From Actinomycetes bacterium (GTDB lineage: Bacteria > Actinomycetota > Acidimicrobiia > Acidimicrobiales > RAAP-2): a stretch of 62,125 nt of DNA. Positions 1 to 62,125 of the stretch are shown one piece after another. A program made the position numbers and the translations under genes. Location of the stretch: contig JAJZJC010000004.1 in the NCBI GenBank assembly GCA_021810205.1, positions 1-62,125 on the forward strand, given 5' to 3'. The notes below the pieces were generated by a model. The model ran no database searches and was not told the origin of the DNA. It worked only from the letters and a program-made list of their open reading frames with translations. The first letter of the stretch is position 1. Every line of letters begins with the position of its first letter.

Positions 1-1
1 C

Positions 2-166
2 TCCCAGCCACGCGTCGCCGCCATCGAACGCTCGCACAACGTGACGATTGAGGTACTCGAACAGTACGTCGAGGCGCTCGGCGCAAAGCTCGAAGTGAAC
101 GTCGTCAAGGGTCGCCGCAAGACCCGGCTGCTGGGGGCGAACAACGAGGCTGCCAAGTCGGCCTGA
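2..166 (+). CDS. XRE-family HTH regulator (C-terminal fragment)
   Basis: This is the last 54 codons of a reading frame that enters from outside the window and stops at TGA 164-166. The peptide starts SQPRVAAIERSHNVTIEVL and continues EQYVEALGAKLEVNVVKGR. That matches the second half of a Cro/CI-type helix-turn-helix: the recognition helix containing SQPRVAAIER, then a helix that reads out the number of repeats. HigA-like antitoxins and small XRE regulators commonly end this way, with a short basic tail. A toxin or partner gene would lie upstream, outside the window. The family is fairly clear; the antitoxin role is inferred. Confidence 0.75.
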   Translation, partial: SQPRVAAIERSHNVTIEVLEQYVEALGAKLEVNVVKGRRKTRLLGANNEAAKSA

Positions 167-262
167 GCGGATGACCCATACTGTCGGCGCTCGTCGGGAG
201 AGACTCGCAGCGACCGCCGGGTAGTCACGCGCCTGCCGGCCCCCCCTTCCAATCTTCGATTG

Positions 263-275
263 GTACTAGTACAAT
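263..275 (+). promoter_or_regulatory. Palindromic operator overlapping a leaderless -10 of the GntR gene
   Basis: A perfect 10-bp palindrome, GTACTAGTAC, occupies 263-272. It overlaps a good -10 hexamer, TACAAT (270-275), which ends exactly 7 nt before the ATG at 283. The only purine-rich stretch before the ATG (AGGGA, 276-280) is 2 nt away and too close to act as a ribosome-binding site. Transcription is therefore expected to begin at or next to the ATG, giving a leaderless mRNA. The palindrome is well placed for autorepression by the GntR protein. Confidence 0.6.
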
Positions 276-282
276 AGGGACC

Positions 283-627
283 ATGGACCTGCGCATCGAC
301 CGGGGCGATCCGATGCCGCTCGCAGAGCAGGTGGCGGCCGAGATCCGGCGGGCCATCGCAGACGGGGAAGCTGGTCCCGGCGACAGGCTGCCCCTCGCCA
401 AGGACCTCGCTGCCGTGATGGGGGTGAACAAGAACACGGTGTTCCGGGCGCTTCACCTGCTCCGTGACGAAGGTCTCCTCGAGTTCCGGCGCGGCCACGG
501 GATCACCGTCGCGGGCACGCCGGAGCGGAGCATCCTTTTGACCCAAGTACGGAACCTGGTTCGCTCCGCACGGCATTACGGCTACAAGAAGAGCGACCTC
601 GTCGCCATGATCGAGGCGGTCCGCTGA
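283..627 (+). CDS. GntR-family transcriptional regulator (YtrA-like, short)
   Basis: This 114-residue protein has an N-terminal winged helix typical of GntR: PLAEQVAAEIRRAI, then GDRLP, then NKNTVFRALHLLRDEGLLE in the recognition-helix and wing region. The C-terminus is only about 40 residues (SILLTQVRNLVRSARHYGYK), as in the YtrA subfamily, which lacks a large effector domain. YtrA regulators usually head operons for ABC transporters. Here the only downstream partner is an Asp-box membrane protein whose GTG starts 1 nt after this stop. A palindromic site over the -10 suggests autoregulation. Family is confident; the ligand is unknown. Confidence 0.85.
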   Translation: MDLRIDRGDPMPLAEQVAAEIRRAIADGEAGPGDRLPLAKDLAAVMGVNKNTVFRALHLLRDEGLLEFRRGHGITVAGTPERSILLTQVRNLVRSARHYGYKKSDLVAMIEAVR

Positions 628-628
628 G

Positions 629-1990
629 GTGACGGTGCGACCTCCTCTTCTGGAAAGACCACCGGACTCTCAAGTGCCGCCGCCACTCGAGGTCCTCTTC
701 AAAGAGGCCCACGAGCGGCGCAGACGGCGTTGGATACGGACCCTCGCGGTGCTCGTCGTCGCCGCAGCGGGCGCAGGGATCTGCTACGGCGCGATCGGCA
801 GCGGCGGACGCGCCCCCGCGTCGAAAGGCGCTGCGCCCGCGTCGAACAACAAGGCGTCGGGAACGACCTCGCGCGCTACGACCAGCGGATCGTTGTGCGG
901 GAGCGGTGCCGTCGCCGTGACGAACTGTCTGATCGCGCTCTCCTTCGTCTCACCCAAAGTGGGCTTCGGCGTCTACAGCCCAGCACCGAACATCACGGGG
1001 CCCGCGGGGCAAGCCCAGATCGTCTCGACCACCGACGGCGGCTCGACATGGCACGAGGTGGGGCGCGCCCCTGTTGGCTTCGGTCGGACCGCCGTCTACC
1101 TGCCCACCCTCACCTTCGTGGACCGCTCCAACGGCGTCGAGTACGGGACACGTGGCGCCTTCGTCACCCACGACGCCGGCCGCAGCTGGGCGCCGATCCC
1201 GCTCCCGGGCCGCGTGGTCGCGAGCACCGCCGTCGGACGCCGGCTGTGGCTCACCGACACGACCTGTACACAGAGCCCGAGCACGGCATCGTGCACCGTC
1301 GGCGTCGAAGCATCGAGCGATGCCGGCCGCACGTGGCGGGCGCTCGACCTCCCGCCCGAGCCATTTCGTGCAGCGGAGACCGCTGTCGGACGAGGGGGCA
1401 CGTTGGTCGTGGCCGAGTGGGGCGACCAGGAGGGCTACGTCAGCAACAATCCCGGCGTGCTGCTCGTGAGCGCCGACGGTGGCGCAAGCTGGCAGACGTC
1501 CTCCCTGCCGTGTCCCGCGGACTTCCGTCTTGGCGGCCAACTCTCCCTCGCGCCGTCGTCACGCACCCTTTGGCTGATCTGCAGCGGTCCGGGGGCGGTC
1601 GGATTCAGGCCGAACGTCGTGTACCGCTCGACGGACCTGGGCACCTCGTGGGTCGCCGAGTCCAGCTACCCCCCGGCCTTGGCCGCCACAGCCAGGCTGC
1701 CGGCGGGCGCACCTACAAGCACGATCGACGCGCTGGTGGCTCGCTCGAGCACCGACGCCTGGGTGCTCGAAATGACCCGGGGCGGGCTGCTCGCGACCAG
1801 CGACGGTGGTCGCAGGTGGCACGAGGCCATGCCCCAGACCATCCAGCGCGGCATCGACACAACGCGCGACACGCTCGACATGGTCAGCCCCACCCGCGCG
1901 TACCTGGCGTCCCACGCGTTCTCGCCCACCGACCACGGCGGATTGTGGCGCACCGAAGATGGCGGTCGGACCTGGCACAGGCTTCGGTAG
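629..1990 (+). CDS. Membrane-anchored Asp-box (BNR) beta-propeller protein
   Basis: The GTG start lies 1 nt after the GntR stop, so the two genes are probably co-transcribed. About 35 polar residues with a basic cluster (RRRRWIRTL) precede one membrane segment near residues 38-58, then a Ser/Thr/Ala-rich linker. The extracellular part carries seven Asp-box motifs: TTDGGSTW, THDAGRSW, SSDAGRTW, SADGGASW, STDLGTSW, TSDGGRRW and TEDGGRTW. This fits a seven-bladed propeller like those in sialidase-fold and Ycf48-type proteins. Sialidase catalytic residues are not evident, so a binding or scaffold role outside the membrane is more likely than hydrolysis. Confidence 0.8.
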   Translation: MTVRPPLLERPPDSQVPPPLEVLFKEAHERRRRRWIRTLAVLVVAAAGAGICYGAIGSGGRAPASKGAAPASNNKASGTTSRATTSGSLCGSGAVAVTNCLIALSFVSPKVGFGVYSPAPNITGPAGQAQIVSTTDGGSTWHEVGRAPVGFGRTAVYLPTLTFVDRSNGVEYGTRGAFVTHDAGRSWAPIPLPGRVVASTAVGRRLWLTDTTCTQSPSTASCTVGVEASSDAGRTWRALDLPPEPFRAAETAVGRGGTLVVAEWGDQEGYVSNNPGVLLVSADGGASWQTSSLPCPADFRLGGQLSLAPSSRTLWLICSGPGAVGFRPNVVYRSTDLGTSWVAESSYPPALAATARLPAGAPTSTIDALVARSSTDAWVLEMTRGGLLATSDGGRRWHEAMPQTIQRGIDTTRDTLDMVSPTRAYLASHAFSPTDHGGLWRTEDGGRTWHRLR

Positions 1991-2283
1991 CAGCGCCGCG
2001 TCGCTGTGAAGATACTGACTGCCCCTGACACGAAGCGAAAGATCGCGTAATCCCTGGGACTGGACTTCAATAGTTGGATCGCCGCGTTCGCGTCACCTTC
2101 GACGACCCGACGGCGAGGCTCGTCAGCCTCAAGCCGGATCATCCGTTGCGTCTGAGGGACTTGTCCTTCGTGACAACTCATCTGGATGCATGAAAGCGCC
2201 CCATTCCACCTGGCAGCGGCACCAGGGTGGGCGTCACCAACCGCCGACAAGGCGTTGCTCGCGAGTTGTACCACGGACGTGTG
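1991..2283. other. Intergenic stretch with no convincing gene
   Basis: About 290 bp separates the convergent propeller and ClpN genes. Antisense open frames cross it, but none has a start, Shine-Dalgarno or recognisable motif. I see no strong terminator hairpin. A decayed sequence is possible but cannot be identified. Confidence 0.4.
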
Positions 2284-3114
2284 TCAACTGATCTCGCCAG
2301 AGTCGCTCTCTTCAGCGGACCCGCGCTCGTCATCCGCAAGTGGAGTGGGTGGAGACTCTTCCCCCGAACTCGGCGCGTCGGGCTGGTCGTCTTGCTCCTC
2401 GGCTTCTTCCGGGGGGAGTTCGTGAATCACCGAGAGCCGGAGTCCCGGTCCGTCGTCGGTGTCGACCGAACTGAGATGGAGGCGGCTCTCGTTGACACCG
2501 TCGAGGCCAAGCCTGCGGGCGAGCTCGACGAGCCGGTCATATGCAGCTGCGAAGTCCGTTGGCCCCCGCCCGGCCACGACGACCTCCGCCGAACATCGGC
2601 AGCCGACTGCTAGATTGCCCCGCCCGGCCATCTTCCATCGAGACGTGCCGGTCGGTGCGCCGAGGGCATCTCCTCTTTGGTAGCCGGACATGAGTTGGAT
2701 GACCTGCTGGCGCACCCGGCCCAGATCGGCCCCCAGGCTCACGAGCACCTGAGCGGCCACGCCTTCACCTTCGCGCACGACGCCGAGGAGGAGGTGCTCA
2801 GTGCCTATGTAGCTGTGTCCGAGCTGGAGCGCTTCGCGCAGGGAAAGTTCGAGAACCTTCTTCGCCCGGGGCGTGAACGGGGGCGACCCGCTCGGGGCGC
2901 CCGCCGCTATGCCGACCGTCTCCTCCACCTTCGCGCGCGCAGCTGTGAGCGAGATGCCGAGCAACCCAAGTGCCTTCGCCGCGACACCCTCACCCTCGTG
3001 GATCAACCCCAAGAGGATGTGTTCGGTCCCGATGAAGCCGTGGTTGAAGAGGCGCGCTTCTTCCTGGGCCAACACCAGCACTCGCCGTGCCCGGTCGGTG
3101 AAGCGCTCGAACGT
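2284..3114 (-). CDS. Stand-alone Clp N-terminal (ClpN) double-repeat protein, ACG at canonical start
   Basis: Residues 1-150 closely match the ClpC N-domain: FERFTDRARRVL, NHGFIGTEHILLGLIHEGEG, then the second repeat FTPRAKKVLELSLREALQ and GHSYIGTEHLLLGVVREGEG. No AAA+ ATPase module follows. Instead there is a roughly 110-residue tail ending in an acidic Glu/Asp/Ser/Pro-rich stretch. ClpC proteins begin MFERFTDRARR; here the codon at that Met position (3112-3114) is ACG. It has a textbook GGGAGG (3123-3128) 8 nt upstream. The frame stays open to an upstream start at 3267 but the extra residues show no family similarity. Either ACG initiates or an upstream GTG/ATG is used. Possible role: adaptor or decoy for the Clp protease. 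Family is certain; start and role are not. Confidence 0.75.
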   Translation of the reverse strand, partial: TFERFTDRARRVLVLAQEEARLFNHGFIGTEHILLGLIHEGEGVAAKALGLLGISLTAARAKVEETVGIAAGAPSGSPPFTPRAKKVLELSLREALQLGHSYIGTEHLLLGVVREGEGVAAQVLVSLGADLGRVRQQVIQLMSGYQRGDALGAPTGTSRWKMAGRGNLAVGCRCSAEVVVAGRGPTDFAAAYDRLVELARRLGLDGVNESRLHLSSVDTDDGPGLRLSVIHELPPEEAEEQDDQPDAPSSGEESPPTPLADDERGSAEESDSGEIS

Positions 3115-3404
3115 CTCACCATCCTCCCACTGTCGCGTCTCTTTCGTCGTCCGAGAACACTCGACGAGCTCTTCGCCGATGGCGGCAGCAAGGGACAGTG
3201 CCTCGAGGGCAACGCCGTCATTTCCGACGGTGAACGCCAAAATGGGGGTCGTGACGATCCACCGCACCAGCCGGGCAGCGGCTCAGTCCCGCCCGGCGAT
3301 GACGATCGGGGAGCCCGCTGAGCTCACCTATGTCGAGGGCGGCCGATCCCGGCTCCCTGCGGGCCGAAGTACAACCGCAGGCACCCGCGGCGCTACATGT
3401 TCGA

Positions 3405-4658
3405 CTACCGGCGTGCTGCCGGTGCCTTCGCTGGCGCGGCTCGAGCTGGATGTCGTGAACTCGTCTTGGGTGAGACGCACTGAGAGTCGGCGGCCAGCGC
3501 CCGCCCGAGCGCGGCAGCGGCCTCGCGGTCGCGCTGCTCGAGGGCGTGGCTGTAGACGCGCAGGGTGACACTGGCGTCGGCGTGCCCCAGCCGACCGGCT
3601 GCCGTGCGCACGTCGATGCCGGCAGCGATCATCTCCGTCGCCGAGAAATGCCGCATTTCGTGAAGGTGCGTCTTCACGCCGGCCGCCCGGGCCATACGCG
3701 TCGTGAACTTCGTGACCAGTGCCGGCATGTAGGGCTCGGCACCGACCGGAGAACGGGAGAACACGAACCCGTCGTTCGGGACCTCGAGCCCGAGCTCGTC
3801 GGCCAGCGCGTCCACCTCGGCGCGGTGCCGCTCGAGGACCGCCATCGCGACGACGTCGAGCCCGATCCGGCGCTCGGCGTGCGTCTTGGTCGTCTTCTCA
3901 GCCCATCCCCCGCCGTGGGTCTCGTAGACCGAGCGGGCGATGGCGAGCGTGGCGACCTGCCAGTCGATGTCGGACCACCGGAGCGCGCACAGCTCCCCCC
4001 GACGAGCGCCGGTGAGCGCGGCCATGAGGATGAACGACGCGAGGGCCGGTTCCACCTCTTCGGCCTTCCGCACGATCGCTTGGACCTGCTGTGGGGTCGG
4101 TGCCTTCACTTGGGCCGCGTGCACTGGCGGCGGCGTGGCCCGGAGCGCCACGTTGCGGTCGACGAGTTCCCAACGCTCCGCCTGGTGCAGCGCGGCACCG
4201 ATGAGCGCATGCACGCGCCGCACGGTCGTCGCCTTGTTCCCCTTGGCCGTGAGCTTGGCGTACAGCCGGTCGAGGTCTGCAGCGCTGAGCTTGGCGAGCC
4301 GCGTCTTGCCCAGCTCCGGCCGCACGACTGCATCTGCAATCTGGCGGTACTTGACCATGGTCGTCGGTGACCGGCCGAGCGATTCACCGTGAGCGAGGAA
4401 GCGGTCGAGCAAGTCCCCTACCGTCGTCGTTCCAGTCGCGCCGTTGCCACGCGCGACCGTAGCGGCCATCTTCGCCAACTCCTTGTCGGCGAGCCGCTTG
4501 CCGGCGCCCGGCTTCACCGCCTGGGGCGTGCCGTCATTCGCCTTCGCCCGCGTGTCAAGGGTCTTCGTCACCTGTATCGGCGTTCCGTTGGCGCGGCGTC
4601 CCGCGTACACGCGCAGTCGCCACACTCCGGGCCTGATCTCGGTCTTGGTGCCGTTCAC
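3405..4658 (-). CDS. Tyrosine recombinase / phage-type integrase
   Basis: This is a 417-residue integrase. The N-terminus looks like an AP2-like arm-binding region (GVWRLRVYAGRRANGTPIQV), followed by a SAM-like core-binding domain (TVGDLLDRFLAHGESLGRSP). The catalytic domain shows the active-site residues: Arg in LTGARRGELCALRW, the box-II HEMRH, and LGHADASVTLRVYSH, where Tyr is the nucleophile. The GTG start at 4658 has TACAGT 6 nt upstream and no Shine-Dalgarno. The gene starts about 70 nt from the 3' end of a tRNA gene and reads away from it, the classic position of an integrase of an element inserted in a tRNA. It appears intact. Confidence 0.9.
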   Translation of the reverse strand: MNGTKTEIRPGVWRLRVYAGRRANGTPIQVTKTLDTRAKANDGTPQAVKPGAGKRLADKELAKMAATVARGNGATGTTTVGDLLDRFLAHGESLGRSPTTMVKYRQIADAVVRPELGKTRLAKLSAADLDRLYAKLTAKGNKATTVRRVHALIGAALHQAERWELVDRNVALRATPPPVHAAQVKAPTPQQVQAIVRKAEEVEPALASFILMAALTGARRGELCALRWSDIDWQVATLAIARSVYETHGGGWAEKTTKTHAERRIGLDVVAMAVLERHRAEVDALADELGLEVPNDGFVFSRSPVGAEPYMPALVTKFTTRMARAAGVKTHLHEMRHFSATEMIAAGIDVRTAAGRLGHADASVTLRVYSHALEQRDREAAAALGRALAADSQCVSPKTSSRHPARAAPAKAPAARR

Positions 4659-4664
4659 GCTGCC

Positions 4665-4686
4665 ACTGTAGTCACGTTGTAGTTAC
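4665..4686 (-). promoter_or_regulatory. Integrase promoter with tandem 11-bp direct repeats
   Basis: On the minus strand two imperfect 11-bp copies lie head to tail: GTAACTACAAC then GTGACTACAGT. The second copy contains the probable -10 TACAGT (4665-4670), 6 nt before the GTG start. Sites of this kind near an integrase are typical arm-type sites or an operator for autorepression. The role is inferred from position. Confidence 0.4.
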
Positions 4687-4725
4687 AGCCGCTCGCATGC
4701 CGCTCAGAAATAGCCTTTGACCAGG

Positions 4726-4798
4726 TGGGGCCGGCAGGGATCGAACCTGCGACCGAGGGATTATGAGTCCCCTGCTCTGACCACTGAGCTACGGCCCC
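4726..4798 (-). tRNA. tRNA with CAU anticodon (Met elongator, or Ile2 if lysidine-modified)
   Basis: The 73-nt cloverleaf is complete. The acceptor GGGGCCG pairs with CGGCCCC plus discriminator A, the D-arm begins TAGCTCAG, the anticodon stem GGGGA/TCCCT encloses CTCATAA (anticodon CAT), and the T-arm contains GGTTCGATCC. The 3' CCA is not encoded. It is not an initiator, because the first pair is G-C. Elongator Met and lysidine-type Ile2 cannot be separated by eye. Its 3' end faces the integrase gene, so it is a likely attachment site. Confidence 0.92.
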
Positions 4799-4986
4799 GC
4801 GAGCGCCACCGTGCTCCGGCGCTCGGCTCAAACTATCGGCCACAGAAAGCGGCGCACCACCACCGCGGCACCACGAGCGAGCGCCCCCACCCGCACCGAC
4901 GGCATCACCGAGGCGGCAGGCACGATCCCCGGCGGCGCGCTGGCGATGGTCCGCCTCGACGGGACGCGCGCGCGAAGCTGGCCTGC

Positions 4987-7900
4987 GTGCGAGCTCATGA
5001 CCCACGGGCAGCTGACAGTGGAACGCCGGCTGCCGGCGACCGGTGGGGGTCCGCTCTCTTGGAGAGAGCGGGAGACGGGAAGCTTCGCGGGCTCGCCGTC
5101 GAGCTGATCCGCCACGCGCCGGCCAGCTACCGAGAGCGCACGCCTCCGGACCAGGCAGCGCTCGACTTGGAGGAGCTCCGGGCCCTCTACGACGACGTAC
5201 GGGCTGTGCAGGCCACAGGAGCACTCGGCGGCCACCAGCGCTTCGTCGTGCGCCCATTGGCCCCGCGCAAGTTCCACATCCGTCGATTCGCGGACCGACC
5301 AGTCGACCTCACGTCGCTCCTCCCTCTCTTGGAGAGCTTCTCGCTCGTCGTCGAGGACTCGGTGCCGCACCGCTTCGAGATCGAGCCCGACATCGAGACC
5401 TGTATCGACGACATCGGCGTCCGGCTGACCCAACCGACCGGTGGCTCCTCGTCGACCTTCGATCCCGCGGCGGGAGGCCAACGGCTCATCGACGCGCTCG
5501 ACGCGGTCGTCCGGGGCCGCAGCGAGATCGACCGGCTGAACGGGCTCGTCTGCTCGGCACGGCTCGACTGGCGAGAGGTGTCGGTGCTGCGCGCCTATGC
5601 GCACTACTGGGCCCAGTGCGCCCCCGCGATCGCATCGTGCGACCTCGAAGACGCCGTGCTCGATCACCCCGCGGTGGCACGGGCGCTCCTCGACTACTTC
5701 ACTGCCAGATTCGACCCGGTCACCCATGACGTGCCAAACGCCTCGATCGCACGCGCGGCATGTGTCGCGGAGCTCGGCAAGGTGCCACAGCTGCGCGCAG
5801 ACCGCGCGCTCCGTATCTTGTTGTCACTGATCGATGCCACCCTTCGCACGAGCTACTTCCAGCGCGACACACTGGGCCGGCCGCACGAGACGGTGTCGCT
5901 GAAGCTCGCGAGCGCGAAGGTGCCCCAGCTCCCGGCGCCCCATCCCCACGTCGAGACGTGGGTGCACGGGCCGCGCGTGGAAGGAATCCACCTTCGAGCA
6001 GGTCTCGTCGCTCGCGGCGGGATCAGATGGAGCGAGCGCCCCGACGACTTCCGCACCGAAGTACTCGACCTCATGGTCGCGCAGGTCAAGAAGAACGCGA
6101 TCATCGTGCCGACGGGGGCAAAGGGCGGCTTCGTCTGCCGGATCCACGAGGTGGCCGGGCGCGACGAGGTGCGCCGGTGTTACGTGACCTTTGTGCGCGC
6201 GCTGCTCGACGTGACCGACAACCTGGTCGGGGGGAAGGTCACGGGACCACCGGCCGTCGTTGCCCACGACGGCGCCGATCCCTACTTCGTCGTGGCTGCG
6301 GACAAAGGAACGGCGGACTTCTCCGATCTGGCGAATGAGGTGAGCGCCGCGCACGGGTTCTGGCTGGGCGATGCCTTCGCATCGGGCGGCAGCCACGGCT
6401 ACAACCACAAAGAGATGGGTATCACCGCTCGCGGCGCGTGGGTCGCGGTGCGACGCCACTTTCACCAGCTCGGCATCGACGTACAGCGCGAGCCCATCAC
6501 GGTGGCGGGTGTCGGCGACATGTCCGGCGACGTCTTCGGCAACGGCATGCTCTCTAGCGACAAGCTCCGGTTGATCGCGGCGTTCGACCATCGACACGTC
6601 TTCCTCGATCCGGACCCCGACGAGGCCGCATCCTTCGCAGAGCGCAAGCGACTCGCGTCCCTGCCCACGTCGAGCTGGGCGGACTACTCCCGACACACCA
6701 TCTCGCAGGGTGGGGGGGTGTGGTCACGCGACACGAAGGCGATCCCGCTCGCACCCCAGGCGCGCCGAGCGCTCGGGGTCGACGCGGAGACGATGTCACC
6801 GCCCGAGCTCGTCAGCGCGATACTCGAAGCGCCCGTGGACCTGCTCTGGTTCGGGGGGATCGGCACCTACGTGAAGGCGACGGAGGAGTCCGACGCCGAC
6901 GTCGGCGACCATGCCAACGACGAAGTCCGGGTCGTCGCCGAGCGCGTGCGCGCCCGCGTCGTCGGAGAAGGGGCAAACCTCGCGCTCACCCAGCGGGCTC
7001 GCATCCGCTATTCGCGCCGGGGCGGGCGGATCAACGCCGATTTCATCGACAACGCCGCCGGGGTGGCGACCTCCGACCGCGAGGTGAACCTGAAGATCCT
7101 CCTGGCGCTCGCGATCGAAGACGGGCGCCTCACGCCGTCCGAACGGGATCGGTACCTGGAGCGGGCCCAGCACGAGGTGGCTTCCGAGGTGCTCCGGCAG
7201 GTGAGCCACAGCGTCGCGGCGCTCACTCGTGCGGTCCCTGACAGCGCACTTCAGCTCGACGCCTACGCCGCGCTCCTCGATCTTCTCGAGGCCCGTGGCA
7301 CCCTCGACAGGCGAGTCGAGGCGTTGCCGGACACCGAGGAGTTCGCGTTGCGGCGCGGAGCCGGTGCCGGCATGATCCGCCCGGAGCTCGCCGTGCTCCT
7401 CGCGTATGCCAAGTCGGATCTGAGCGCCGCCATCGAGTCTTCACCGGTCGTCTCGGATCCCTCGCTCATGGCCTCGCTCAGCGCCTACTTCCCATCGGCG
7501 ATGCGCGAGGACTTCGCGGACCTGATCGGCGAGCATCGACTCCGCTCGCAGCTGCTCGCCACCGACCTCGCCGGCGAGATCATCGACCAGCTCGGGGCAG
7601 TGTGGGCCCACGAGACCGCCGCCGAGCTGAGCCGAGACCTCGCCGATGTCGCCGGCGGGTTCTGGGCCTCTCGCCAGGTGGTGGGCGCCGACGCACTGTG
7701 GGGTGAGCTCGACGAGCGATGGAGCGAGCTCTCGGCCGACGCCGACGCGATGCTGCACCGCGTGGCGGGCGACGCCACCGCTTCCCTCGCCCGTCGCTAC
7801 GTGCGGCAAGGGGAGACCTCCGCTCCGAGCGTCCTCATCGACCAGGATCTACCGATCGCCGACGAGCTCGTGACTCTTCGGCTCTCGGAGCGCGCACTGA

Positions 7901-8358
7901 ACGAGCTCGTGGCAAGCGGCGTCGACCGTCCGAGCGCCGAACGATGGCTGTCGGTTACCGCACGTGCGAGAGTCGGCGAGGTCGGTCCGCTCGTTCGGAG
8001 CACGGGCCGCTCGGTGCGCGACGTCGCCGCCGCGCTCGACCTCGTCGACGAAGCCGCAGGCGCCGCCCGGATGCGCGAGGCCATCGAGAGAGCACCGACG
8101 ACCGACCGTTGGCGGGCATGGCTCGCGCGAGCGATGCTCGACGACCTGGAGGACTGGTGCCAGCAGGCTGCCGCGGACCTGCTCGCACGTGGGGGCGACC
8201 CGGCAGATCCGATGACCGGCTGGGCCGCAGTGCACGAAGCGCAGCTGGCCGCCGCCCGTCGTCTCCTTGTCACGCTCGACAGCCACGGGGCAGACCCGGT
8301 CACGATCGTGGCGGTCGCGCTCCGGCGTCTCCCCCGCCTGACGAGCACCACTGCATAG
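4987..8358 (+). CDS. NAD-specific glutamate dehydrogenase, large (L-GDH115/180) type
   Basis: The enzyme oxidatively deaminates glutamate to 2-oxoglutarate with NAD. The catalytic core is clear: GIRWSERPDDFRTEVLDLM, KKNAIIVPTGAKGGFV, VGDMSGDVFGNGML in the dinucleotide-binding part, and a long C-terminal helical region (RPELAVLLAYAKSDL). The frame is open back to 4717, but that part is the antisense of the tRNA and low-complexity Arg/His sequence. I use GTG 4987; TTG 5059 is an alternative. This gives about 1,120 residues, near the 115-kDa class and lacking most of the N-terminal ACT region of the 180-kDa class. Family is certain; the start is uncertain. Confidence 0.88.
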   Translation: MRAHDPRAADSGTPAAGDRWGSALLERAGDGKLRGLAVELIRHAPASYRERTPPDQAALDLEELRALYDDVRAVQATGALGGHQRFVVRPLAPRKFHIRRFADRPVDLTSLLPLLESFSLVVEDSVPHRFEIEPDIETCIDDIGVRLTQPTGGSSSTFDPAAGGQRLIDALDAVVRGRSEIDRLNGLVCSARLDWREVSVLRAYAHYWAQCAPAIASCDLEDAVLDHPAVARALLDYFTARFDPVTHDVPNASIARAACVAELGKVPQLRADRALRILLSLIDATLRTSYFQRDTLGRPHETVSLKLASAKVPQLPAPHPHVETWVHGPRVEGIHLRAGLVARGGIRWSERPDDFRTEVLDLMVAQVKKNAIIVPTGAKGGFVCRIHEVAGRDEVRRCYVTFVRALLDVTDNLVGGKVTGPPAVVAHDGADPYFVVAADKGTADFSDLANEVSAAHGFWLGDAFASGGSHGYNHKEMGITARGAWVAVRRHFHQLGIDVQREPITVAGVGDMSGDVFGNGMLSSDKLRLIAAFDHRHVFLDPDPDEAASFAERKRLASLPTSSWADYSRHTISQGGGVWSRDTKAIPLAPQARRALGVDAETMSPPELVSAILEAPVDLLWFGGIGTYVKATEESDADVGDHANDEVRVVAERVRARVVGEGANLALTQRARIRYSRRGGRINADFIDNAAGVATSDREVNLKILLALAIEDGRLTPSERDRYLERAQHEVASEVLRQVSHSVAALTRAVPDSALQLDAYAALLDLLEARGTLDRRVEALPDTEEFALRRGAGAGMIRPELAVLLAYAKSDLSAAIESSPVVSDPSLMASLSAYFPSAMREDFADLIGEHRLRSQLLATDLAGEIIDQLGAVWAHETAAELSRDLADVAGGFWASRQVVGADALWGELDERWSELSADADAMLHRVAGDATASLARRYVRQGETSAPSVLIDQDLPIADELVTLRLSERALNELVASGVDRPSAERWLSVTARARVGEVGPLVRSTGRSVRDVAAALDLVDEAAGAARMREAIERAPTTDRWRAWLARAMLDDLEDWCQQAAADLLARGGDPADPMTGWAAVHEAQLAAARRLLVTLDSHGADPVTIVAVALRRLPRLTSTTA

Positions 8359-8403
8359 GCATCGTTCGACGTCGCGGTCCTCGCCGGTCAGTCCGAGAGC
8401 CGC

Positions 8404-9657
8404 TCAGGAGGCAGCCGAGACGGTCATGGCCACCTCGAGATGCCGCACGCCGCGCAAGACGACCATGTCCTTCCACTCGGGGGCTCCGACGAGCCGCAGG
8501 TCACGTACCCCTGCAGCGAGGGCGCGCAGAGCGATCTGCGCCTCCATGCGGGCAAGCGGCGCACCCAGGCAGAAGTGAATGCCCTGGCCGAACCCGAGAT
8601 GCACGTTCGGTGCGCGGGTGATGTCGAGGTGGTCGGGTTCGAGGTGCGCTTCGGGGTCGCGGTTTGCCGCACCCAGGAGGAGCAGCACAAAGGATCCTCT
8701 CGGTACCGGCACATCGCCGATCTCGGCGTCCGCGAGCGCCATGCGCATCGTGAGCTGGACCGGTGAGTCGTAGCGGAGGAGCTCTTCGACCGTGCTGGCA
8801 GCGAGCCCGGCGTCATCACGCAGGCGTTGAAGCTCCTCGGGATGCCGTGAGAGTGCCAGGACCCCGTTGGCGATGAGGCTGGTCGTGGTCTCGTGCCCGG
8901 CGATGAGGAGCAGGATGCACGTCGCGACCAGCTCTGCTTGGCTCAGCCCATCCGCGCGATCGTGGGTCTCGACGAGGGCGGAGAGCAGGTCGTCCCCCGG
9001 AGACCGGCGGCGCTCGGCGATCGCGTCGACCAGGTAGGCCGCGAACTCGTCCCTGGCCGTCACCTGGGCGCGGCGTTCCGCGTCAGTCACCACGAACGCA
9101 GGGTCGAGACCCTTGGCCAGTGCGTGCGACCACCCCACGAGGCGGGGACGGTCCTCGCCCGGCACGCCGAGCAGCTCACAGATCACCCGCACCGGCAGCG
9201 GGGACGCGAATGCGTCGACGAAGTCCACGGTATCGGTACCCGACTCTGCGATGTCGGCCAAGAGGGTCCGGGTGATCTGCCACACCTGAGGTGCGAGCGA
9301 TTCGACTCGCCTGGTCGTGAACGACCGCGAGACCAAGCGTCGCAGTCGTGTGTGGTCTGGAGGATTGAGCCCGAGGAAGGAACGCACCGGTGCGCGCTCC
9401 TCGGCCGCCGCGCCGCCGAGCACACCGGCAGGGGGTCGGCGGTCGACGAGCTCGTCGCCCTCTGCGTGCCCGAACCGTGCGTCGCGCAGCACCGCCGCAC
9501 AGTCACGGTGACGGCTCGCCACGAAAAAGCGGTCTGCGACCTGCCAAATCGGCCGCGTCGCGCGGAGGTCCGCGTACCCCGGATAGGGATCGATCCGGTG
9601 CGCTGGCGCGAACAGCGCAGTGAGCTCCTCGAGATCTCCCTGCGCCCGGTCAGCCAT
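8404..9657 (-). CDS. Cytochrome P450 (class I bacterial, CYP107/105-like fold)
   Basis: This 417-residue soluble P450 uses a haem thiolate to hydroxylate an unknown substrate. Diagnostic motifs are in order: the I-helix AGHETTTSL, the K-helix ExxR in EELLRYDSP, and the haem-binding loop FGQGIHFCLGAPLARME, with Cys as ligand. The N-terminus (DPYPGYADLRATRPIWQ) is the usual actinobacterial start without a membrane anchor. It needs ferredoxin and a reductase, neither of which is adjacent. It is convergent with the glutamate dehydrogenase gene and about 120 bp from the glpX stop. The subfamily is only approximate. Confidence 0.92.
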   Translation of the reverse strand: MADRAQGDLEELTALFAPAHRIDPYPGYADLRATRPIWQVADRFFVASRHRDCAAVLRDARFGHAEGDELVDRRPPAGVLGGAAAEERAPVRSFLGLNPPDHTRLRRLVSRSFTTRRVESLAPQVWQITRTLLADIAESGTDTVDFVDAFASPLPVRVICELLGVPGEDRPRLVGWSHALAKGLDPAFVVTDAERRAQVTARDEFAAYLVDAIAERRRSPGDDLLSALVETHDRADGLSQAELVATCILLLIAGHETTTSLIANGVLALSRHPEELQRLRDDAGLAASTVEELLRYDSPVQLTMRMALADAEIGDVPVPRGSFVLLLLGAANRDPEAHLEPDHLDITRAPNVHLGFGQGIHFCLGAPLARMEAQIALRALAAGVRDLRLVGAPEWKDMVVLRGVRHLEVAMTVSAAS

Positions 9658-9780
9658 GGTCAGCTTCGAGGTGGACGGTCAGCCTCGAGATGGAGAAGCC
9701 GGCAACGCACTCCCCTCGAGACTACAGCGAGCCGACCACGGCGCCCACACCGGCGAGTGAGGATGCGCGCCAGGATACCG

Positions 9781-10779
9781 CTAGCGCGCCTCGCGCGGGT
9801 CGTCGTGAAAGCGCTTCCCCGTGAAGCTTTCCAGCTTCTCGAGGCTGTGCTCCGCGATGATCCGCCGACGCGTGCCCGAGAGCGACCGCATCACCAAGGA
9901 GTCGGTCACCACCGAGTCAGACGTGACCCGCACGCCATCGACCAGCGCCCCTGCCGTGACACCGGTGACCGCCACGAAGACGTCGTCGCCGGCGACGAGA
10001 TCGTCGGTCTCGAGCACCCGATGCACGTCGTAGCCGCCTTCCGCGAGTGCCACACGCTCCGCGTCGTCTCTCGGCCACAGCCGGCACTGGATCGCGCCGC
10101 CGAGGCACTTGATCGCCGCAGCCGCGAGCACCCCTTCGGTCCCGCCACCCACCCCGATCACTGCGTCGACTTCGCCGTCGCCACGCGCGGCAGCAATCGC
10201 CGGGGCCGTGTCGCCGTGTGGGATCAATTGCACTTTGGCACCCACTTCCTCGCGAAGCTCTTGGATGAGGTCCCGATGACGGTCCCGGTTCAGCACCACG
10301 ACCGTCACGTCCTTCGGGCTCTTCCGCCTCGCGTGGGCGATGCGGCGCACGTTCTCGGCCGGCGACCGGCGGATGTCGATGGCCGCGGCGGCCTCCGGTC
10401 CCACGGCGATCTTCTCCAGGTAGAAGCTCGGGGGAAAGTACATGGTGCCCCGCTGCGACACCGCGATCACCGAGATCGCGTTCGGGAGCCCCAACGCCGT
10501 CAGCTCCGTACCTTCGAGCGGGTCCACGGCCACGTCGACCTTTCCGCCGTTTCCGCTGCCGACGCGCTCACCGTTGTAGAGCATCGGGGCCTGGTCCTTC
10601 TCTCCCTCCCCGATGATGACGACACCGTCCATGGCGACCGTGTCCAGCATGAGCCGCATGCCGTCGACCGCCGCCTGGTCGGCCTCGTTCTTCCTGCCGC
10701 GTCCGATCCATCGGGCCGACGCCATCGCCGCAGCCTCGGTGACGCGGACGAGCTCGAGCGCGAGGTTCCGGTCGGGCAT
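9781..10779 (-). CDS. glpX: Fructose-1,6-bisphosphatase class II
   Basis: The enzyme removes the 1-phosphate of fructose-1,6-bisphosphate in gluconeogenesis, with metal help. GlpX signatures are visible: IGEGEKDQAPML, VDPLEGTELTALGLPNA (metal-binding DPxEGT), VIGVGGGTEGVLAAAAIK and LVAGDDVFVAVTGVT. I start at ATG 10779 (MPDRNLALELVRVTEAAA), which matches family N-termini; the longer open frame upstream is out-of-frame cupin coding sequence. The upstream cupin gene stops 7 nt before this ATG, so the two are probably one operon. With PPDK at 15-18 kb it suggests active gluconeogenic carbon flow. Length 332 residues is normal. Confidence 0.95.
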   Translation of the reverse strand: MPDRNLALELVRVTEAAAMASARWIGRGRKNEADQAAVDGMRLMLDTVAMDGVVIIGEGEKDQAPMLYNGERVGSGNGGKVDVAVDPLEGTELTALGLPNAISVIAVSQRGTMYFPPSFYLEKIAVGPEAAAAIDIRRSPAENVRRIAHARRKSPKDVTVVVLNRDRHRDLIQELREEVGAKVQLIPHGDTAPAIAAARGDGEVDAVIGVGGGTEGVLAAAAIKCLGGAIQCRLWPRDDAERVALAEGGYDVHRVLETDDLVAGDDVFVAVTGVTAGALVDGVRVTSDSVVTDSLVMRSLSGTRRRIIAEHSLEKLESFTGKRFHDDPREAR

Positions 10780-10786
10780 GGACCGA

Positions 10787-11179
10787 TCAGCTCCGCCCGG
10801 TCGTCGCCGCAGCGGGGGAGGACGCCTGCGGCTCCCCGGTACCCGCGCGGCCGTAGTCGTCGTCGAGGCGCTCGATGTCGTCCTCGCCGAAGTAGTCGCC
10901 GTGCTGCACCTCGATGAACGTGAGCTCGACGTCACCGAAGTTGGCGATCCGGTGCGCCGCTCCGCGAGGGACGTCGACGGACGTACCGGCTGACACGGGC
11001 ATCGACCTCCCGTCGATCGTCACCTCTCCGGTGCCCGCGACGACGAACCAGTGCTCGGCCCGCCGAGCGTGACGCTGATAGCTGAGCCGCTGGCTCGGCA
11101 GGACGTCGATCCGCTTGACCTTGTACCCGGGGACGTCCTCGAGCACGGTGTAGGAACCCCAGGGTCGCTGTTCGCTCAT
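10787..11179 (-). CDS. Cupin, mannose-6-phosphate isomerase type II-like
   Basis: This is a 130-residue single-domain cupin. It starts EQRPWGSYTVLED and contains KRIDVLPSQRLSYQRHARR, EHWFVVAGTGEVTIDG and PRGAAHRIANFGDVELTFIEVQ. These match the C-terminal isomerase cupin of ManC/AlgA-type proteins and stand-alone mannose-6-phosphate isomerase-like proteins. The metal-binding His and Glu residues of the cupin boxes are present. The start at 11179 has CACAAT 7 nt upstream, again compatible with a leaderless message; ATG 11188 is an alternative. It probably supplies or equilibrates hexose phosphates beside GlpX. The specific substrate is inferred. Confidence 0.85.
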   Translation of the reverse strand: MSEQRPWGSYTVLEDVPGYKVKRIDVLPSQRLSYQRHARRAEHWFVVAGTGEVTIDGRSMPVSAGTSVDVPRGAAHRIANFGDVELTFIEVQHGDYFGEDDIERLDDDYGRAGTGEPQASSPAAATTGRS

Positions 11180-11316
11180 CCCTGACATTGTGACGAACCC
11201 AGGCGCTGGCGTCGACACGACCGCAGAACAGGCCGCGGGAGGCGACGCTCGAAGGCTGACGCGCCGGCTGCTCGGCAGATCATCTTCCCAGCACCACGAG
11301 GGCAAGGCTGCGCCGC

Positions 11317-11781
11317 TCAGTCGTGCGCCGCGATGTCGGCGAGACGGTCGAGCGACGCTCGGAGGCTGTCTTGCGTCGTGGCCCGCGCCCGGACGATGCG
11401 CTGCGCGTCGGTCAGCTGCGTCCAGTCGTAGGTGTGGGTGACCAGCGTCCGGGACGCGTCGACCGGCTCGAGCGTCCACGCCCACAGGTGCCCCGGCGGT
11501 GCGCCCCCCGGCTCTGCGGGCCGCCAGGCGATCCGACGTCCCTCTTCGAACTCCACCACATGGTTCTCCCGGACGGCGCCGTTCCGCAACGTCATCACGA
11601 AGACGTCACCGACGGCGTGGACGCGCTGCCCGCCGTCGGCACGCGCAAGGTTGTCGTTCCCATCCCACCGAGGCTGCTGTGCCGGATCGGCGATGAGCTC
11701 GAACACACGTTCCGCGGGAGCCGAGACCTCCCGCGTGGCGCTGACGATGCGCGCAGCGTCTGGCTCTTCCATACGGCCCAT
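11317..11781 (-). CDS. SRPBCC-family protein (polyketide cyclase/dehydrase-like)
   Basis: This roughly 154-residue protein has a START/Bet v1-like fold. It begins VSATREVSAPAERVFELIAD, with the typical PRWDGND turn, then GDVFVMTLRNG, RIAWRPAEPGG and the C-terminal helix (IVRARATTQDSLRASLDRL). Such proteins form a hydrophobic pocket and bind or cyclise lipophilic ligands. No catalytic residues can be assigned. The start may be ATG 11781 or 11772. It is a single gene between the cupin and tRNA-Asn, with no obvious operon partner. Confidence 0.8.
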   Translation of the reverse strand: MGRMEEPDAARIVSATREVSAPAERVFELIADPAQQPRWDGNDNLARADGGQRVHAVGDVFVMTLRNGAVRENHVVEFEEGRRIAWRPAEPGGAPPGHLWAWTLEPVDASRTLVTHTYDWTQLTDAQRIVRARATTQDSLRASLDRLADIAAHD

Positions 11782-11853
11782 CCAAGCACACAGAGCCCAC
11801 AGACTCCCCGGCTCGGGGTCAAGAACGGCGACGCCGAGCCGATAACCAGGGCG

Positions 11854-12009
11854 ATGCGGGATTCGGCAACCGAAGAGCACCGGCACGACCAAGACGATCT
11901 CGTCATCGCCGCGTGGCTCACGCAAGAAGAGCACGATCGACTGCGTGAGCGCTACCGCCGGGCGACGCTCGACAAGCTGCGCGACCAGGTCCCTCGTCGA
12001 GCCGACTGA
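11854..12009 (+). CDS. Possible small charged protein (51 aa)
   Basis: An ATG-initiated frame encodes MRDSATEEHRHDQDDLVIAA, then an amphipathic helical stretch rich in Glu, Arg, Asp and Leu ending at TGA just before tRNA-Asn. Its composition is unlike a shadow frame and third positions are GC-rich, but no strong ribosome-binding site or family match is seen. The opposite strand has no better candidate here. Confidence 0.3.
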   Translation: MRDSATEEHRHDQDDLVIAAWLTQEEHDRLRERYRRATLDKLRDQVPRRAD

Positions 12010-12021
12010 CCGTCGCTGGAG

Positions 12022-12093
<72 letters not shown>

Positions 12094-12126
12094 CCGCGTG
12101 CCCGAGCGACGATAGCAGCGCGCCGC

Positions 12127-13206
12127 TCAGGCCTCTTCCAGATAGTCCCTGAGGAGATAGGCGGCATCAGGCCGGCGGAGCTTGGCCAGCGTCTTCGACT
12201 CGATCTGACGCACCCGCTCCCGGGTGACGCCAAACTCCTTGCCGACCTCTTCGAGAGTGCGGATCTTGCCGTCGTCCAGCCCGAACCGGAGCCGGACGAC
12301 GTCTTGCTCCCGCTCGGTGAGGAACGCCAGGGCCGCCTTGACCGCGCGGTCCAGCATCGCCCTCGTCGCTGCGTCATCGGGCACGACTGCGCCACGATCC
12401 TCGATGAGGTCGGAGAGACTGAAGTCGTCCTCGTCGCCGACTGGCTGCTCCAATGAGACCGTGTCGAGACTCAGGCGCTGGATCTCGCGCACCCGCTCGA
12501 TCGGGAACTCCACACGCTGGGCGACCTCCTCGGGGGTCGGCTCGCGGCCGAGCTCTTGGAGCAGCTGGCGTTGCGCCCAGACGACCTTGTTGATCGTCTC
12601 CACCATGTGCACCGGGATGCGGATGGTACGAGCCTGATCGGCGATTGCCCGCGTGATGGCCTGGCGGATCCACCACGTCGCGTACGTCGAGAACTTGAAG
12701 CCCTTCTCGTAGTCGAACTTGTCGACCGCGCGCATGAGCCCGAGGTTGCCTTCTTGGATGAGGTCCAAGAAGGCGAGGCCGCGATTGCGGTACCGCTTGG
12801 CGATCGAGACGACCAGGCGGAGATTCGCCTCGATCAGGACCTCCTTCGCCTGTTCGCCGAGCCGCACCGCGCGGGTGGCCTTGAAGCGATCGTCGGGCGA
12901 GAGGAGCCCTTCTCCCCCGGCGGCCGCCACTTCCTCGTCCTCAGCGAGACGAGCGGCGGCGGCATTCCCCGCCTGAATCCTGCGGGCCATCTCGACTTCG
13001 AGCTCGGCGTTCAAGAGCGGAACCTTGCCGATCTCCTTCAGGTAGGTGTGGACGGGGTCCTCGGCACTGCCGTTGAAGTAGTCGCCGCCCGAACCCGACG
13101 ACGAGCTCCCGTTCGACGACTTCGCCTTCCGTAACGGGCGGCCGCCGTCGGCACCAACGTCGTCGCCTTGCGCGCCGCCCTCCCCTCGGCCCCCGCTCGT
13201 GCTCAT
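12127..13206 (-). CDS. rpoD: Principal RNA polymerase sigma factor (sigma-70/RpoD)
   Basis: This group 1 sigma factor directs RNA polymerase to housekeeping promoters. A low-complexity Ser/Gly N-terminus is followed by region 1.2 ([16 protein letters not shown]), region 2 ([54 protein letters not shown]), region 3 and region 4 ([20 protein letters not shown], then LRDYLEEA at the end). I start at ATG 13206 ([11 protein letters not shown]), which has a GGAG element upstream. It lies 38 nt after dnaG on the same strand, the dnaG-rpoD arrangement of the classic macromolecular synthesis operon. The N-terminus is short compared with other actinobacterial principal sigmas. Confidence 0.95.
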
Positions 13207-13244
13207 GTCGGCTCCGTCGTCATCGTGGCCCCTCCGTCGGGGCC

Positions 13245-15077
13245 CTACTGCGTCCCGTCCACCAACCACGCTACCAACAGGGCTGACGTTTCGCGGCTGC
13301 GCGCCGGGTCGTCCAGCGACTCCAGCCACCGCCGGACCGTCGCGGTCTCGCCAGCCAGGGAGATGAGGTCGACATGACCGGTGCGGCCTGCCGCCTGGAG
13401 GTCCAGGAGCGCTCGGGTCGTCGCCTCGCGAACCAGTTGGCAGATCACCGGATCGGCGGGATCGACCGCCGGGTCGTCGGGCTCCAAAGGCTCCTCGACG
13501 GCGAGCCGGCGGAGCAGGTCCGCGACCTCCGAGTCTGCCCGGTCCACGGCGTCGCGCAGGCTGTCGGCTCCGACGAGCGCGTCGAACGCCCGCCGTTGCA
13601 GGTCGTCGACGAAGAGCACGGCTTCCAGCCGGTCGGCAACCAGCTCAGGACGGTGGACCGCCAAACGGAGGGCCTCGAGCCCAGGGCGGCTCGTGTGCAT
13701 GGTCGCGCGGCGATCGTGTCGTGCACCCGTGCGCGCGCCCCGCGCGCGCTGGTGTGGCGTGTCGTCGGCTGGTTCACCCTTCCTCGCCGTGCTGTCCGCA
13801 CGGCGCGTGACCAAGGAACGCAGGCGCTCGGGATCGATGCGCGTGAGGTCGGATACCCGCATCACGTACTGGTCTCGCACCAATGGGTCCGGGTGCTCTG
13901 CGATCGCCGCCAGCGCGGTATCGGCGGCCTTCGCACGCCCCTCGGCCGTCGACAAGTCACCAGCGGTCAGGATGCGGTCGACGCGGAACTCGAGGAACGG
14001 GAGCGCGTTCGTGATCGCGGCGCGCAGCGCCTCGGGGTCGGTGCGGGCGAGATCCCCCGGGTCCGCGCCGCTCGGGAGCGGCGCGACGCGCAGGTCCACA
14101 TCGTGGCGGCGCTCCCACTCGTAGACGCGCGCGATCGCCGACTGGCCCGCTTGGTCCGCGTCGTAGGCAAGCACGATGCGTCGCCCGTAGTTGTGCAGGA
14201 GCCGGAAGTGCTCTTCGGCGAGCGCGGTGCCGCACGTCGCGACCGCCCGCTCGATGCCCGTCGTGAAGCAGCCGATGACGTCGGTGTATCCCTCGCACAC
14301 GACCACCTCGCCCGCTGCCACGATGCCTTCTTTGGCCCAGTTCAACCCGTAGAGGGTTCGGCGTTTCGAATAGATCGCCGTTTCCTGCGAGTTCTTGTAC
14401 TTGGGCTGCCCGTCTTTCGCTGCGCCGGGCAGGACGCGCCCCCCGATGGCGACCGCGCGTCCCGAAGGGTCGAAGATCGGGAACAGCACGCGCGCGCGGA
14501 ACGCGTCTTGTAGCCTGCCCGCCCGGTTCACGAAGCCGAGGCCGCTGTCGACGAGCACCTTGTGGGGCACGCCGAGCGACGAGCCGAGCGCGTCCCAGGC
14601 GTCTGGCGCCCAGCCCAGCTTGAAGCGACGGACGACATTGCCGTCGTAGCCGCGCGATCGCAGGTAGTCGCGGGCGCGCCCCGCGTCGGGCGCCGAGAGA
14701 AGGCGCTGGTGGTACCACTCGACGGCTCGGGACATGGCGTCGTAGAGCTCGGCACGTCGTTGACGACCGTCCGCCGACTCGGTCGTCTCGTGCAAGGCGA
14801 CCCCTGCGCGCTCCGCGAGGAACCGGACCGCGTCGGCGAAGTCGAGGTGCTCGGTCGCGCGCACGAACGTGATCGCGTCGCCCGACGCGTGACAGCCGAA
14901 GCAGTAGTAGAAGCCCTCCTGTGCGCTCACGCTGAACGAGGGCGTCTTCTCGTCGTGGAACGGGCACAGCCCCACCCATCGACGGCCCTGCTGGCGGAGG
15001 GCGGCATGCTCGGAGATCAGGCCGACGATGTCGGTGGCGTCCCGGACCTGCGCCACTTCGTCGTCGGGAATGGTCAC
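13245..15077 (-). CDS. dnaG: DNA primase
   Basis: The enzyme makes RNA primers for replication. The CHC2 zinc finger is visible near residues 37-62 ([13 protein letters not shown] to [12 protein letters not shown]). The TOPRIM core follows, with the acidic residues of [13 protein letters not shown] and [16 protein letters not shown]. The C-terminal region would bind DnaB helicase, and a basic low-complexity linker precedes it. The start is GTG 15077 ([18 protein letters not shown]). A TACCCT element lies 6 nt upstream with no Shine-Dalgarno, so the mRNA may be leaderless. rpoD follows 38 nt downstream. Length of 610 residues is typical. Confidence 0.95.
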
Positions 15078-15083
15078 GCCGGG

Positions 15084-15089
15084 AGGGTA
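15084..15089 (-). promoter_or_regulatory. Putative leaderless -10 of dnaG-rpoD
   Basis: TACCCT on the minus strand fits TAnnnT and ends 6 nt before the dnaG GTG. No ribosome-binding site is present between them. Confidence 0.4.
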
Positions 15090-15119
15090 GCCCGCAGGAG
15101 CTGGACATCCCGCGAGGGT

Positions 15120-17954
15120 TCAATGGCGAGCCGAGCGAGATGCGCGAGCGGGGCGGCTGCCGTTGCGCGTCGGACGGGCACCACGCGTCCGCGTCTCCTT
15201 GGCGGTCTTGGCGGTCTTGGCGCTGGCGTTGCTCACCGTCACCCTGCTGGCCGTCCGAGCGGGCCGATCGCTGGCTCTTCCTGCCGCGATCACCGCCTGG
15301 GCCGCCGCCAGCCGCGCCACTGGGACCCGGAAGGGCGAGCAGCTCACGTAGTCGAGCCCTGCGGCGTAGAAGACGTCGATCGACGCTGGATCGCCGCCGT
15401 GCTCGCCACAGACACCCACTTTGAGGTCGGGACGGGTCTGGCGCCCCCTGGCGGTGGCGAGGCGGACGAGCTCGCCGACGCCGTCCGGATCGATGGTCTC
15501 GAACGGGTTCCGGGAGAGGAGCCCCTGGTCGAGGTAGGCGGACATCATCCGGCCTTCGACGTCGTCGCGGCTGAATCCGAACGTCATCTGCGTGAGGTCG
15601 TTCGTACCGAAGGAGAAGAACTCGGCCACCTCCGCCAGCTCCCCGGCGCGCAACGCGGCCCGGGGCGTCTCGATCATCGTCCCGATCAGCACTTCGAGGG
15701 AGCCGCTCTTGGCAGACGAGCGACCCCGCGGGCGGCTCGCCGAACCCCGTCCCTCATTGGCCGACGACGTGGCCTCGGCGACAGCCTCCTCGACCCATCG
15801 GCGTGCGAGCGCCAGCTCCTCCTTCGTGACAGTGAGGGGGATCATGATCTCGACCACCGGGTGCCCACCCGCACGAACGCGCTCGAGGGCGGCCTCCATG
15901 AGGGCTCGGACCTGCATCGCGTAGAGCCCGGGCTTCAGCACTCCCAGCCGGACGCCGCGGGTCCCGAGCATCGGGTTCGCCTCCTGCCATGATCGAGCGG
16001 CGTCATAGAGCCGGCGCTCCTCGTCGTCCAATCCGACGGTGGCCTCCTTCAGGGCGAGCTCTTCGGTGGATGGAAGGAACTCGTGGAGCGGAGGGTCGAG
16101 CAGGCGCACGGTCACCGGAAGTCCATCCATCGCCTTCAAAATGGCGCCGAAGTCCTCGCGCTGGACGAGACGAAGCTGTTCGAGCGCCTCACGCTCCTCA
16201 TCCTCGTCGGCCGCCAAGATCATCCTGCGCATGACCGGCAGCCGGTCCTCTCCGAAGAACATGTGCTCGGTCCGGCACAGGCCGATGCCCTCGGCCCCGA
16301 GCCGCCGCGCGTTGGCAGCGTCGTCGCCAGTGTCCGCGTTCGCCCGCACGCCCAGCTCTCCGAGGCGGATCTCATCGGCCCACCCGAGGATGGTCTCGAA
16401 CTCGGCGGGCGGTTCGCCCACGGAAAGCGCCACCTGACCTGCGACGACCTCCCCCGTCGACCCGTCGATGGAGAGCCAGTCGCCCTCCGAGACCACGACG
16501 TCGCCCGCGCGCACTTCCTTGCGCCCGACCTTCAGCGCCTCCGCGCCGACAACTGCTGGCTTTCCCCATCCGCGGGCCACGACGGCGGCATGGCTCACCA
16601 GGCCGCCACGCGCGGTGAGGATGCCCTCGGCCGCGAGCATGCCGTGGACGTCCTCCGGCGAGGTCTCGTTACGCACGAGGACCACGGGCTCGCCACGCGC
16701 CGCGGCCTGCTCCGCCTCGTCGGCGCTGAAATAGGCACGTCCGACCGCGGCGCCTGGCGACGCCGCGAGGCCCTTGGCGATGACCTTGTGACCCCCGCGC
16801 GCGAACTGGGGGTGCAGGACCGAGGAGAGGTGGTCCTCCGTGATGCGCGAGACGGCCTCCGCCTTGGTGAGGCGGATCTTCGGCTCCTTGGTCATATCGA
16901 CGGCCATCTTCAGCGCCGCTCGGCCCGTCCGCTTGCCGACACGGGTCTGGAGCATCCACAGCTTGCCCTGCTCGATGGTGAACTCGGTATCGCACATGTC
17001 ACGGTAGTGACGCTCCAAGCGCTCGAATATCCCGAGGAGCTCCCGGTACACCTTCGGGAAGGCGGACTCGAGCGCCGAGAGCGGCTCGGTGTTGCGGATG
17101 CCGGCGACGACGTCTTCGCCCTGTGCGTTCACGAGGAAGTCGCCATAGACGCCCTGCGCTCCCGTCGCCGGGTCACGCGTGAACCCGACGCCCGTGCCCG
17201 AACGGTCGTCGCGGTTGCCGAACACCATTGCCTGCACGTTCACAGCGGTGCCAAGGGTGTGCGCGATGTGCTCGCGCTCGCGATAGGCAACCGCGCGCGG
17301 GCCGTTCCAGCTCCGGAACACCGCCTCGATCGCGCCTCGCAACTGGTCGTCGGGGCTCTGGGGGAATGGTACGCCCGTGTGGCGCTCGACCAGCTGCTGG
17401 TAGGAGTCGACGAGGTAGCGCAGCAGCTCGGTCGGGACCCGCGCGTCAGAGGTGGTCCCGGCGAGCTCCTTCGCGGCGTCGAAGAGCGCGTCGAACTCGT
17501 CACCGGCCATCCCCAAGACGATCCGGCCGTACATGGAGATGAACCGACGGTAGGAGTCGTAGGCGAAGCGCTCGTCGTCGGTCTGCTTTGCAAGGCCCTC
17601 CACGGACCGGTCGTTCAGCCCGAGGTTCAAGACGGTGTCCATCATCCCGGGCATGGAGAACTGGGCGCCTGAGCGGACCGAGACCAGCAGCGGGTCCCCA
17701 GGATCCCCGATCTCCTTGCCCATCGCCTTCTCGAGCCGGGCACGGGCGCGTGCCACCTCTTCGCTCAGGCCGGCTGGCCATCCGTCCTCCATGTAGGCGC
17801 GGCACGCGTCCGTCGAGATCGTGAACCCCGGCGGCACGGGCAGTCCGAGCACCGACGTCATCTCCGCCAGGTTCGCCCCTTTGCCCCCGAGGAGATCCTT
17901 CATCTCCATCGGTGGCCGGCGATGCTTGTGGTCGAAGTCGAAGACGTACTGCAT
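15120..17954 (-). CDS. ppdK: Pyruvate, phosphate dikinase
   Basis: This 944-residue enzyme interconverts pyruvate, ATP and Pi with PEP, AMP and PPi. Domains in order: the N-terminal nucleotide-binding domain (LLGGKGANLAEMTSVLGLPV, PGMMDTVLNLGLND), the phospho-His domain (LTARGGLVSHAAVVARGWG, His is the phosphate carrier), and the PEP-binding TIM barrel (IGLCRTEHMFFGEDR, SFGTNDLTQMTFGFSRDD, VGVCGEHGGDP with catalytic Cys). I start at ATG 17954 (MQYVFDFDHKHRRPP), which has GGAGGAGG upstream. Two oddities: a Ser/Arg/Gly insertion in the barrel after AVAEATSSANEG, and a roughly 45-residue basic Ala/Lys/Thr/Arg tail after the conserved end. Confidence 0.95.
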   Translation of the reverse strand: MQYVFDFDHKHRRPPMEMKDLLGGKGANLAEMTSVLGLPVPPGFTISTDACRAYMEDGWPAGLSEEVARARARLEKAMGKEIGDPGDPLLVSVRSGAQFSMPGMMDTVLNLGLNDRSVEGLAKQTDDERFAYDSYRRFISMYGRIVLGMAGDEFDALFDAAKELAGTTSDARVPTELLRYLVDSYQQLVERHTGVPFPQSPDDQLRGAIEAVFRSWNGPRAVAYREREHIAHTLGTAVNVQAMVFGNRDDRSGTGVGFTRDPATGAQGVYGDFLVNAQGEDVVAGIRNTEPLSALESAFPKVYRELLGIFERLERHYRDMCDTEFTIEQGKLWMLQTRVGKRTGRAALKMAVDMTKEPKIRLTKAEAVSRITEDHLSSVLHPQFARGGHKVIAKGLAASPGAAVGRAYFSADEAEQAAARGEPVVLVRNETSPEDVHGMLAAEGILTARGGLVSHAAVVARGWGKPAVVGAEALKVGRKEVRAGDVVVSEGDWLSIDGSTGEVVAGQVALSVGEPPAEFETILGWADEIRLGELGVRANADTGDDAANARRLGAEGIGLCRTEHMFFGEDRLPVMRRMILAADEDEEREALEQLRLVQREDFGAILKAMDGLPVTVRLLDPPLHEFLPSTEELALKEATVGLDDEERRLYDAARSWQEANPMLGTRGVRLGVLKPGLYAMQVRALMEAALERVRAGGHPVVEIMIPLTVTKEELALARRWVEEAVAEATSSANEGRGSASRPRGRSSAKSGSLEVLIGTMIETPRAALRAGELAEVAEFFSFGTNDLTQMTFGFSRDDVEGRMMSAYLDQGLLSRNPFETIDPDGVGELVRLATARGRQTRPDLKVGVCGEHGGDPASIDVFYAAGLDYVSCSPFRVPVARLAAAQAVIAAGRASDRPARTASRVTVSNASAKTAKTAKETRTRGARPTRNGSRPARASRSARH

Positions 17955-18120
17955 GGATCCTCCTCCGCCCTGCGCAGGCGTCGACACGGGGACCCGCCCA
18001 CCTTATGGCGTCGACGAGGAGCCGGCGAGCGCCGGATCAGGCAGGTCACAACTGCGCGCCCGGGGGCCGTGCCTTGTGCTGCCATGCGGTGCCGCCCGAC
18101 GTGGCGGTGCCGTGCCGGGG

Positions 18121-18126
18121 TAAGTT
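18121..18126 (+). promoter_or_regulatory. Putative leaderless -10 of the ABC exporter operon
   Basis: TAAGTT fits TAnnnT and ends 8 nt before the GTG at 18135. The intervening CCCGTGCC offers no Shine-Dalgarno. Confidence 0.4.
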
Positions 18127-18134
18127 CCCGTGCC

Positions 18135-19289
18135 GTGGCGTCCGAGCCGGCCATCGTCGCCGACAACCTCGTGAAGGTATTCCGGGCGAAGCGCATGGTC
18201 CGTGCTCTCGACGGCGTGTCGCTCAGCGTCGAGCGCGCGACGGTCCTGGGCCTTCTCGGTCCCAACGGTGCCGGCAAGACCACCGCCGTTCGTATCCTGA
18301 CCACGATCCTGTCGCCAGACAGCGGCCACGGCCGCGTGCTCGGGCACGACGTCGTGGCCGACGCAGACGTCGTGCGCCGGATGATCGGCCTCGCCGGACA
18401 GTACGCCACGGTCGACGAGAACCTGACCGCACGCGAGAACCTGCGCATGGTGGGCCGCCTCAGCCACATGCAGAAGACCACGACGCTCGGACGCACCGAC
18501 GAGCTGCTCGAGCAGTTCGACCTCACCGAGGCCGCCAACCGTCCGGTCAAGACCTACTCGGGGGGCATGCGGCGGCGGCTCGACCTCGCAGCGGCGCTCA
18601 TGGGCCGGCCGCCGGTCCTCTTCCTCGACGAGCCCACGTCGGGTCTCGACCCCCAGAGCCGGCAAGGCCTGTGGGAGGTGATCGAAGCCCTCGTGAAGGA
18701 CGGCACGACCGTCCTGCTCACCACTCAGTACCTCGAAGAGGCCGATCGCCTCGCCAACAGGATCGTGATCGTCGACCACGGCCGGGTGATCGCCGAGGGC
18801 ACGCCCGCGGAGCTGAAGGCGGAGCTGGGCGCGACCGTCATCACGGTGACCGTCGCCGACGACGGCACCGCCGCGCGGACGGCGGAGCTCGTCTCGTCGC
18901 TCGCGCCTCGCCGGCCGGTGGTGGACGGGTCGACGGTGGCGCTCACCGTGGAGCGCGGCGCGGCCGTGGCCACCGAAGTGCTCCGCACCCTCGACCAGCA
19001 GGGCGTCGAGGTGCTCGGCCTCGCGATGCGCGAACCCAGCCTCGACGACGTCTTCCTGCGACTGACCGGACACCACACCGACGACGCCACCGCAGGCGGG
19101 GACGCGGCAGGCGGGGACGCGGCAGGCGGGGACGGCAGCACGGCGCATGGTCATGGAAGGCATCCGGAGCGGGCAGGAGGGCGGCGAGCTCGCAGCCGCG
19201 GCGGCGCTCGGGACACGGACGTGGAGTCCGCTGGCTACGGCGCGCCGCTCATGCCAGGGCTCGAGCTCGACGCCAAGCGGCGCCGATAG
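18135..19289 (+). CDS. ABC transporter ATPase, DrrA-like (drug/lipid export)
   Basis: The ATPase subunit powers export by the permease encoded next. Motifs: Walker A GPNGAGKTTAVR, Q-loop GLAGQYATVDENLTAREN, signature TYSGGMRRRLDLAAAL, Walker B VLFLDEPTSGLDPQSR and the switch His region TTQYLEEADRLANRI. The DrrA-type C-terminal domain follows (REPSLDDVFLRLTGHH). The start is GTG 18135. The last roughly 60 residues are an unconserved tail of GGDAA repeats and an Arg/Gly-rich stretch, encoded partly by a 15-bp tandem repeat. The permease starts 28 nt downstream. The transported substrate is unknown. Confidence 0.92.
   Translation: MASEPAIVADNLVKVFRAKRMVRALDGVSLSVERATVLGLLGPNGAGKTTAVRILTTILSPDSGHGRVLGHDVVADADVVRRMIGLAGQYATVDENLTARENLRMVGRLSHMQKTTTLGRTDELLEQFDLTEAANRPVKTYSGGMRRRLDLAAALMGRPPVLFLDEPTSGLDPQSRQGLWEVIEALVKDGTTVLLTTQYLEEADRLANRIVIVDHGRVIAEGTPAELKAELGATVITVTVADDGTAARTAELVSSLAPRRPVVDGSTVALTVERGAAVATEVLRTLDQQGVEVLGLAMREPSLDDVFLRLTGHHTDDATAGGDAAGGDAAGGDGSTAHGHGRHPERAGGRRARSRGGARDTDVESAGYGAPLMPGLELDAKRRR
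19092..19134 (+). repeat. 15-bp tandem repeat inside the ABC ATPase tail
   Basis: Nearly three head-to-tail copies of GCAGGCGGGGACGCG, in frame, encode the AGGDAAGGDAAGGDG tail segment. It is a likely slippage site whose copy number may vary between strains without breaking the frame. Confidence 0.8.
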
Positions 19290-19317
19290 CGGCCACGATG
19301 AGACCGATCGAGCAACG

Positions 19318-20175
19318 ATGAGCACCTTCGCCTCCGACCTCTCACCGACTCCCGCGCTGGACGACGGCCGGCTCGACCGCGTCGTACAGCTTCGCTGGCT
19401 CGTGAGCGACTGGGCCACCGTCACCTGGAGAAATCTCCTGCGCATGAGCAGGCTGCCCGATGCCGTCTTCTTCTCGAGCGTCCAGCCGGTGATGTTCGTC
19501 CTCCTTTTCCGCTACGTCTTCGGGGGCGCCATCAGTCACCTACCGCACTTGAGCTACGTGAACTACCTCGTCGCAGGTGTGTACGTACAGACGGTCATGT
19601 TCGGCGCGATCAGCACGGCCGTGGGCCTCTCCGAGGACCTCCAGGCAGGGCTGATCGAACGGTTCCGCGCCCTGCCGATGGCGCGCTCGGCGGTCCTTGC
19701 CGGGCGCACCCTCGCCGACGCTGTGCGCAACATCGGGGTGCTGGTCCTCATCACCGGCGTCGGGTACGCAGTCGGCTTCCGCGCGCAGACGAGCCCGTGG
19801 ATGTTCATCCTGGGGTTGCTCCTCGTGCTGGTCTTCGCGTACGCGCTCAGCTGGGCGTTCGCGATCATCGGTCTGAGCACGCCGAACAGCGAGACCGCGC
19901 AGCTCGCATCGTTCCCGATCCTGTTCCCCTTCACCTTCGCGTCAACGGCCTTCGTGCCAGTGACGACGATGCCTGGTTGGCTGCAGGCATTCGTGAAGCA
20001 CCAACCGGTCAGCCTGGTCATCAACGCCACGCGCGAGCTCATGCTCGGCACGGCGACCGGCCGCCGGCTCGGGCTGTGGTCGCCTTCGGATGTCTGGCAG
20101 GCCCTCGCATGGGCCATCGGCCTGCTCGTCGTGTTCGCGCCGATCGCCGTGTGGCGATTCCGGCGCGCCGCCTGA
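19318..20175 (+). CDS. ABC-2 type permease, DrrB-like
   Basis: This 285-residue permease pairs with the preceding ATPase. It has six predicted membrane segments: near PVMFVLLFRYVFGG, YLVAGVYVQTVMFGA, NIGVLVLITGVGYAVGF, FILGLLLVLVFAYALSWAF, ILFPFTFASTAFVPV and ALAWAIGLLVVFAPIAVWRF. The coupling loop ERFRALPMARSAVLAGRTLAD is the conserved ABC-2 signature of daunorubicin/DrrB exporters. I start at ATG 19318 (MSTFASDLSPTP). A different frame is open upstream inside the ATPase tail, but it lacks family similarity. Its TGA overlaps the first base of a tandem repeat. Confidence 0.92.
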   Translation: MSTFASDLSPTPALDDGRLDRVVQLRWLVSDWATVTWRNLLRMSRLPDAVFFSSVQPVMFVLLFRYVFGGAISHLPHLSYVNYLVAGVYVQTVMFGAISTAVGLSEDLQAGLIERFRALPMARSAVLAGRTLADAVRNIGVLVLITGVGYAVGFRAQTSPWMFILGLLLVLVFAYALSWAFAIIGLSTPNSETAQLASFPILFPFTFASTAFVPVTTMPGWLQAFVKHQPVSLVINATRELMLGTATGRRLGLWSPSDVWQALAWAIGLLVVFAPIAVWRFRRAA

Positions 20176-20227
20176 TCGCGCGAAGGCACCCGATCGCGCG
20201 AAGGCACCAGATCGCGCGAAGGCACCA
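20174..20227. repeat. 18-bp tandem repeat, three copies, between convergent genes
   Basis: Three head-to-tail copies of GATCGCGCGAAGGCACCA (the first ends CCC) fill the gap between the permease stop and the glyS stop. Each contains the 8-bp palindrome TCGCGCGA. It has no T-tract, so it is not a classical terminator. It may be simple slippage DNA or a protein-binding cluster. Confidence 0.85.
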
Positions 20228-20244
20228 GAGCCGTGGGCGAGGCC

Positions 20245-21579
20245 TCAGCGACGAGGAAGCCGCGCCGGCGTCGCGGCCCGTCCCCGCAGCTCTTCGATGA
20301 GCCCGTCGATCGGGACGCGCACCTGCTCGGTCGAGTCGCGATCGCGCACGGTGAGCGAGCGGTCCTCGAGCGAGTCGAAGTCGACGGTGACACACCACGG
20401 CGTGCCGATCTCGTCGAAACGGCGGTACCGCCTGCCGATCGACTGGGTCACGTCGTAGTCGCACGTGAAGTGCGGCTGGAGCATGGCGAGCACCTCGCGG
20501 GCGAGCGGCTCGAGCACGTCCTTTTTCGACAGCGGTAGGACCGCCACCTGGTAGGGCGCGAGGTCGGGATGCAGATGCAAGACGGTGCGTGCCTCCCCGC
20601 CCACCTCGTCCTCGTCGTAGGCGGCGAGAAGAAAAGCCATCATCGATCGCGTGGCGCCCGCAGCGGGTTCGATCACGTGCGGGACGTAGCGCTCCCCCGT
20701 CGCCTGGTCGAAATAGTCCAGGCGGACCCCTGACGCCTCAGCGTGGTGCCGCAGGTCGAAGTCGGTGCGGTTCGCAATGCCCTCGAGCTCGTCCCACCCC
20801 CAGGGGAACAGGAACTCCACGTCGGACGTCGCAGTCGAGTAGTGCGAGAGCTCGTCGGGGCCGTGCGCCCGCAGTCGAAGCTTCGATTCGGGGATGCCGA
20901 GCTCGACGTACCAGCGGTACCGCTCCTGCAACCAGTACTCGTGCCATTTGGCGCTGTCGTCGGGCGGGACGAAGTACTCCATCTCCATCTGCTCGAACTC
21001 CCGGGTCCGGAAGACGAAGTTGCCGGGAGTGATCTCGTTGCGGAACGACTTGCCCACCTGCGCGATGCCGAACGGTGGTCGCTTGCGCGTCGCCTGGAGC
21101 ACGTTCGCGAAGTCGACGAACATTCCCTGCGCGGTCTCGGGTCGCAGGTATGCGACGGCCCCTTCGTCCTCCACAGGGCCCGCGTGGGTCTTGAACATGA
21201 GGTTGAACGGCCTGGCCTCGGTGAAGTCGATCGAGCCACAGTTCGGACACGGGCCGTCGAGATGGTCGGCACGCCACCGGCTGTGGCAGTTTCGGCAGTC
21301 GACGAGCGGGTCGGTGAAGTTGGCCAGGTGGCCCGAGGCCTCCCAGATCGCCGGTGGCGTCAGGATGGCCGCGTCGAGCCCCACCACCTCCTCTCGCAGC
21401 TGCACCATGGAGCGCCACCAAGCTTGCTTGACATTCCGCAGCATGTTGACGCCCAGCGGGCCGTAGTCGTAGGTCGACCGGAAGCCGCCGTAGATCTCCG
21501 CCGACTGGAAGACGAATCCGCGCCGCTTGCACAAGTTGACGATCTTCTCCATGAGGTCGGGCTGCGGCACGTCGGTCAT
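20245..21579 (-). CDS. glyS: Glycyl-tRNA synthetase, alpha2 type
   Basis: This class II synthetase charges tRNA-Gly. Its 444 residues include LCKRRGFVFQSAEIYGG at the start and a zinc-knuckle-like insertion (CRNCHSRW to CPNCGS). Motif 2 is GKSFRNEITPGNFVFRTREF, followed by FEQMEMEYFVPP, the glycine-recognition GIANRTDFDLRHH, and motif 3 (SIGRRYRRFDEIGTPWCVTV). I start at ATG 21579 (MTDVPQPDLMEKIV); the frame stays open upstream through the hemW region. TAACCT 8 nt before the ATG and lack of a Shine-Dalgarno suggest a leaderless transcript whose -10 overlaps the hemW stop. The symbol follows single-chain usage; some databases call it glyQS. Confidence 0.94.
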   Translation of the reverse strand: MTDVPQPDLMEKIVNLCKRRGFVFQSAEIYGGFRSTYDYGPLGVNMLRNVKQAWWRSMVQLREEVVGLDAAILTPPAIWEASGHLANFTDPLVDCRNCHSRWRADHLDGPCPNCGSIDFTEARPFNLMFKTHAGPVEDEGAVAYLRPETAQGMFVDFANVLQATRKRPPFGIAQVGKSFRNEITPGNFVFRTREFEQMEMEYFVPPDDSAKWHEYWLQERYRWYVELGIPESKLRLRAHGPDELSHYSTATSDVEFLFPWGWDELEGIANRTDFDLRHHAEASGVRLDYFDQATGERYVPHVIEPAAGATRSMMAFLLAAYDEDEVGGEARTVLHLHPDLAPYQVAVLPLSKKDVLEPLAREVLAMLQPHFTCDYDVTQSIGRRYRRFDEIGTPWCVTVDFDSLEDRSLTVRDRDSTEQVRVPIDGLIEELRGRAATPARLPRR

Positions 21580-21587
21580 GGCGGGGC

Positions 21588-21593
21588 AGGTTA
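21588..21593 (-). promoter_or_regulatory. Putative leaderless -10 of glyS
   Basis: TAACCT (minus strand) ends 8 nt before the glyS ATG and overlaps the hemW stop codon region. It gives glyS its own promoter inside a same-strand gene run. Confidence 0.4.
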
Positions 21594-22733
21594 CCGGCCA
21601 GGGCGACCCGTCCCCGACGTGACCGGCACGCGAAGGAACGTCGAGACCGCGGTCGCCATGAGCCGCCCGCGCACCGTGAGGATCGCTCGATCGGCGCGGC
21701 GCTCGACCAGGCCATCGAGAAGCCCTTCTTCTTCGAGGGGCAAGGCGCTCTCGGGCACCCCCGCCGGCGTCCGCAATGCCAGCATCAACCCTTCCAGCAC
21801 TCTCGCGTCCCCTTGGACCCGCTCCTCGGCTGCAACGGGCGAAAGCCCCTCCTCCATGGCGGCGACGTAGCGGTCCGGCGTGCGCAGGTTCCACCAGCGA
21901 CGGCCTCCTTCGGGAAAGTTCGTGTGCGAGTGCGCTGCAGACCCGATGCCCCGGTAGTCGCCCTGGCGCCAGTACAAGGTGTTGTGTCGGCAACCGTGTC
22001 CTGGCCTCGCCCAGTTCGACACCTCCTCCCACTCGAAGCCGGCCGCGCCGAGGACCGCATCGGCCAGCTCGTAGCGCGCAGCCTGGACGTCATCGTCGGG
22101 ATGGCGAGCGGCGTCGGTGGCGAGGGGAGTCCCGGGCTCCACGGTGAGCGCATACGCGCTGATGTGGCCCGGCGGGTGGGGGAGGCAGAGGATGTCGTCG
22201 AGCGTGCGCGCCCAGTCCTCGTCGCTCTCCCCCACCGCTCCGTAGATGAGATCGACGTTCACCTGCGCGAACCCTGCGGTGTGCGCGAGCTCCACGGCGC
22301 GTGGGACGAGCTCGGGATCATGTCGTCGTCCGAGCGCGGCGAGGACGTGGCGCGCCGTCGACTGCACACCGAACGACATCCGCGTCACGCCAATGGCGCG
22401 GTACGCGTCGAGGCGCGCGGCGGTGGCGTCCTCCGGGTTGCACTCGACGGTCACCTCAGCGTCCGTGGTGCGCGGTAGCGCGGCGAGGATCCGCGCCAGC
22501 GCGTCGGTCGGGAGCCGAGACGGCGTGCCGCCACCGAAGAAGACGCTCGTCGCCGGCACGAGCTCGCCGGCGTCCTCCGCCCCACGCACCTCGGCGGCAC
22601 ATGCCTCGGCGTAGCGGTCCATGAGCGAGTCCCGGTCGGTGTACGTGGCGAACGCGCAGTAGTCACAACGGTGCCGGCAGAACGGCACGTGGACGTAGAT
22701 CCCGAACTCGCCGGGCCCGGTCGGATCCGTCAC
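21591..22733 (-). CDS. hemW: Radical SAM haem chaperone HemW (HemN-like)
   Basis: Radical SAM protein with the 4Fe-4S motif in VPFCRHRCDYCAFATY. It also has SVFFGGGTPSRLP, VTVECNPED, GVTRMSFGVQS, QVNVDLIYGAVGESDEDW and a C-terminal winged-helix part (LEGLMLALRTPAGV). At about 380 residues it fits HemW, which inserts haem into respiratory proteins, rather than the longer coproporphyrinogen dehydrogenase HemN. The start is GTG 22733, whose GTGA overlaps the recO stop; GTG 22736 is equally possible. The longer frame upstream is a shadow of recO. Confidence 0.88.
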   Translation of the reverse strand: MTDPTGPGEFGIYVHVPFCRHRCDYCAFATYTDRDSLMDRYAEACAAEVRGAEDAGELVPATSVFFGGGTPSRLPTDALARILAALPRTTDAEVTVECNPEDATAARLDAYRAIGVTRMSFGVQSTARHVLAALGRRHDPELVPRAVELAHTAGFAQVNVDLIYGAVGESDEDWARTLDDILCLPHPPGHISAYALTVEPGTPLATDAARHPDDDVQAARYELADAVLGAAGFEWEEVSNWARPGHGCRHNTLYWRQGDYRGIGSAAHSHTNFPEGGRRWWNLRTPDRYVAAMEEGLSPVAAEERVQGDARVLEGLMLALRTPAGVPESALPLEEEGLLDGLVERRADRAILTVRGRLMATAVSTFLRVPVTSGTGRPGR

Positions 22734-23464
22734 CACGTCAGGCTCACCGACGAGCGGACCGCCCGCAGCCTGCGGTCGAGATGCGCCTCCATCGCCTCGG
22801 TCGCCAAAGCGGCCACCTCGTCGGCGCACGCCGGCCGCGGCGCGGCAAGCACACGGGCCAGTGAGCCTCCGAGGATCTGCTGGACGACGTCGAGCGCCGC
22901 GGCGCTCACAGGACGTCCGCGTCTGCAGTCCCGGCAGAGTGCACCGCCTTCGGTGATGTCGAACGCCACGAGCTCGATGTCGACCTTGCGGCACGACGCA
23001 CAAGCGGTGATCACCGGTTCGGCCCCTTCGAGCGCGAGCACTTTCAAGAAGAAGGCCGGCACCACGATCGAAGGATCGTGACGTGGCTCACCGAGCGCGC
23101 GCAATGCGCCCACGACCATGCGATACAGCCCCGGATCGCGATGCCCCTCTTGGGAGAGCTGGTCGGCGACCTCGGCCATCGACAGCCCCGCTCCGACACG
23201 CTCGAGGTCCTCGCGCACCGCGCGGAAGTGGTCCAGTACCTCGGCCTGGTTCACGACTGCGAGCTCGTTACGACCCTGCCACAAGAGCAGTGCGACGTGG
23301 CTGAGCGGTTCGAGCCGAGCGCCGAACTTGCTCGAGGTGCGCCGTACCCCCTTTGCCACGGCCCGCACCTTGCCGTGCTCCTCGGTGAGGAGGACGACGA
23401 TCCGGTCGGCCTCGCCCAGCCTGTACGTGCGGAGGACCACTCCCGAATCGCGGGTGAGCGTCAC
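22730..23464 (-). CDS. recO: DNA repair protein RecO
   Basis: RecO helps load RecA on SSB-coated gaps in the RecFOR pathway. The N-terminal OB fold is clear (DSGVVLRTYRLGEADRIVVL, GKVRAVAKGVRRTSSKFGAR). The C-terminal zinc cluster has two Cys pairs, CASCRK and CRDCRRG. I start at GTG 23464 because it overlaps the stop of the preceding gene in a GTGA, as the next junction also does. Length is 244 residues. The chain UppS-like/TM protein/recO/hemW is joined by three consecutive 4-nt overlaps, so translation is very probably coupled. Confidence 0.92.
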   Translation of the reverse strand: MTLTRDSGVVLRTYRLGEADRIVVLLTEEHGKVRAVAKGVRRTSSKFGARLEPLSHVALLLWQGRNELAVVNQAEVLDHFRAVREDLERVGAGLSMAEVADQLSQEGHRDPGLYRMVVGALRALGEPRHDPSIVVPAFFLKVLALEGAEPVITACASCRKVDIELVAFDITEGGALCRDCRRGRPVSAAALDVVQQILGGSLARVLAAPRPACADEVAALATEAMEAHLDRRLRAVRSSVSLTW

Positions 23465-23799
23465 GTCTGACCAGACTCGGGAGGGTCGATCACGTCGCGG
23501 TCCACCTCGCCCCACGGTGCGTCACGTGCGGCGGGTGCCGGCGGTGCGGGCGCGGCGGGTGCCAGCGGTGCGGGCGCGGGCTGCGGCGGCGGCTCGCGGA
23601 CCGGCATCGACGCAGCCGGCGAGCGCCGCGCGCCGTACGCCCCCCTCCCTGACAACAGGTTCCCGCCAGCGACCATGACCACGAGCGCGAACAGCGTGAC
23701 AAGCCCCTCGGTGACCGCAGTCATCCCTTTGGCTGCGAGGAAGCAGAGGAAGCCGAGCAGCACTACGCCGCACGCGGCGACAACTTTGGTGAACGTCAC
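23461..23799 (-). CDS. Small membrane protein with Pro/Ala-rich tail
   Basis: This protein of about 112 residues starts at GTG 23799, which overlaps the UppS-like stop (GTGA). Two membrane helices are predicted: TKVVAACGVVLLGFLCFLAA and VTEGLVTLFALVVMVAGGNL, separated by a short loop (KGMTA). A cytoplasmic or external tail rich in Pro and Ala follows (PPPQPAPAPLAPAAPAPPAP). I do not recognise a family. Position between the UppS-like gene and recO, with overlaps on both sides, argues it is a real expressed gene. Function unknown. Confidence 0.75.
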   Translation of the reverse strand: MTFTKVVAACGVVLLGFLCFLAAKGMTAVTEGLVTLFALVVMVAGGNLLSGRGAYGARRSPAASMPVREPPPQPAPAPLAPAAPAPPAPAARDAPWGEVDRDVIDPPESGQT

Positions 23800-24401
23800 T
23801 TGGACGCCACCACCCCGCCGTAGCGCCGATCGCGTCGGCGGTACTCCTCCACGGCGTCGAACAGGTGATCGCGTCGGACGTCCGGCCAAAGGACGTCGAG
23901 AAACACGAGCTCACTGTAGGCGGCCTGCCACAGGAGGAGGTCGGGGATGCACCGCTCGCCACCGGTCTTCACGAGGAGGTCGACGTCTGGCAGGTCGAGA
24001 TAGCGCGCAATGGTCGACTCGCGCACGTCGTCGGGATCGACACCGTCATCGGCGAGCCGTCGGATCGCCTCGACGAGCTCTTGGCGGCCCGAAGCCGGAG
24101 GTTCGAGCACTACCAGCAGGCCCTCGTGCTCCGCCGCGTCGAGGGGGGCGCCCAAGCGGCGCCGGACGACTCTGATGCCGGGCCGATCGCGTCCTTCCAG
24201 CGCACGACCGGACGAAGGCTCCTGGATGGTGAGCCACCGGATCCCCAAGCCCGCGGCACCGTCGACCAGTTCGAGGAGCGCCTGGTCCTCGGCCGCGGCC
24301 AACGACCCGTCACGACCACCGGCGGACACCCATTGGCTGCTTCCGGCAGCCACCCACGCCACATGCCGGGGCACGGATCCCTGGCGAGCGGTGCGGGCCA
24401 C
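23796..24401 (-). CDS. Undecaprenyl diphosphate synthase-family protein, degenerate active site
   Basis: About 200 residues align with cis-prenyltransferase UppS. The C-terminal half is well conserved: DLLVKTGGE, DLLLWQAAYSELVFLDVLWPD, and the end RRRDRRYGG. The N-terminal catalytic block is not: the universal HVAIIMDGNGRW is here HVAWVAAGSSQW, so the catalytic Asp (Asp26 in E. coli) is Ala. The two diphosphate-binding Arg of RTGGExR are Lys and Cys, and the following Ser is Pro. The protein is shorter than active enzymes (about 250) and probably cannot synthesise undecaprenyl diphosphate. It may have a regulatory or binding role. The start is GTG 24401 with TAGCTT 6 nt upstream. Confidence 0.82.
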   Translation of the reverse strand: MARTARQGSVPRHVAWVAAGSSQWVSAGGRDGSLAAAEDQALLELVDGAAGLGIRWLTIQEPSSGRALEGRDRPGIRVVRRRLGAPLDAAEHEGLLVVLEPPASGRQELVEAIRRLADDGVDPDDVRESTIARYLDLPDVDLLVKTGGERCIPDLLLWQAAYSELVFLDVLWPDVRRDHLFDAVEEYRRRDRRYGGVVASK

Positions 24402-24407
24402 GGCCAG

Positions 24408-24413
24408 AAGCTA
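24408..24413 (-). promoter_or_regulatory. Putative leaderless -10 of the UppS-like/recO/hemW chain
   Basis: TAGCTT (TAnnnT) on the minus strand ends 6 nt before the GTG at 24401, and no Shine-Dalgarno intervenes. It would drive the four overlapping genes downstream. Confidence 0.4.
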
Positions 24414-24473
24414 CCGCCCAGCCGTCCGTCAGCCCGGTCACGCTTGTCACACCCTCCTGGCAGGCTCGTCAAC

Positions 24474-25769
24474 ATGACGTCGATTGCCACCCCGTCACGA
24501 GCCACAAGGGCCTGCACCATGGCGGTGGGGCAGATCCGGCAGGCGACCGCACTCGTCCGGGCGGCGCTGCGGATGGCCGAGCCCGATCGGGTCTCGACCG
24601 CCACCGCCACCGAGATGGCGTCGCTCCTCGGGGCACTGGAGAGGCTCAGCGCCGCAGCGGCTGTCCGCTACGCCCAGCACTCCGGCAAGGACGCGCCCGG
24701 CCTCCTCGCCACGGTCGCCGGCACCGCTCGTGGCGCCGCGCGCAAGCGCCTGGGCCTCGCCGCCCAGCTGGACGCGGTCCCGGCCTGCCACGACGCCTTC
24801 GCGAACGGCGAGCTCTCGATCGATCAGGCCGCCGCGATCGCGCCGGTCGCGGCCGTCTCGCCGCAGCATGCCGGCGACCTCGTCCGCGTGGCACGTACGT
24901 CGTCGGTGAAGGAGCTGCGCGCCGAGGCCGCGCGGACGATGCAACAGGCGCTGGGCGAGCAGGACGCCCTCGAGCGCGCCAGACGGCTCCACGCCCGGCG
25001 GTACTGCCGCACGTCGATCACCGACGGCGGTGGCGTCCGCCTCGACGCGCTCTTCGCCCCCCTCGACGGGGCGGCCGTCCTCGCAGCGCTCGGCAGGGAG
25101 ACCGACGTCATCTGGAAGCGCTTCGCGGACGCCGGGCATCTCGAGAGCCAGGAACGTTGCCGGGCAGACGCGCTCGTCCTACTCCTTTCCGGCGGGACGA
25201 GACCGCCAACGGCGAGCTCGGGATCGGCCGCGCGCGGGGGGCAGCCGGCACCGGGCCACCAGCACGCTGGCACCCCTGTCGGCGCTCCCGAGGCACGACG
25301 TGGTGCCGTATCCGCCGATGTCCTCGTCCGGGTCGACGCGGCGGCGCTCGTACGTGGCGAGGTCCGCGACGGCGAGTGCTGCGAGATCGCCGGCATCGGC
25401 CCGGTCCCGGTCGAACACGCCCGTCAGCTGATCGGCGACTGCTTCTTCACCCTCTTGGTCCAAGACGGCGTCGACATCCGGACGGTGACCTCGACCACCC
25501 GCACGGTCCCGACGCGCGTGGTGAAGGCACTCTTGCTTCGAGACCTCAGTTGCGTCGTCCCGGGGTGTGGGGCCACCGAGCACCTCGAGATCGATCACTG
25601 GCGGATCGACTTCGCCCGCGGCGGGCCCACGCAGCTGGACAACCTGTGCCGGCTGTGCACCCTGCACCACCGCATGAAGACCAGGACAGGGTGGCGTTTG
25701 ACCGGCGGTCCAGGTCGTTGGCGGTGGCTTCCCCCCCGCCGGGCCGGGCCCGGGAGACGGGTAGGGTGA
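24474..25769 (+). CDS. DUF222 / HNH endonuclease-domain protein
   Basis: This 431-residue protein is of a type that is multicopy in actinobacteria. The N-terminal DUF222 helical region runs through QIRQATALVRAALRMAEPD and the helices after it (HDAFANGELSIDQAAAIAP). The C-terminal HNH nuclease motif is LEIDHWRIDFARGGPTQLDN followed by LCRLCTLHHRMKT, with the His-Asn-His triad, preceded by VVPGCGATEHL. Some of these lie near mobile DNA but the family's role is not settled. ATG 24474 is used; the longer frame upstream is antisense to the UppS-like gene. msrB starts 4 nt downstream. Confidence 0.88.
   Translation: MTSIATPSRATRACTMAVGQIRQATALVRAALRMAEPDRVSTATATEMASLLGALERLSAAAAVRYAQHSGKDAPGLLATVAGTARGAARKRLGLAAQLDAVPACHDAFANGELSIDQAAAIAPVAAVSPQHAGDLVRVARTSSVKELRAEAARTMQQALGEQDALERARRLHARRYCRTSITDGGGVRLDALFAPLDGAAVLAALGRETDVIWKRFADAGHLESQERCRADALVLLLSGGTRPPTASSGSAARGGQPAPGHQHAGTPVGAPEARRGAVSADVLVRVDAAALVRGEVRDGECCEIAGIGPVPVEHARQLIGDCFFTLLVQDGVDIRTVTSTTRTVPTRVVKALLLRDLSCVVPGCGATEHLEIDHWRIDFARGGPTQLDNLCRLCTLHHRMKTRTGWRLTGGPGRWRWLPPRRAGPGRRVG
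25762..25767 (+). promoter_or_regulatory. Putative leaderless -10 of msrB
   Basis: TAGGGT ends 6 nt before the msrB ATG and overlaps the end of the HNH gene. It would allow msrB expression independent of the upstream gene. Confidence 0.35.
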
Positions 25770-25773
25770 CGGC

Positions 25774-26169
25774 ATGCCCGAGGTGGAGCTGAGCGACGAC
25801 GAATGGCGGGCGCGCCTGTCACCGGATCAGTACGAGGTGCTGCGCAAAAGTGCGACGGAGCCGGCCTGGACCGGCAAGTACCTGCACGTCGATGAAGACG
25901 GCGTGTTCCGTTGCGCCGGCTGCGGGACGACGCTCTTCAGCACCGAAGCCAAGTTCGACTCCGGCTCCGGCTGGCCCAGCTTCGACCGCGCCATCGCCGC
26001 AGGGACCGTCGAGGAACGCCCTGACGACAGCTACGGCATGGCGCGCACCGAGATCGTGTGCGCCCACTGCGGCGGTCACCTCGGACATGTGTTCCCCGAC
26101 GGCCCCACTGAGACGGGCCTGCGGTATTGCGTGAACTCGCTGGCGATCGAGTTCGAACCGGGAAGCTAA
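25774..26169 (+). CDS. msrB: Peptide-methionine (R)-S-oxide reductase
   Basis: MsrB reduces R-methionine sulfoxide in proteins. At 131 residues it has both zinc-binding pairs, CAGCG and CAHCGG. It also has the substrate motif SGSGWPSFD, the GHLGHVFPDGP loop, and RYCVNSLAIEF with the catalytic Cys. No MsrA is fused or adjacent. The stop TAA (26167-26169) overlaps, on the opposite strand, the TAG of the convergent 59-residue gene, so there is no space for a terminator between them. Confidence 0.96.
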   Translation: MPEVELSDDEWRARLSPDQYEVLRKSATEPAWTGKYLHVDEDGVFRCAGCGTTLFSTEAKFDSGSGWPSFDRAIAAGTVEERPDDSYGMARTEIVCAHCGGHLGHVFPDGPTETGLRYCVNSLAIEFEPGS

Positions 26170-26345
26170 CCGGCGAGGCCGGATTCGGCGAGCTCGAACG
26201 CACCGGCGACTCGCGCCGCCTCCTCACGGAGCCCCAGACGTCGCAGCGCCGCTTCGGCTGACGCCAGCGCCCCGCAGATCTCGAAGACATCGTCCTTCGC
26301 GTAGCGCGCCCAGGGCGCGATCCGCAGCGGCATCGGCGCGGTCAT
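26166..26345 (-). CDS. Conserved-looking 59-aa protein co-translated with ssb
   Basis: ATG 26345 overlaps the ssb stop as ATGA, so it is almost certainly expressed with it. The product begins MTAPMPLRIAPWARYAKDD, then forms two helices (VFEICGALASAEAALRRLG and LREEAARVAGAFELAESG). It is soluble, Ala-rich and has no known domain I can name. It could be a small partner of the SSB paralogue. Its stop overlaps the msrB stop on the other strand. Confidence 0.65.
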   Translation of the reverse strand: MTAPMPLRIAPWARYAKDDVFEICGALASAEAALRRLGLREEAARVAGAFELAESGLAG

Positions 26346-26752
26346 GCCTCCACCGGCACCGCGTCGGTACGCTGGCCCCCCTCATCTGCCTCGGTGCGCT
26401 CGTGCTTGTGCACCTCGGCGGTCGCGAAGCGAAGGCTCGGACCGATCTCGTCGGCGACGATCTCAATCCGGTACCTGCGCTCCCCGAGCTCGGTCTCCCA
26501 GCTGCGCTGCTCGAGCCTGCCCGAGACCATCACCCGCATGCCCTTGGCGAGCGACATGGCCGAGTTCTCGGCGAGATCCCGCCAGCACACGACATCGAAG
26601 AAGGACGCAGCCTCCTCCCACTCGTGGGTCTCCTTGTCCTGCCACCGGCGGTTCACGGCAACGCCGAGCAGGACGCTGGCTTGCCCGTCACGGGTGTATC
26701 GGATCTCGGGATCCCGGGTGAGGTTCCCGGTCACGGTGATGTGATTGCTCAT
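26342..26752 (-). CDS. ssb: Single-stranded DNA-binding protein (short paralogue)
   Basis: This 136-residue SSB has the OB fold visible as HITVTGNLTRDPEIRYTRDG, then VAVNRRWQDKETHEWEEAAS, FFDVVCWRDLAENSAMSLAKG and RVMVSGRLEQRSWE. The usual acidic C-terminal tip (DDDIPF) that recruits RecO and other repair proteins is absent; the protein ends TDAVPVEA. This suggests a specialised paralogue rather than the replicative SSB, which would normally sit with rpsF-rpsR. An AGGAAGGAG ribosome-binding site precedes the ATG, so this gene has a leadered message. Confidence 0.92.
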   Translation of the reverse strand: MSNHITVTGNLTRDPEIRYTRDGQASVLLGVAVNRRWQDKETHEWEEAASFFDVVCWRDLAENSAMSLAKGMRVMVSGRLEQRSWETELGERRYRIEIVADEIGPSLRFATAEVHKHERTEADEGGQRTDAVPVEA

Positions 26753-26843
26753 CTGGCGCTCCTTCCTCGGAGCTGGACGGTCGTCCAGCCGCCGTCAGGA
26801 TGGAGCAGCGACCTTGCCAGCAGTCTTGCTGCCGGGCTGGCTT

Positions 26844-27728
26844 TCAGACGTCGAGAAAGCGGCTGATCGCCAGCGCCGAGCCACCAGTGCCGATCAGGAC
26901 CCCGATCGCCACGACCACGACGTCGGTGACGAACACCTCCCAGCCCGTCATGCGCATCTGGGCGAGGACGGATCCCGATGTCCCCCCTCCGATCCGGTCG
27001 AGAAGCACGTGCAGGCCGTAGACCACCGCGGCGGCCACACCCGAGCCGAGGAGGCCCTGGACCATACCCTCGGACATGAAGGGCAGCCTGATGAACCAGT
27101 TGGTCGCTCCGACGAGCTTCATGACCGACACCTCGCGGCGCCGGGCGAAGATCGCCATGCGGATGGTGTTCAAGATCAGCACCGCCGCCGAGATCAAGAG
27201 CACGAGCGCCACGAGCAGGAAGACCCATTGGAGGATGTTGATGACGTGCTGCTCGGTTCTGATCTGCTTGAGCGGCGCCGTCGCCTTCAGCACACCGGCC
27301 TGGCCGGCAAACCGCTTGATGACGGCGTTCGCGTCTGCGGGATGCAGCGGCGTGCAGCGCCATGACGCCGGCGTCTGCTTCGCGGTCACTCCTGACTCGA
27401 CGTACACATTCCCGACGAGCTGCTTCGCCTCGTGCCAGTCGTATGTCTGGTTGTAGAACCGGCAGCCGGTGAGGTAGGAGAGGCCCCGCAGCTGCGTCCC
27501 GACCGCCGTCTCTTCGGCATGGGTGGCTGTCGGCTTCATCCACACCATGACTTCGGTCCCGCGCTGCCACTCCGCTTCTGCCCGTGCAGCTCCCTGCTTC
27601 AAGAGCAGTGCCGCGCCCACGAGCGAGAGCGACACGGCGACGGTCAGCACGGCGGCGATCGTCATCAACCGATTCCGCCACAGGTTCGACACGGTCTCCC
27701 GCGCCACATACTCCGTAGAGATCGGCAT
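26844..27728 (-). CDS. ftsX: Cell division protein FtsX
   Basis: FtsX is the membrane partner of FtsE and regulates peptidoglycan hydrolases at the septum. At 294 residues there is a first membrane helix after NRLMTIAAVLTVAVSLSLVG and an extracellular loop (roughly residues 50-165) with two Cys, CRFYNQTYD and WRCTPLHP, possibly a disulfide. Three more helices follow: WVFLLVALVLLISAAVLIL, LLGSGVAAAVVYGL and VFVTDVVVVAIGVLIGTGG. The cytoplasmic segment FARRREVSVMKLVGATN is the family signature. The ATG overlaps the ftsE stop by 1 nt (TGATG). Confidence 0.95.
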   Translation of the reverse strand: MPISTEYVARETVSNLWRNRLMTIAAVLTVAVSLSLVGAALLLKQGAARAEAEWQRGTEVMVWMKPTATHAEETAVGTQLRGLSYLTGCRFYNQTYDWHEAKQLVGNVYVESGVTAKQTPASWRCTPLHPADANAVIKRFAGQAGVLKATAPLKQIRTEQHVINILQWVFLLVALVLLISAAVLILNTIRMAIFARRREVSVMKLVGATNWFIRLPFMSEGMVQGLLGSGVAAAVVYGLHVLLDRIGGGTSGSVLAQMRMTGWEVFVTDVVVVAIGVLIGTGGSALAISRFLDV

Positions 27729-28501
27729 CAGGCAGGCTCCTGGCCCCGGGCGCGTAGGCGCGCTCCCGCTGCCGCGACGATCGGGAGGCGACCACTAGGC
27801 GGTCCCGACGTCGCCGACCCTTCGATGCCGTAGACCCCGCGGGCCTGGTCACGGATGACCGTGCCATGGTCGAGCTCGACCACTCGGCGGCGCATCCAGT
27901 TGACCAGCACCTCGTCGTGGGTGGCGACGAGCACGGTGGTCCCGGTGCGGTTGATCCGGTCGAGGAGCTGCATGATGCCCTGACTCGTGTTCGGGTCGAG
28001 ATTGCCCGTCGGCTCGTCGGCGAGGAGGATCAGCGGCCGGTTCACGAACGCTCGGGCGACCGCGACGCGCTGCTGCTCACCGCCAGAGAGCTCGCTCGGC
28101 AGGTTGTCCCGCTTCTTGGCAAGACCGACCAGCTCGAGCACCTGGGGTACCTGGGTCGCCACAACGTGCTTTGGTCGCCCAATGACCTCGAGCGCGAACG
28201 CCACGTTCTCGAAGACCGTCTTGTTCGGGAGAAGGCGGTAATCCTGGAAGACACAGCCGATGTTCCGTCGAAGGTACGGTACCCGCCACTTCGGCAGGTG
28301 GACGATGTCGCGGCCCGCTTCCCAGATGCGGCCGCTGTCCGGCAGCTCTTCGCGTAGGAGGAGCCGGATCAGGCTGGTCTTTCCCGAGCCCGAGGCGCCG
28401 ACGAGGAAGACGAACTCGCCCTTGTCGATCTCGATCGACACGTCACGCAATGCAACGGTGCCGTTCTTGTAGGTCTTGCTCACGTTCTGAAAACGGATCA
28501 T
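27728..28501 (-). CDS. ftsE: Cell division ATP-binding protein FtsE
   Basis: ABC-type ATPase that acts with FtsX at the divisome. Motifs: Walker [17 protein letters not shown]-loop [19 protein letters not shown], signature [16 protein letters not shown], Walker [18 protein letters not shown] and H-loop [15 protein letters not shown] start at ATG 28501 ([15 protein letters not shown]), the usual N-terminus. The C-terminus carries about 35 extra residues rich in Pro and Arg beyond the typical FtsE end. The gene order prfB-ftsE-ftsX is standard in Gram-positive bacteria and supports the assignment. Confidence 0.96.
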
Positions 28502-28642
28502 TTGGGAATATCTCCGTCCGGCAAGTGGATGGCGTAACAAGCGGCCGCCAGTAGCAAAGCCGCGGACGTGGGACCGGCGGAAAGCCTACCGAGCCGCGTC
28601 GGCGAAGGCGATAATTTCTGCCAATTGGCCCGTGACCTTGGG

Positions 28643-29756
28643 CTACGCGCCCCGCTGACGCTGCAGCTCCGCCTCCATGAAGGCGTCGAGGTCGCCGTCG
28701 AGCACCGAGTCGACGTTGCCGGTCTCGACCTGGGTACGCAGGTCTTTGACCAGCTGATACGGCGCGAGGACGTACGAGCGGATCTGATTGCCCCACGCGT
28801 TCTCCGTTCGCTCGCCCCCGAGCGACTCGATCTCGGCCTGGCGCTCGGCCCGGGCCCGCTCAGCCAGCTTGGCGGCCAGGATCTGGAGCGCCTTTGCCCG
28901 GTTCTGGTGCTGGCTCCGCTCATTTTGGACCGCGACCACTATGCCGGTCGGCAGGTGGGTGATGCGGACAGCCGAGTCGGTCTTGTTGACGTGCTGGCCG
29001 CCGGCGCCCGAGGATCGGTAGGTGTCGATGCGCAGGTCCTTCTCATCGATCTCGACCTCGGAGACGTCCTCGAGGAACGGCGTGACGTCGAGAGAGGCGA
29101 AGCTCGTCTGGCGGCGGTGCTGCGAGTCGAAGGGCGACATGCGCACGAGGCGGTGCACACCCCGTTCGGTGGCGAGCAGGCCGTAGGCGTGCCGGCCGTG
29201 CACGATGAAGGTAGCCGACAGGAGCCCCGCCTCCTGCCCCGGCGTCGCTTCGTCGACCTCGACGGCGAAGCCGCGGCGCTCTGCCCAGCGCTGGTACATG
29301 CGCAGCATCATCTCGGCCCAGTCCTGTGCGTCGGTGCCACCGGCGCCGGCGTGGACCTCGCAGACGGCGTCCCGGTCGTCGTACTCGCCGGAGAAGAGCG
29401 ACTCGAGCTCGAGCTGCCCGACACGCCGCGTCAGCGCGTCGACCGAGCCCACCAGCTCCTTCGCCAGTGCCTCGTCAGGAGTGCCCGACGCCTCCGCCTC
29501 GGAGACCAGCTCCGCGAGCACCCTGGCATCGTCGATGGCGGCGACGAGGCCGTCGTAGCTCCCCACCATGTCCGTCAGGCGGCCCAGCTCGGTCGTGACC
29601 GTCCTGGCCCGGTCGGTGTCGTCCCAGAGCCCGGGCTGACCCGCTTCGAGCTCGAGCTCAGCGAGCCGTGCTCGCATCGCCTCGATCCCGAGGTAGCCCT
29701 TCGCGTCGTCGACCCGCCCTGCCAGTGCCTCGATCTCGGCACCGAGGTCGCGCGCC

Positions 29757-29770
<14 letters not shown>
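28643..29770 (-). CDS. prfB: Peptide chain release factor 2
   Basis: RF2 releases peptides at UGA and UAA. Its 375 residues show the stop-codon recognition tripeptide in RMSPFDSQHRRQ and the catalytic GGQ in SSGAGGQHVNKTDSAVR. The frame is continuous from ATG 29770 (MAPPEARDLGAEIEAL), so the +1 programmed frameshift that autoregulates RF2 in many bacteria is absent. The start lies inside the last codons of secA (14-nt overlap), which suggests translational coupling to secA. The longer open frame upstream is secA in another frame. Confidence 0.96.
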
Positions 29771-32648
<2,878 letters not shown>

Positions 32649-32973
32649 GACCAGTCAATGCTACCGGCCAAACGGCTTCGGGCTGCGTGCGGCTGACCTG
32701 GTCTTTGGCCCCACACTCGCCTGCTGCGGGGGTGGCAGCCCGGTACCGGCGGCCGACGCATCTGGCGTGCGACCCAGCAGCACCGCTCGTGGCCCGCATT
32801 CCCCCGTCGCCGCCCTCCCCCGCGTCTCGGGGGAACGGGGCGGGCAGGACTTACTCCTAAGCCGCACCATGCTCGGCAACCACGAGTTGCCTTACGTGGG
32901 TCGTTTCGCCTGCGACTGGCATCGACTTGCAACCACAGACCCGCACGCAGCCCATCCGTATGGTAGCGAGGCG
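32649..32973 (-). other. Intergenic region between the glycosyltransferase and secA
   Basis: This stretch of about 325 bp has no convincing gene. Its main content is the long GC-rich hairpin at 32792-32845, downstream of the glycosyltransferase and upstream of secA. TAGCAT lies 9 nt before the secA ATG and could be its -10. I recognise no riboswitch. Confidence 0.5.
32792..32845 (-). terminator. Long GC-rich stem-loop, probable terminator
   Basis: Three nested pairings form one extended hairpin: GCCCGC/GCGGGC outside, CCCCGT/ACGGGG in the middle, and CCCCCG/CGGGGG around the loop CGTCT. No U-tract follows on either strand, as is common in high-GC actinobacteria. It lies just after the rml/glycosyltransferase genes, so it probably ends that transcript. 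A structured leader of secA is the alternative. Confidence 0.45.
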
Positions 32974-33837
32974 CTACGCACGTTCGTCCTTCGACCGCCG
33001 CTGCAGCGCCTCGCTCGCTACGGCCATGACCAGGCGCACGCCGAGCACCGCTGCCGCCGCAGGCAGCGCCGCCACCTCTGCCCCCCGCGCTCGGCGCGCG
33101 GCGAACCGGAGCGCCGAACGGTGATGCGCGAGCAGCATCCGATATGGGTGCCGGCGCCGTGACACGCCGCGCACGTGGGTCACCACGGCCGCCGGTTCGA
33201 CACCGACAGCCCAACCCGCCTCGTGAGCCCGCCAGCACAGGTCGATGTCCTCCGCGAACATGAAGTAGGACTCGTCGAAGCCACCGAGCTCTTCGAGCGC
33301 TTGGCGGCGCGCGCAGAAGCAGGCGCCCGAGACCCAGTCCACCGCTCGAGAGCCGGGCTCGTCTTCCTCGCCCCGATAGCGGCGGCTGAAGGGGTTGTCC
33401 GGCCAGAACAACGCGAGCAACGCGTGCCCGGCCGCATCGCGCATCGAAGGGAACCGGCGAGCCGACGGATACTCGTTGCCCGAGGGCTCGAGTATCCGAG
33501 GCCCGACGATCGCCCACTCGGGATGAGCATCGAGCGCGGCGGCGAGCGCCGCTGCCGTGCCGGGATGCACACGAAGGTCCGGATTGCTCACGAGCACGTA
33601 CGGCGAGTCGCCGCTCACCGCGATCCCCCGGTTCGCTCCTGCCCCGAAGCCCAGGTTCCGCCCCGTCACGACGAGCGGCACCGGAAGGTCGCCGAGCGCG
33701 CGACGTGCGATCTCGGGATCACCGTTCTCGACGACCACGACCTGCGCGACGCCGTCGTCGTGGAGCGACCGCACGCACTCGGCGAGGAGAGCGCCGGCGT
33801 CGTAGTCGACCACGACCGCCGCGACACGGTCACCCAC
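32974..33837 (-). CDS. Glycosyltransferase family 2, rhamnosyltransferase-like
   Basis: This GT2 enzyme of about 287 residues resembles WbbL-type transferases that add rhamnose to cell-wall or lipid-linked glycans. It begins VGDRVAAVVVDYDAGALLAE, then NLGFGAGANRGI, VLVSNPDLRVHPG, WVSGACFCARRQALEELGGF and MFAEDIDLCWRAHEAGW (the ExD acidic motif). The GTG at 33837 is chosen because this is where the fold begins, and it overlaps the end of the uxs remnant by 8 nt. Neighbouring rmlB and rmlD make dTDP-rhamnose, supporting a rhamnosyl donor. Acceptor unknown. Confidence 0.88.
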   Translation of the reverse strand: MGDRVAAVVVDYDAGALLAECVRSLHDDGVAQVVVVENGDPEIARRALGDLPVPLVVTGRNLGFGAGANRGIAVSGDSPYVLVSNPDLRVHPGTAAALAAALDAHPEWAIVGPRILEPSGNEYPSARRFPSMRDAAGHALLALFWPDNPFSRRYRGEEDEPGSRAVDWVSGACFCARRQALEELGGFDESYFMFAEDIDLCWRAHEAGWAVGVEPAAVVTHVRGVSRRRHPYRMLLAHHRSALRFAARRARGAEVAALPAAAAVLGVRLVMAVASEALQRRSKDERA

Positions 33838-34387
33838 GTGGGCCTGCCAAGTGGGAGCGGAACCACTCGATGGTGCGCGACAGCCCGAGCGTGGTGGACG
33901 GCGCCCACCCGAGCACCCGTCGAGCACTCGTGATGTCCGGGCAGCGACACGTCGGATCGCCCGCCGGCAGCGGGCGATGCTCGACACCGGCACTGGAGCC
34001 GATCAGCCCCAGGACCATGCACGCGACGTCGCCCACGCTTGGCTCGTCGGGGTTGCCCAGGTTCACGGGCTCGACGGCCGCCCCGTCGTCACCGTAGATA
34101 AAGCTGGTCGACGCGAGCACGAGCAGGTGCCTGGTGCCCTCGCGAGCAGCGGCGAGCGTCTCGAGCGGGCGCGCCGAGTCCGCCCGCGAGGACGCGGGGC
34201 TCGCGAGGTGGAAGACGGCGTCGGCGTGACACTCCACCGGTACCGCCCGGCTCACATCGGCGATGCACAGCCGGCCCGAACTGCACGACGTTCGCCTGGG
34301 CGCCCGTCGACAGGTCGTCGACGCAGGCGGCAGGGTGCGAGCCGAGGAAACCGGCGCCGCGCCGCCGGCGACGACGACCCTGGCCAT
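33830..34387 (-). pseudogene. UDP-glucuronate decarboxylase (Uxs) remnant
   Basis: Homology to UDP-xylose synthase is obvious but broken. The N-terminal Rossmann motif needs two frames: GGA in one, then GFLGSHPAACVDDLSTGAQAN in the next, then back to IADVSRAVPVE and AVFHLASPASS. After LASTSFIYGD the sequence jumps to VEPVNLGNPDEPSVGDVACM and the C-terminal SARRVLGWAPSTTLGLSRTI. About 120 residues are missing, including the catalytic YxxxK. At 185 codons against about 310, with two compensating frameshifts and a deletion, it cannot be a functional SDR. The ATG at 34387 overlaps the ugd remnant's stop, the relic of an operon. Confidence 0.85.
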
Positions 34388-35034
34388 CAGGCAGCGTCGA
34401 TGCGCATCAGCCCGACCAGACCGTGCGTCAACGATCCGGTGCCCGCGCGTGGGGGCCGCCACCTTGGCGAAGTCGAGACCCCGGACCTCCTGCCGCTCGG
34501 TGGACCTGCGCCCCTCTGCAAGCCTCGTAGGGGCTCGGGCACAGGTCGATGCCGACGAGCTCCTGCGGTCGTCGGTCCCCGCCTTGAACGAGAGCCCCCG
34601 CGCGCCAACCGTCTTGTCATAGAGGGATCCGCCGCAGGCGCCTCGCGCCATTTCGACCACGTGCTCACGGACTTGGCGGTTCGCGTCGACCGCCGCGCGG
34701 AGCAACGCGGAATCGTGTCCTGCCTGGGCCGCCACCTGGAGGAGCACGCCCGTGTCCTGCGGGAGACACGAGCCGCCCCAGCCCGGACCAGGGCGCAGGA
34801 GCTCGACGCCGACGCGGTGGTCCGAGCCGATGCCCTCGACGACGTCACGGACGTCGGCAGCGACAGACTCGCACCGGGTCGCGAGCGCGTTCACGAAGGC
34901 TTGGCCCGTCGACTTGTTCACCGCCACCGCCTCCGGCTCGAGCACAGCGACTCGACGTCGTGGCCGAAGCGAGCGAGGACGCCCGCCGTCGGCAAGCCCA
35001 CGTAGCCGCCACCGATGACCGCCACCCGGCTCAT
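34387..35034 (-). pseudogene. UDP-glucose 6-dehydrogenase (Ugd) remnant
   Basis: The gene starts normally at ATG 35034 with MSRVAVIGGGYVGLPTAGV and LARFGHDVE. It then loses frame and hits a stop. In another frame it continues EPEAVAVNKST, which matches the mid-protein KSTVPVG region, and jumps to AFVNALATRCESVAADVRDV, PGPGWGGSCLPQDTGVLL with the catalytic Cys, and GLSFKAGTDDRRSS. At least two internal deletions and frameshifts leave about 215 codons of the usual 430. The ATG overlaps the rmlD stop (ATGA). With uxs it once made UDP-xylose or UDP-glucuronate for this polysaccharide locus. Confidence 0.85.
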
Positions 35035-35927
35035 GAGAGCACCGCCAGGAGGCGAGCCAGCCCGTCGTGCCAGTCGGGCAGCAGCGGCAGGCCGCCGAGG
35101 CGGAGGGCGGCATTGTCGAGCACCGAGTTCGCGGGACGCGGCGCGGGGCGCGGCGGATCGAGATCGGACGTGGCGATGGGCTCGACACGGCCGGGATCGT
35201 GGCCGGCTGCTTGGAGCACGGCCCGGACGAGCTCGTACCACGATGCGTCGCCCTGGTTCGTCACGTGGTGCACACCTGGGCGCCGATCGAGCGCGAGCGT
35301 GACGATCGCGGCAGCGAGATCCGCCGTGAACGTCGGTGACCCCCGCTGATCGTCGACGAAACGAAGGGGTCCGGGTTCGGTTGCGAGGCGCAGCGCGGTC
35401 TTCACCATGTTGGTGCCGGATGCCCCACAGACCCACGCGGTACGCACGACCGTCGCGTCCGGTGGGCACTCGAGCTCACCGCCGAGCTTGCTACGCCCGT
35501 AGACAGAACGCGGCGAGGGCGCGTCCCATTCGACATAGGGGCGCGTCGCTGTCCCGTCGAACACGTAGTCGGTCGAGACGTACACGAGGTGGGCGCCGGC
35601 ATCTGCGGCGGCCTCGGCGACGTGCCTCGTGCCGAGCGCGTTCACTCGGAAGGCCTGGTCCGGCGCTTGCTCACAGGCGTCCACGGCCGTCCAGGCGGCT
35701 GCGTGGACGATGACGTCAGGTCGGATCTCGTCCACCGCCTGGAGGACTTCGGTCCGGTGCTCGACGCCCAGCGCGTCGTGGGACAGCCCGACCACCTCGA
35801 CGCCGGGGCCTGGGCCCTCGGGGCCGAGCAGGGCACGGCGCCGCCCGCCGGGAGCGACATCGCCGCTGAAAGCGATCACCAGGTCGCGCCCCAGCTGTCC
35901 ACCGGCCCCGGTGACCAGGACCCGCAC
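35031..35927 (-). CDS. rmlD: dTDP-4-dehydrorhamnose reductase
   Basis: RmlD makes the last step to dTDP-L-rhamnose. The NAD(P)-binding motif is VRVLVTGAGGQLGRDLV. It is followed by VDEIRPDVIVHAAAWTAVDA, the SDR catalytic region YVSTDYVFDG with VYGRSKLGGE, and the substrate loop RTAWVCGASGTNMVKT. I start at GTG 35927, 2 nt after the rmlB stop; the upstream frame is a shadow of rmlB. Length is 298 residues, normal. An insertion of Gly/Pro/Arg residues (DVAPGGRRRALLGPEGPGPG) follows the first strand-helix unit. Confidence 0.93.
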   Translation of the reverse strand: MRVLVTGAGGQLGRDLVIAFSGDVAPGGRRRALLGPEGPGPGVEVVGLSHDALGVEHRTEVLQAVDEIRPDVIVHAAAWTAVDACEQAPDQAFRVNALGTRHVAEAAADAGAHLVYVSTDYVFDGTATRPYVEWDAPSPRSVYGRSKLGGELECPPDATVVRTAWVCGASGTNMVKTALRLATEPGPLRFVDDQRGSPTFTADLAAAIVTLALDRRPGVHHVTNQGDASWYELVRAVLQAAGHDPGRVEPIATSDLDPPRPAPRPANSVLDNAALRLGGLPLLPDWHDGLARLLAVLS

Positions 35928-35929
35928 AG

Positions 35930-36925
35930 CTACTTGGCCCAGTCGGTCTCGACCACCGGGGCCCGGCCCCGGAGCGGTTCCCACCACGCCCGGTTCGCGG
36001 CGTACCACGCGACCGTCTCGGCGATGCCCGTCGAGAACTCGACCTCGGGCTGCCAACCGAGCTCGGTGCGGATCTTGGTCGTGTCGAGGACATAGCGCCG
36101 GTCGTGACCTGGGCGGTCCGGGACGATCTGCTTCAAGGTCCGAGGTTTGTCGAGGCAGCCGAGCACGGCATCGGCGATCTCTTCGATGTTCGCCTCGACG
36201 CCGCTACCGACGTGATACGTCTCCCCGACCCGACCGCGCTCGAGGACCGCGTCGATCGCCCGGCAGTGGTCGAGCACGTGCAACCACTCCCGTCGGTTCT
36301 GGGTCGAGGCGTACAGCGGCAGCGGTTCGTCGTCGAGCGCCCGCGTCGTGAACAGCGGGATCACTTTCTCGGGAAACTGGTACGGACCGTAGTTGTTGGC
36401 GCAGTTGGTGATCGTCACCGGCAGGTCGAAGGTCTCCGAGTACGCACGGACCGCGTGGTCTGCACCGGCCTTCGACGCGTTGTACGGGGTGCGGGGGCGG
36501 TAGGGGCTCTCCTCGGTGAACTGCTCGTCGGTGTCCAGTGACAGGTCGCCATACACCTCGCACGTAGAGACGTGATGGAAACGGCGCACGCCGTGGCGCC
36601 GGGCTGCCTCCAGCATCGATTGGGTACCGAGGACGTTCGTGCGGAAGAACCGGGCTGGATCGAGGATCGCCAGCGAGTTGTGCGATTCGGCGGCGAAGTG
36701 GACGACGGTGTCGATCTCCTCGCTCTCGAGCGTCTTCGTCGCGAGCTCCACGTCGCAGATATCGCCCTGGACGAAGCCGGCATCGATCCCTTCGAGGTTG
36801 GCGCGTGTCCCGGCGTAGGTCAGGACGTCGTACGCCACCACGCGATCCGACGGATGCCGCTCGCTCCAGTAGCGGACGAAGTTGGAGCCGATGAATCCTG
36901 CACCACCGGTCACGAGCAATCGCAT
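35930..36925 (-). CDS. rmlB: dTDP-glucose 4,6-dehydratase
   Basis: RmlB converts dTDP-glucose to dTDP-4-keto-6-deoxyglucose. Its 331 residues have the Rossmann motif RLLVTGGAGFIGSNFVRYW, then VVHFAAESHNSLAI, the catalytic region STCEVYGDL with PYNASKAGADHAV (YxxxK), and NCANNYGPYQFPEKVIP. The canonical ESHVDRSI is replaced by ESHNSLAI. rmlD follows after 2 nt. rmlA and rmlC are not in the window. birA follows the start on the same strand 25 nt away but is a separate function. Confidence 0.92.
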   Translation of the reverse strand: MRLLVTGGAGFIGSNFVRYWSERHPSDRVVAYDVLTYAGTRANLEGIDAGFVQGDICDVELATKTLESEEIDTVVHFAAESHNSLAILDPARFFRTNVLGTQSMLEAARRHGVRRFHHVSTCEVYGDLSLDTDEQFTEESPYRPRTPYNASKAGADHAVRAYSETFDLPVTITNCANNYGPYQFPEKVIPLFTTRALDDEPLPLYASTQNRREWLHVLDHCRAIDAVLERGRVGETYHVGSGVEANIEEIADAVLGCLDKPRTLKQIVPDRPGHDRRYVLDTTKIRTELGWQPEVEFSTGIAETVAWYAANRAWWEPLRGRAPVVETDWAK

Positions 36926-36950
36926 GGTCGAAGGAGCCTACCCGGCCCGA

Positions 36951-37736
36951 TCACGCCGTCAGGGGCCGCAGGTGGACCACGTCGCCGACGGCGACTGACA
37001 CGACGTCACCGCGGACGTCCTCGACGAGGAGATGGCCCTCGTCGTCGAGCGTCCTCGCGGTTCCCTCGAGCGGCGACGCTCCGTCGCGCTCCACGCGCAC
37101 CGCGCGGCCGAGGGTGACACAGCGCTGGCGCAGCTCCGCGACCGTCGCCCGGCGCCCCTCGCCAGCATCGAGCCCAGGCACCCTCGGGGCCAGCCGATCG
37201 AGGAGCGCATCGAGGAGCGCGTCGGGCGACACCTGGCGGTCGGTGTGCATGGCAAGGCAGGTCGCGCCTGGCGCGTCTCCCCAGTGGACGTTGCAGCCAA
37301 TGCCCACCACGACCGCCACTGATCCCTCCCGGCCCCCCGGCGCTGCGGCGTCCGACTCGGCGAGGATCCCCGCGAGCTTGCGGTCCCAAACGACGAGGTC
37401 GTTCGGCCACTTGATGCCCGGCGCGACGCCCGCGACCAGCGCGCAGGCGTCCGCCGCGGCAAGGCCGACCGCCGCAGTCACTGCGAAGAGCTCGTCGGGC
37501 GGCGCGATCGGTCGAAGCAGGACCGATGCGAGCAGGCTGGCACCCGGAGGCGAGTCCCAGCGTCTGCCCCTCCGGCCGCGCCCGGCGCTCTGGTGCGCGG
37601 CGAGCGCGACGGTGCCTGCCGCGGCCCCCTTCGAGGCTTCGTCGAGCAGCCATTCGTTCGTGGAGGCCACAGTGGGGAGCCGGCACACCTGCCAGCGGAT
37701 CCCCTGGCCCAGGTCGGCCGACGCGGACCCCGTCAT
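36951..37736 (-). CDS. birA: Biotin--[acetyl-CoA-carboxylase] ligase, monofunctional
   Basis: The enzyme activates biotin with ATP and attaches it to BCCP. Motifs: [13 protein letters not shown], the biotinyl-AMP loop [37 protein letters not shown] with the catalytic Lys, and [11 protein letters not shown]. The C-terminal SH3-like cap ends with [20 protein letters not shown]. There is no N-terminal DNA-binding domain, so it is not a repressor. The start at ATG 37736 is divergent from the carboxylase gene with only 12 bp between the start codons. It is adjacent to its natural substrate, the BCCP-carrying carboxylase. Confidence 0.94.
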
Positions 37737-37743
37737 GGCAGCA

Positions 37744-37749
37744 ACCCTA
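37744..37749 (-). promoter_or_regulatory. Putative leaderless -10 of birA, overlapping the carboxylase start
   Basis: TAGGGT on the minus strand fits TAnnnT and ends exactly 7 nt before the birA ATG. Its first base is the complement of the A of the divergent carboxylase ATG, so the two genes share this 12-bp space. Confidence 0.5.
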
Positions 37750-39569
37750 TGCCACGTGCAAGTGTGGACACCGTGCTCGACAAAGTCCTCGTCGCGAACC
37801 GTGGAGAGATCGCTGTGCGCGTCATGCGCACCTGCCGTGAGCTGGGAATTGCGACTGTCGCGGTCTATTCCGAGCTCGACCGAGAAGCCATGCACGTCCG
37901 CATGGCCGATGAGGCCTACGCGCTCGGCGGCCACACGGCGGCCGAGAGCTACCTGAACACCGACGCGATCGTCGCCGCCATTGAACGCAGCGGCGCGGAC
38001 GCGGTGCATCCCGGCTACGGCTTCTTCTCGGAGAACGCGGACTTCGCCCGCGCCATCGCCGCCAAGGGGGTGACGTTCGTCGGACCGCCACCCGAGGCGA
38101 TGGAGGTGATGGGCGACAAGATCAGCTCCCGGCTCGCCGCCGACAAGGCGGGCGTCGCCGGGGTGCCAGGCCGCTCGGAACCCCTCACGTCTCCCGAAGA
38201 GGTGGTCTCGTTCGCGGAGGCGCACGGCTGGCCGGTGGCCATCAAAGCCGCCTTCGGCGGGGGCGGGCGCGGCATGAAGGTCGTGCGAAGCGCCCGCGAG
38301 GCAGCCGAGGCGGTCGAGTCCGCCCAGCGAGAGGCGCAGGCGTACTTCGGCCGGCCCGAGGTCTACCTCGAGCGCTACCTGGAATGGCCCCGGCACATCG
38401 AGATGCAGGTGCTCGCCGATGCGCACGGCAACGTGGTGTGGCTGGGCGAGCGCGACTGCTCGAGCCAGCGCCGGCACCAAAAGCTCGTCGAGGAGTCACC
38501 GGCGCCCGACTTCCCCGACGACATCCGACAAGCGATGGGCGAGGCCGCGGTACGGGTTTCGGCCGCTTGCGGCTACGTGAACGCAGGCACCGTCGAGTTC
38601 CTCTACGAGGGGGGCGAGTTCTTCTTCCTCGAGATGAACACGCGCCTGCAGGTCGAGCATCCCGTCACCGAGCTCGTGACCGGCCTCGACCTCGTCGCCT
38701 GGCAGCTGCATGTCGCCGCGGGCGAAGCGCTGCCCTTCGGCCAGGACGACATCGAGCGCCGCGGGCACGCCATCGAGGTGCGGATCAACGCCGAGGATCC
38801 AGCAGGCGGGCGGTTCGTGCCGTCCCCAGGGACCATCACCGCGTTCGACGCGCCGGGTGGGCCAGGCGTCCGGCTCGACGCCGGCTATGGGGCGGGCGAC
38901 ACTGTCAGCCAGCACTACGACAACCTCATCGCCAAGCTCGTCGTCTGGGCGGAAGACCGCGAGCTCGCCAGGAGGCGGATGCTCCGGGCGCTCGAAGAGA
39001 CGCGGGTCGAAGGAGTGGCGACCACCATCCCCGCCGAGATCGCCATCCTCTCGCATCCCGACTTCGCCCAGGCTCGGCACTCGACCAAGTGGGTCGAAGA
39101 GTGCCTCGACCTCTCCGCACTCGACACCGGCGCGTCGCCCGGGGCTGGCGGAGGCGCCGGTGACGCGCGGGTGCTTCGGGAGGTGACGGCCGAGGTCGAC
39201 GGTCGCCGCTACGAGCTGAAGCTCTGGATGCCGGCCGGAGCCGTGCCAGTGGCAGCGGCGGGGGCTGCGGCGGGGGCTGCGGCGGGGGCTGCGCGGCAAA
39301 GTGGCGGCTCGCGAAAGAAGAAGACGTCGGCGGGCCACTCGGCGGCCGCGACGGGCTCGGGGTCCGTCGCCGTCCCCATGCAAGGCACGATCGTCAAGGT
39401 CCTCGTGTCACCCGGTGACACGGTGCGGAGCGGACAGACGCTGTGCATCCTCGAGGCAATGAAGATGGAGAACGCCATCGCCGCGGAGCGCGACGGCGTC
39501 GTGAAAGAGGTCCGAGTGTCCGCCGGGGACTCGGTCGGCGCTGGCGACCTCGTGGTCGTCATCGAATAG
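37749..39569 (+). CDS. Acyl-CoA (acetyl/propionyl) carboxylase alpha subunit: biotin carboxylase + BCCP
   Basis: This 606-residue subunit carboxylates its own biotin using ATP and bicarbonate. The biotin carboxylase part has [34 protein letters not shown], the ATP-grasp loop [34 protein letters not shown] and [20 protein letters not shown]. An Ala/Gly linker leads to the biotinyl domain with the acceptor Lys in [13 protein letters not shown]. This two-domain layout is the AccA/PccA type of actinobacteria. Candidate starts are ATG 37749, GTG 37764 and GTG 37773; the last best matches family N-termini. The carboxyltransferase subunit is not nearby. Confidence 0.94.
39255..39290 (+). repeat. 12-bp tandem repeat in the BCCP linker
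   Basis: Three exact in-frame copies of GCGGCGGGGGCT encode an Ala/Gly-rich repeat in the flexible linker between the carboxylase and biotinyl domains. Copy-number change would alter linker length without a frameshift. Confidence 0.8.
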
Positions 39570-40720
39570 TGACCCCGAAGGACCGTGCCGCATCGGTCGT
39601 GACGAGCGCGCGCGACGCGCTCGTCGAGCTGAGCCACGACCTCCACGCGCATCCCGAGACCTCCTTCCACGAGCACCGCTCTGCTTCAGCCGTCGCGGGC
39701 GCGCTGGCTGGCTTCGAGGTCGACCATGGCGCCTGCGGGCTGGAGACGGCGTTCTCGGCGCGGGCGGGCTCGGGTCCGCTCACCGTGGCGATCTGCGCGG
39801 AGTACGACGCCCTGCCCACGGTTGGCCACGCGTGCGGGCACAACGTGATCGCAGCCGCCGCCGTCGGTGCCGGCCTCGCGCTGGCCGAAGTGGCCGATGA
39901 CATCGGTCTGACGGTCCTCGTGCTCGGCACCCCGGCCGAAGAGGGTGGTGGTGGCAAGGTCTTCATGCTCGAACGTGGCGCCTTCCACGGGGTGCACGCG
40001 GCGATGATGGTCCACCCCTGGCCCGAGGACCGGCTCTTCGCCAACTGCCTCGCCGTCTCGCACTTCGACGTGTCGTTCGCCGGCAGGGAGGCGCACGCCT
40101 CGGCGGCCCCATGGCAAGGCGTGAACGCGCTCGACGCGATGACCGTCTCCCAGGTGGCGATCGGCTTGCTCCGCCAGCAGCTTCGCCCCGGCGATCAGGT
40201 CCATGGCGTAGTCACGAACGGCGGCGTCGCGGCGAACATCATCCCGGCGGCGGTGAGTGCGCGCTATATGTGCCGCGCCAGCACCTTGGAGGATCTCGAG
40301 CAGCTCGACCCTCGGGTCCGAGCGTGCTTCGAGGCGGGGGCGCTCGCCACCGGCGCGTCCGTCGAGTTCGAGGAGGTCTGCCCGGTGTACTCGCACATGG
40401 AGAGCGACGCCGGTCTCCTCGACGCCTTCGAGATCAACGCGGAGCAGCTGGGGCGTCGGTTCACCACCAAAGAGCCCGTGCCGACGCTCTCCACCGATAT
40501 GGCGAACGTCTCACTCGCGATCCCTACGATCCACCCGCTCCTCGGCATCGACGCGGGCGGTGCAGTGAACCACCAGCCGGCGTTCGCCGCCGCGTGCGCG
40601 CAGCCCTCCGCCGACCAGGCCGTCCACGACGGTGCGGTGGCGATGGCGTGGACGGCGATCGACGCCGCCACGCGGCCCGAGCTGCGGGAGCGCCTGCTCG
40701 CTCAGACCCCCGGCCGGTAG
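39569..40720 (+). CDS. M20-family amidohydrolase / peptidase (AbgB/PM20D2-like)
   Basis: A 383-residue metallohydrolase of the M20D type, which cleaves amide bonds of N-acyl amino acids or dipeptides. It has [16 protein letters not shown], the metal-binding [20 protein letters not shown], the catalytic Glu pair in [14 protein letters not shown], the dimerisation-domain insert [20 protein letters not shown], and a final metal His near [10 protein letters not shown]. The GTG start overlaps the carboxylase stop by 1 nt (TAGTG). The 3' end overlaps the convergent mutase gene by 19 nt. The substrate cannot be read from sequence. Confidence 0.88.
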
Positions 40721-42282
40721 ACGCCCCACTCGTCGCGCAAGGTGTCGGAGACCTCGCCGAGCGTCGCCATGTGCCCAAGCGCGTGCTTCATCGGCACGAG
40801 GAGGTTCTGGCTGCCCCTCGCGGCCGCGCGAACGTCGTCGAGCGCGGCGTCGACGGCATCTTGGTCTCGCTCCTCTCGCACCCGGCGCACACGTTCGATC
40901 TGGGCGCGTTGCAGCGACACGTCGACCGGGAACACCTCCGTCGGTTCTCCCGCGTCCTCGGCGAACTTGTTCACCCCCACCACGATGCACTCGCCGTCGT
41001 CCACCGCCTTGGCGTAGGCGTAGGCAGCAGCCTCGATCTCCTGGCTCATGAACCGCCCTTCGATCGCGCTGACGGCTCCTCCCATCTCGTCGATGCGCTC
41101 GAGGTATGCGAGTGCGCCGCGCTCGACGTCGTCGGTGAGGGCCTCGACGAAGTAGGACCCGCCGAGCGGGTCGACCGTATCGGCGATGCCCGACTCGAAC
41201 CCGAGGATCTGCTGGGTGCGCAGCGCGATCTTCGCCGCTCTCGTGGTCGGGAGCCCGAGTGCCTCGTCGAAGCCGTTCGTGTGCAGGCTCTGGGTCCCCC
41301 CGAGCGCCGCGGCGAGCGCCTGCACGGTCACCCGCACGATGTTGTTCTCGGGCTGCTGGGCAGTCAGGGTCGACCCGCCGGTCTGCGTATGGAACCGCAG
41401 CATCTTCGAGCGCTCCTCCTTGGCCCCGAACCGCTCGGTCATGATCCGGGCCCACATCCGGCGCGCCGCCCGGAACTTCGCGACCTCCTCGAAGAGGTTG
41501 TTGTGCGAGTTGAAGAAGAAGGAGAGCCGAGGAGCGAACTCATCGACGGCCAGTCCCGCCTCGATTGCCGCCTCGACGTAGGCAATGCCATCGGCAAGAG
41601 TGAACGCGACCTCCTGCACTGCGGTCGATCCTGCCTCGCGGATGTGGTACCCCGAGATCGAGATGGTGTTCCAGTTCGGCAGGTGCTCCTTGCAGTACGC
41701 GAACGTGTCGACGACGAGACGCATCGACGGGCGGGGCGGGTAGATGTAGGTCCCTCGTGCCACGTACTCCTTCAAGATGTCGTTCTGGATGGTTCCGCGG
41801 AGCTGCGCGCTCTGCACCCCCTGGTCCTCGGCGACCAGCTCGTAGAGCAGGAGGAGGATCGAAGCCGTCGCATTGATGGTCATCGAGGTCGTGACCGTGT
41901 CGAGTGGCAGGTCCGCCAGCAGGAGCCGCATGTCGGCGAGCGAGTCGATCGCGACCCCCACCTTCCCAACCTCCCCCTCGGCGCGCGGGTGGTCCGAGTC
42001 GTAGCCCATCTGGGTGGGCAGGTCGAAGGCGCAAGACAGCCCAGTCTGGCCGTGCTCGAGGAGGAACTTGAAACGTTCGTTCGTCGTCTCGGCGGTACCG
42101 AATCCTGCGTACTGGCGCATCGTCCACAGTCGCCGCCGGTACATCTCGGCGTGCACGCCACGGGTGAACGGGTAGCTGCCGGGGTCCCCGAGCTTCTCCG
42201 CCGGATCCCACCCCTGGAGGTCGGAGCCGGTGTAGACAGGGCGGATCTCGATACCCGAGTCGGTGCACCGCTCGATGCTCAT
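40702..42282 (-). CDS. Methylmalonyl-CoA mutase, large (substrate-binding) subunit, split type
   Basis: The enzyme interconverts methylmalonyl-CoA and succinyl-CoA with adenosylcobalamin. Its 526 residues form the TIM barrel only; the B12-binding domain must be a separate protein, not seen in the window. Motifs: [67 protein letters not shown] and [15 protein letters not shown]. The Tyr of RQYAGF and the Arg of PSMR match Tyr89 and Arg207 of the classical enzyme; isobutyryl-CoA mutase has Phe at the first, so methylmalonyl-CoA is the likelier substrate. A cobalamin adenosyltransferase lies at 58.5 kb. Confidence 0.9.
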
Positions 42283-42546
42283 CGGTCGTCAGCGGCGCAT
42301 TGCTCGTGCTGTGAGCCCATCTCCGCATCCCCCCTTTCTCCGTGCGTGCAGTCTCCCCGCACACGGCTCGGTGACGATCTTCTTGACATGGTTACGCGGC
42401 CTCCCGGCGCGAGGCAACGCCCGTGAGCTCGTGCGGGCGCCGGTCGTGTGGAACTGTCGGCTCGCAAGAGCCACCAAGAGCAGCTCCCCCAGGACGCACC
42501 ATGCGCCAAGGCTAAGGGCTCGGCGTCGGGAGGGTGACCGAGTGGT
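42283..42546. other. Intergenic region between mutase start and acyltransferase end
   Basis: About 264 bp without a convincing gene. Apart from the domain V-like hairpin it holds short GC-rich inverted repeats (for example GGCTCGCAAGAGCC). Antisense open frames crossing it have no start signals or motifs. No cobalamin riboswitch is recognisable upstream of the mutase. Confidence 0.4.
42340..42369 (-). ncRNA. Degenerate group II intron domain V-like hairpin (remnant)
   Basis: The minus strand has an AGC near the base (GAGCCGTG), a GNRA-type loop (GAGA), and a CG bulge within the 3' strand before CACGG. This is the layout of the 34-nt catalytic domain V of group II introns. It differs from an active domain V: the 3' strand lacks one base (TGCA instead of CGCA) and the basal GAG no longer has a pairing partner. 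No reverse transcriptase frame is present upstream. It would be a fossil, if real. Confidence 0.35.
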
Positions 42547-43770
42547 TCAGCCGCACCCCGAAGCCGACGCCGGCTCCGACATGGCCGTCCAGGGGACACG
42601 GTCCATGTCGATCGGAGACTCCGACTCGCTCATCGGCGGACGCCGTGTCCGGCGCCACTCTTCGGGCAGCCAGGTGCTCCACTGCTCGCGCCTGCGGCCG
42701 GTGAGCGCAATGGCGAACGGCGTGCGCGCCAGGATGCCCGACATGAAGACGCAGGAGAGGAAGACGATCGCGACGCCGACCACCGTGACGAGGGGCCAGG
42801 GAACGACCCCGTTCAACGAGCGCCACGACAGATCTTCGAGGGCGTAGACGAAGAGCATCTGCGCCAGGTAGACCGTGTAGGAGTTGTCGGATCCCGACCG
42901 GGCCAGGACCCGGATGCGCTTGGACCGCCTTGGCTCGACGAGCCACACACCGAAGAGGTACACACAGGCGATCGCGCCGATGTTGAAGGGAATGACGATG
43001 GGCTGCAGCGGGTCGGACGCCGAACCGAGCCACGACCCCGGGTAGGCGTGCGCCGCGAGGAACCACCCTTCCGCCGCTGCAGCAGCGAGCACCGTCGCGC
43101 CGAATATCTTCCAGCCGTTCCGGCACAGCCAATCGTGCACCTGGTCGAGATGCAGGGCGGCCACCATTCCGGCGACCAGATAGAACTGGTACGAGGTGAT
43201 CTCCCTCGTCGCCCAGTAGCCGCGCATGTGGGACGGCAGGACGCCCCAATGCATCAAGCTCGTCATGAGGACCTGTAGCACCAGGCTCGTGCCGAGTAGC
43301 ACCCACGGATGCGCGTACGAGCGCTGCACCACCCAGAAGAGCAACGGGTAGACCGCGTAGAACTGCATGATGACGACCAGGTAGTAGAGCTGGTAGTAGC
43401 CGGTGCCGAGCAAGTAGCCGAAGTGCTGGAAGCCGGTGCCGACCGTGTAGGACTGGCCGGGCATCGTGACCACGAAGTAGATGACCGTCCAGCACACGTA
43501 CGGCAGGGCCACGCTCGTCAGTCGTCGTCGGTAGAAGTATCCGTAGCCAATACGGTGCAGGTCCGAGTACCCGTACGTCAGCATGCACGCCGAAATGAAG
43601 AGGAAGGCTTCCCTCGTCACGTGCAGCAGCATCAGGGATCCCCCGACCGCTGCGAGCGCACCGGGGGCGAACGCGATGAGCGAGTGCGTGGAGACCACGC
43701 CCGCCTGCTTGACCGGCCGCATGGCGTCGACGTGGTCGAGCCGCGGCTTGGACTGCCTCGCCACCGTCAT
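42547..43770 (-). CDS. Acyltransferase 3-family integral membrane protein
   Basis: This 407-residue protein has about ten membrane segments, such as GGSLMLLHVTREAFLFISAC, YVCWTVIYFVV, LYYLVVIMQFYAVYPLLFWV, VLLGTSLVLQVLM and PLVTVVGVAIVFLSCVFMSG. Its layout (an early His, HVTREAFLFISACMLTYGYS, then RRRLTSVALPYVCW) is that of the acyltransferase 3/OafA-type membrane O-acyltransferases, which move acyl groups onto small molecules or glycans across the membrane. It is the last of six same-strand genes, 10 nt after the ligase stop, and is probably the conjugation or export step of that cluster. The C-terminus is a polar cytoplasmic tail. Confidence 0.78.
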   Translation of the reverse strand: MTVARQSKPRLDHVDAMRPVKQAGVVSTHSLIAFAPGALAAVGGSLMLLHVTREAFLFISACMLTYGYSDLHRIGYGYFYRRRLTSVALPYVCWTVIYFVVTMPGQSYTVGTGFQHFGYLLGTGYYQLYYLVVIMQFYAVYPLLFWVVQRSYAHPWVLLGTSLVLQVLMTSLMHWGVLPSHMRGYWATREITSYQFYLVAGMVAALHLDQVHDWLCRNGWKIFGATVLAAAAAEGWFLAAHAYPGSWLGSASDPLQPIVIPFNIGAIACVYLFGVWLVEPRRSKRIRVLARSGSDNSYTVYLAQMLFVYALEDLSWRSLNGVVPWPLVTVVGVAIVFLSCVFMSGILARTPFAIALTGRRREQWSTWLPEEWRRTRRPPMSESESPIDMDRVPWTAMSEPASASGCG

Positions 43771-43780
43771 CTGGCCACCG

Positions 43781-45295
43781 TCACTCCACGAGCAGCGTGT
43801 AAATGGCCGATCCGTCAGCCACCGAACGTCGCCGGACCTTCCCGGTCGCCCCCTGCGGCAGCTGCCCGACGACGTGGAACGCGTACGGCCGCTTGGGACG
43901 CGACAACGCCGCCGCGCAGCGCTCCTGGAGACGAGCGACGAGCGCAGCGGCGTGCGCTCGGTCTTCGGGGCCCTGGACGCCCTCGGCCACCATGTACGCC
44001 ACCGGCACCTGGCCGAGCACCTCGTGGTCCCACCCTACGACAGCGACGGAGGTCACCTGTGGCTCAGCGAGGATGACCTCTTCCACTTCCCGCGGGTAGA
44101 TCTTCTCGCCGCTACGGTTGATCACGTCGTCGACTCTGCCGACCAGGAACAGGTAGCCGTCCTCGTCGAAGTAGCCCAAGTCTCCGGTCTCCAGCCATCC
44201 CTCGGCGTCGAAGCGCTCCTCGTAGCCCGGGCGCGCGTAGGAAGTGATGACGCTCGGACCGCGGATCTCCACGCGCCCGAGGCGGCCGGGCTCGGCGTCC
44301 CCGGCAATGCGGACCTCGGTGGCGACAGGAAGTCCGACGGAGCCTCGCTTGCGCGGTCCGTGCAACGGGTTGGCCGTGATCTGGCTCGCGGCCTCCGTCA
44401 TACCGTAGGTCTCGACAACGGGAATACCGGTGGCGTGCTCGAAGCGCTCGAGCACGGCTCCCGGGAGCGGTGCGGAGGCCGAGCGGGCGAAGCGGATCCC
44501 CGCTGGCACCACCTCGTCCGCCTCCAGGGTGGACAAGCGCGCGAGGATCGCCGGCACTGCGTTCACCCAGGTGATCCGGCGACGTCCCAACGTCTCCCAG
44601 AACCCGCGGCGGTGGAAGCGATCGTCGAGGACAAGCGTGGCACCGGCGACGGCGGTGGCCAGCAACCCGACGACCTCGGCGTTCACGTGGAAGAGCGGGA
44701 GCGGGTTGAAGCCCCGATCGTGGACCGTGAGCTCGTGGTGCACCGCGATCGCCTGCGCGGTGTGCAGCAGGCGCTTCTCGTCGATGTGGATGACCTTGGG
44801 CACGCCGGTGGTGCCCGACGTGGAGAGCAACAGTCCTCCCCCACCCAAGAGCGGGGACCCCGAGCCGTCGAGCACGAACGCTCCCGCCGGCATCGTCAGC
44901 CACTCCGACGGGCCGGGGGACGGACGGTCCGAGACGACCAGGCTCGCGCCCGTGCGCTCCAAGACTGCCAGGAGCTCAGCGTCGGTCGCCCGTGGATCGA
45001 ACGGTGCTGCCACCCGCCCGGAAGCCAGGACGCCAACGAACACCGCGGTGAAGTCGATCGGATCGGCGACGGCGAGGCCGACGACGGATCCCGGCATCGA
45101 GCCGAGATCGTCGAGCAATCCTGCCCAGCCCTGGGCGGAGCGCAGCAGCTCGCCATACACCAGCGCTCGCCCGTCAGCGGCCGGCTCGACGTAGGGGTGC
45201 TCGGGCGACTGTTGCGCCCTCAGGCGGAGCAGCTCTGCGAAGTCGACCGTGACCCGCGCCCTGCGAAGAGCCGTGGCGTCGGTCTTCATGTGCAT
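43781..45295 (-). CDS. AMP-dependent acyl-CoA synthetase/ligase
   Basis: This ANL-superfamily enzyme of 504 residues activates a carboxylate as acyl-AMP and usually forms a CoA thioester. Motifs: the P-loop LLLSTSGTTGVPKVIH, PLPLFHVNAEVVGLL, WVNAVPAILARL, VVETYGMTEAASQITANPL, the hinge YLFLVGRVDDVINRSGEKI with YFDEDG before it, and the catalytic Lys in GQLPQGATGKVRRR. No carrier-protein domain is fused. The ATG overlaps the VOC gene's stop (TGATG). In context it would activate a product of the upstream ComA-like pathway or the acyl group later used by the membrane acyltransferase; this role is inferred. Confidence 0.88.
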   Translation of the reverse strand: MHMKTDATALRRARVTVDFAELLRLRAQQSPEHPYVEPAADGRALVYGELLRSAQGWAGLLDDLGSMPGSVVGLAVADPIDFTAVFVGVLASGRVAAPFDPRATDAELLAVLERTGASLVVSDRPSPGPSEWLTMPAGAFVLDGSGSPLLGGGGLLLSTSGTTGVPKVIHIDEKRLLHTAQAIAVHHELTVHDRGFNPLPLFHVNAEVVGLLATAVAGATLVLDDRFHRRGFWETLGRRRITWVNAVPAILARLSTLEADEVVPAGIRFARSASAPLPGAVLERFEHATGIPVVETYGMTEAASQITANPLHGPRKRGSVGLPVATEVRIAGDAEPGRLGRVEIRGPSVITSYARPGYEERFDAEGWLETGDLGYFDEDGYLFLVGRVDDVINRSGEKIYPREVEEVILAEPQVTSVAVVGWDHEVLGQVPVAYMVAEGVQGPEDRAHAAALVARLQERCAAALSRPKRPYAFHVVGQLPQGATGKVRRRSVADGSAIYTLLVE

Positions 45296-45693
45296 CAGTA
45301 GATCATCCGTGGATCTCGGTAGTGCTTGAACTCCACGAGGTTGTCGAAGGGGTCCTGCAGCACGAAGGTCCGGTGCACTTCCGCCGTGCCCTCGAAGCGC
45401 GTGGCGACGTCACGGAAGAAGGGGATCTTGCGAAGCCGGGCAAGCTCTAGGAGCAGATCGAAGTCTTCGGTCCGGCGGAACGTCACGCCGAAGTGACGCG
45501 GGTACAACGACAGCGGATCGGCGGTCGGCGTGACGTCGGTGAGGTGGCACACGACTTGGTCGCCGAAGAAGTCGAGGGTGATCCTGTCGGCGTACGTGCG
45601 CGCGAGCTTGCAGCCAAGCTGTGTGACGTAGAAGCGGCGCGCCTCGTCCAGGCTGCCCACCGGGATGGCGAGGTGGAAGACGTGGTCTCTCAT
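45295..45693 (-). CDS. VOC-superfamily (glyoxalase/dioxygenase fold) protein
   Basis: This 132-residue protein has two beta-alpha-beta-beta-beta modules: HVFHLAIPVGSLDEARRFY with QLGCKLARTYADRITLDFFG, then YPRHFGVTFRRTEDFDLLLE with FVLQDPFDNLVEFKHYRD. His, Glu and His residues in the expected metal positions (HLAIP, HFGVT, EFKHY) suggest a metal site. The C-terminal FKHYRDPRMIY is typical of VOC oxidoreductase-like proteins. Its ATG overlaps the comA-like stop (ATGA) and its TGA overlaps the ligase start, so it is locked into the cluster. The reaction is unknown; isomerase, lyase and dioxygenase are all possible. Confidence 0.85.
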   Translation of the reverse strand: MRDHVFHLAIPVGSLDEARRFYVTQLGCKLARTYADRITLDFFGDQVVCHLTDVTPTADPLSLYPRHFGVTFRRTEDFDLLLELARLRKIPFFRDVATRFEGTAEVHRTFVLQDPFDNLVEFKHYRDPRMIY

Positions 45694-46484
45694 TCGACGC
45701 CCTCCACCCACTGGTGCTCGTACTCCTCGAACTCGGTCAAGGTGTCGGCCCTGAGGCCGAGACGTAGGGTCTCGAGCGCGAGCACCGCGGTCGGAGCGAC
45801 ATTTCCGAGGTTCACGTCCGGGCCGACACGCTTGACCATGTGGGCCTGCAGGCTCGTCGTCGGCGCCTCGAACATGAGGCGCTCGACGGGCAGTTCGTTC
45901 ACGACCTCCTCGACGAGGCCAATGCGCAACTGGCCATCGGCGTGGCAGATCCCTGAGCTCCCGCTCTCACGCGCCTCGAGGGTGACCAAGCTGGCCCCTG
46001 CCGAAAGGTCGTCCTCTGCGTACTCGATCCAGCACCGCGGGCTGAGCAGGTCCGAGCGGTCCGCATCCTTGAAGCCCACTTCGGAGATCACGGTGAATTC
46101 GTGCGCAAGCTTTCGGACATAGCCGGCCTTCTCCAGGTTCGACATGTCGATGGTGCCGTTGGACACCTCGACATGGCTGCACTGCCACTCGTGACAGAGA
46201 GCCCGGAAGTCGTCGAAGCGGTCCTGGAGCACGTGCTTTTCGAAGAGCGTGCCGCCGAAGTAGAAGCCGACGTCGTGCGCCCGGAGAAGATCGATCTTTC
46301 CTGCCAGTTCGCCGGACACCACGGCGGTGCCCCAGCCGAACTTCACGAAGTCCAGGTACTCTCCGGCACTCGACACGATGTCGCGCAGCGTGCCCAAGGG
46401 CACGCCACCGTCCACGACCATCGTGATGCCGGAGCGGCGCGGCTTAGTCTGTCGTGCAGGAAGTCGGAGCGTGGTGTGGTTCAT
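45690..46484 (-). CDS. Phosphosulfolactate synthase-like protein (ComA family)
   Basis: ComA adds sulfite to phosphoenolpyruvate to give (R)-phosphosulfolactate, the first step of coenzyme M synthesis in methanogens and of sulfolactate synthesis in Bacillus. The 264 residues keep the TIM-barrel signatures: ITMVVDGGVPLGTLRDIV, YLDFVKFGWGTAVV, YFGGTLFEKHVLQ, HVEVSNGTIDMS, FTVISEVGFKD, ASLVTLEARESGSSGI, RLMFEAPTTSLQAHMVKR and ALETLRLGLRADTL. The methanogen DKG is DGG here. A plant HSA32-like non-enzymatic role is an alternative. A strong ribosome-binding site (AGGAGAG) precedes ATG 46484. A phosphatase directly upstream could act as ComB. Confidence 0.85.
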   Translation of the reverse strand: MNHTTLRLPARQTKPRRSGITMVVDGGVPLGTLRDIVSSAGEYLDFVKFGWGTAVVSGELAGKIDLLRAHDVGFYFGGTLFEKHVLQDRFDDFRALCHEWQCSHVEVSNGTIDMSNLEKAGYVRKLAHEFTVISEVGFKDADRSDLLSPRCWIEYAEDDLSAGASLVTLEARESGSSGICHADGQLRIGLVEEVVNELPVERLMFEAPTTSLQAHMVKRVGPDVNLGNVAPTAVLALETLRLGLRADTLTEFEEYEHQWVEGVE

Positions 46485-46508
46485 GGGCTCTCTCCTTTCA
46501 CTTCGGGT

Positions 46509-47099
46509 TCAGCCGGTCAGGGCGGGTTCAGCGACGGAGCGGACGATGGCGTCGCAGTTGGCGACATCCACCCATGGCATGTCGTCAGGCGCGATCCCGT
46601 CGAGCCACGCGAGCAGGACACGTACGACGCCCCCGTGGCAGATCAGCGCGATGTCGCCGTGCTCGGACACGCGCAGCAGCTCGGCGGCGCACTCGCTCGC
46701 ACGCCGGTAGAGCTGGCGGATCGACTCACCGCCTTCAGGCGCCGCGTCAGCGTCCACCACCCGGCCGTTGGCGATCCCGGAACGGTCAGCGCCCAAAAGC
46801 GCGCTCGGCATCCCCTCGGCGGTGCCGAGAGAACGCTCCCGGAGCCGCGCGTCGGTTCTCACCTCGAGCCCGAGCGACCGACCGATCGCTTCGGCAGTCT
46901 GGCGCGCACGGCGCAGATCACTGGCGTACAGCGCCGTGATCTGCTCACCCGCGAGCGCACGAGCGCGTGCTCGAGATTGGTCGATCCCGACGGCGGTCAA
47001 CGCAGGAAGCGTGACCTGCCCCTGCACGAGTCCCAACGCGTTCCACGTGCTCTCGCCGTGACGAACGAGCCACAGGCGACGAGGGAGGAAGTCGTGCAC
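46509..47099 (-). CDS. Histidine phosphatase (phosphoglycerate mutase-like)
   Basis: This is a branch-1 histidine phosphatase of about 196 residues. The catalytic motif is LWLVRHGESTWNALGLVQGQ, the second Arg region is YASDLRRARQTAEAIG, the acid is in RLRERSLGTAEGM, and the second His is in IALICHGGVVRVLLAW. Starts at GTG 47099 or 47114 are both possible and neither has a good ribosome-binding site. The stop is 24 nt before the ComA-like ATG. Known sulfolactate pathways use an unrelated phosphatase (ComB) after ComA, which is absent here. This enzyme is a plausible replacement; that is inference. Confidence 0.85.
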   Translation of the reverse strand: MHDFLPRRLWLVRHGESTWNALGLVQGQVTLPALTAVGIDQSRARARALAGEQITALYASDLRRARQTAEAIGRSLGLEVRTDARLRERSLGTAEGMPSALLGADRSGIANGRVVDADAAPEGGESIRQLYRRASECAAELLRVSEHGDIALICHGGVVRVLLAWLDGIAPDDMPWVDVANCDAIVRSVAEPALTG

Positions 47100-47127
47100 C
47101 CTTCGAGAGTGCACGCTCGGGCTTGGG

Positions 47128-47170
47128 ATTCGGTTGGAAAACCTTGTGAATTGCCTGAGTGCGACCGAAT
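47128..47170 (-). promoter_or_regulatory. Inverted repeat in the gap before the phosphatase gene
   Basis: ATTCGGT (47128-47134) and ACCGAAT (47164-47170) are perfect inverted copies 29 nt apart in the 77-nt moeZ-phosphatase gap. The intervening DNA is locally AT-rich (GGTTTTCC, AATTCAC). It could be an operator or an RNA stem for the ComA cluster. Confidence 0.3.
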
Positions 47171-47176
47171 TTCTCG

Positions 47177-48337
47177 CTAAGAGCGGGGATGGGGCATGCA
47201 GAGATCGTCGTACTCGGCGATCACGATCTCCGGCGCGTGCTCGCCGCAAGCGGGACAGTTGGGGTCACGGCGGACCTTGAAGGTCCGAAACTGCTCTTCG
47301 AGCGCATCGTAGGCAAGGAGGCGTCCGACGAGCGGATCGCCGAGGCCGAGCAGCATCTTGATCGCCTCCACCGCCTGGATGGAGCCGACGATGCCGGGCA
47401 GGACGCCGAGGACTCCCGCTTCCGCGCAGGAGGGAGCAAGCTCGGCGGGCGGCGGCTCGGGGATGAGGCAGCGGTAGCAGGGACCGTTGTACGGATCGAA
47501 GACGGTCACCTGCCCTTCGAATCGGAAGATCGAGCCGTGCACGACCGGAATGCGCTTCAGGAGCGAGGCGTCGTTCACGAGGTAGCGGGTCGGGAAATTG
47601 TCGGTGCCGTCGACGATGAGGTCGTAGCCGTCGAAGATGTCGAGCACGTTGTCGGCGCCGAGGCGGACGTCGTAGGTGGCGACCGTGAGATCGGGGTTCA
47701 TGGCGGTGAGCGTGCGCTTGGCCGAGTCGACCTTGCGGTCACCGATCCGGTCCATGTTGTGCAGGACCTGCCGCTGGAGGTTCGACGCGTCCACGACGTC
47801 CATGTCGATGATGCCGATCGTCCCGACACCTGCCGCGGCAAGGTAGAGCGCGGCGGGTGATCCGAGGCCACCGGCGCCAAGGAGGAGCACCTTGGAGTCG
47901 AGGAGCTTCAGCTGGCCCGTCTCGGCCACCTCTGGCAGCAGCAGGTGCCGCTGGTAGCGGTTCCTCTGATCGGCCGACAGGGTCCGGGGCGCTTCCCAGC
48001 GGCGGCCCTCGTCCTTCCAGCGGTTGAAACCGCCGGCCATCGACACGACGTCGGAGTAGCCGAGGTCCCCGAGGGTCTTCGCGGCGAACGCGGAACGCGC
48101 GCCGCCCGCGCAGTACACGACGACCGGCCGGCTCTTGTCGGTCAGCCGCCCCTCCACGGCGAACTCCAGGTTGCCGCGCGGGACGTGCACCGCCCCGGGA
48201 ATGGCCCCCTGCTCGTACTCGTCCGGCTCACGGACGTCGAGAAAGGTCGCCGTCCCGATGCGCCTCTCGGCGTCCTCGGGGGCCACCTCGACGATGGCCG
48301 CCTTTGCCTGTGCCAATAGGTCACGTGGCGTCGTCAT
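47177..48337 (-). CDS. Rhodanese-MoeB/ThiF fusion (MoeZ-like) with N-terminal rhodanese
   Basis: The protein adenylates the C-terminus of a sulfur-carrier protein and passes sulfur to it. Residues about 15-115 are a rhodanese domain (TFLDVREPDEYEQGAIPG, active Cys in VVYCAGGARSAF). The rest is the E1-like domain: NRYQRHLLLPEVAETGQ, the ATP motif [51 protein letters not shown], and the zinc cysteines CYRCLIP and CPACG. MoeZ and MOCS3 carry the rhodanese at the C-terminus; here the order is reversed. ATG 48337 has TAAAGT 7 nt upstream. It is the first of six same-strand genes. Confidence 0.9.
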   Translation of the reverse strand: MTTPRDLLAQAKAAIVEVAPEDAERRIGTATFLDVREPDEYEQGAIPGAVHVPRGNLEFAVEGRLTDKSRPVVVYCAGGARSAFAAKTLGDLGYSDVVSMAGGFNRWKDEGRRWEAPRTLSADQRNRYQRHLLLPEVAETGQLKLLDSKVLLLGAGGLGSPAALYLAAAGVGTIGIIDMDVVDASNLQRQVLHNMDRIGDRKVDSAKRTLTAMNPDLTVATYDVRLGADNVLDIFDGYDLIVDGTDNFPTRYLVNDASLLKRIPVVHGSIFRFEGQVTVFDPYNGPCYRCLIPEPPPAELAPSCAEAGVLGVLPGIVGSIQAVEAIKMLLGLGDPLVGRLLAYDALEEQFRTFKVRRDPNCPACGEHAPEIVIAEYDDLCMPHPRS

Positions 48338-48342
48338 GGCCA

Positions 48343-48367
48343 ATACTTTACCAGTCAGGTCAACAAT
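48343..48367 (-). promoter_or_regulatory. moeZ-like promoter with overlapping inverted repeat
   Basis: On the minus strand a leaderless -10 TAAAGT (48345-48350) lies 7 nt before the ATG. An imperfect inverted repeat, ATTGTTGACC-TGACT-GGTAAAGTAT, covers the -10 and spacer with 7 of 10 positions symmetrical. A GGGACA 18 nt upstream of the -10 may be the -35. The layout suggests repression by a dimeric regulator; the identity of that regulator is unknown. Confidence 0.45.
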
Positions 48368-48404
48368 CTGTCCCATCCGATGCCGGTGGACGAGACTGGA
48401 CGCC

Positions 48405-49061
48405 GTGGAACTGGACGAGGCGGTGCGACGGCGACGGATGGTTCGCAGCTTTGCCGACCGCCCGCTCCCGGCGGGACTGGCCGACCGGCTCGTCCTTTCG
48501 ACCTTACGGGCGCCAAGCGCCGGAAACACGCGAGGGACCGCGTGGGTGCTCCTCGAGGGCCCGGAGGAGACGGCGAGGTACTGGCTCGCCGCCACGACGA
48601 GCGACTGGCGGGCCTCGGCTCGTCGATGGCCCGGGCTGTCACGGGCGCCGGTCGTCGCCGTGTCCCTCGCCTCGCCCGACGCATATCTGGCGCGCTATGC
48701 CGAAGACGACAAGGCGGCGTCCGGGCTGGGCACTGCGCCGTCTGCCGCAAGCGATCGGACGGGGGCGGCGGCGGGCAGCACAGGCACCCTCTGGACGGTC
48801 CCCTACTGGTTCGCCGACGCTGCCTTCTGCGTCCATACGCTCCTGCTCGAGGCGACCGCCGAGGGCCTCGGCGCCTGCTTCCTCGGCAACTTCAGGGGTG
48901 AGGACGCCGTGCTCGACGCCCTGGGCATCCCCGCAGGCTGGCGGCTGTTCGGCGCCGTCGTGCTCGGCCATCCCGACGGCGACGACCACCCAAGCCCGTC
49001 GCTCAGACGGGACGCACCAGCACCGGCGAGCCGCGTCCACCATGGCCGCTGGCAGGTGTGA
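48405..49061 (+). CDS. Nitroreductase-family flavoprotein
   Basis: This 218-residue FMN-dependent oxidoreductase begins VELDEAVRRRRMVRSFADRP, the standard nitroreductase opening, with LRAPSAGNTRGTAWVLL for FMN binding. It later has the helical segment AAFCVHTLLLEATAEGLGAC, FLGNFRGEDAVLDALGIPAG and AVVLGHPDGDD. Low-complexity residues (TAPSAASDRTGAAAGSTG) interrupt the middle. The start is GTG 48405; no strong Shine-Dalgarno is seen. It is divergent from the moeZ-like gene, with about 67 bp between starts, so the operator there could control both. Substrate unknown. Confidence 0.85.
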   Translation: MELDEAVRRRRMVRSFADRPLPAGLADRLVLSTLRAPSAGNTRGTAWVLLEGPEETARYWLAATTSDWRASARRWPGLSRAPVVAVSLASPDAYLARYAEDDKAASGLGTAPSAASDRTGAAAGSTGTLWTVPYWFADAAFCVHTLLLEATAEGLGACFLGNFRGEDAVLDALGIPAGWRLFGAVVLGHPDGDDHPSPSLRRDAPAPASRVHHGRWQV

Positions 49062-49067
49062 CGACCC

Positions 49068-49916
49068 CTACTTCTTGCCGCAGACCACGTACGGCTTCAG
49101 GGTCATCACCTGGCCCGAGGGCAACGGCGAGGTCACGACAGCGACGGTCTCCCAGCCCCCCGTCACCGGATACGACGACCTGAGCGCCACGTCGGCGTTC
49201 TCGGCCGATGTCGACTTGGCCGTGCTGGCTCCCGATGCTGTCCCGGCCCCAGTCGCTCCGGAGCCCGCAGTCGACGTCGACGAGCCCCCCGACGCCGTCC
49301 CACCGGTCTTGGCACTCGTCGAGGCGTTGGCGGTCGCCACCTGACCCCCCCCACCAAGGAGGACTGCACCCGCCGGGCACGACGACACTGCCGTGAGGAC
49401 AGTGCCCACGGACGGGTCGACTGCGGTCTTCATCACGGGCTTCGCCAGTATCGAGCTCGCGGCGATGGTGCCGGCCGGCCCTTGCTTTCCGGTCGCTCCA
49501 CGTGGTCCAGCAGGCCCCTCGGGGCCCGCCGGGCCTGCGGCGCCGGTCCTCCCCTGTGGGCCGGCGGGACCCTGGATGCCCTGCGGACCCTGCGCGCCCT
49601 CTGGCCCAATCGGCCCTTGGGCACCCCGGGCACCGGTGAGACCGATGGAGCCACGCGCGCCAGTCGCCGGGGAGTGCAGCAGGGCGGCGACGCCGAGCGC
49701 CATGCCGCCTGCGCCGAGACCGAGCGCGACGACCAGCAACGCACCGAGTGGTCCCCGTCCCCACCGTCCGCTGCTCGTCTCCGCGGTGGGCCGGAGCTCG
49801 CCCGTGGAACGGGCGGCCGCTCCGGGCTCCACCACGTGGAGTGCCGTGGGCTCTGCCCCCTGGCCCGGCACCTCCGGCCCCCCCGCCTGCTGCGCTTGCC
49901 GCGAAGCCCCTAGCAT
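49068..49916 (-). CDS. Membrane-anchored collagen-like protein
   Basis: The 282-residue protein has a polar N-terminus, one membrane helix ([21 protein letters not shown]), and then 21 uninterrupted Gly-X-Y triplets (from [20 protein letters not shown] to [15 protein letters not shown]). A C-terminal domain follows that is rich in Gly, Ser and Thr, with two Cys ([14 protein letters not shown] and YVVCGKK). The triplets hold many Pro, Gln and charged residues, as in bacterial collagens that trimerise outside the cell. A GGGAGGAG ribosome-binding site precedes the ATG at 49916. It is divergent from the MtrAB-like genes and could be controlled by them. Function unknown; adhesin or surface fibre is likely. 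Confidence 0.88.
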
Positions 49917-49982
49917 GCTCTCCTCCCAAGTCTCGAGCTCTTCATGGCCCCAGGTTGGACGTCACGTCATGGATCTCCACCT

Positions 49983-50032
49983 GCCGTACGTTGCGATTGT
50001 GTAACAATATTTCCAAAATGTAACCGCCGTAC
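49983..50032 (+). promoter_or_regulatory. AT-rich divergent control region upstream of the MtrA-like regulator
   Basis: This short AT-rich island in GC-rich DNA holds a possible promoter: TTGCGA (49991-49996), 17 nt, CAAAAT (50014-50019). A perfect inverted repeat TTGT-GTA-ACAA (49997-50007) lies in the spacer. TGTAAC occurs as a direct repeat (50000 and 50019), and GCCGTAC flanks the whole block on both sides (49983 and 50026). Direct repeats of this kind are typical OmpR-family binding sites, suggesting autoregulation and possible control of the divergent collagen-like gene. Confidence 0.45.
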
Positions 50033-50068
50033 ACGCCCGAGGTGGAGGGCCGGAAGGAGGAACGGCGA

Positions 50069-50749
50069 GTGCCACGGCGAATCCTGTTCATCGAGGACGA
50101 CGACCACATGCGAGCAATGCTCGCTATCTCGCTCGAGCAAGAGGGCTACGAGGTCATCCAGGCCCGCAGCGGGGAGGAGGGTTTGCGCGAATTCGAGCAT
50201 GGTGGCGCCGACATGGTCCTGGTCGACCTCCGCCTGCCCGACACCGACGGTTTCGCGGTGACCCGCACCATCCGGCGCCTGGCGAACGTGCCGATCGCGA
50301 TGGTCACCGCGAGCGGCGACACCCACGACGTGGTCGCCGGGCTCGAGGCCGGCGCCGATGACTACGTCGTCAAGCCCGTGGTGGCAAAAGAGCTCTCCGC
50401 ACGCATTCGTGCGCTGCTGCGCCGCGCCGCGCCGACTGCCCCAGAGTCGACCACCCAGCGCTTCGGCAACGTCGAGCTCCACCGGGAAGCCGGCGTCGTG
50501 TACCGCGACGACAAAGAGGTGGCGCTGACGCTCACCCAGTTCCGCGTCTTCTGCGAGCTCGCCGATACGCCGGGGTGGGTGGTGTCGCGCGCCCAGCTCC
50601 TCGAGCGGGTCTGGGGCTACGACTTCTTCGGCGACGACCGGCTGGTCGACTATCACATCAGCGGCCTGCGTACGAAGATCGAAGAAGACCCCTCGAACCC
50701 ACGCCTGATCGTCACCGTGCGCGGGCTCGGGTACAAACTGGTGGGATGA
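50069..50749 (+). CDS. OmpR/MtrA-like response regulator
   Basis: Two-component regulator of 226 residues. The receiver domain has the acidic pocket IEDDD, the phospho-acceptor Asp53 in VLVDLRLPDTDGF, the Thr in AMVTASGD and the Lys in YVVKPVVAKEL. The winged-helix output domain includes VALTLTQFRVFCEL, SRAQLLERVWGYDFFGDDRL, VDYHISGLRTKIE and VTVRGLGYKLV. I choose GTG 50069 over GTG 50042 because AAGGAGG lies 8 nt before it. The sensor kinase and a LpqB-like lipoprotein follow, the mtrA-mtrB-lpqB order of actinobacteria, which controls cell wall and division genes. Confidence 0.92.
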   Translation: MPRRILFIEDDDHMRAMLAISLEQEGYEVIQARSGEEGLREFEHGGADMVLVDLRLPDTDGFAVTRTIRRLANVPIAMVTASGDTHDVVAGLEAGADDYVVKPVVAKELSARIRALLRRAAPTAPESTTQRFGNVELHREAGVVYRDDKEVALTLTQFRVFCELADTPGWVVSRAQLLERVWGYDFFGDDRLVDYHISGLRTKIEEDPSNPRLIVTVRGLGYKLVG

Positions 50750-50767
50750 GCCCCTGCAGGCAGCACG

Positions 50768-52225
50768 GTGACGTCGCACCGCCACGCTGACTCCCGGCCG
50801 CGGCGCTACGGACTCCAGGCTCGCGTCATCGCCGCGTTCGTCTTCGGCGCAGCCCTCGTCTCGGCCGTCCTCGCGCTCAACACGTACTTCTTCGTCCGGC
50901 GCGACCTCGTCGCGCAGCGAGAGTCGAGCGACTTGCGGCAGACCTACGTGAACGCGCACCTCGTGAAGGTGGAGCTGGGCGCCTCGTCGACGGCCAATCT
51001 CGCAAACGCGGTGTCGAGCGTTGCCACGCAGCAAGGCGTGCAGTCGTTCATCTATCGTGCCGGCACCTGGTACTCGAACTCCGCGTCGATCAGTGGCGCC
51101 CAGATCCCAGGCCGGTTCGTTCACGCCGTCGTCCACGGCGGCGAGGTGGCCGACCAGCGCGTGATCATCGGCGGTGCCCCCATGTTCCTGGTGGGGATCC
51201 CGATCCCTGCGATCGGCATCGCGTACTTCCAAGAGCTCCCTCTCACAGACCTCGCCTCCACCCTGAACGTCCTCGGGGCCGTGCTCACCACCGTGGCCAT
51301 CGCCACGACCGCAGGCGGCGCGCTCGTCGGCTGGCTGATCAGCAGGCGGCTCGTCCGCCCGCTGGGAGACGTCGTCGTCGCCGCGACGGACATCGCGAGC
51401 GGCGCTCTCGATCGTCGGCTCCCCGACGATCCCGACCTCCAGCCGCTCGTCACGACCTTCAACGAGATGGTCTCGACGCTGCAGGCACGCATCGAGCGTG
51501 ACGCGCGGTTCGCGTCCGACGTGACCCATGAGCTGCGCTCACCGCTCACCACGATCGGCGCGTCGGTGGAGCTTCTCCGGTCGCATCGCTCGCTCCTCCC
51601 CGAAGACGGCACGAAGGCGCTCGACACGCTGCAAATCGAAGTCGAGCGATTCTCCCAGATGGTCCAGGAGCTCCTCGAGATCGCGACCATGGATGCAGGC
51701 GCCGCCGTGCTGCACTTCACCGAGGTGCCCCTCGACGCGCTCGTCAGGGTCACCGTGTCGGGTTACAACCCTCACATCCCGCTTTCGATCGCTCCTGAGG
51801 CGGTCGGCATCTGGGTGCGAGGCGACAAGCGCCGGCTCCAGCAGGTGCTGCTGAACCTGCTCGACAACGCGGAGACCTATGCAGGCGGAGCGGTGCTCGT
51901 CTCCCTCGACCGCCACGGCACATGGGCGACGATCGCCGTCGACGACGCGGGTCCGGGGATCGCGCCCCATGAGCGAGAACGGGTCTTCGAGCGCTTCTAC
52001 AGGGGGGCGGCGTCGGGACGGCGCGGCGACACGGGTGGCTCGGGCCTTGGTCTGGCGCTCGTCGCGGAGCACCTGCGAGCACACGGCGGCGGCGCGCACA
52101 TCGAGGAGAGCCCCGCAGGTGGCGCGCGGGTGGTCGCGACGTTGCCCGTGGCAGCGCCATTGGCACCGGCGGTCGAGCCAGCGAGCAAGGGGGCTGCAGC
52201 CCGCGTTCGCCGAGGACCGCGGTGA
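50768..52225 (+). CDS. Sensor histidine kinase, MtrB-like
   Basis: This 485-residue membrane kinase pairs with the preceding regulator. A first helix (ARVIAAFVFGAALVSAVLAL) and a second near residues 170-195 (LNVLGAVLTTVAIATTAGGA) flank an extracellular sensor domain of about 130 residues. Then come HAMP (ISRRLVRPLGDVVVAATDIA), the phospho-His H-box in DVTHELRSPLTTIGAS, the N-box LLNLLDNAETYAGG, the G1 box DDAGPGIAPHE and the G2 box GGSGLGLALV. The start is GTG 50768, 18 nt after the regulator's stop. Its TGA overlaps the next gene's GTG (GTGA). Confidence 0.92.
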   Translation: MTSHRHADSRPRRYGLQARVIAAFVFGAALVSAVLALNTYFFVRRDLVAQRESSDLRQTYVNAHLVKVELGASSTANLANAVSSVATQQGVQSFIYRAGTWYSNSASISGAQIPGRFVHAVVHGGEVADQRVIIGGAPMFLVGIPIPAIGIAYFQELPLTDLASTLNVLGAVLTTVAIATTAGGALVGWLISRRLVRPLGDVVVAATDIASGALDRRLPDDPDLQPLVTTFNEMVSTLQARIERDARFASDVTHELRSPLTTIGASVELLRSHRSLLPEDGTKALDTLQIEVERFSQMVQELLEIATMDAGAAVLHFTEVPLDALVRVTVSGYNPHIPLSIAPEAVGIWVRGDKRRLQQVLLNLLDNAETYAGGAVLVSLDRHGTWATIAVDDAGPGIAPHERERVFERFYRGAASGRRGDTGGSGLGLALVAEHLRAHGGGAHIEESPAGGARVVATLPVAAPLAPAVEPASKGAAARVRRGPR

Positions 52226-52905
52226 CCAGGCCACAGGCGGCGCGTACCAGTCCTCAGGCGATCGTCCCGCTGCTGGCGCGCGGCGTCGCCACGAGCCGAC
52301 GACGACTCGCTCATTGGGCGCGGCACGGCTCCTCGCGGCGCCAGGCCCTCCTGGTCCTCCTGCCCTTGGTGGTGCTCGTGTCGGGATGCGGTCTCGGCGT
52401 CGACGCAGCACCGGCGATCGTCAACAAACGCGACGTCCCCTACCACCTCCTCGCACCGGCCACCACGACCACCACTACGCCGGGAGCACAGAGCGAGTAC
52501 GTCACCGTCTACCTCGAGGGACCGCAGCGTCTTGTTGCCGTGAGCAGCGCGCTGACACCACCGGTGACCGTGCGCAGCGTCCTTGCGGCGCTCGGGACAG
52601 GGCCGACCTCCAGGCAGGCGTCGGCTGGCCTGAAGAGCCCGATCTCCACGGCCGCCCCGCTCTCCGAAACGGGTGTCAGCGGCGGCGTCGTCACGATCAG
52701 CGTCGGTACGAGCTTCACCAAGCTGGCTGGGCAGGACCAGGCGATCGCCGTGGCGCAGCTCGTCTACACCCTCACGGCCCTCCCACACGTGACATCGATC
52801 GAGATCCGGATCCACGGCAAGAGGGCGAAGGTGCCGACGGCCAATGGCACATTGAGCAGCGGACCCCTCGATCGGGCCGACTACGCCGCCCTGGCACCGA
52901 TCTGA
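52222..52905 (+). CDS. LpqB-like lipoprotein with GerMN domain
   Basis: This 227-residue exported lipoprotein has a long basic N-terminus followed by a signal helix, ALLVLLPLVVLVSGCG, with the lipobox VSGC. After a Thr-rich linker comes a GerMN domain: YVTVYLEGPQRLVAVSSAL, VTVRSVLAALGTGPT, SGGVVTISVGTSFTKLAGQD and IAVAQLVYTLTALPHVTSIE. LpqB of Mycobacterium has the same N-terminal domain plus a large propeller, which is missing here. The GTG start overlaps the kinase stop, so kinase and lipoprotein are made together. LpqB modulates the MtrB kinase in Mycobacterium, and a similar role is likely. Confidence 0.87.
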   Translation: MTRPQAARTSPQAIVPLLARGVATSRRRLAHWARHGSSRRQALLVLLPLVVLVSGCGLGVDAAPAIVNKRDVPYHLLAPATTTTTTPGAQSEYVTVYLEGPQRLVAVSSALTPPVTVRSVLAALGTGPTSRQASAGLKSPISTAAPLSETGVSGGVVTISVGTSFTKLAGQDQAIAVAQLVYTLTALPHVTSIEIRIHGKRAKVPTANGTLSSGPLDRADYAALAPI

Positions 52906-52963
52906 GCTTGGCTCGAAGAAGTCTCCCGCCGCGACCACGCGCTGCAGTGCCCAGGTGACGTCC

Positions 52964-53863
52964 TCAGACGAAGCGCAGCGTCCGGACCTGCCCGACGCGC
53001 TCGGTCACCCGGGAGAACGTCGCCCCGGCGTCTGTCGACCACCACACCTCCCCGGTCGGGAGGCCGACGGCGACCCTCCCGTCCGCTGCGGACACAGTGG
53101 CGGTATCGATGTCGAAGGAGAAGGAGCCGGGCAGCCCACCGTCGCACTGCTCGAAGCCTCCACCCACACGCCCGCGGTACAGACGCGCGTGACTCGTGCT
53201 CGGCCCGCTCGACGCCGAGAGATAGACGCGGTCACCATCAAGGGCCACCGCAGTGCAGAAGGCGTCGTCCAGGCCTTCGGTCGTCCACTGCCACGTCTGC
53301 CCGTCGTCGACGCTCCATCCGAAGCCGACGGCCGCGGCGGCCACGACCGTGCCGTCCGCACCCGCAGCGACCTCGCGGACGCAGGCGTCCGGCGGCACGA
53401 CGTCTCGCCAGGTGCCTCCTTCGTCCGCCGAGCGCCACACGCCGCCGACACGGACGTTCACGAGCCACGAGCCACGCGCCGACACGGCGAGCGACCCCAC
53501 CCCGACGGTCGATCCGTCGGGGTTCTCCCACGTGTCGCGCTCGGCGATCGAGTCGAATCCGCCACAGGCCGCCACCGAGCCGTCGCGCAGATCGATCGTC
53601 GCCAGGTGGGCGCCCACCCGCCCCACGATGAGCCGGTCGTCCGTCGACGCCACACACTGCGCGTCGGGAGCCGCGAGCGTCGCGACCGGCGCAAGCTCGA
53701 ACTCGTCCACGCGGGCGATGCGCTCGTGGTCCATGAGAACGTAGACCCCGTGGCCCCGTCGCCCGTCGGACCTGCACGCGATGGACGTGACGTCCACGTC
53801 TTCCGCGAGCGACAGCTGGCGGTCGAGGTCTTCGAGATGGCGCGTGGTGCCGACGAGAAGCAT
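52964..53863 (-). CDS. Asp-box (BNR) beta-propeller protein, cytoplasmic
   Basis: This 299-residue protein begins MLLVGTTRHLEDLDRQLSLA, with no signal or membrane segment. Repeats: GVWRSADEGGTWRDVVPPD, GFGWSVDDGQTWQWTTEGL, EVWWSTDAGATFSRVTERV, and less regular blades before them (RIARVDEFELAPVATLAAPD). This WD40/YVTN/BNR-like glycosidase-fold protein is common in actinobacteria and of unknown role. It is convergent with the LpqB-like gene, and it is curious that LpqB in other species carries a propeller that is missing from its homologue here. It is a second Asp-box protein in the window besides the one at 629. Confidence 0.8.
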   Translation of the reverse strand: MLLVGTTRHLEDLDRQLSLAEDVDVTSIACRSDGRRGHGVYVLMDHERIARVDEFELAPVATLAAPDAQCVASTDDRLIVGRVGAHLATIDLRDGSVAACGGFDSIAERDTWENPDGSTVGVGSLAVSARGSWLVNVRVGGVWRSADEGGTWRDVVPPDACVREVAAGADGTVVAAAAVGFGWSVDDGQTWQWTTEGLDDAFCTAVALDGDRVYLSASSGPSTSHARLYRGRVGGGFEQCDGGLPGSFSFDIDTATVSAADGRVAVGLPTGEVWWSTDAGATFSRVTERVGQVRTLRFV

Positions 53864-53993
53864 CTCCCTGTCCTATACCTCCATAGCCGGGGATGGACGC
53901 CGCTCCTCCCGGGCCGGTCCGGGCGTCGGGTCGGCGCTCTTTGGACACTGCACGCCCGACGAGGTCATTGAAAGCACCCGAGATCCGAACGCA

Positions 53994-53999
53994 TAACCT
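53994..53999 (+). promoter_or_regulatory. Putative leaderless -10 of the MFS exporter
   Basis: TAACCT ends exactly 7 nt before the ATG at 54007 with GCCGCCC between. No Shine-Dalgarno is present. Confidence 0.45.
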
Positions 54000-54006
54000 G
54001 CCGCCC

Positions 54007-55548
54007 ATGTCTCACAGCCCCGGCGGCCGGCCGCGACAGACCCTCCTCGCGGTCTGCGGCGGCACGTTCATGCTCCTCGTCGACGTGACGATCGTGCAGG
54101 TCGCGCTTCCCACGATGCAGCGGCATCTGCATGCGAGCTTCGGAGATCTGCAGTGGGTCATCGACGCCTACGCGCTCGTGCTCGCGTCGTTCATCCTCAC
54201 GAGCGGCGCCCTCGCCGACCGCTACGGTCGCAAGCGCCTCTTCGTCTTCGGCGTCGCAGTATTCACGTTCGCGTCGTTCCTCTGCGGCGTGAGCACCGAC
54301 ATGACGATGGTGATCTGGTCGCGCGCACTGCAAGGGGTCGGCGGCGCGGCAATGTTCGCGACCGGCCTCGCCTTGATCGGCCAGGACTTCCACGGGCGGG
54401 CACGGGCACGGGCGATCGCGCTGTGGGGCGCGACCGTCGGGGCCGCCGTCGCCGTCGGCCCGCTCGTCGGCGGCCTCCTCACCGACGGGCTCGGATGGCG
54501 ATGGATCTTCTTCGTGAACGTGCCGATCGGCATCGCTACTGCCGCGCTCGCACAGCGCTCGATGCGCAACGTCTCAGACCCCGACTCGAGCTCACTCGAC
54601 GTGATCGGCCTCGTGCTCTTCTCTGGCGCGCTGTTCCTCCTCGTCTTCGGCCTCATCCGCGCCAACGTGCTCGGTTGGTCCAGTCCGACGATCGTCGGCG
54701 TGCTGGCCGGCGCCGCCATCGCGCTGGGCGCGTTCGTCGTGGCCGAGCAGCGTCACGAACGGGCGATGTTCGATCTCTCGCTGTTCCGCCGGCCCAGCTT
54801 CACCGGCGTCTCGGTCGGCACCTTCGCCATCGGCGCCGGCATGTTCGGTCTCCTGCCATACTTCACCCTCTATCTGCAAAACGACCTCGGCTACTCGCCA
54901 CTCCAAGGTGGGTTGCGGCTGCTGCCCTGCACGGTGCTCTGCTTCGCCGTGCCACTCCTCCTCAGGAACCACCTCGAGCGCATCTCTCCCGCCGGACTGC
55001 TCGGCGGCGGCCTGGCGATCAGCGCGATCGGCGTCGCGCTCATCATGCTCGTCGGTCCCGCCGCTGGCTGGACCGTCCTCCTCCCCGGCTTCGTGGTCGC
55101 CGGCGTCGGCATCGGCGTGTCGAATCCCGCGATCGCACGGATCGGGCTCGCCGTGGTGCCGCCTCAGCGCACGGGTATGGCCTCGGGACTGTCCAACACC
55201 TTCCGTGTCGGCGGGCTGGCGACGGGTGTGGCGGCGTGGGGTGCTGTCTTCGAGGACCGTGTCCAGGCGAGCCTTCAGGCGCGCCTGGGCCGCCCCGAGG
55301 CGGCGATGGCCCGGCAGGTCGCCGCCGCCGGTCTGCGACACGGTTCTCCCAAAGTCGTGCGCGCCGTCTCGCACGCGTTCGCATCGGGAATGGACGAGCT
55401 GGCTCTTGTCGCTGCCCTCGTGGTCTTCGTGGGGGCGATCGCTGCAGGAACGATGATCCGCCGGCGCGACTTCCACCCGGCTCCTGGACCACAGGGCATC
55501 GCGGAAACCGGAGTGCCTTCGGGAGATCTCGCGCCCGCGCGGCGATGA
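54007..55548 (+). CDS. MFS drug/proton antiporter, DHA2 (14-TMS) family
   Basis: This 513-residue exporter of the EmrB/QacA type has a first helix TLLAVCGGTFMLLVDVTIVQ with the DHA2 motif VALPTMQRHLHAS, and motif A GALADRYGRKRLFVFG between TM2 and TM3. Motif C-like GATVGAAVAVGPLVGGLL follows, with many later helices (for example LDVIGLVLFSGALFLLVFGL). The two extra central helices of the 14-TM family are present. The ATG at 54007 is used; the open frame upstream has no family similarity. Regulator and substrate are unknown and no TetR neighbour is seen. Confidence 0.92.
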   Translation: MSHSPGGRPRQTLLAVCGGTFMLLVDVTIVQVALPTMQRHLHASFGDLQWVIDAYALVLASFILTSGALADRYGRKRLFVFGVAVFTFASFLCGVSTDMTMVIWSRALQGVGGAAMFATGLALIGQDFHGRARARAIALWGATVGAAVAVGPLVGGLLTDGLGWRWIFFVNVPIGIATAALAQRSMRNVSDPDSSSLDVIGLVLFSGALFLLVFGLIRANVLGWSSPTIVGVLAGAAIALGAFVVAEQRHERAMFDLSLFRRPSFTGVSVGTFAIGAGMFGLLPYFTLYLQNDLGYSPLQGGLRLLPCTVLCFAVPLLLRNHLERISPAGLLGGGLAISAIGVALIMLVGPAAGWTVLLPGFVVAGVGIGVSNPAIARIGLAVVPPQRTGMASGLSNTFRVGGLATGVAAWGAVFEDRVQASLQARLGRPEAAMARQVAAAGLRHGSPKVVRAVSHAFASGMDELALVAALVVFVGAIAAGTMIRRRDFHPAPGPQGIAETGVPSGDLAPARR

Positions 55549-55633
55549 CTCCCGGTCGGATCTCTCCGAGGGCATCGGTGGGTAGGTTGGTCGATACGAG
55601 CGCCGTTCTCATATAGCGTGGAGGAGTCGAACC

Positions 55634-56530
55634 GTGGACAATCGTGACGCAGCCGACACGACCGTCTGGCGCCAGCGGCTAGGAAGAGCCGGCGTGTGGA
55701 TCTTCGCCGGCGCGCTCGACGAAGATCCGCCTGCGTTCGCCAAGCTCGTGGAGCGTCTCGGCTACACCGCCTTGTGGCTCGGTGGCGGGAACCCGCAGGC
55801 CTCGGACTTCTCGAGGATCGGAGCCGTTCTCTCTGCCACCGAGCGACTCGTGGTCGCGACGGGCATCACCAACATCTGGGCGTGGGAGCCCAAGGAATTG
55901 GCAACGCAGTCTGCTCGGCTCTCGGCAGCGTTTCCCGGGCGGTTCGTGCTCGGCCTGGGGGTGAGCCACGCGCCGCTCGTCGAGCAGCTCGGCAGGCGCT
56001 ACGAACATCCCTACGCCGCCATGGTCGAGTACCTCGATGCGCTCGACCGAGAGGTCGGGGACGGTCCGCCGCGAGTGCTCGCCGCGCTCGGGTCCCGCAT
56101 GCTGCGCCTCTCGGCCACCCGCGCCGCCGGCGCCCATCCCTACCTCACGACCCCAGAGCACACCAGGATCGCCCGAGGTGCGCTCGGGAACGCCGCCTTC
56201 CTCGCGCCGGAGCAGGCGCTCGTGCTCGCAGACGACCCAGACGCCGCTCGCAAGATCGGCCGGGCATACCTCGAGCGATACCTGCGGCTCCCCAACTACA
56301 CGACCAACCTCCAACGGCTCGGGTGGAGCAATTCGGACATCGAGCACGGCGGCAGCGACGCGCTCGTCGACGCGCTCGTGGTGCACGGCAGCGCGTCGGA
56401 CGTCAGCGCCGCCGTCCGCGCACACCTCGACGCAGGGGCCGATCACGTGTGCGTCCAGCCTCTCGCGCCAGGCGGAGCGATCGACTGGCGCGCGCTCGAG
56501 GTGCTCGCGCCGTTGCTCACGGGCACATAG
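55634..56530 (+). CDS. LLM-class F420-dependent oxidoreductase
   Basis: This luciferase-like TIM-barrel protein of 298 residues begins GRAGVWIFAGALDEDPPAFA. It has TALWLGGGNPQASDFSRIGA, VVATGITNIWAWEPKELATQ, FPGRFVLGLGVSHAPLVEQL and a C-terminal VCVQPLAPGGAIDWRALEVL. These match the TIGR03620-type actinobacterial LLM family, expected to use coenzyme F420 rather than flavin. A GGAGGAG ribosome-binding site precedes the GTG 55634. The substrate is unknown. Presence of F420-type enzymes supports an actinobacterial host. Confidence 0.88.
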   Translation: MDNRDAADTTVWRQRLGRAGVWIFAGALDEDPPAFAKLVERLGYTALWLGGGNPQASDFSRIGAVLSATERLVVATGITNIWAWEPKELATQSARLSAAFPGRFVLGLGVSHAPLVEQLGRRYEHPYAAMVEYLDALDREVGDGPPRVLAALGSRMLRLSATRAAGAHPYLTTPEHTRIARGALGNAAFLAPEQALVLADDPDAARKIGRAYLERYLRLPNYTTNLQRLGWSNSDIEHGGSDALVDALVVHGSASDVSAAVRAHLDAGADHVCVQPLAPGGAIDWRALEVLAPLLTGT

Positions 56531-56618
56531 ACCGAGGGCCACGCCCTTCGGCCCCGATCCCGCCATCACCCGCCGGCGGCGACACCAGTGGCGGTGCTGG
56601 TCGACCTGGACTTTTTGG

Positions 56619-56693
56619 AACGCCCGGCGGGACTTGAACCCGCGACCTCCGGATTACAAGTCCGGTGCTCTATCCGCACTGAGCTACGGGCGC
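56619..56693 (-). tRNA. tRNA-Thr (UGU)
   Basis: The 75-nt cloverleaf has acceptor GCGCCCG pairing with CGGGCGT (one G-T pair) and discriminator T, D-arm TAGCTCAGTGCGGATAGAGC, anticodon stem CCGGA/TCCGG enclosing CTTGTAA (anticodon TGT), and T-arm GCGGGTTCAAGTCCCGC. CCA is not encoded. There is no integrase or duplicated 3' end next to it, unlike the tRNA(CAU) at 4.7 kb. Confidence 0.92.
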
Positions 56694-56885
56694 ATGGTGG
56701 GCTGCCGTCTCGACCCCCCCACGGCGGCCACACAATAGCCCGCCGGCAGCCCCGAGCGGTGGGCGTCGCGCCGAGCATGTGCGGCATGCCGGCTGCGCCC
56801 GCTGTGCCGGGGGCTTGCATGGCTCACCTCGTCAACCAACGTTCACCCGAGGACCGGAGCACGCTCGGCGCACCCCCTTCGATCC

Positions 56886-58439
56886 TCACGACCCCGAAGA
56901 GAAGTGCTCGAGCAGGTCGATGAGGGCGCGCACACCGAAGGCGGTCGCGCCCTTCACCACGTACCCGGCGCTCTCTTGGGAGCGGGCCGGCCCGGCGATG
57001 TCGAGGTGGGCCCAGGCGGCATCCCCGACGAAGCGCTTCAGCAGCATGGCGGCCGCGATGGTCCCCGCCTCCCGGGCGCGGCCGATGTTCTTCATGTCGG
57101 CGATCTCCGATTCGATGTGATCGTCGTAGTCGTCCGGGAGCGGGAGCGGCCAGAAGCGCTCCCCTGCCCGCTCCCCTGCGGCGCGCAACGCGTCGAGCAG
57201 CCGCTCGTCGGTCCCCATGACGGCACCGATACCCGACCCGAGGGCGATCACCTGGGCACCCGTCAGCGTCGCGACGTCGATGATCGCGTCGGGCGAGAGC
57301 TCGGCCGCGAGCGAGAGGCCGTCGGCAAGCACGAGCCGTCCTTCGGCGTCGGTGTTCAGCACCTCCACGGTCTTTCCGTTGCGAGCCCTGAACACGTCAC
57401 CCGGCTTCTGCGCGGTGCCACCCGGCATGTTCTCGGCGAGCGGAGCGATCGCCGTCACCTTCACCGGGACCGAGAGCTGCGCGCATGCCGAGACGACGGC
57501 AACCACGATCGCCGCGCCGCTCATGTCGGTCTTCATGGTCATCATCCCCTCTGGAGGCTTGAGCGAAAGGCCTCCGGAGTCGAAGGTGATGCCCTTGCCG
57601 ACGAGCACCACGTGGTCGGATCCGCCGTCCTCGGGCTCGTAGGTCGCACGAACGAGCCGTGGAGGCTCGCTCGACCCTCTTGCCACCGCGAGGAGGCCGC
57701 CGAGCCGCTCGGCGGCAACACGCTCTTCGTCCCAGACCTCCACGGTGGTGCGATCGAGCTGTTCGAGTCGCTCGGTCACCACCTGGGCGAACCGCCGTGG
57801 CGTGAGGTCGCTCGGCGGGGTGTTCACGAGGTCTCGGGCGAACGTCGCTGCGTCGGCGGCAACCCTGCCCCGGCGGACGCCCGCAGAGAGCCCACCCTCG
57901 GCGTCGGCGCCGACCACGACGATCCGCTCGAGGCCGTGGGGCTTCGGCGCCGAGCGGTAGGCGTCGAAACGGTAGGCCGCGAGGATCGAGCCCTCTGCAA
58001 TCGCCGCCGCTACCAGCTTGGCATCACCACCCGGCGGGTTGTCGGGGACGAACACGACGCCAGTGCCGCCACGCTCCCCTGCCGCCCGCACCAGCGCGGC
58101 ACCCGCCTGTCGCCAGCGCTCCGCATCGACCTTGTCCGTCGGACCCAGACCGAGGAGGACGACCGCAGGGGGCCCAGAGGCGGAACGCAGCACAAGGGAC
58201 TGGCCGACGTTCCCCCTGAACCCCTGCCCGACGAGCCACTCGTCATCGGCCGAGTCGGGAAGCACAAGACGCGCGATCTCGCCGACGCGCCCCTCGAGGC
58301 GCTCGACCCCGCAGAGGCGCTCGATGCGCGCTGCGCCACCGCCCTCGGCGCCATCTCCCGCCTCGGGCCCCGCGACGACCGGGACCCCGACGGCCACGGT
58401 TCCCTCGGGTACCGACGTGGACGCCAGCACTTCATGCAT
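56886..58439 (-). CDS. pepA: Leucyl aminopeptidase (M17)
   Basis: Cytosolic aminopeptidase with a two-metal centre. Its 517 residues include DLVNTPPSDLTPRRFAQVV, LVGKGITFDSGGLSLKPPEG, MMTMKTDMSGAAIVVAVVSA and the M17 signature NTDAEGRLVLADGLSLA with the Asp and Glu metal ligands. They end with AGPARSQESAGYVVKGATAF. I start at ATG 58439 (MHEVLASTSVPEG), preceded by AGGAGG; the longer frame upstream is out-of-frame PduO. The adenosyltransferase stop lies 44 nt upstream on the same strand, so they may be co-transcribed, though their functions are unrelated. Confidence 0.95.
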   Translation of the reverse strand: MHEVLASTSVPEGTVAVGVPVVAGPEAGDGAEGGGAARIERLCGVERLEGRVGEIARLVLPDSADDEWLVGQGFRGNVGQSLVLRSASGPPAVVLLGLGPTDKVDAERWRQAGAALVRAAGERGGTGVVFVPDNPPGGDAKLVAAAIAEGSILAAYRFDAYRSAPKPHGLERIVVVGADAEGGLSAGVRRGRVAADAATFARDLVNTPPSDLTPRRFAQVVTERLEQLDRTTVEVWDEERVAAERLGGLLAVARGSSEPPRLVRATYEPEDGGSDHVVLVGKGITFDSGGLSLKPPEGMMTMKTDMSGAAIVVAVVSACAQLSVPVKVTAIAPLAENMPGGTAQKPGDVFRARNGKTVEVLNTDAEGRLVLADGLSLAAELSPDAIIDVATLTGAQVIALGSGIGAVMGTDERLLDALRAAGERAGERFWPLPLPDDYDDHIESEIADMKNIGRAREAGTIAAAMLLKRFVGDAAWAHLDIAGPARSQESAGYVVKGATAFGVRALIDLLEHFSSGS

Positions 58440-58483
58440 GTGCGAATCCTCCTGTGGGTCTCGGTGGCTCGCCGGCCCGCCGC

Positions 58484-59056
58484 TCAGCTCGCTCCGTCCG
58501 GGCCGTTCTTGGCCGAGAGGTGGACGTCGCCTTCCTGCCAGCGCGCCATCGTCCACAACAGGTCGGAGAGACGGTTCAGATACGGACCGACGAGCGAGGG
58601 GGCTGCGTCCCCTTCGTGCAACGGCGGCGCGGCAGCAAGCGCCCGTTCCGCCCGGCGCACGACGGTGCGGGCCACATCGAGCGCCGCCGCGCACCGGTTC
58701 GACCCGGGGACCACGAACTCGGTCGGCATCTCGAAGCACTCTCCCAGCCGGTCGATCCACGCCTCGAGGTCGCCCACCATCGAAGCGGTCACGCGGCTCT
58801 GACCGTCGACGAGCTTGCGACGATTGGGCGGCGCCGTCGCAACCTCTGCCATGAGGACGTAGAGCTGGCGCTCGAGCTCGACGAGGAGCTGGTCCAGCTC
58901 GGAGCCTGGGAGCGACTCGGCCCTCGCGAGGCCCATGGCGGCTTGCGCTTCGTCCACCGCACCGTTCACCTCGATGCGCGGCGCGTCCTTGGGGACGCGT
59001 CCGCCAAAGAGCAGCCCGGTCGTGCCGTCGTCGCCCTTTCGGGTGTAGATGCGCAC
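58484..59056 (-). CDS. Cob(I)alamin adenosyltransferase, PduO type
   Basis: The enzyme transfers the adenosyl group of ATP to cob(I)alamin, making the cofactor needed by methylmalonyl-CoA mutase. Its 190 residues carry the ATP-binding TRKGDDGTTGLLFGGRVPKD, then RIEVNGAVDEAQAAMGLARA, FVVPGSNRCAAALDVARTVV with RRAERAL, and the end YLNRLSDLLWTMARWQEGD. The signature R-x-E-R is present as RRAER. The start is GTG 59056 with TACCAT 8 nt upstream. Together with the mutase gene at 40.7-42.3 kb it indicates a working adenosyl-B12 pathway in this organism. Confidence 0.93.
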   Translation of the reverse strand: MRIYTRKGDDGTTGLLFGGRVPKDAPRIEVNGAVDEAQAAMGLARAESLPGSELDQLLVELERQLYVLMAEVATAPPNRRKLVDGQSRVTASMVGDLEAWIDRLGECFEMPTEFVVPGSNRCAAALDVARTVVRRAERALAAAPPLHEGDAAPSLVGPYLNRLSDLLWTMARWQEGDVHLSAKNGPDGAS

Positions 59057-59064
59057 CGACGCGG

Positions 59065-59070
59065 ATGGTA
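59065..59070 (-). promoter_or_regulatory. Putative leaderless -10 of the adenosyltransferase gene
   Basis: TACCAT on the minus strand ends 8 nt before the GTG at 59056. No ribosome-binding site lies between. Confidence 0.4.
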
Positions 59071-59116
59071 GTTGCCGGTTGCCGCTCGCCCCACGCCGAT
59101 GACGGAGCCTGCATCG

Positions 59117-59145
59117 TTGACCCCCTTTGGCGCGGGCGCTACCGT
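59117..59145 (+). promoter_or_regulatory. Sigma-70 promoter of the DUF2510 gene
   Basis: TTGACC (59117-59122) and TACCGT (59140-59145) are separated by exactly 17 nt. GGAG at 59153-59156 then lies 5 nt before the GTG at 59162, so this is a leadered message in contrast to many neighbours. Confidence 0.6.
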
Positions 59146-59161
59146 CGGACGTGGAGCGAAT

Positions 59162-59602
59162 GTGAGGACTGCGCAGGTGCTGGCGATGACCAGGAACGTC
59201 ATGATCGCCGAAGCCGCGATCCTCGTGCTCATCGTCGTGCTGCTGGTCGCGATCGTGGTGAGCAGCCGGCGACGCAGGAAGCGCCTGACCACGTCACCCG
59301 CTCCGCCCGGCAATTTCTCCGAGGTCGCGTTCCCCTCTAGCGGCCCGGGGTCGTCCCGCGTGCCGTCCTTCCCGAGCCCAGCCTCCGCACCGGCTCCGAG
59401 GTCGATGACTGGCGCACTTGCGACGCCGTCGGGGTCTGCGCCCGACGCGCAGCCGCCCGCCGCGCAGCCAGCGTCGACAACCGCGCCCCTCCCTGCCGCC
59501 GGAACGCCGGCGTCGTGGCTACCCGACCCGGGCGGTACCCCCGGCACGCTTCGGTACTGGGACGGACACGCCTGGACCGACTACTTCGCCCAGCGCGCCT
59601 GA
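59162..59602 (+). CDS. Membrane-anchored DUF2510 protein
   Basis: This 146-residue protein starts at GTG 59162, chosen because GGAG is 5 nt upstream. One membrane helix is near the N-terminus (MIAEAAILVLIVVLLVAIVV), followed by a basic stop-transfer SSRRRRKR. A long Pro/Ala/Ser linker leads to a C-terminal DUF2510 motif (ASWLPDPGGTPGTLRYWDGH and AWTDYF), a short Trp-rich module common in actinobacterial membrane proteins. Its last 84 nt are antisense to the end of the lipBA gene. Function unknown; the module is thought to bind proteins or the envelope. Confidence 0.82.
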   Translation: MRTAQVLAMTRNVMIAEAAILVLIVVLLVAIVVSSRRRRKRLTTSPAPPGNFSEVAFPSSGPGSSRVPSFPSPASAPAPRSMTGALATPSGSAPDAQPPAAQPASTTAPLPAAGTPASWLPDPGGTPGTLRYWDGHAWTDYFAQRA

Positions 59603-61336
59603 CCGCGCCGCGCCGCCCGGCCGGGACGCCGCATCCGCCGCCTGCTTCGCGTGGTAGCTGGACCTCGTGAGCGGCGACGCCTCGACGTGTGCGAGGCCGA
59701 GCGCGCGACCCACCTCGGCGAGCTCGGCGAACTCTGCAGGCGTCCACCAGCGAGCGACCGGGAGGTGCTCGGCGGTGGGACGCAAGTACTGGCCGATCGT
59801 GGCGATCGACACCCCGACCGAAGCGAGGTCCGCCAGCGTCGAGACGACCTCATCGCGCGTCTCGCCGAGCCCGACCATGATCCCGGACTTCACCACCAGA
59901 CCGGCGTCGACCGCCCGAGCGAGAACCCCGAGGCTCCGGGCGTAGCCCGCCGAGGGGCGCACGGCACGCTGGAGCCGCGCGACGGTCTCGACGTTGTGGT
60001 TCAGCACGTCCGGGCGTGCATCGAAGATCGCCTGGAGGGACGCAGCGTCCCCCTTGCAGTCCGAGATCAGCACCTCCACCGCCGTCTCGGGCCGGCGCTG
60101 CCGGATGGCACGGATCGTCGCGCCAATCGCCCCCGCTCCCCCGTCGGCAAGATCGTCCCTCGCCACGCAGGTGACCACCGCGTGCGCCAGGCGCATCCGC
60201 TCGACGGCGGCCGCGACACGCTCGGGCTCACCGGGGTCGAGCGGCAACGGGCGACGGGTGTCGACGAGGCAGAAACCGCATGCCCGGGTGCAGCGATCGC
60301 CGTTCACCATGAAGGTGGCAGTGCCGTCGGCCCAGCATTCGAAGATGTTCGGGCAGCCCGCCTCCTCGCACACCGTGACCAGGCCAAGGTCGCGGATCGT
60401 GCGGTCGAGGGAGAGGTACTCGTCGCCGATCTTTGCACGGACGCGCAGCCACTCGGGCTTGCGCGAGCGGGCGGGGAGCCCGAGCGCCGGATCGGTGCCG
60501 GCCTGGCGCAGGCGGCGGAGCAGCGCCCGTTCCCCCGTCTGCCCCCCATCGGACCCCTGGTGCTCGATGGGGAGGGGCGGGGCGGGGAGCCGACCGGCGG
60601 CGGGTGACGCCGGATCAGCCGGTACCGAGGTCGCGAGGCGCACGTCCTGGCGGTCGACTCCTCCCTCACCCCATGCGGTGACAGCGCGCGCCACGACGGT
60701 GTCGACGACCATGTCCATCGGCGCGCGCACGCCCTCGGCTCGAAGCGACGTCACCGGGTATTCGGCGATCCCGCACGGGACGATGTGGTCGAACATCGTG
60801 AGGTCGGTCTCTACGTTCAGCGCCACCCCATGCAAGGTGCGCCGGCGGCCATCGCCGACGCGCACCGCGCGGACCCCGACCGCCGCGATCTTTCGGGGCC
60901 CGCGCACCGACGATGGCACCGCCTCAGCGCTTCCGTCGTCGGCGCTGCTGACCCCGACCCACACACCGGGGTACCCGTCGAGGCGGCTGGCGCGCACCCC
61001 GAGCGCGCCCAACGAGTCGATGACCACCTGCTCCAGGCGGTGCACGTGGTCGGGCGCTGCCCCGGGATCGTCGTCGATGGTCACGATCGGGTACACCACG
61101 AGCTGTCCAGGACCGTGGTAGGTCACGTCCCCGCCGCGGTCGGTCCGGACCAGCTCCGCCCCCACCGACGCCGGATCACGCAGGACGTGCGCCTCATCGG
61201 CGCGCACGCCGAGCGTGTACACGTGGGGGTGCTCGAGGACGAGCAGGTAGTCGTCGGCGCCTCGCCGCGCGAGCGCGCTGCTCAACGCGTACGCCTCCGC
61301 GTACGGGACGGTACCGAGGCGCCGGACACGCAGCAC
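59519..61336 (-). CDS. Octanoyltransferase-lipoyl synthase fusion (LipB-LipA)
   Basis: A single frame of 605 codons joins both steps of protein lipoylation. Residues about 1-235 are LipB: VLEHPHVYTLGVRAD, TDRGGDVTYHGPGQLVVYPI, the Lys region RGPRKIAAVGVRAVRVGDG, and the catalytic Cys in HIVPCGIAEYPVTSL. After a Pro/Ala linker, about 290-570 are LipA: the auxiliary cluster CEEAGCPNIFECW, the radical SAM motif CTRACGFCLVDT, NHNVETVARLQRAVRP, and the end TRSSYHA. A roughly 40-residue unconserved tail follows, antisense to the DUF2510 gene. The E2 gene it modifies ends 2 nt upstream of its ATG. Confidence 0.94.
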   Translation of the reverse strand: MLRVRRLGTVPYAEAYALSSALARRGADDYLLVLEHPHVYTLGVRADEAHVLRDPASVGAELVRTDRGGDVTYHGPGQLVVYPIVTIDDDPGAAPDHVHRLEQVVIDSLGALGVRASRLDGYPGVWVGVSSADDGSAEAVPSSVRGPRKIAAVGVRAVRVGDGRRRTLHGVALNVETDLTMFDHIVPCGIAEYPVTSLRAEGVRAPMDMVVDTVVARAVTAWGEGGVDRQDVRLATSVPADPASPAAGRLPAPPLPIEHQGSDGGQTGERALLRRLRQAGTDPALGLPARSRKPEWLRVRAKIGDEYLSLDRTIRDLGLVTVCEEAGCPNIFECWADGTATFMVNGDRCTRACGFCLVDTRRPLPLDPGEPERVAAAVERMRLAHAVVTCVARDDLADGGAGAIGATIRAIRQRRPETAVEVLISDCKGDAASLQAIFDARPDVLNHNVETVARLQRAVRPSAGYARSLGVLARAVDAGLVVKSGIMVGLGETRDEVVSTLADLASVGVSIATIGQYLRPTAEHLPVARWWTPAEFAELAEVGRALGLAHVEASPLTRSSYHAKQAADAASRPGGAARSGALGEVVGPGVSVPVPKRAGGTARVG

Positions 61337-61338
61337 GG

Positions 61339-62125
61339 CTACAGCTCTGCGACCCAGTCCCTGGTGGCGAGCACCTCTGCCATACGTCGGAGGAACGACG
61401 AGACGTAGGCGCCGTCGACGGCACGGTGGTCCCAGCTGACCCCGATCATCCCGGTCGAGTGGATGGCGATGGACTCGGAGCCGTCGGGGAGCTGGACCAC
61501 CACTGGGCGGCGCTTGACACCGTCGGTGGCAAGGATGGCCGCCTGAGGCTGGTTGATGATCGGGACGGTGAAGTACGTGCCGAACGGGCCGTCATTGGTG
61601 ATCGAGAAGGTCCCGCCCGCGATGTCGTCCGCGGTCAGCTGGCGGTTCCGGGCTCGATCTGCCAGGTCCCGAACGCGCCGGGCGACCCCTCGGAGCGTGA
61701 TCTCCTCGGCTCGGTGCACCACGGGCACGATCAGCCCCTCGTGGTTCAGGTCTACGGCGATGCCCAGGTTGATCTGCTGGTGCACGACGAGCGAGTCGTC
61801 GACCACCGATGAATTCAGGTACGGGTGCTCGCGCAGCGCCTCGACGGTGGCCCGAGCGATGAAGGGCAAGTAGGTGAGCGAGAAGCCTTCTTCGCTCGCG
61901 AACCGCTCTCGCCATGCTCTCCGCACGCGCTCGACGTTCTCGAAGTCGGCCTCGTACGCGATGAAGGCGTGCGGGGAGGTCGACTTCGACCGCACCATGT
62001 GCTCTGCCGTCCGGCGCCGCATGTTGGAGAACGGCACGACGCGGTCGTTGGGCGGTCGCATGACCGCAGTCGAAGATGCGGCCGCCGGCTGGGACGCAGG
62101 GACCGCCGGTGCCGCGGCCGGAGGG
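61339..62125 (-). CDS. 2-oxoacid dehydrogenase E2 acyltransferase (partial, 5' end outside window)
   Basis: This is the C-terminal catalytic domain of a lipoyl-dependent E2 subunit (2-oxoglutarate, pyruvate or branched-chain). It runs RVVPFSNMRRRTAEHMVRSK, VHQQINLGIAVDLNHEGLIV, GTFSITNDGPFGTYFTVPII and IGVSWDHRAVDGAYVSSFL, where His and Asp are catalytic. Before it the frame continues into a Pro/Ala-rich linker to the window edge, so the lipoyl and E1/E3-binding domains lie outside. The adjacent LipB-LipA fusion installs the lipoyl group on this protein. Which 2-oxoacid it handles cannot be decided from this part. Confidence 0.9.
   Translation of the reverse strand, partial: PPAAAPAVPASQPAAASSTAVMRPPNDRVVPFSNMRRRTAEHMVRSKSTSPHAFIAYEADFENVERVRRAWRERFASEEGFSLTYLPFIARATVEALREHPYLNSSVVDDSLVVHQQINLGIAVDLNHEGLIVPVVHRAEEITLRGVARRVRDLADRARNRQLTADDIAGGTFSITNDGPFGTYFTVPIINQPQAAILATDGVKRRPVVVQLPDGSESIAIHSTGMIGVSWDHRAVDGAYVSSFLRRMAEVLATRDWVAEL

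Follow-up and report, generated by a model that had tools for sequence, protein, structure and literature searches.

Six consecutive genes lie on the minus strand of the window, i.e. the whole stretch of 62,125 nucleotides that was analyzed (Table 1). Their order and junctions are those given in the original prediction, and a Pfam search confirmed the family of each gene. Gaps of 77 nt and 24 nt separate the histidine phosphatase gene from the rhodanese-MoeB fusion and from the ComA gene, respectively. The ComA and VOC genes overlap by 4 nt (ATGA), the VOC and ligase genes by 1 nt, and a gap of 10 nt lies between the ligase gene and that of the membrane acyltransferase 3 (AT3). The start of the histidine phosphatase as called is a GTG; alternative starts are possible.

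Table 1. Genes at the ComA locus of the window.
Gene product	Position	Strand	Pfam families and remarks
Rhodanese-MoeB fusion	47177..48337	-	PF00899+PF00581; neighbour, outside conserved cluster
Histidine phosphatase (branch 1), 196 aa, proposed phosphosulfolactate phosphatase	46509..47099	-	PF00300
ComA-like (2R)-phospho-3-sulfolactate synthase, 264 aa	45690..46484	-	PF02679
VOC protein, 132 aa, Fos-like H7/H67/E121 triad	45295..45693	-	PF00903
ANL-superfamily acyl-CoA/AMP ligase, 504 aa, proposed sulfolactate-CoA ligase	43781..45295	-	PF00501, PF13193
Membrane acyltransferase 3 (AT3), 407 aa, R-X10-H motif R18/H29	42547..43770	-	PF01757

Loci were taken from the best 80 of 145 ComA relatives, so that the sample is weighted towards proteins close to the ComA of the window. 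Nine loci with a divergent ComA were set aside before counting; L120, a duplicate of L056, and L119, which lies on the same contig as L048, were left out. The five genes from the histidine phosphatase to AT3 recur together across genera and phyla, in at least four gene orders, and this recurrence marks an arrangement beyond chance. The original prediction could have failed for lack of a conserved neighbourhood in relatives; one was found. Among the 56 loci outside Bacillota and Bacteroidota, VOC is present in 51, the ligase in 48, AT3 in 46 (including L016, L026, L042, L044, L081, L091 and L100), the histidine phosphatase in 44 and ComB in none. The phosphatase of L016 is distant (branch 2.21), and without this locus the count is 43/56; L020 contains a second, distant histidine phosphatase (branch 1.74). 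One of the five loci without VOC, L056, has kept the rest of the set.

A second sample comprised 247 genomes of the class, 16 with and 231 without ComA. Close relatives were defined by thresholds of our own, namely at least 60% identity for VOC, E≤1e-90 for the ligase and E≤1e-28 for the phosphatase (query: the relative L048). All seven VOC relatives and all six ligase relatives (six best candidates per genome scored) stand beside ComA, all five phosphatase matches lie in ComA loci, and the 231 genomes without ComA contain no close relative of any of the three at these thresholds. Weaker VOC matches (35–40% identity), which occur in seven class genomes without ComA, were counted as other proteins. 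Eight other loci of the class encode divergent ComAs (35–43% identical), with no cluster genes in the stretch fetched.

The rhodanese-MoeB fusion, which the original prediction had counted as a sixth member, does not belong to this unit. It scores 568.8 bits against the NCBIfam MoeB equivalog PRK08762 (cut-off 449), and it is found near ComA only within the genus of the window, in seven of the 11 ComA-bearing genomes there. In two of the other four the contig ends close upstream of ComA; L017 and L021 have several kb of contig beyond the ComA locus and no MoeB. Because of the equivalog-level score and the proximity limited to one genus, the cluster consists of five genes, and a sulfur-transfer role of MoeB in the pathway was discarded on the same grounds: it is a housekeeping gene. 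An aldehyde dehydrogenase, below cut-off in the 25 best of 44 NCBIfam families, adjoins ComA in a few loci, and a gene for an MFS or a CitMHS-like transporter adjoins some copies of the cluster. The genome of the window has three matches to PF01507, a broad family that is also matched in 14/14 control genomes, and these matches do not establish a sulfite supply for ComA.

ComA scores 274 bits against PF02679 (cut-off 25.2), and its best solved relative is the B. subtilis protein 1u83 (258.7 bits). At least 97% of 83 ComAs agree at 63 positions; B. subtilis has the same residue at 62 of these, and M. jannaschii ComA at 52 of the 57 that could be aligned. K139, invariant in the 83 ComAs, aligns with Lys137 of the M. 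jannaschii enzyme, which we take to be the catalytic general acid. These residues support the predicted phosphosulfolactate synthase. The score against the archaeal equivalog TIGR03849 (222 bits) is below the cut-off of 280, which marks the protein as of the bacterial rather than the archaeal type.

The nearest solved relative of the histidine phosphatase is a glucosyl-3-phosphoglycerate phosphatase (71 bits). Seventeen NCBIfam families were matched, named equivalogs such as CobC, PspA and Gpm among them, all below cut-off. The genes of relatives were traced by clustering; the linked proteins contain the RHG motif in 40/40 and the HGG motif in 39/40 cases. In a tree that set them against four unlinked phosphatases from the same genome, the cluster-linked phosphatases mostly have the shorter branches, although with an unsettled bootstrap and 17 of 41 forks open the tree by itself is no proof of one family. 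A histidine phosphatase is encoded within 7 kb of ComA in 44 loci and ComB in 23; no locus has both and 20 have neither, some of the latter at contig ends; the contrast is largely a split between phyla. PF04029 (ComB) has no match in 35 of 42 phosphatase-linked genomes tested, and in the other seven the protein is encoded elsewhere in the genome. ComB is missing from the window's locus and from its own genome, which is 72% complete. Three Alicyclobacillus carriers are without either phosphatase at the locus, and their genomes contain no PF04029 match; G204 (97% complete) has ComA, VOC, ligase and AT3 and no phosphatase match at E≤1e-28. The original prediction that the histidine phosphatase may replace ComB agrees with the distribution over loci and genomes, with the reservation that this distribution largely follows phyla. 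A full-text search, with few subscription papers and no preprints in its scope, gave no paper on phosphosulfolactate together with a histidine phosphatase.

The VOC protein is Fos-like in fold and tied to ComA loci. It is 62% identical to 3rri from Alicyclobacillus acidocaldarius, for which no function is named; fosfomycin-resistance proteins follow as the closest structural matches whose function is known. The triad H7/H67/E121 (H6, H66 and E120 without Met) is invariant in 33 sequences and occupies the places of the H-H-E metal triad of Fos proteins. A large part of the VOC superfamily follows at a small distance (Z 12–14), so the fold match does not fix the chemistry. No VOC protein of known sulfonate function is among the structural matches listed, which proves nothing. 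In Bacillota, VOC stands beside ComA also where ligase and AT3 are missing.

The ligase contains the AMP-binding domain PF00501 and the C-terminal domain PF13193, both over cut-off. Oxalate-CoA ligases take the first three places among its solved matches, and the first five act on oxalate or succinylbenzoate; the score is 220 bits to the oxalate-CoA ligases versus 169 to FadD13. Fatty-acyl ligase families are matched too, and all NCBIfam equivalogs among the best 25 of 106 families are below cut-off. At each position of the motifs LPLxHxNA, RSASAPL and YGMTEAAS, 47 to 49 of 49 sequences agree. His319 of AAE3, which we take to be an oxalate contact, is replaced by Ser. This kinship with CoA ligases of small diacids leans towards activation of the sulfonated acid itself; the sulfonated lipid head group offered by the original prediction is possible and not the favoured reading. 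An excerpt of PMC11489063 documents 3-sulfopropionyl-CoA, in which a different small sulfonate is bound to CoA as a thioester.

AT3 scores 102.5 bits against PF01757. The R-X10-H motif, an AT3 motif according to excerpts of PMC9833829, is located in the first 120 residues of 41/45 AT3 ORFs; of the four others, three seem to be over-extended ORF calls and one is truncated. According to the abstract of PMC12423673 and excerpts of PMC9833829, AT3 proteins are pores through which acyl-CoA is offered to an acceptor outside the cytosol, and some put anionic O-succinyl groups on glycans (excerpts of PMC9558356). The latter review has no mention of "sulfo" or "lactyl". A secreted SGNH protein is encoded in 23/56 loci. 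None was found in the window with trimmed queries, although sister species have one; their second AT3 is likewise missing from the window. An SGNH homolog of 53% identity is located at G000:C61. A GDSL label in the window's locus was rejected, as the over-long ORF of a relative runs antisense over a mutase gene.

Five genes recur, the VOC, ligase and phosphatase subfamilies occur only with ComA in the genomes sampled, and the family motifs are present. A pathway of sulfolactate biosynthesis and surface decoration, all of whose reactions we infer, is the best explanation, to which we give somewhat less than even probability. ComA would form phosphosulfolactate from PEP and sulfite, and the histidine phosphatase would release sulfolactate, elsewhere the task of ComB. 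The ligase would convert sulfolactate, or a form modified by VOC, to the CoA thioester, from which AT3 would carry the acyl group through the membrane onto an acceptor outside the cytoplasm, a glycan or a lipid; in many relatives the secreted SGNH protein may aid this transfer. This would give an O-sulfolactyl decoration, a sulfonated counterpart of the O-succinyl groups made by AT3 proteins. The core of the original interpretation, i.e. ComA, a phosphatase in the place of ComB and a conserved set, is retained, and the membership of MoeB is given up.

With an alternative division of labour, the ligase would activate a fatty acid and AT3 would acylate the hydroxyl of sulfolactate or its VOC-modified form, which would yield an O-acyl-sulfolactate membrane lipid. 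The matches to fatty-acyl ligase families and FadD13 are in line with this, and unusual lipids occur in some hosts of the cluster, which are acid-loving bacteria. The groups moved by AT3 proteins can also exceed acetyl in length, e.g. isovaleryl in some of them (excerpts of PMC9558356). We nevertheless consider it unlikely: the substrates of the five best solved ligase relatives speak against it, the acceptors of AT3 proteins normally lie beyond the membrane whereas sulfolactate would arise inside, and the SGNH partner of the relatives suits transfer at the surface. The acceptor might also be a diffusible scaffold, so that a small sulfonated metabolite or antibiotic-like conjugate would be secreted. 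AT3 proteins do tailor antibiotics (excerpts of PMC9558356) and the transporter genes next to some copies would fit, but no PKS, NRPS or glycosyltransferase is among 20 annotated neighbour representatives (most single-locus neighbours are unannotated), and we rate this reading as quite improbable.

Two further readings concern ComA itself. Synthesis of coenzyme M, as in methanogens and alkene-oxidising bacteria, starts with ComA, but neither a sulfolactate dehydrogenase nor a sulfopyruvate decarboxylase is among the genes of the window and the annotated neighbour representatives; the divergent ComAs of the class stand without cluster genes, and this role is very improbable. Membership in the family does not prove activity, and the ComA homolog could, like HSA32, be something other than a phosphosulfolactate synthase. 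The agreement with B. subtilis YitD and the invariant lysine make this hardly credible, as does the inferred role of yitCD in phosphosulfolactate synthesis in B. subtilis, whose spores contain much sulfolactate (excerpts of PMC517825).

Decoration with sulfolactate remains our preferred reading. More specifically, at least two bacterial phyla would place sulfolactyl groups on a surface glycan or lipid by a five-gene pathway in which a histidine phosphatase stands for ComB and the VOC protein, which also accompanies ComA in Bacillota, would be a new Fos-like enzyme with a C3 sulfonate as its substrate; in this full form the proposal is doubtful. If true, it would mean a new anionic surface chemistry, fed by a dedicated sulfolactate pathway and acting outside the membrane; the solved VOC structure 3rri, of unnamed function, would gain a use, and a non-ComB phosphatase would be added. 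To our knowledge, little is known of why bacteria synthesize sulfolactate beyond spores and coenzyme M makers. The view that no described pathway has this gene set found no precedent against it: a full-text search, with preprints and most subscription papers outside its scope, yielded no ComA-VOC-ligase-AT3 cluster. Trebonia kvetii 15TR583, Alicyclobacillus herbarius DSM 13609, A. kakegawensis NBRC 103104 and A. shizuokensis NBRC 103103 carry cluster genes, and each step is therefore open to assay in named strains.

Among known systems, the Bacillus spore sulfolactate genes yitCD (ComB-ComA) share the kind of ComA found in the window. The 31 loci from Bacillota and Bacteroidota contain VOC in 24 cases, as a rule right after comA (upstream in L089; absent from the B. 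subtilis-group loci L101, L103 and L104). Unlike the window's cluster, they have ComB in 23 and a histidine phosphatase in none, and ligase and AT3 only in three Alicyclobacillus loci; the ligase count of four in Bacillota includes L090, whose unrelated-looking ligase (24% identity) lies about 6 kb away. The methanogen coenzyme M pathway (ComA-ComB-ComC-ComDE) has the first enzyme in common with the cluster, whereas the window's locus is without ComB and the annotated neighbours are other enzymes. FosA, FosB and FosX are the nearest structural matches of known function to the VOC protein (Z 12.7–14.6), from which they differ by an identity of 12–20%, by other conserved residues and by its tie to ComA loci. 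Like the AT3-SGNH systems OafB and OatA, 23 of the 56 loci combine AT3 with a secreted SGNH protein, but as separate polypeptides, and the window's locus is without the latter. The O-succinyltransferases MdoC/OpgC and ExoH, as excerpted sources describe them, are stand-alone AT3 proteins like that of the window and add a short anionic acyl group to glycans of the cell surface; in the window, the acyl group would instead be sulfolactyl, its CoA ester coming from a dedicated ligase.

The original prediction placed six genes in a cluster around ComA, and all six minus-strand genes and their junctions are present exactly as described; Pfam confirmed the family of each (rhodanese-MoeB fusion, histidine phosphatase, ComA, VOC protein, AMP ligase and membrane acyltransferase 3, AT3). 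The conserved unit, however, consists of five genes, namely ComA, VOC, ligase, AT3 and histidine phosphatase. MoeB is excluded, because among the loci fetched its proximity to ComA is limited to the genus and because the rhodanese-MoeB protein scores as a housekeeping MoeB equivalog (NCBIfam). The window's genome (3.0 Mb) is 72% complete. ComA was found in 15 of all 61 genomes searched and in 11 of the 13 genus genomes. Using tblastn with the window proteins and homology clustering of ORFs, ComA-VOC-ligase was found in that order in all 11 ComA-bearing genus genomes. AT3 follows the ligase in ten of them; in the exception, G010, the contig ends. MoeB lies near ComA in seven of the 11, and tblastn detected it near ComA in none of the loci fetched from outside the genus.

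Locations of the features discussed (G000, the window's own genome; C61, one of its contigs)
Feature	Location	Strand	Family or identity
Six-gene cluster	window 42547-48337	minus	
Predicted protein with collagen-like Gly-X-Y repeat	window 49068-49916		PF01391
SGNH homolog	G000:C61:24450-25292		53% identical

The wider distribution was counted in 87 loci (after removal of one duplicate and nine loci with divergent ComA), a sample biased towards close relatives of the window ComA, the best 80 of 145 relatives having been taken. Among the 56 loci outside Bacillota and Bacteroidota, VOC occurs in 51, the ligase in 48, AT3 in 46 (39 counted automatically and seven more recognised by tblastn), the histidine phosphatase in 44 (one distant) and ComB in none. 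The corresponding numbers for the 31 Bacillota/Bacteroidota loci are VOC 24, ComB 23, ligase 4 (three from Alicyclobacillus and one with only 24% identity), AT3 3 and histidine phosphatase 0. The order of the genes is variable: AT3-ligase precedes ComA in Alicyclobacillus and genome G034, ligase-AT3 precedes it in Pseudonocardiales and G057, and the phosphatase is located upstream on the same strand, upstream and divergent, or downstream and convergent. This variation argues for selection on the set and not for inheritance of a single block.

It had further been proposed that the histidine phosphatase replaces ComB, the usual phosphosulfolactate phosphatase. Within 7 kb of ComA, 44 of the 87 loci contain the histidine phosphatase, 23 ComB, 20 neither (among them three Alicyclobacillus carriers) and none both. 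Because this contrast is confounded with phylum, it supports replacement, short of proof. No match to PF04029 (ComB) was found in 35 of 42 phosphatase-linked genomes tested, many of them incomplete MAGs; the other seven have one elsewhere. The linked phosphatases contain RHG in 40/40 and HGG in 39/40 cases. In a tree with unsettled bootstrap (17 of 41 inner forks open), most are short-branched compared to four further phosphatases encoded in the genome of the window; the L016 phosphatase and a second gene of L020 are long-branched.

An even sample of 247 genomes from the class Acidimicrobiia includes 16 with ComA. VOC at ≥60% identity is found in seven, always directly beside ComA; matches of 35-40% identity in seven genomes without ComA were counted as other proteins. 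The ligase (E≤1e-90, six best first-look candidates scored per genome) is found in six, each adjoining ComA, and the phosphatase (E≤1e-28, query L048) in five, each within the ComA locus. At this threshold no phosphatase match was obtained in G204, whose ComA-VOC-ligase-AT3 genes lie where a contig ends. Eight class loci with divergent ComA (35-43% identity; L122-L127, L129, L131) have no cluster gene in the stretch fetched. ComA is common in a sample of 329 genomes taken around an Alicyclobacillus (119 genomes, 116 over the cut-off); VOC is rare, with two carriers, both having ComA, which adjoins VOC in one and lies on another contig in the other.

The VOC model (pLDDT 94) best matches 3rri of Alicyclobacillus acidocaldarius (62% identity), followed by fosfomycin-resistance and other VOC proteins. 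In 33 sequences compared, H7, H67 and E121 never vary, nor do several Arg, Lys and His residues, which could hold an anionic substrate. VOC also accompanies ComA in Bacillota that lack the ligase and AT3, so its step is probably close to sulfolactate or phosphosulfolactate itself. Some hosts may do without it, since L056 has no VOC but retains the remaining genes.

R-X10-H, reported in PMC9833829 to be essential in those AT3 proteins that have been tested, is present in 41 of 45 AT3 ORFs; products of AT3 proteins described in PMC9558356 include O-succinyl decorations. A secreted protein, assigned to the SGNH family by Pfam matches at or below cut-off, is encoded near 23 of the 56 loci. Its Gly/Ser, GFN and His-Pro positions are invariant, and the best fold matches are GDSL esterases (TM ~0.5). 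No SGNH gene was found at the window's locus; a homolog lies elsewhere in the genome (Table). In sister species (L032, L033, L035, L037, L038) the operon is followed by a secreted SGNH gene and a second AT3 gene, which is 31-34% identical to the window AT3 and absent from the window's locus. In L056, L067, L071 and L074, an aldehyde dehydrogenase gene directly upstream of ComA separates it from the SGNH gene; the enzyme could produce or use up an aldehyde, sulfolactaldehyde for example. In one clade (L050, L051, L054, L055, L058, L061, L064, L075) the operon is preceded by a gene for a CitMHS/ArsB-like transporter and followed by one for a CLC-type chloride channel. Genes near the collagen-like protein of the window read like a two-component system.

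By our judgement, and not by computation, ComA is very probably a true phosphosulfolactate synthase, and the histidine phosphatase would quite likely work on its product. The chances that the ligase works on the sulfonated acid appear even, and that AT3 would carry the ligase-made acyl group outward is slightly more doubtful. A sulfite source in the genome is plausible: PF01507 has three matches there, although this broad family also matched in 14 of 14 control genomes. In 15 of the 31 Bacillota/Bacteroidota loci (L079, L083, L084, L103 and others), a divergently oriented gene of the PAPS-reductase family is close to comB-comA; in L084 it is followed by ATP sulfurylase and APS kinase genes, and together these are likely a sulfite source. 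Full-text literature searches on the pathway and on AT3-SGNH found no description of the cluster. The part of PMC10562698 that mentions comA in Alicyclobacillus and the textbook ComA reaction names no cluster.

Compared to known systems, 62 of the 63 positions conserved in ≥97% of 83 ComAs are common to B. subtilis YitD. ComA of M. jannaschii agrees at 52 of 57 aligned conserved positions, including Lys137, which we take to be catalytic; the window ComA scores below the cut-off of the archaeal equivalog (NCBIfam). For B. subtilis yitCD, phosphosulfolactate synthesis is the role inferred in PMC517825, which puts sulfolactate at ~5% of spore dry weight. The three top solved relatives of the ligase are oxalate-CoA ligases (220, 199 and 190 bits), followed by two succinylbenzoate-CoA ligases (178 and 174 bits) and FadD13 (169 bits). 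Each position of the motifs LPLxHxNA, RSASAPL and YGMTEAAS is kept in 47-49 of 49 ligases, and this conservation therefore points to one shared substrate. Of three residues that presumably contact oxalate in the oxalate-CoA ligase AAE3, His214 and Ser289 are matched by the same amino acids in the window ligase, and His319 is matched by Ser. A precedent for a sulfonated acyl-CoA is 3-sulfopropionyl-CoA, which is made by ligases of another family (PMC11489063).
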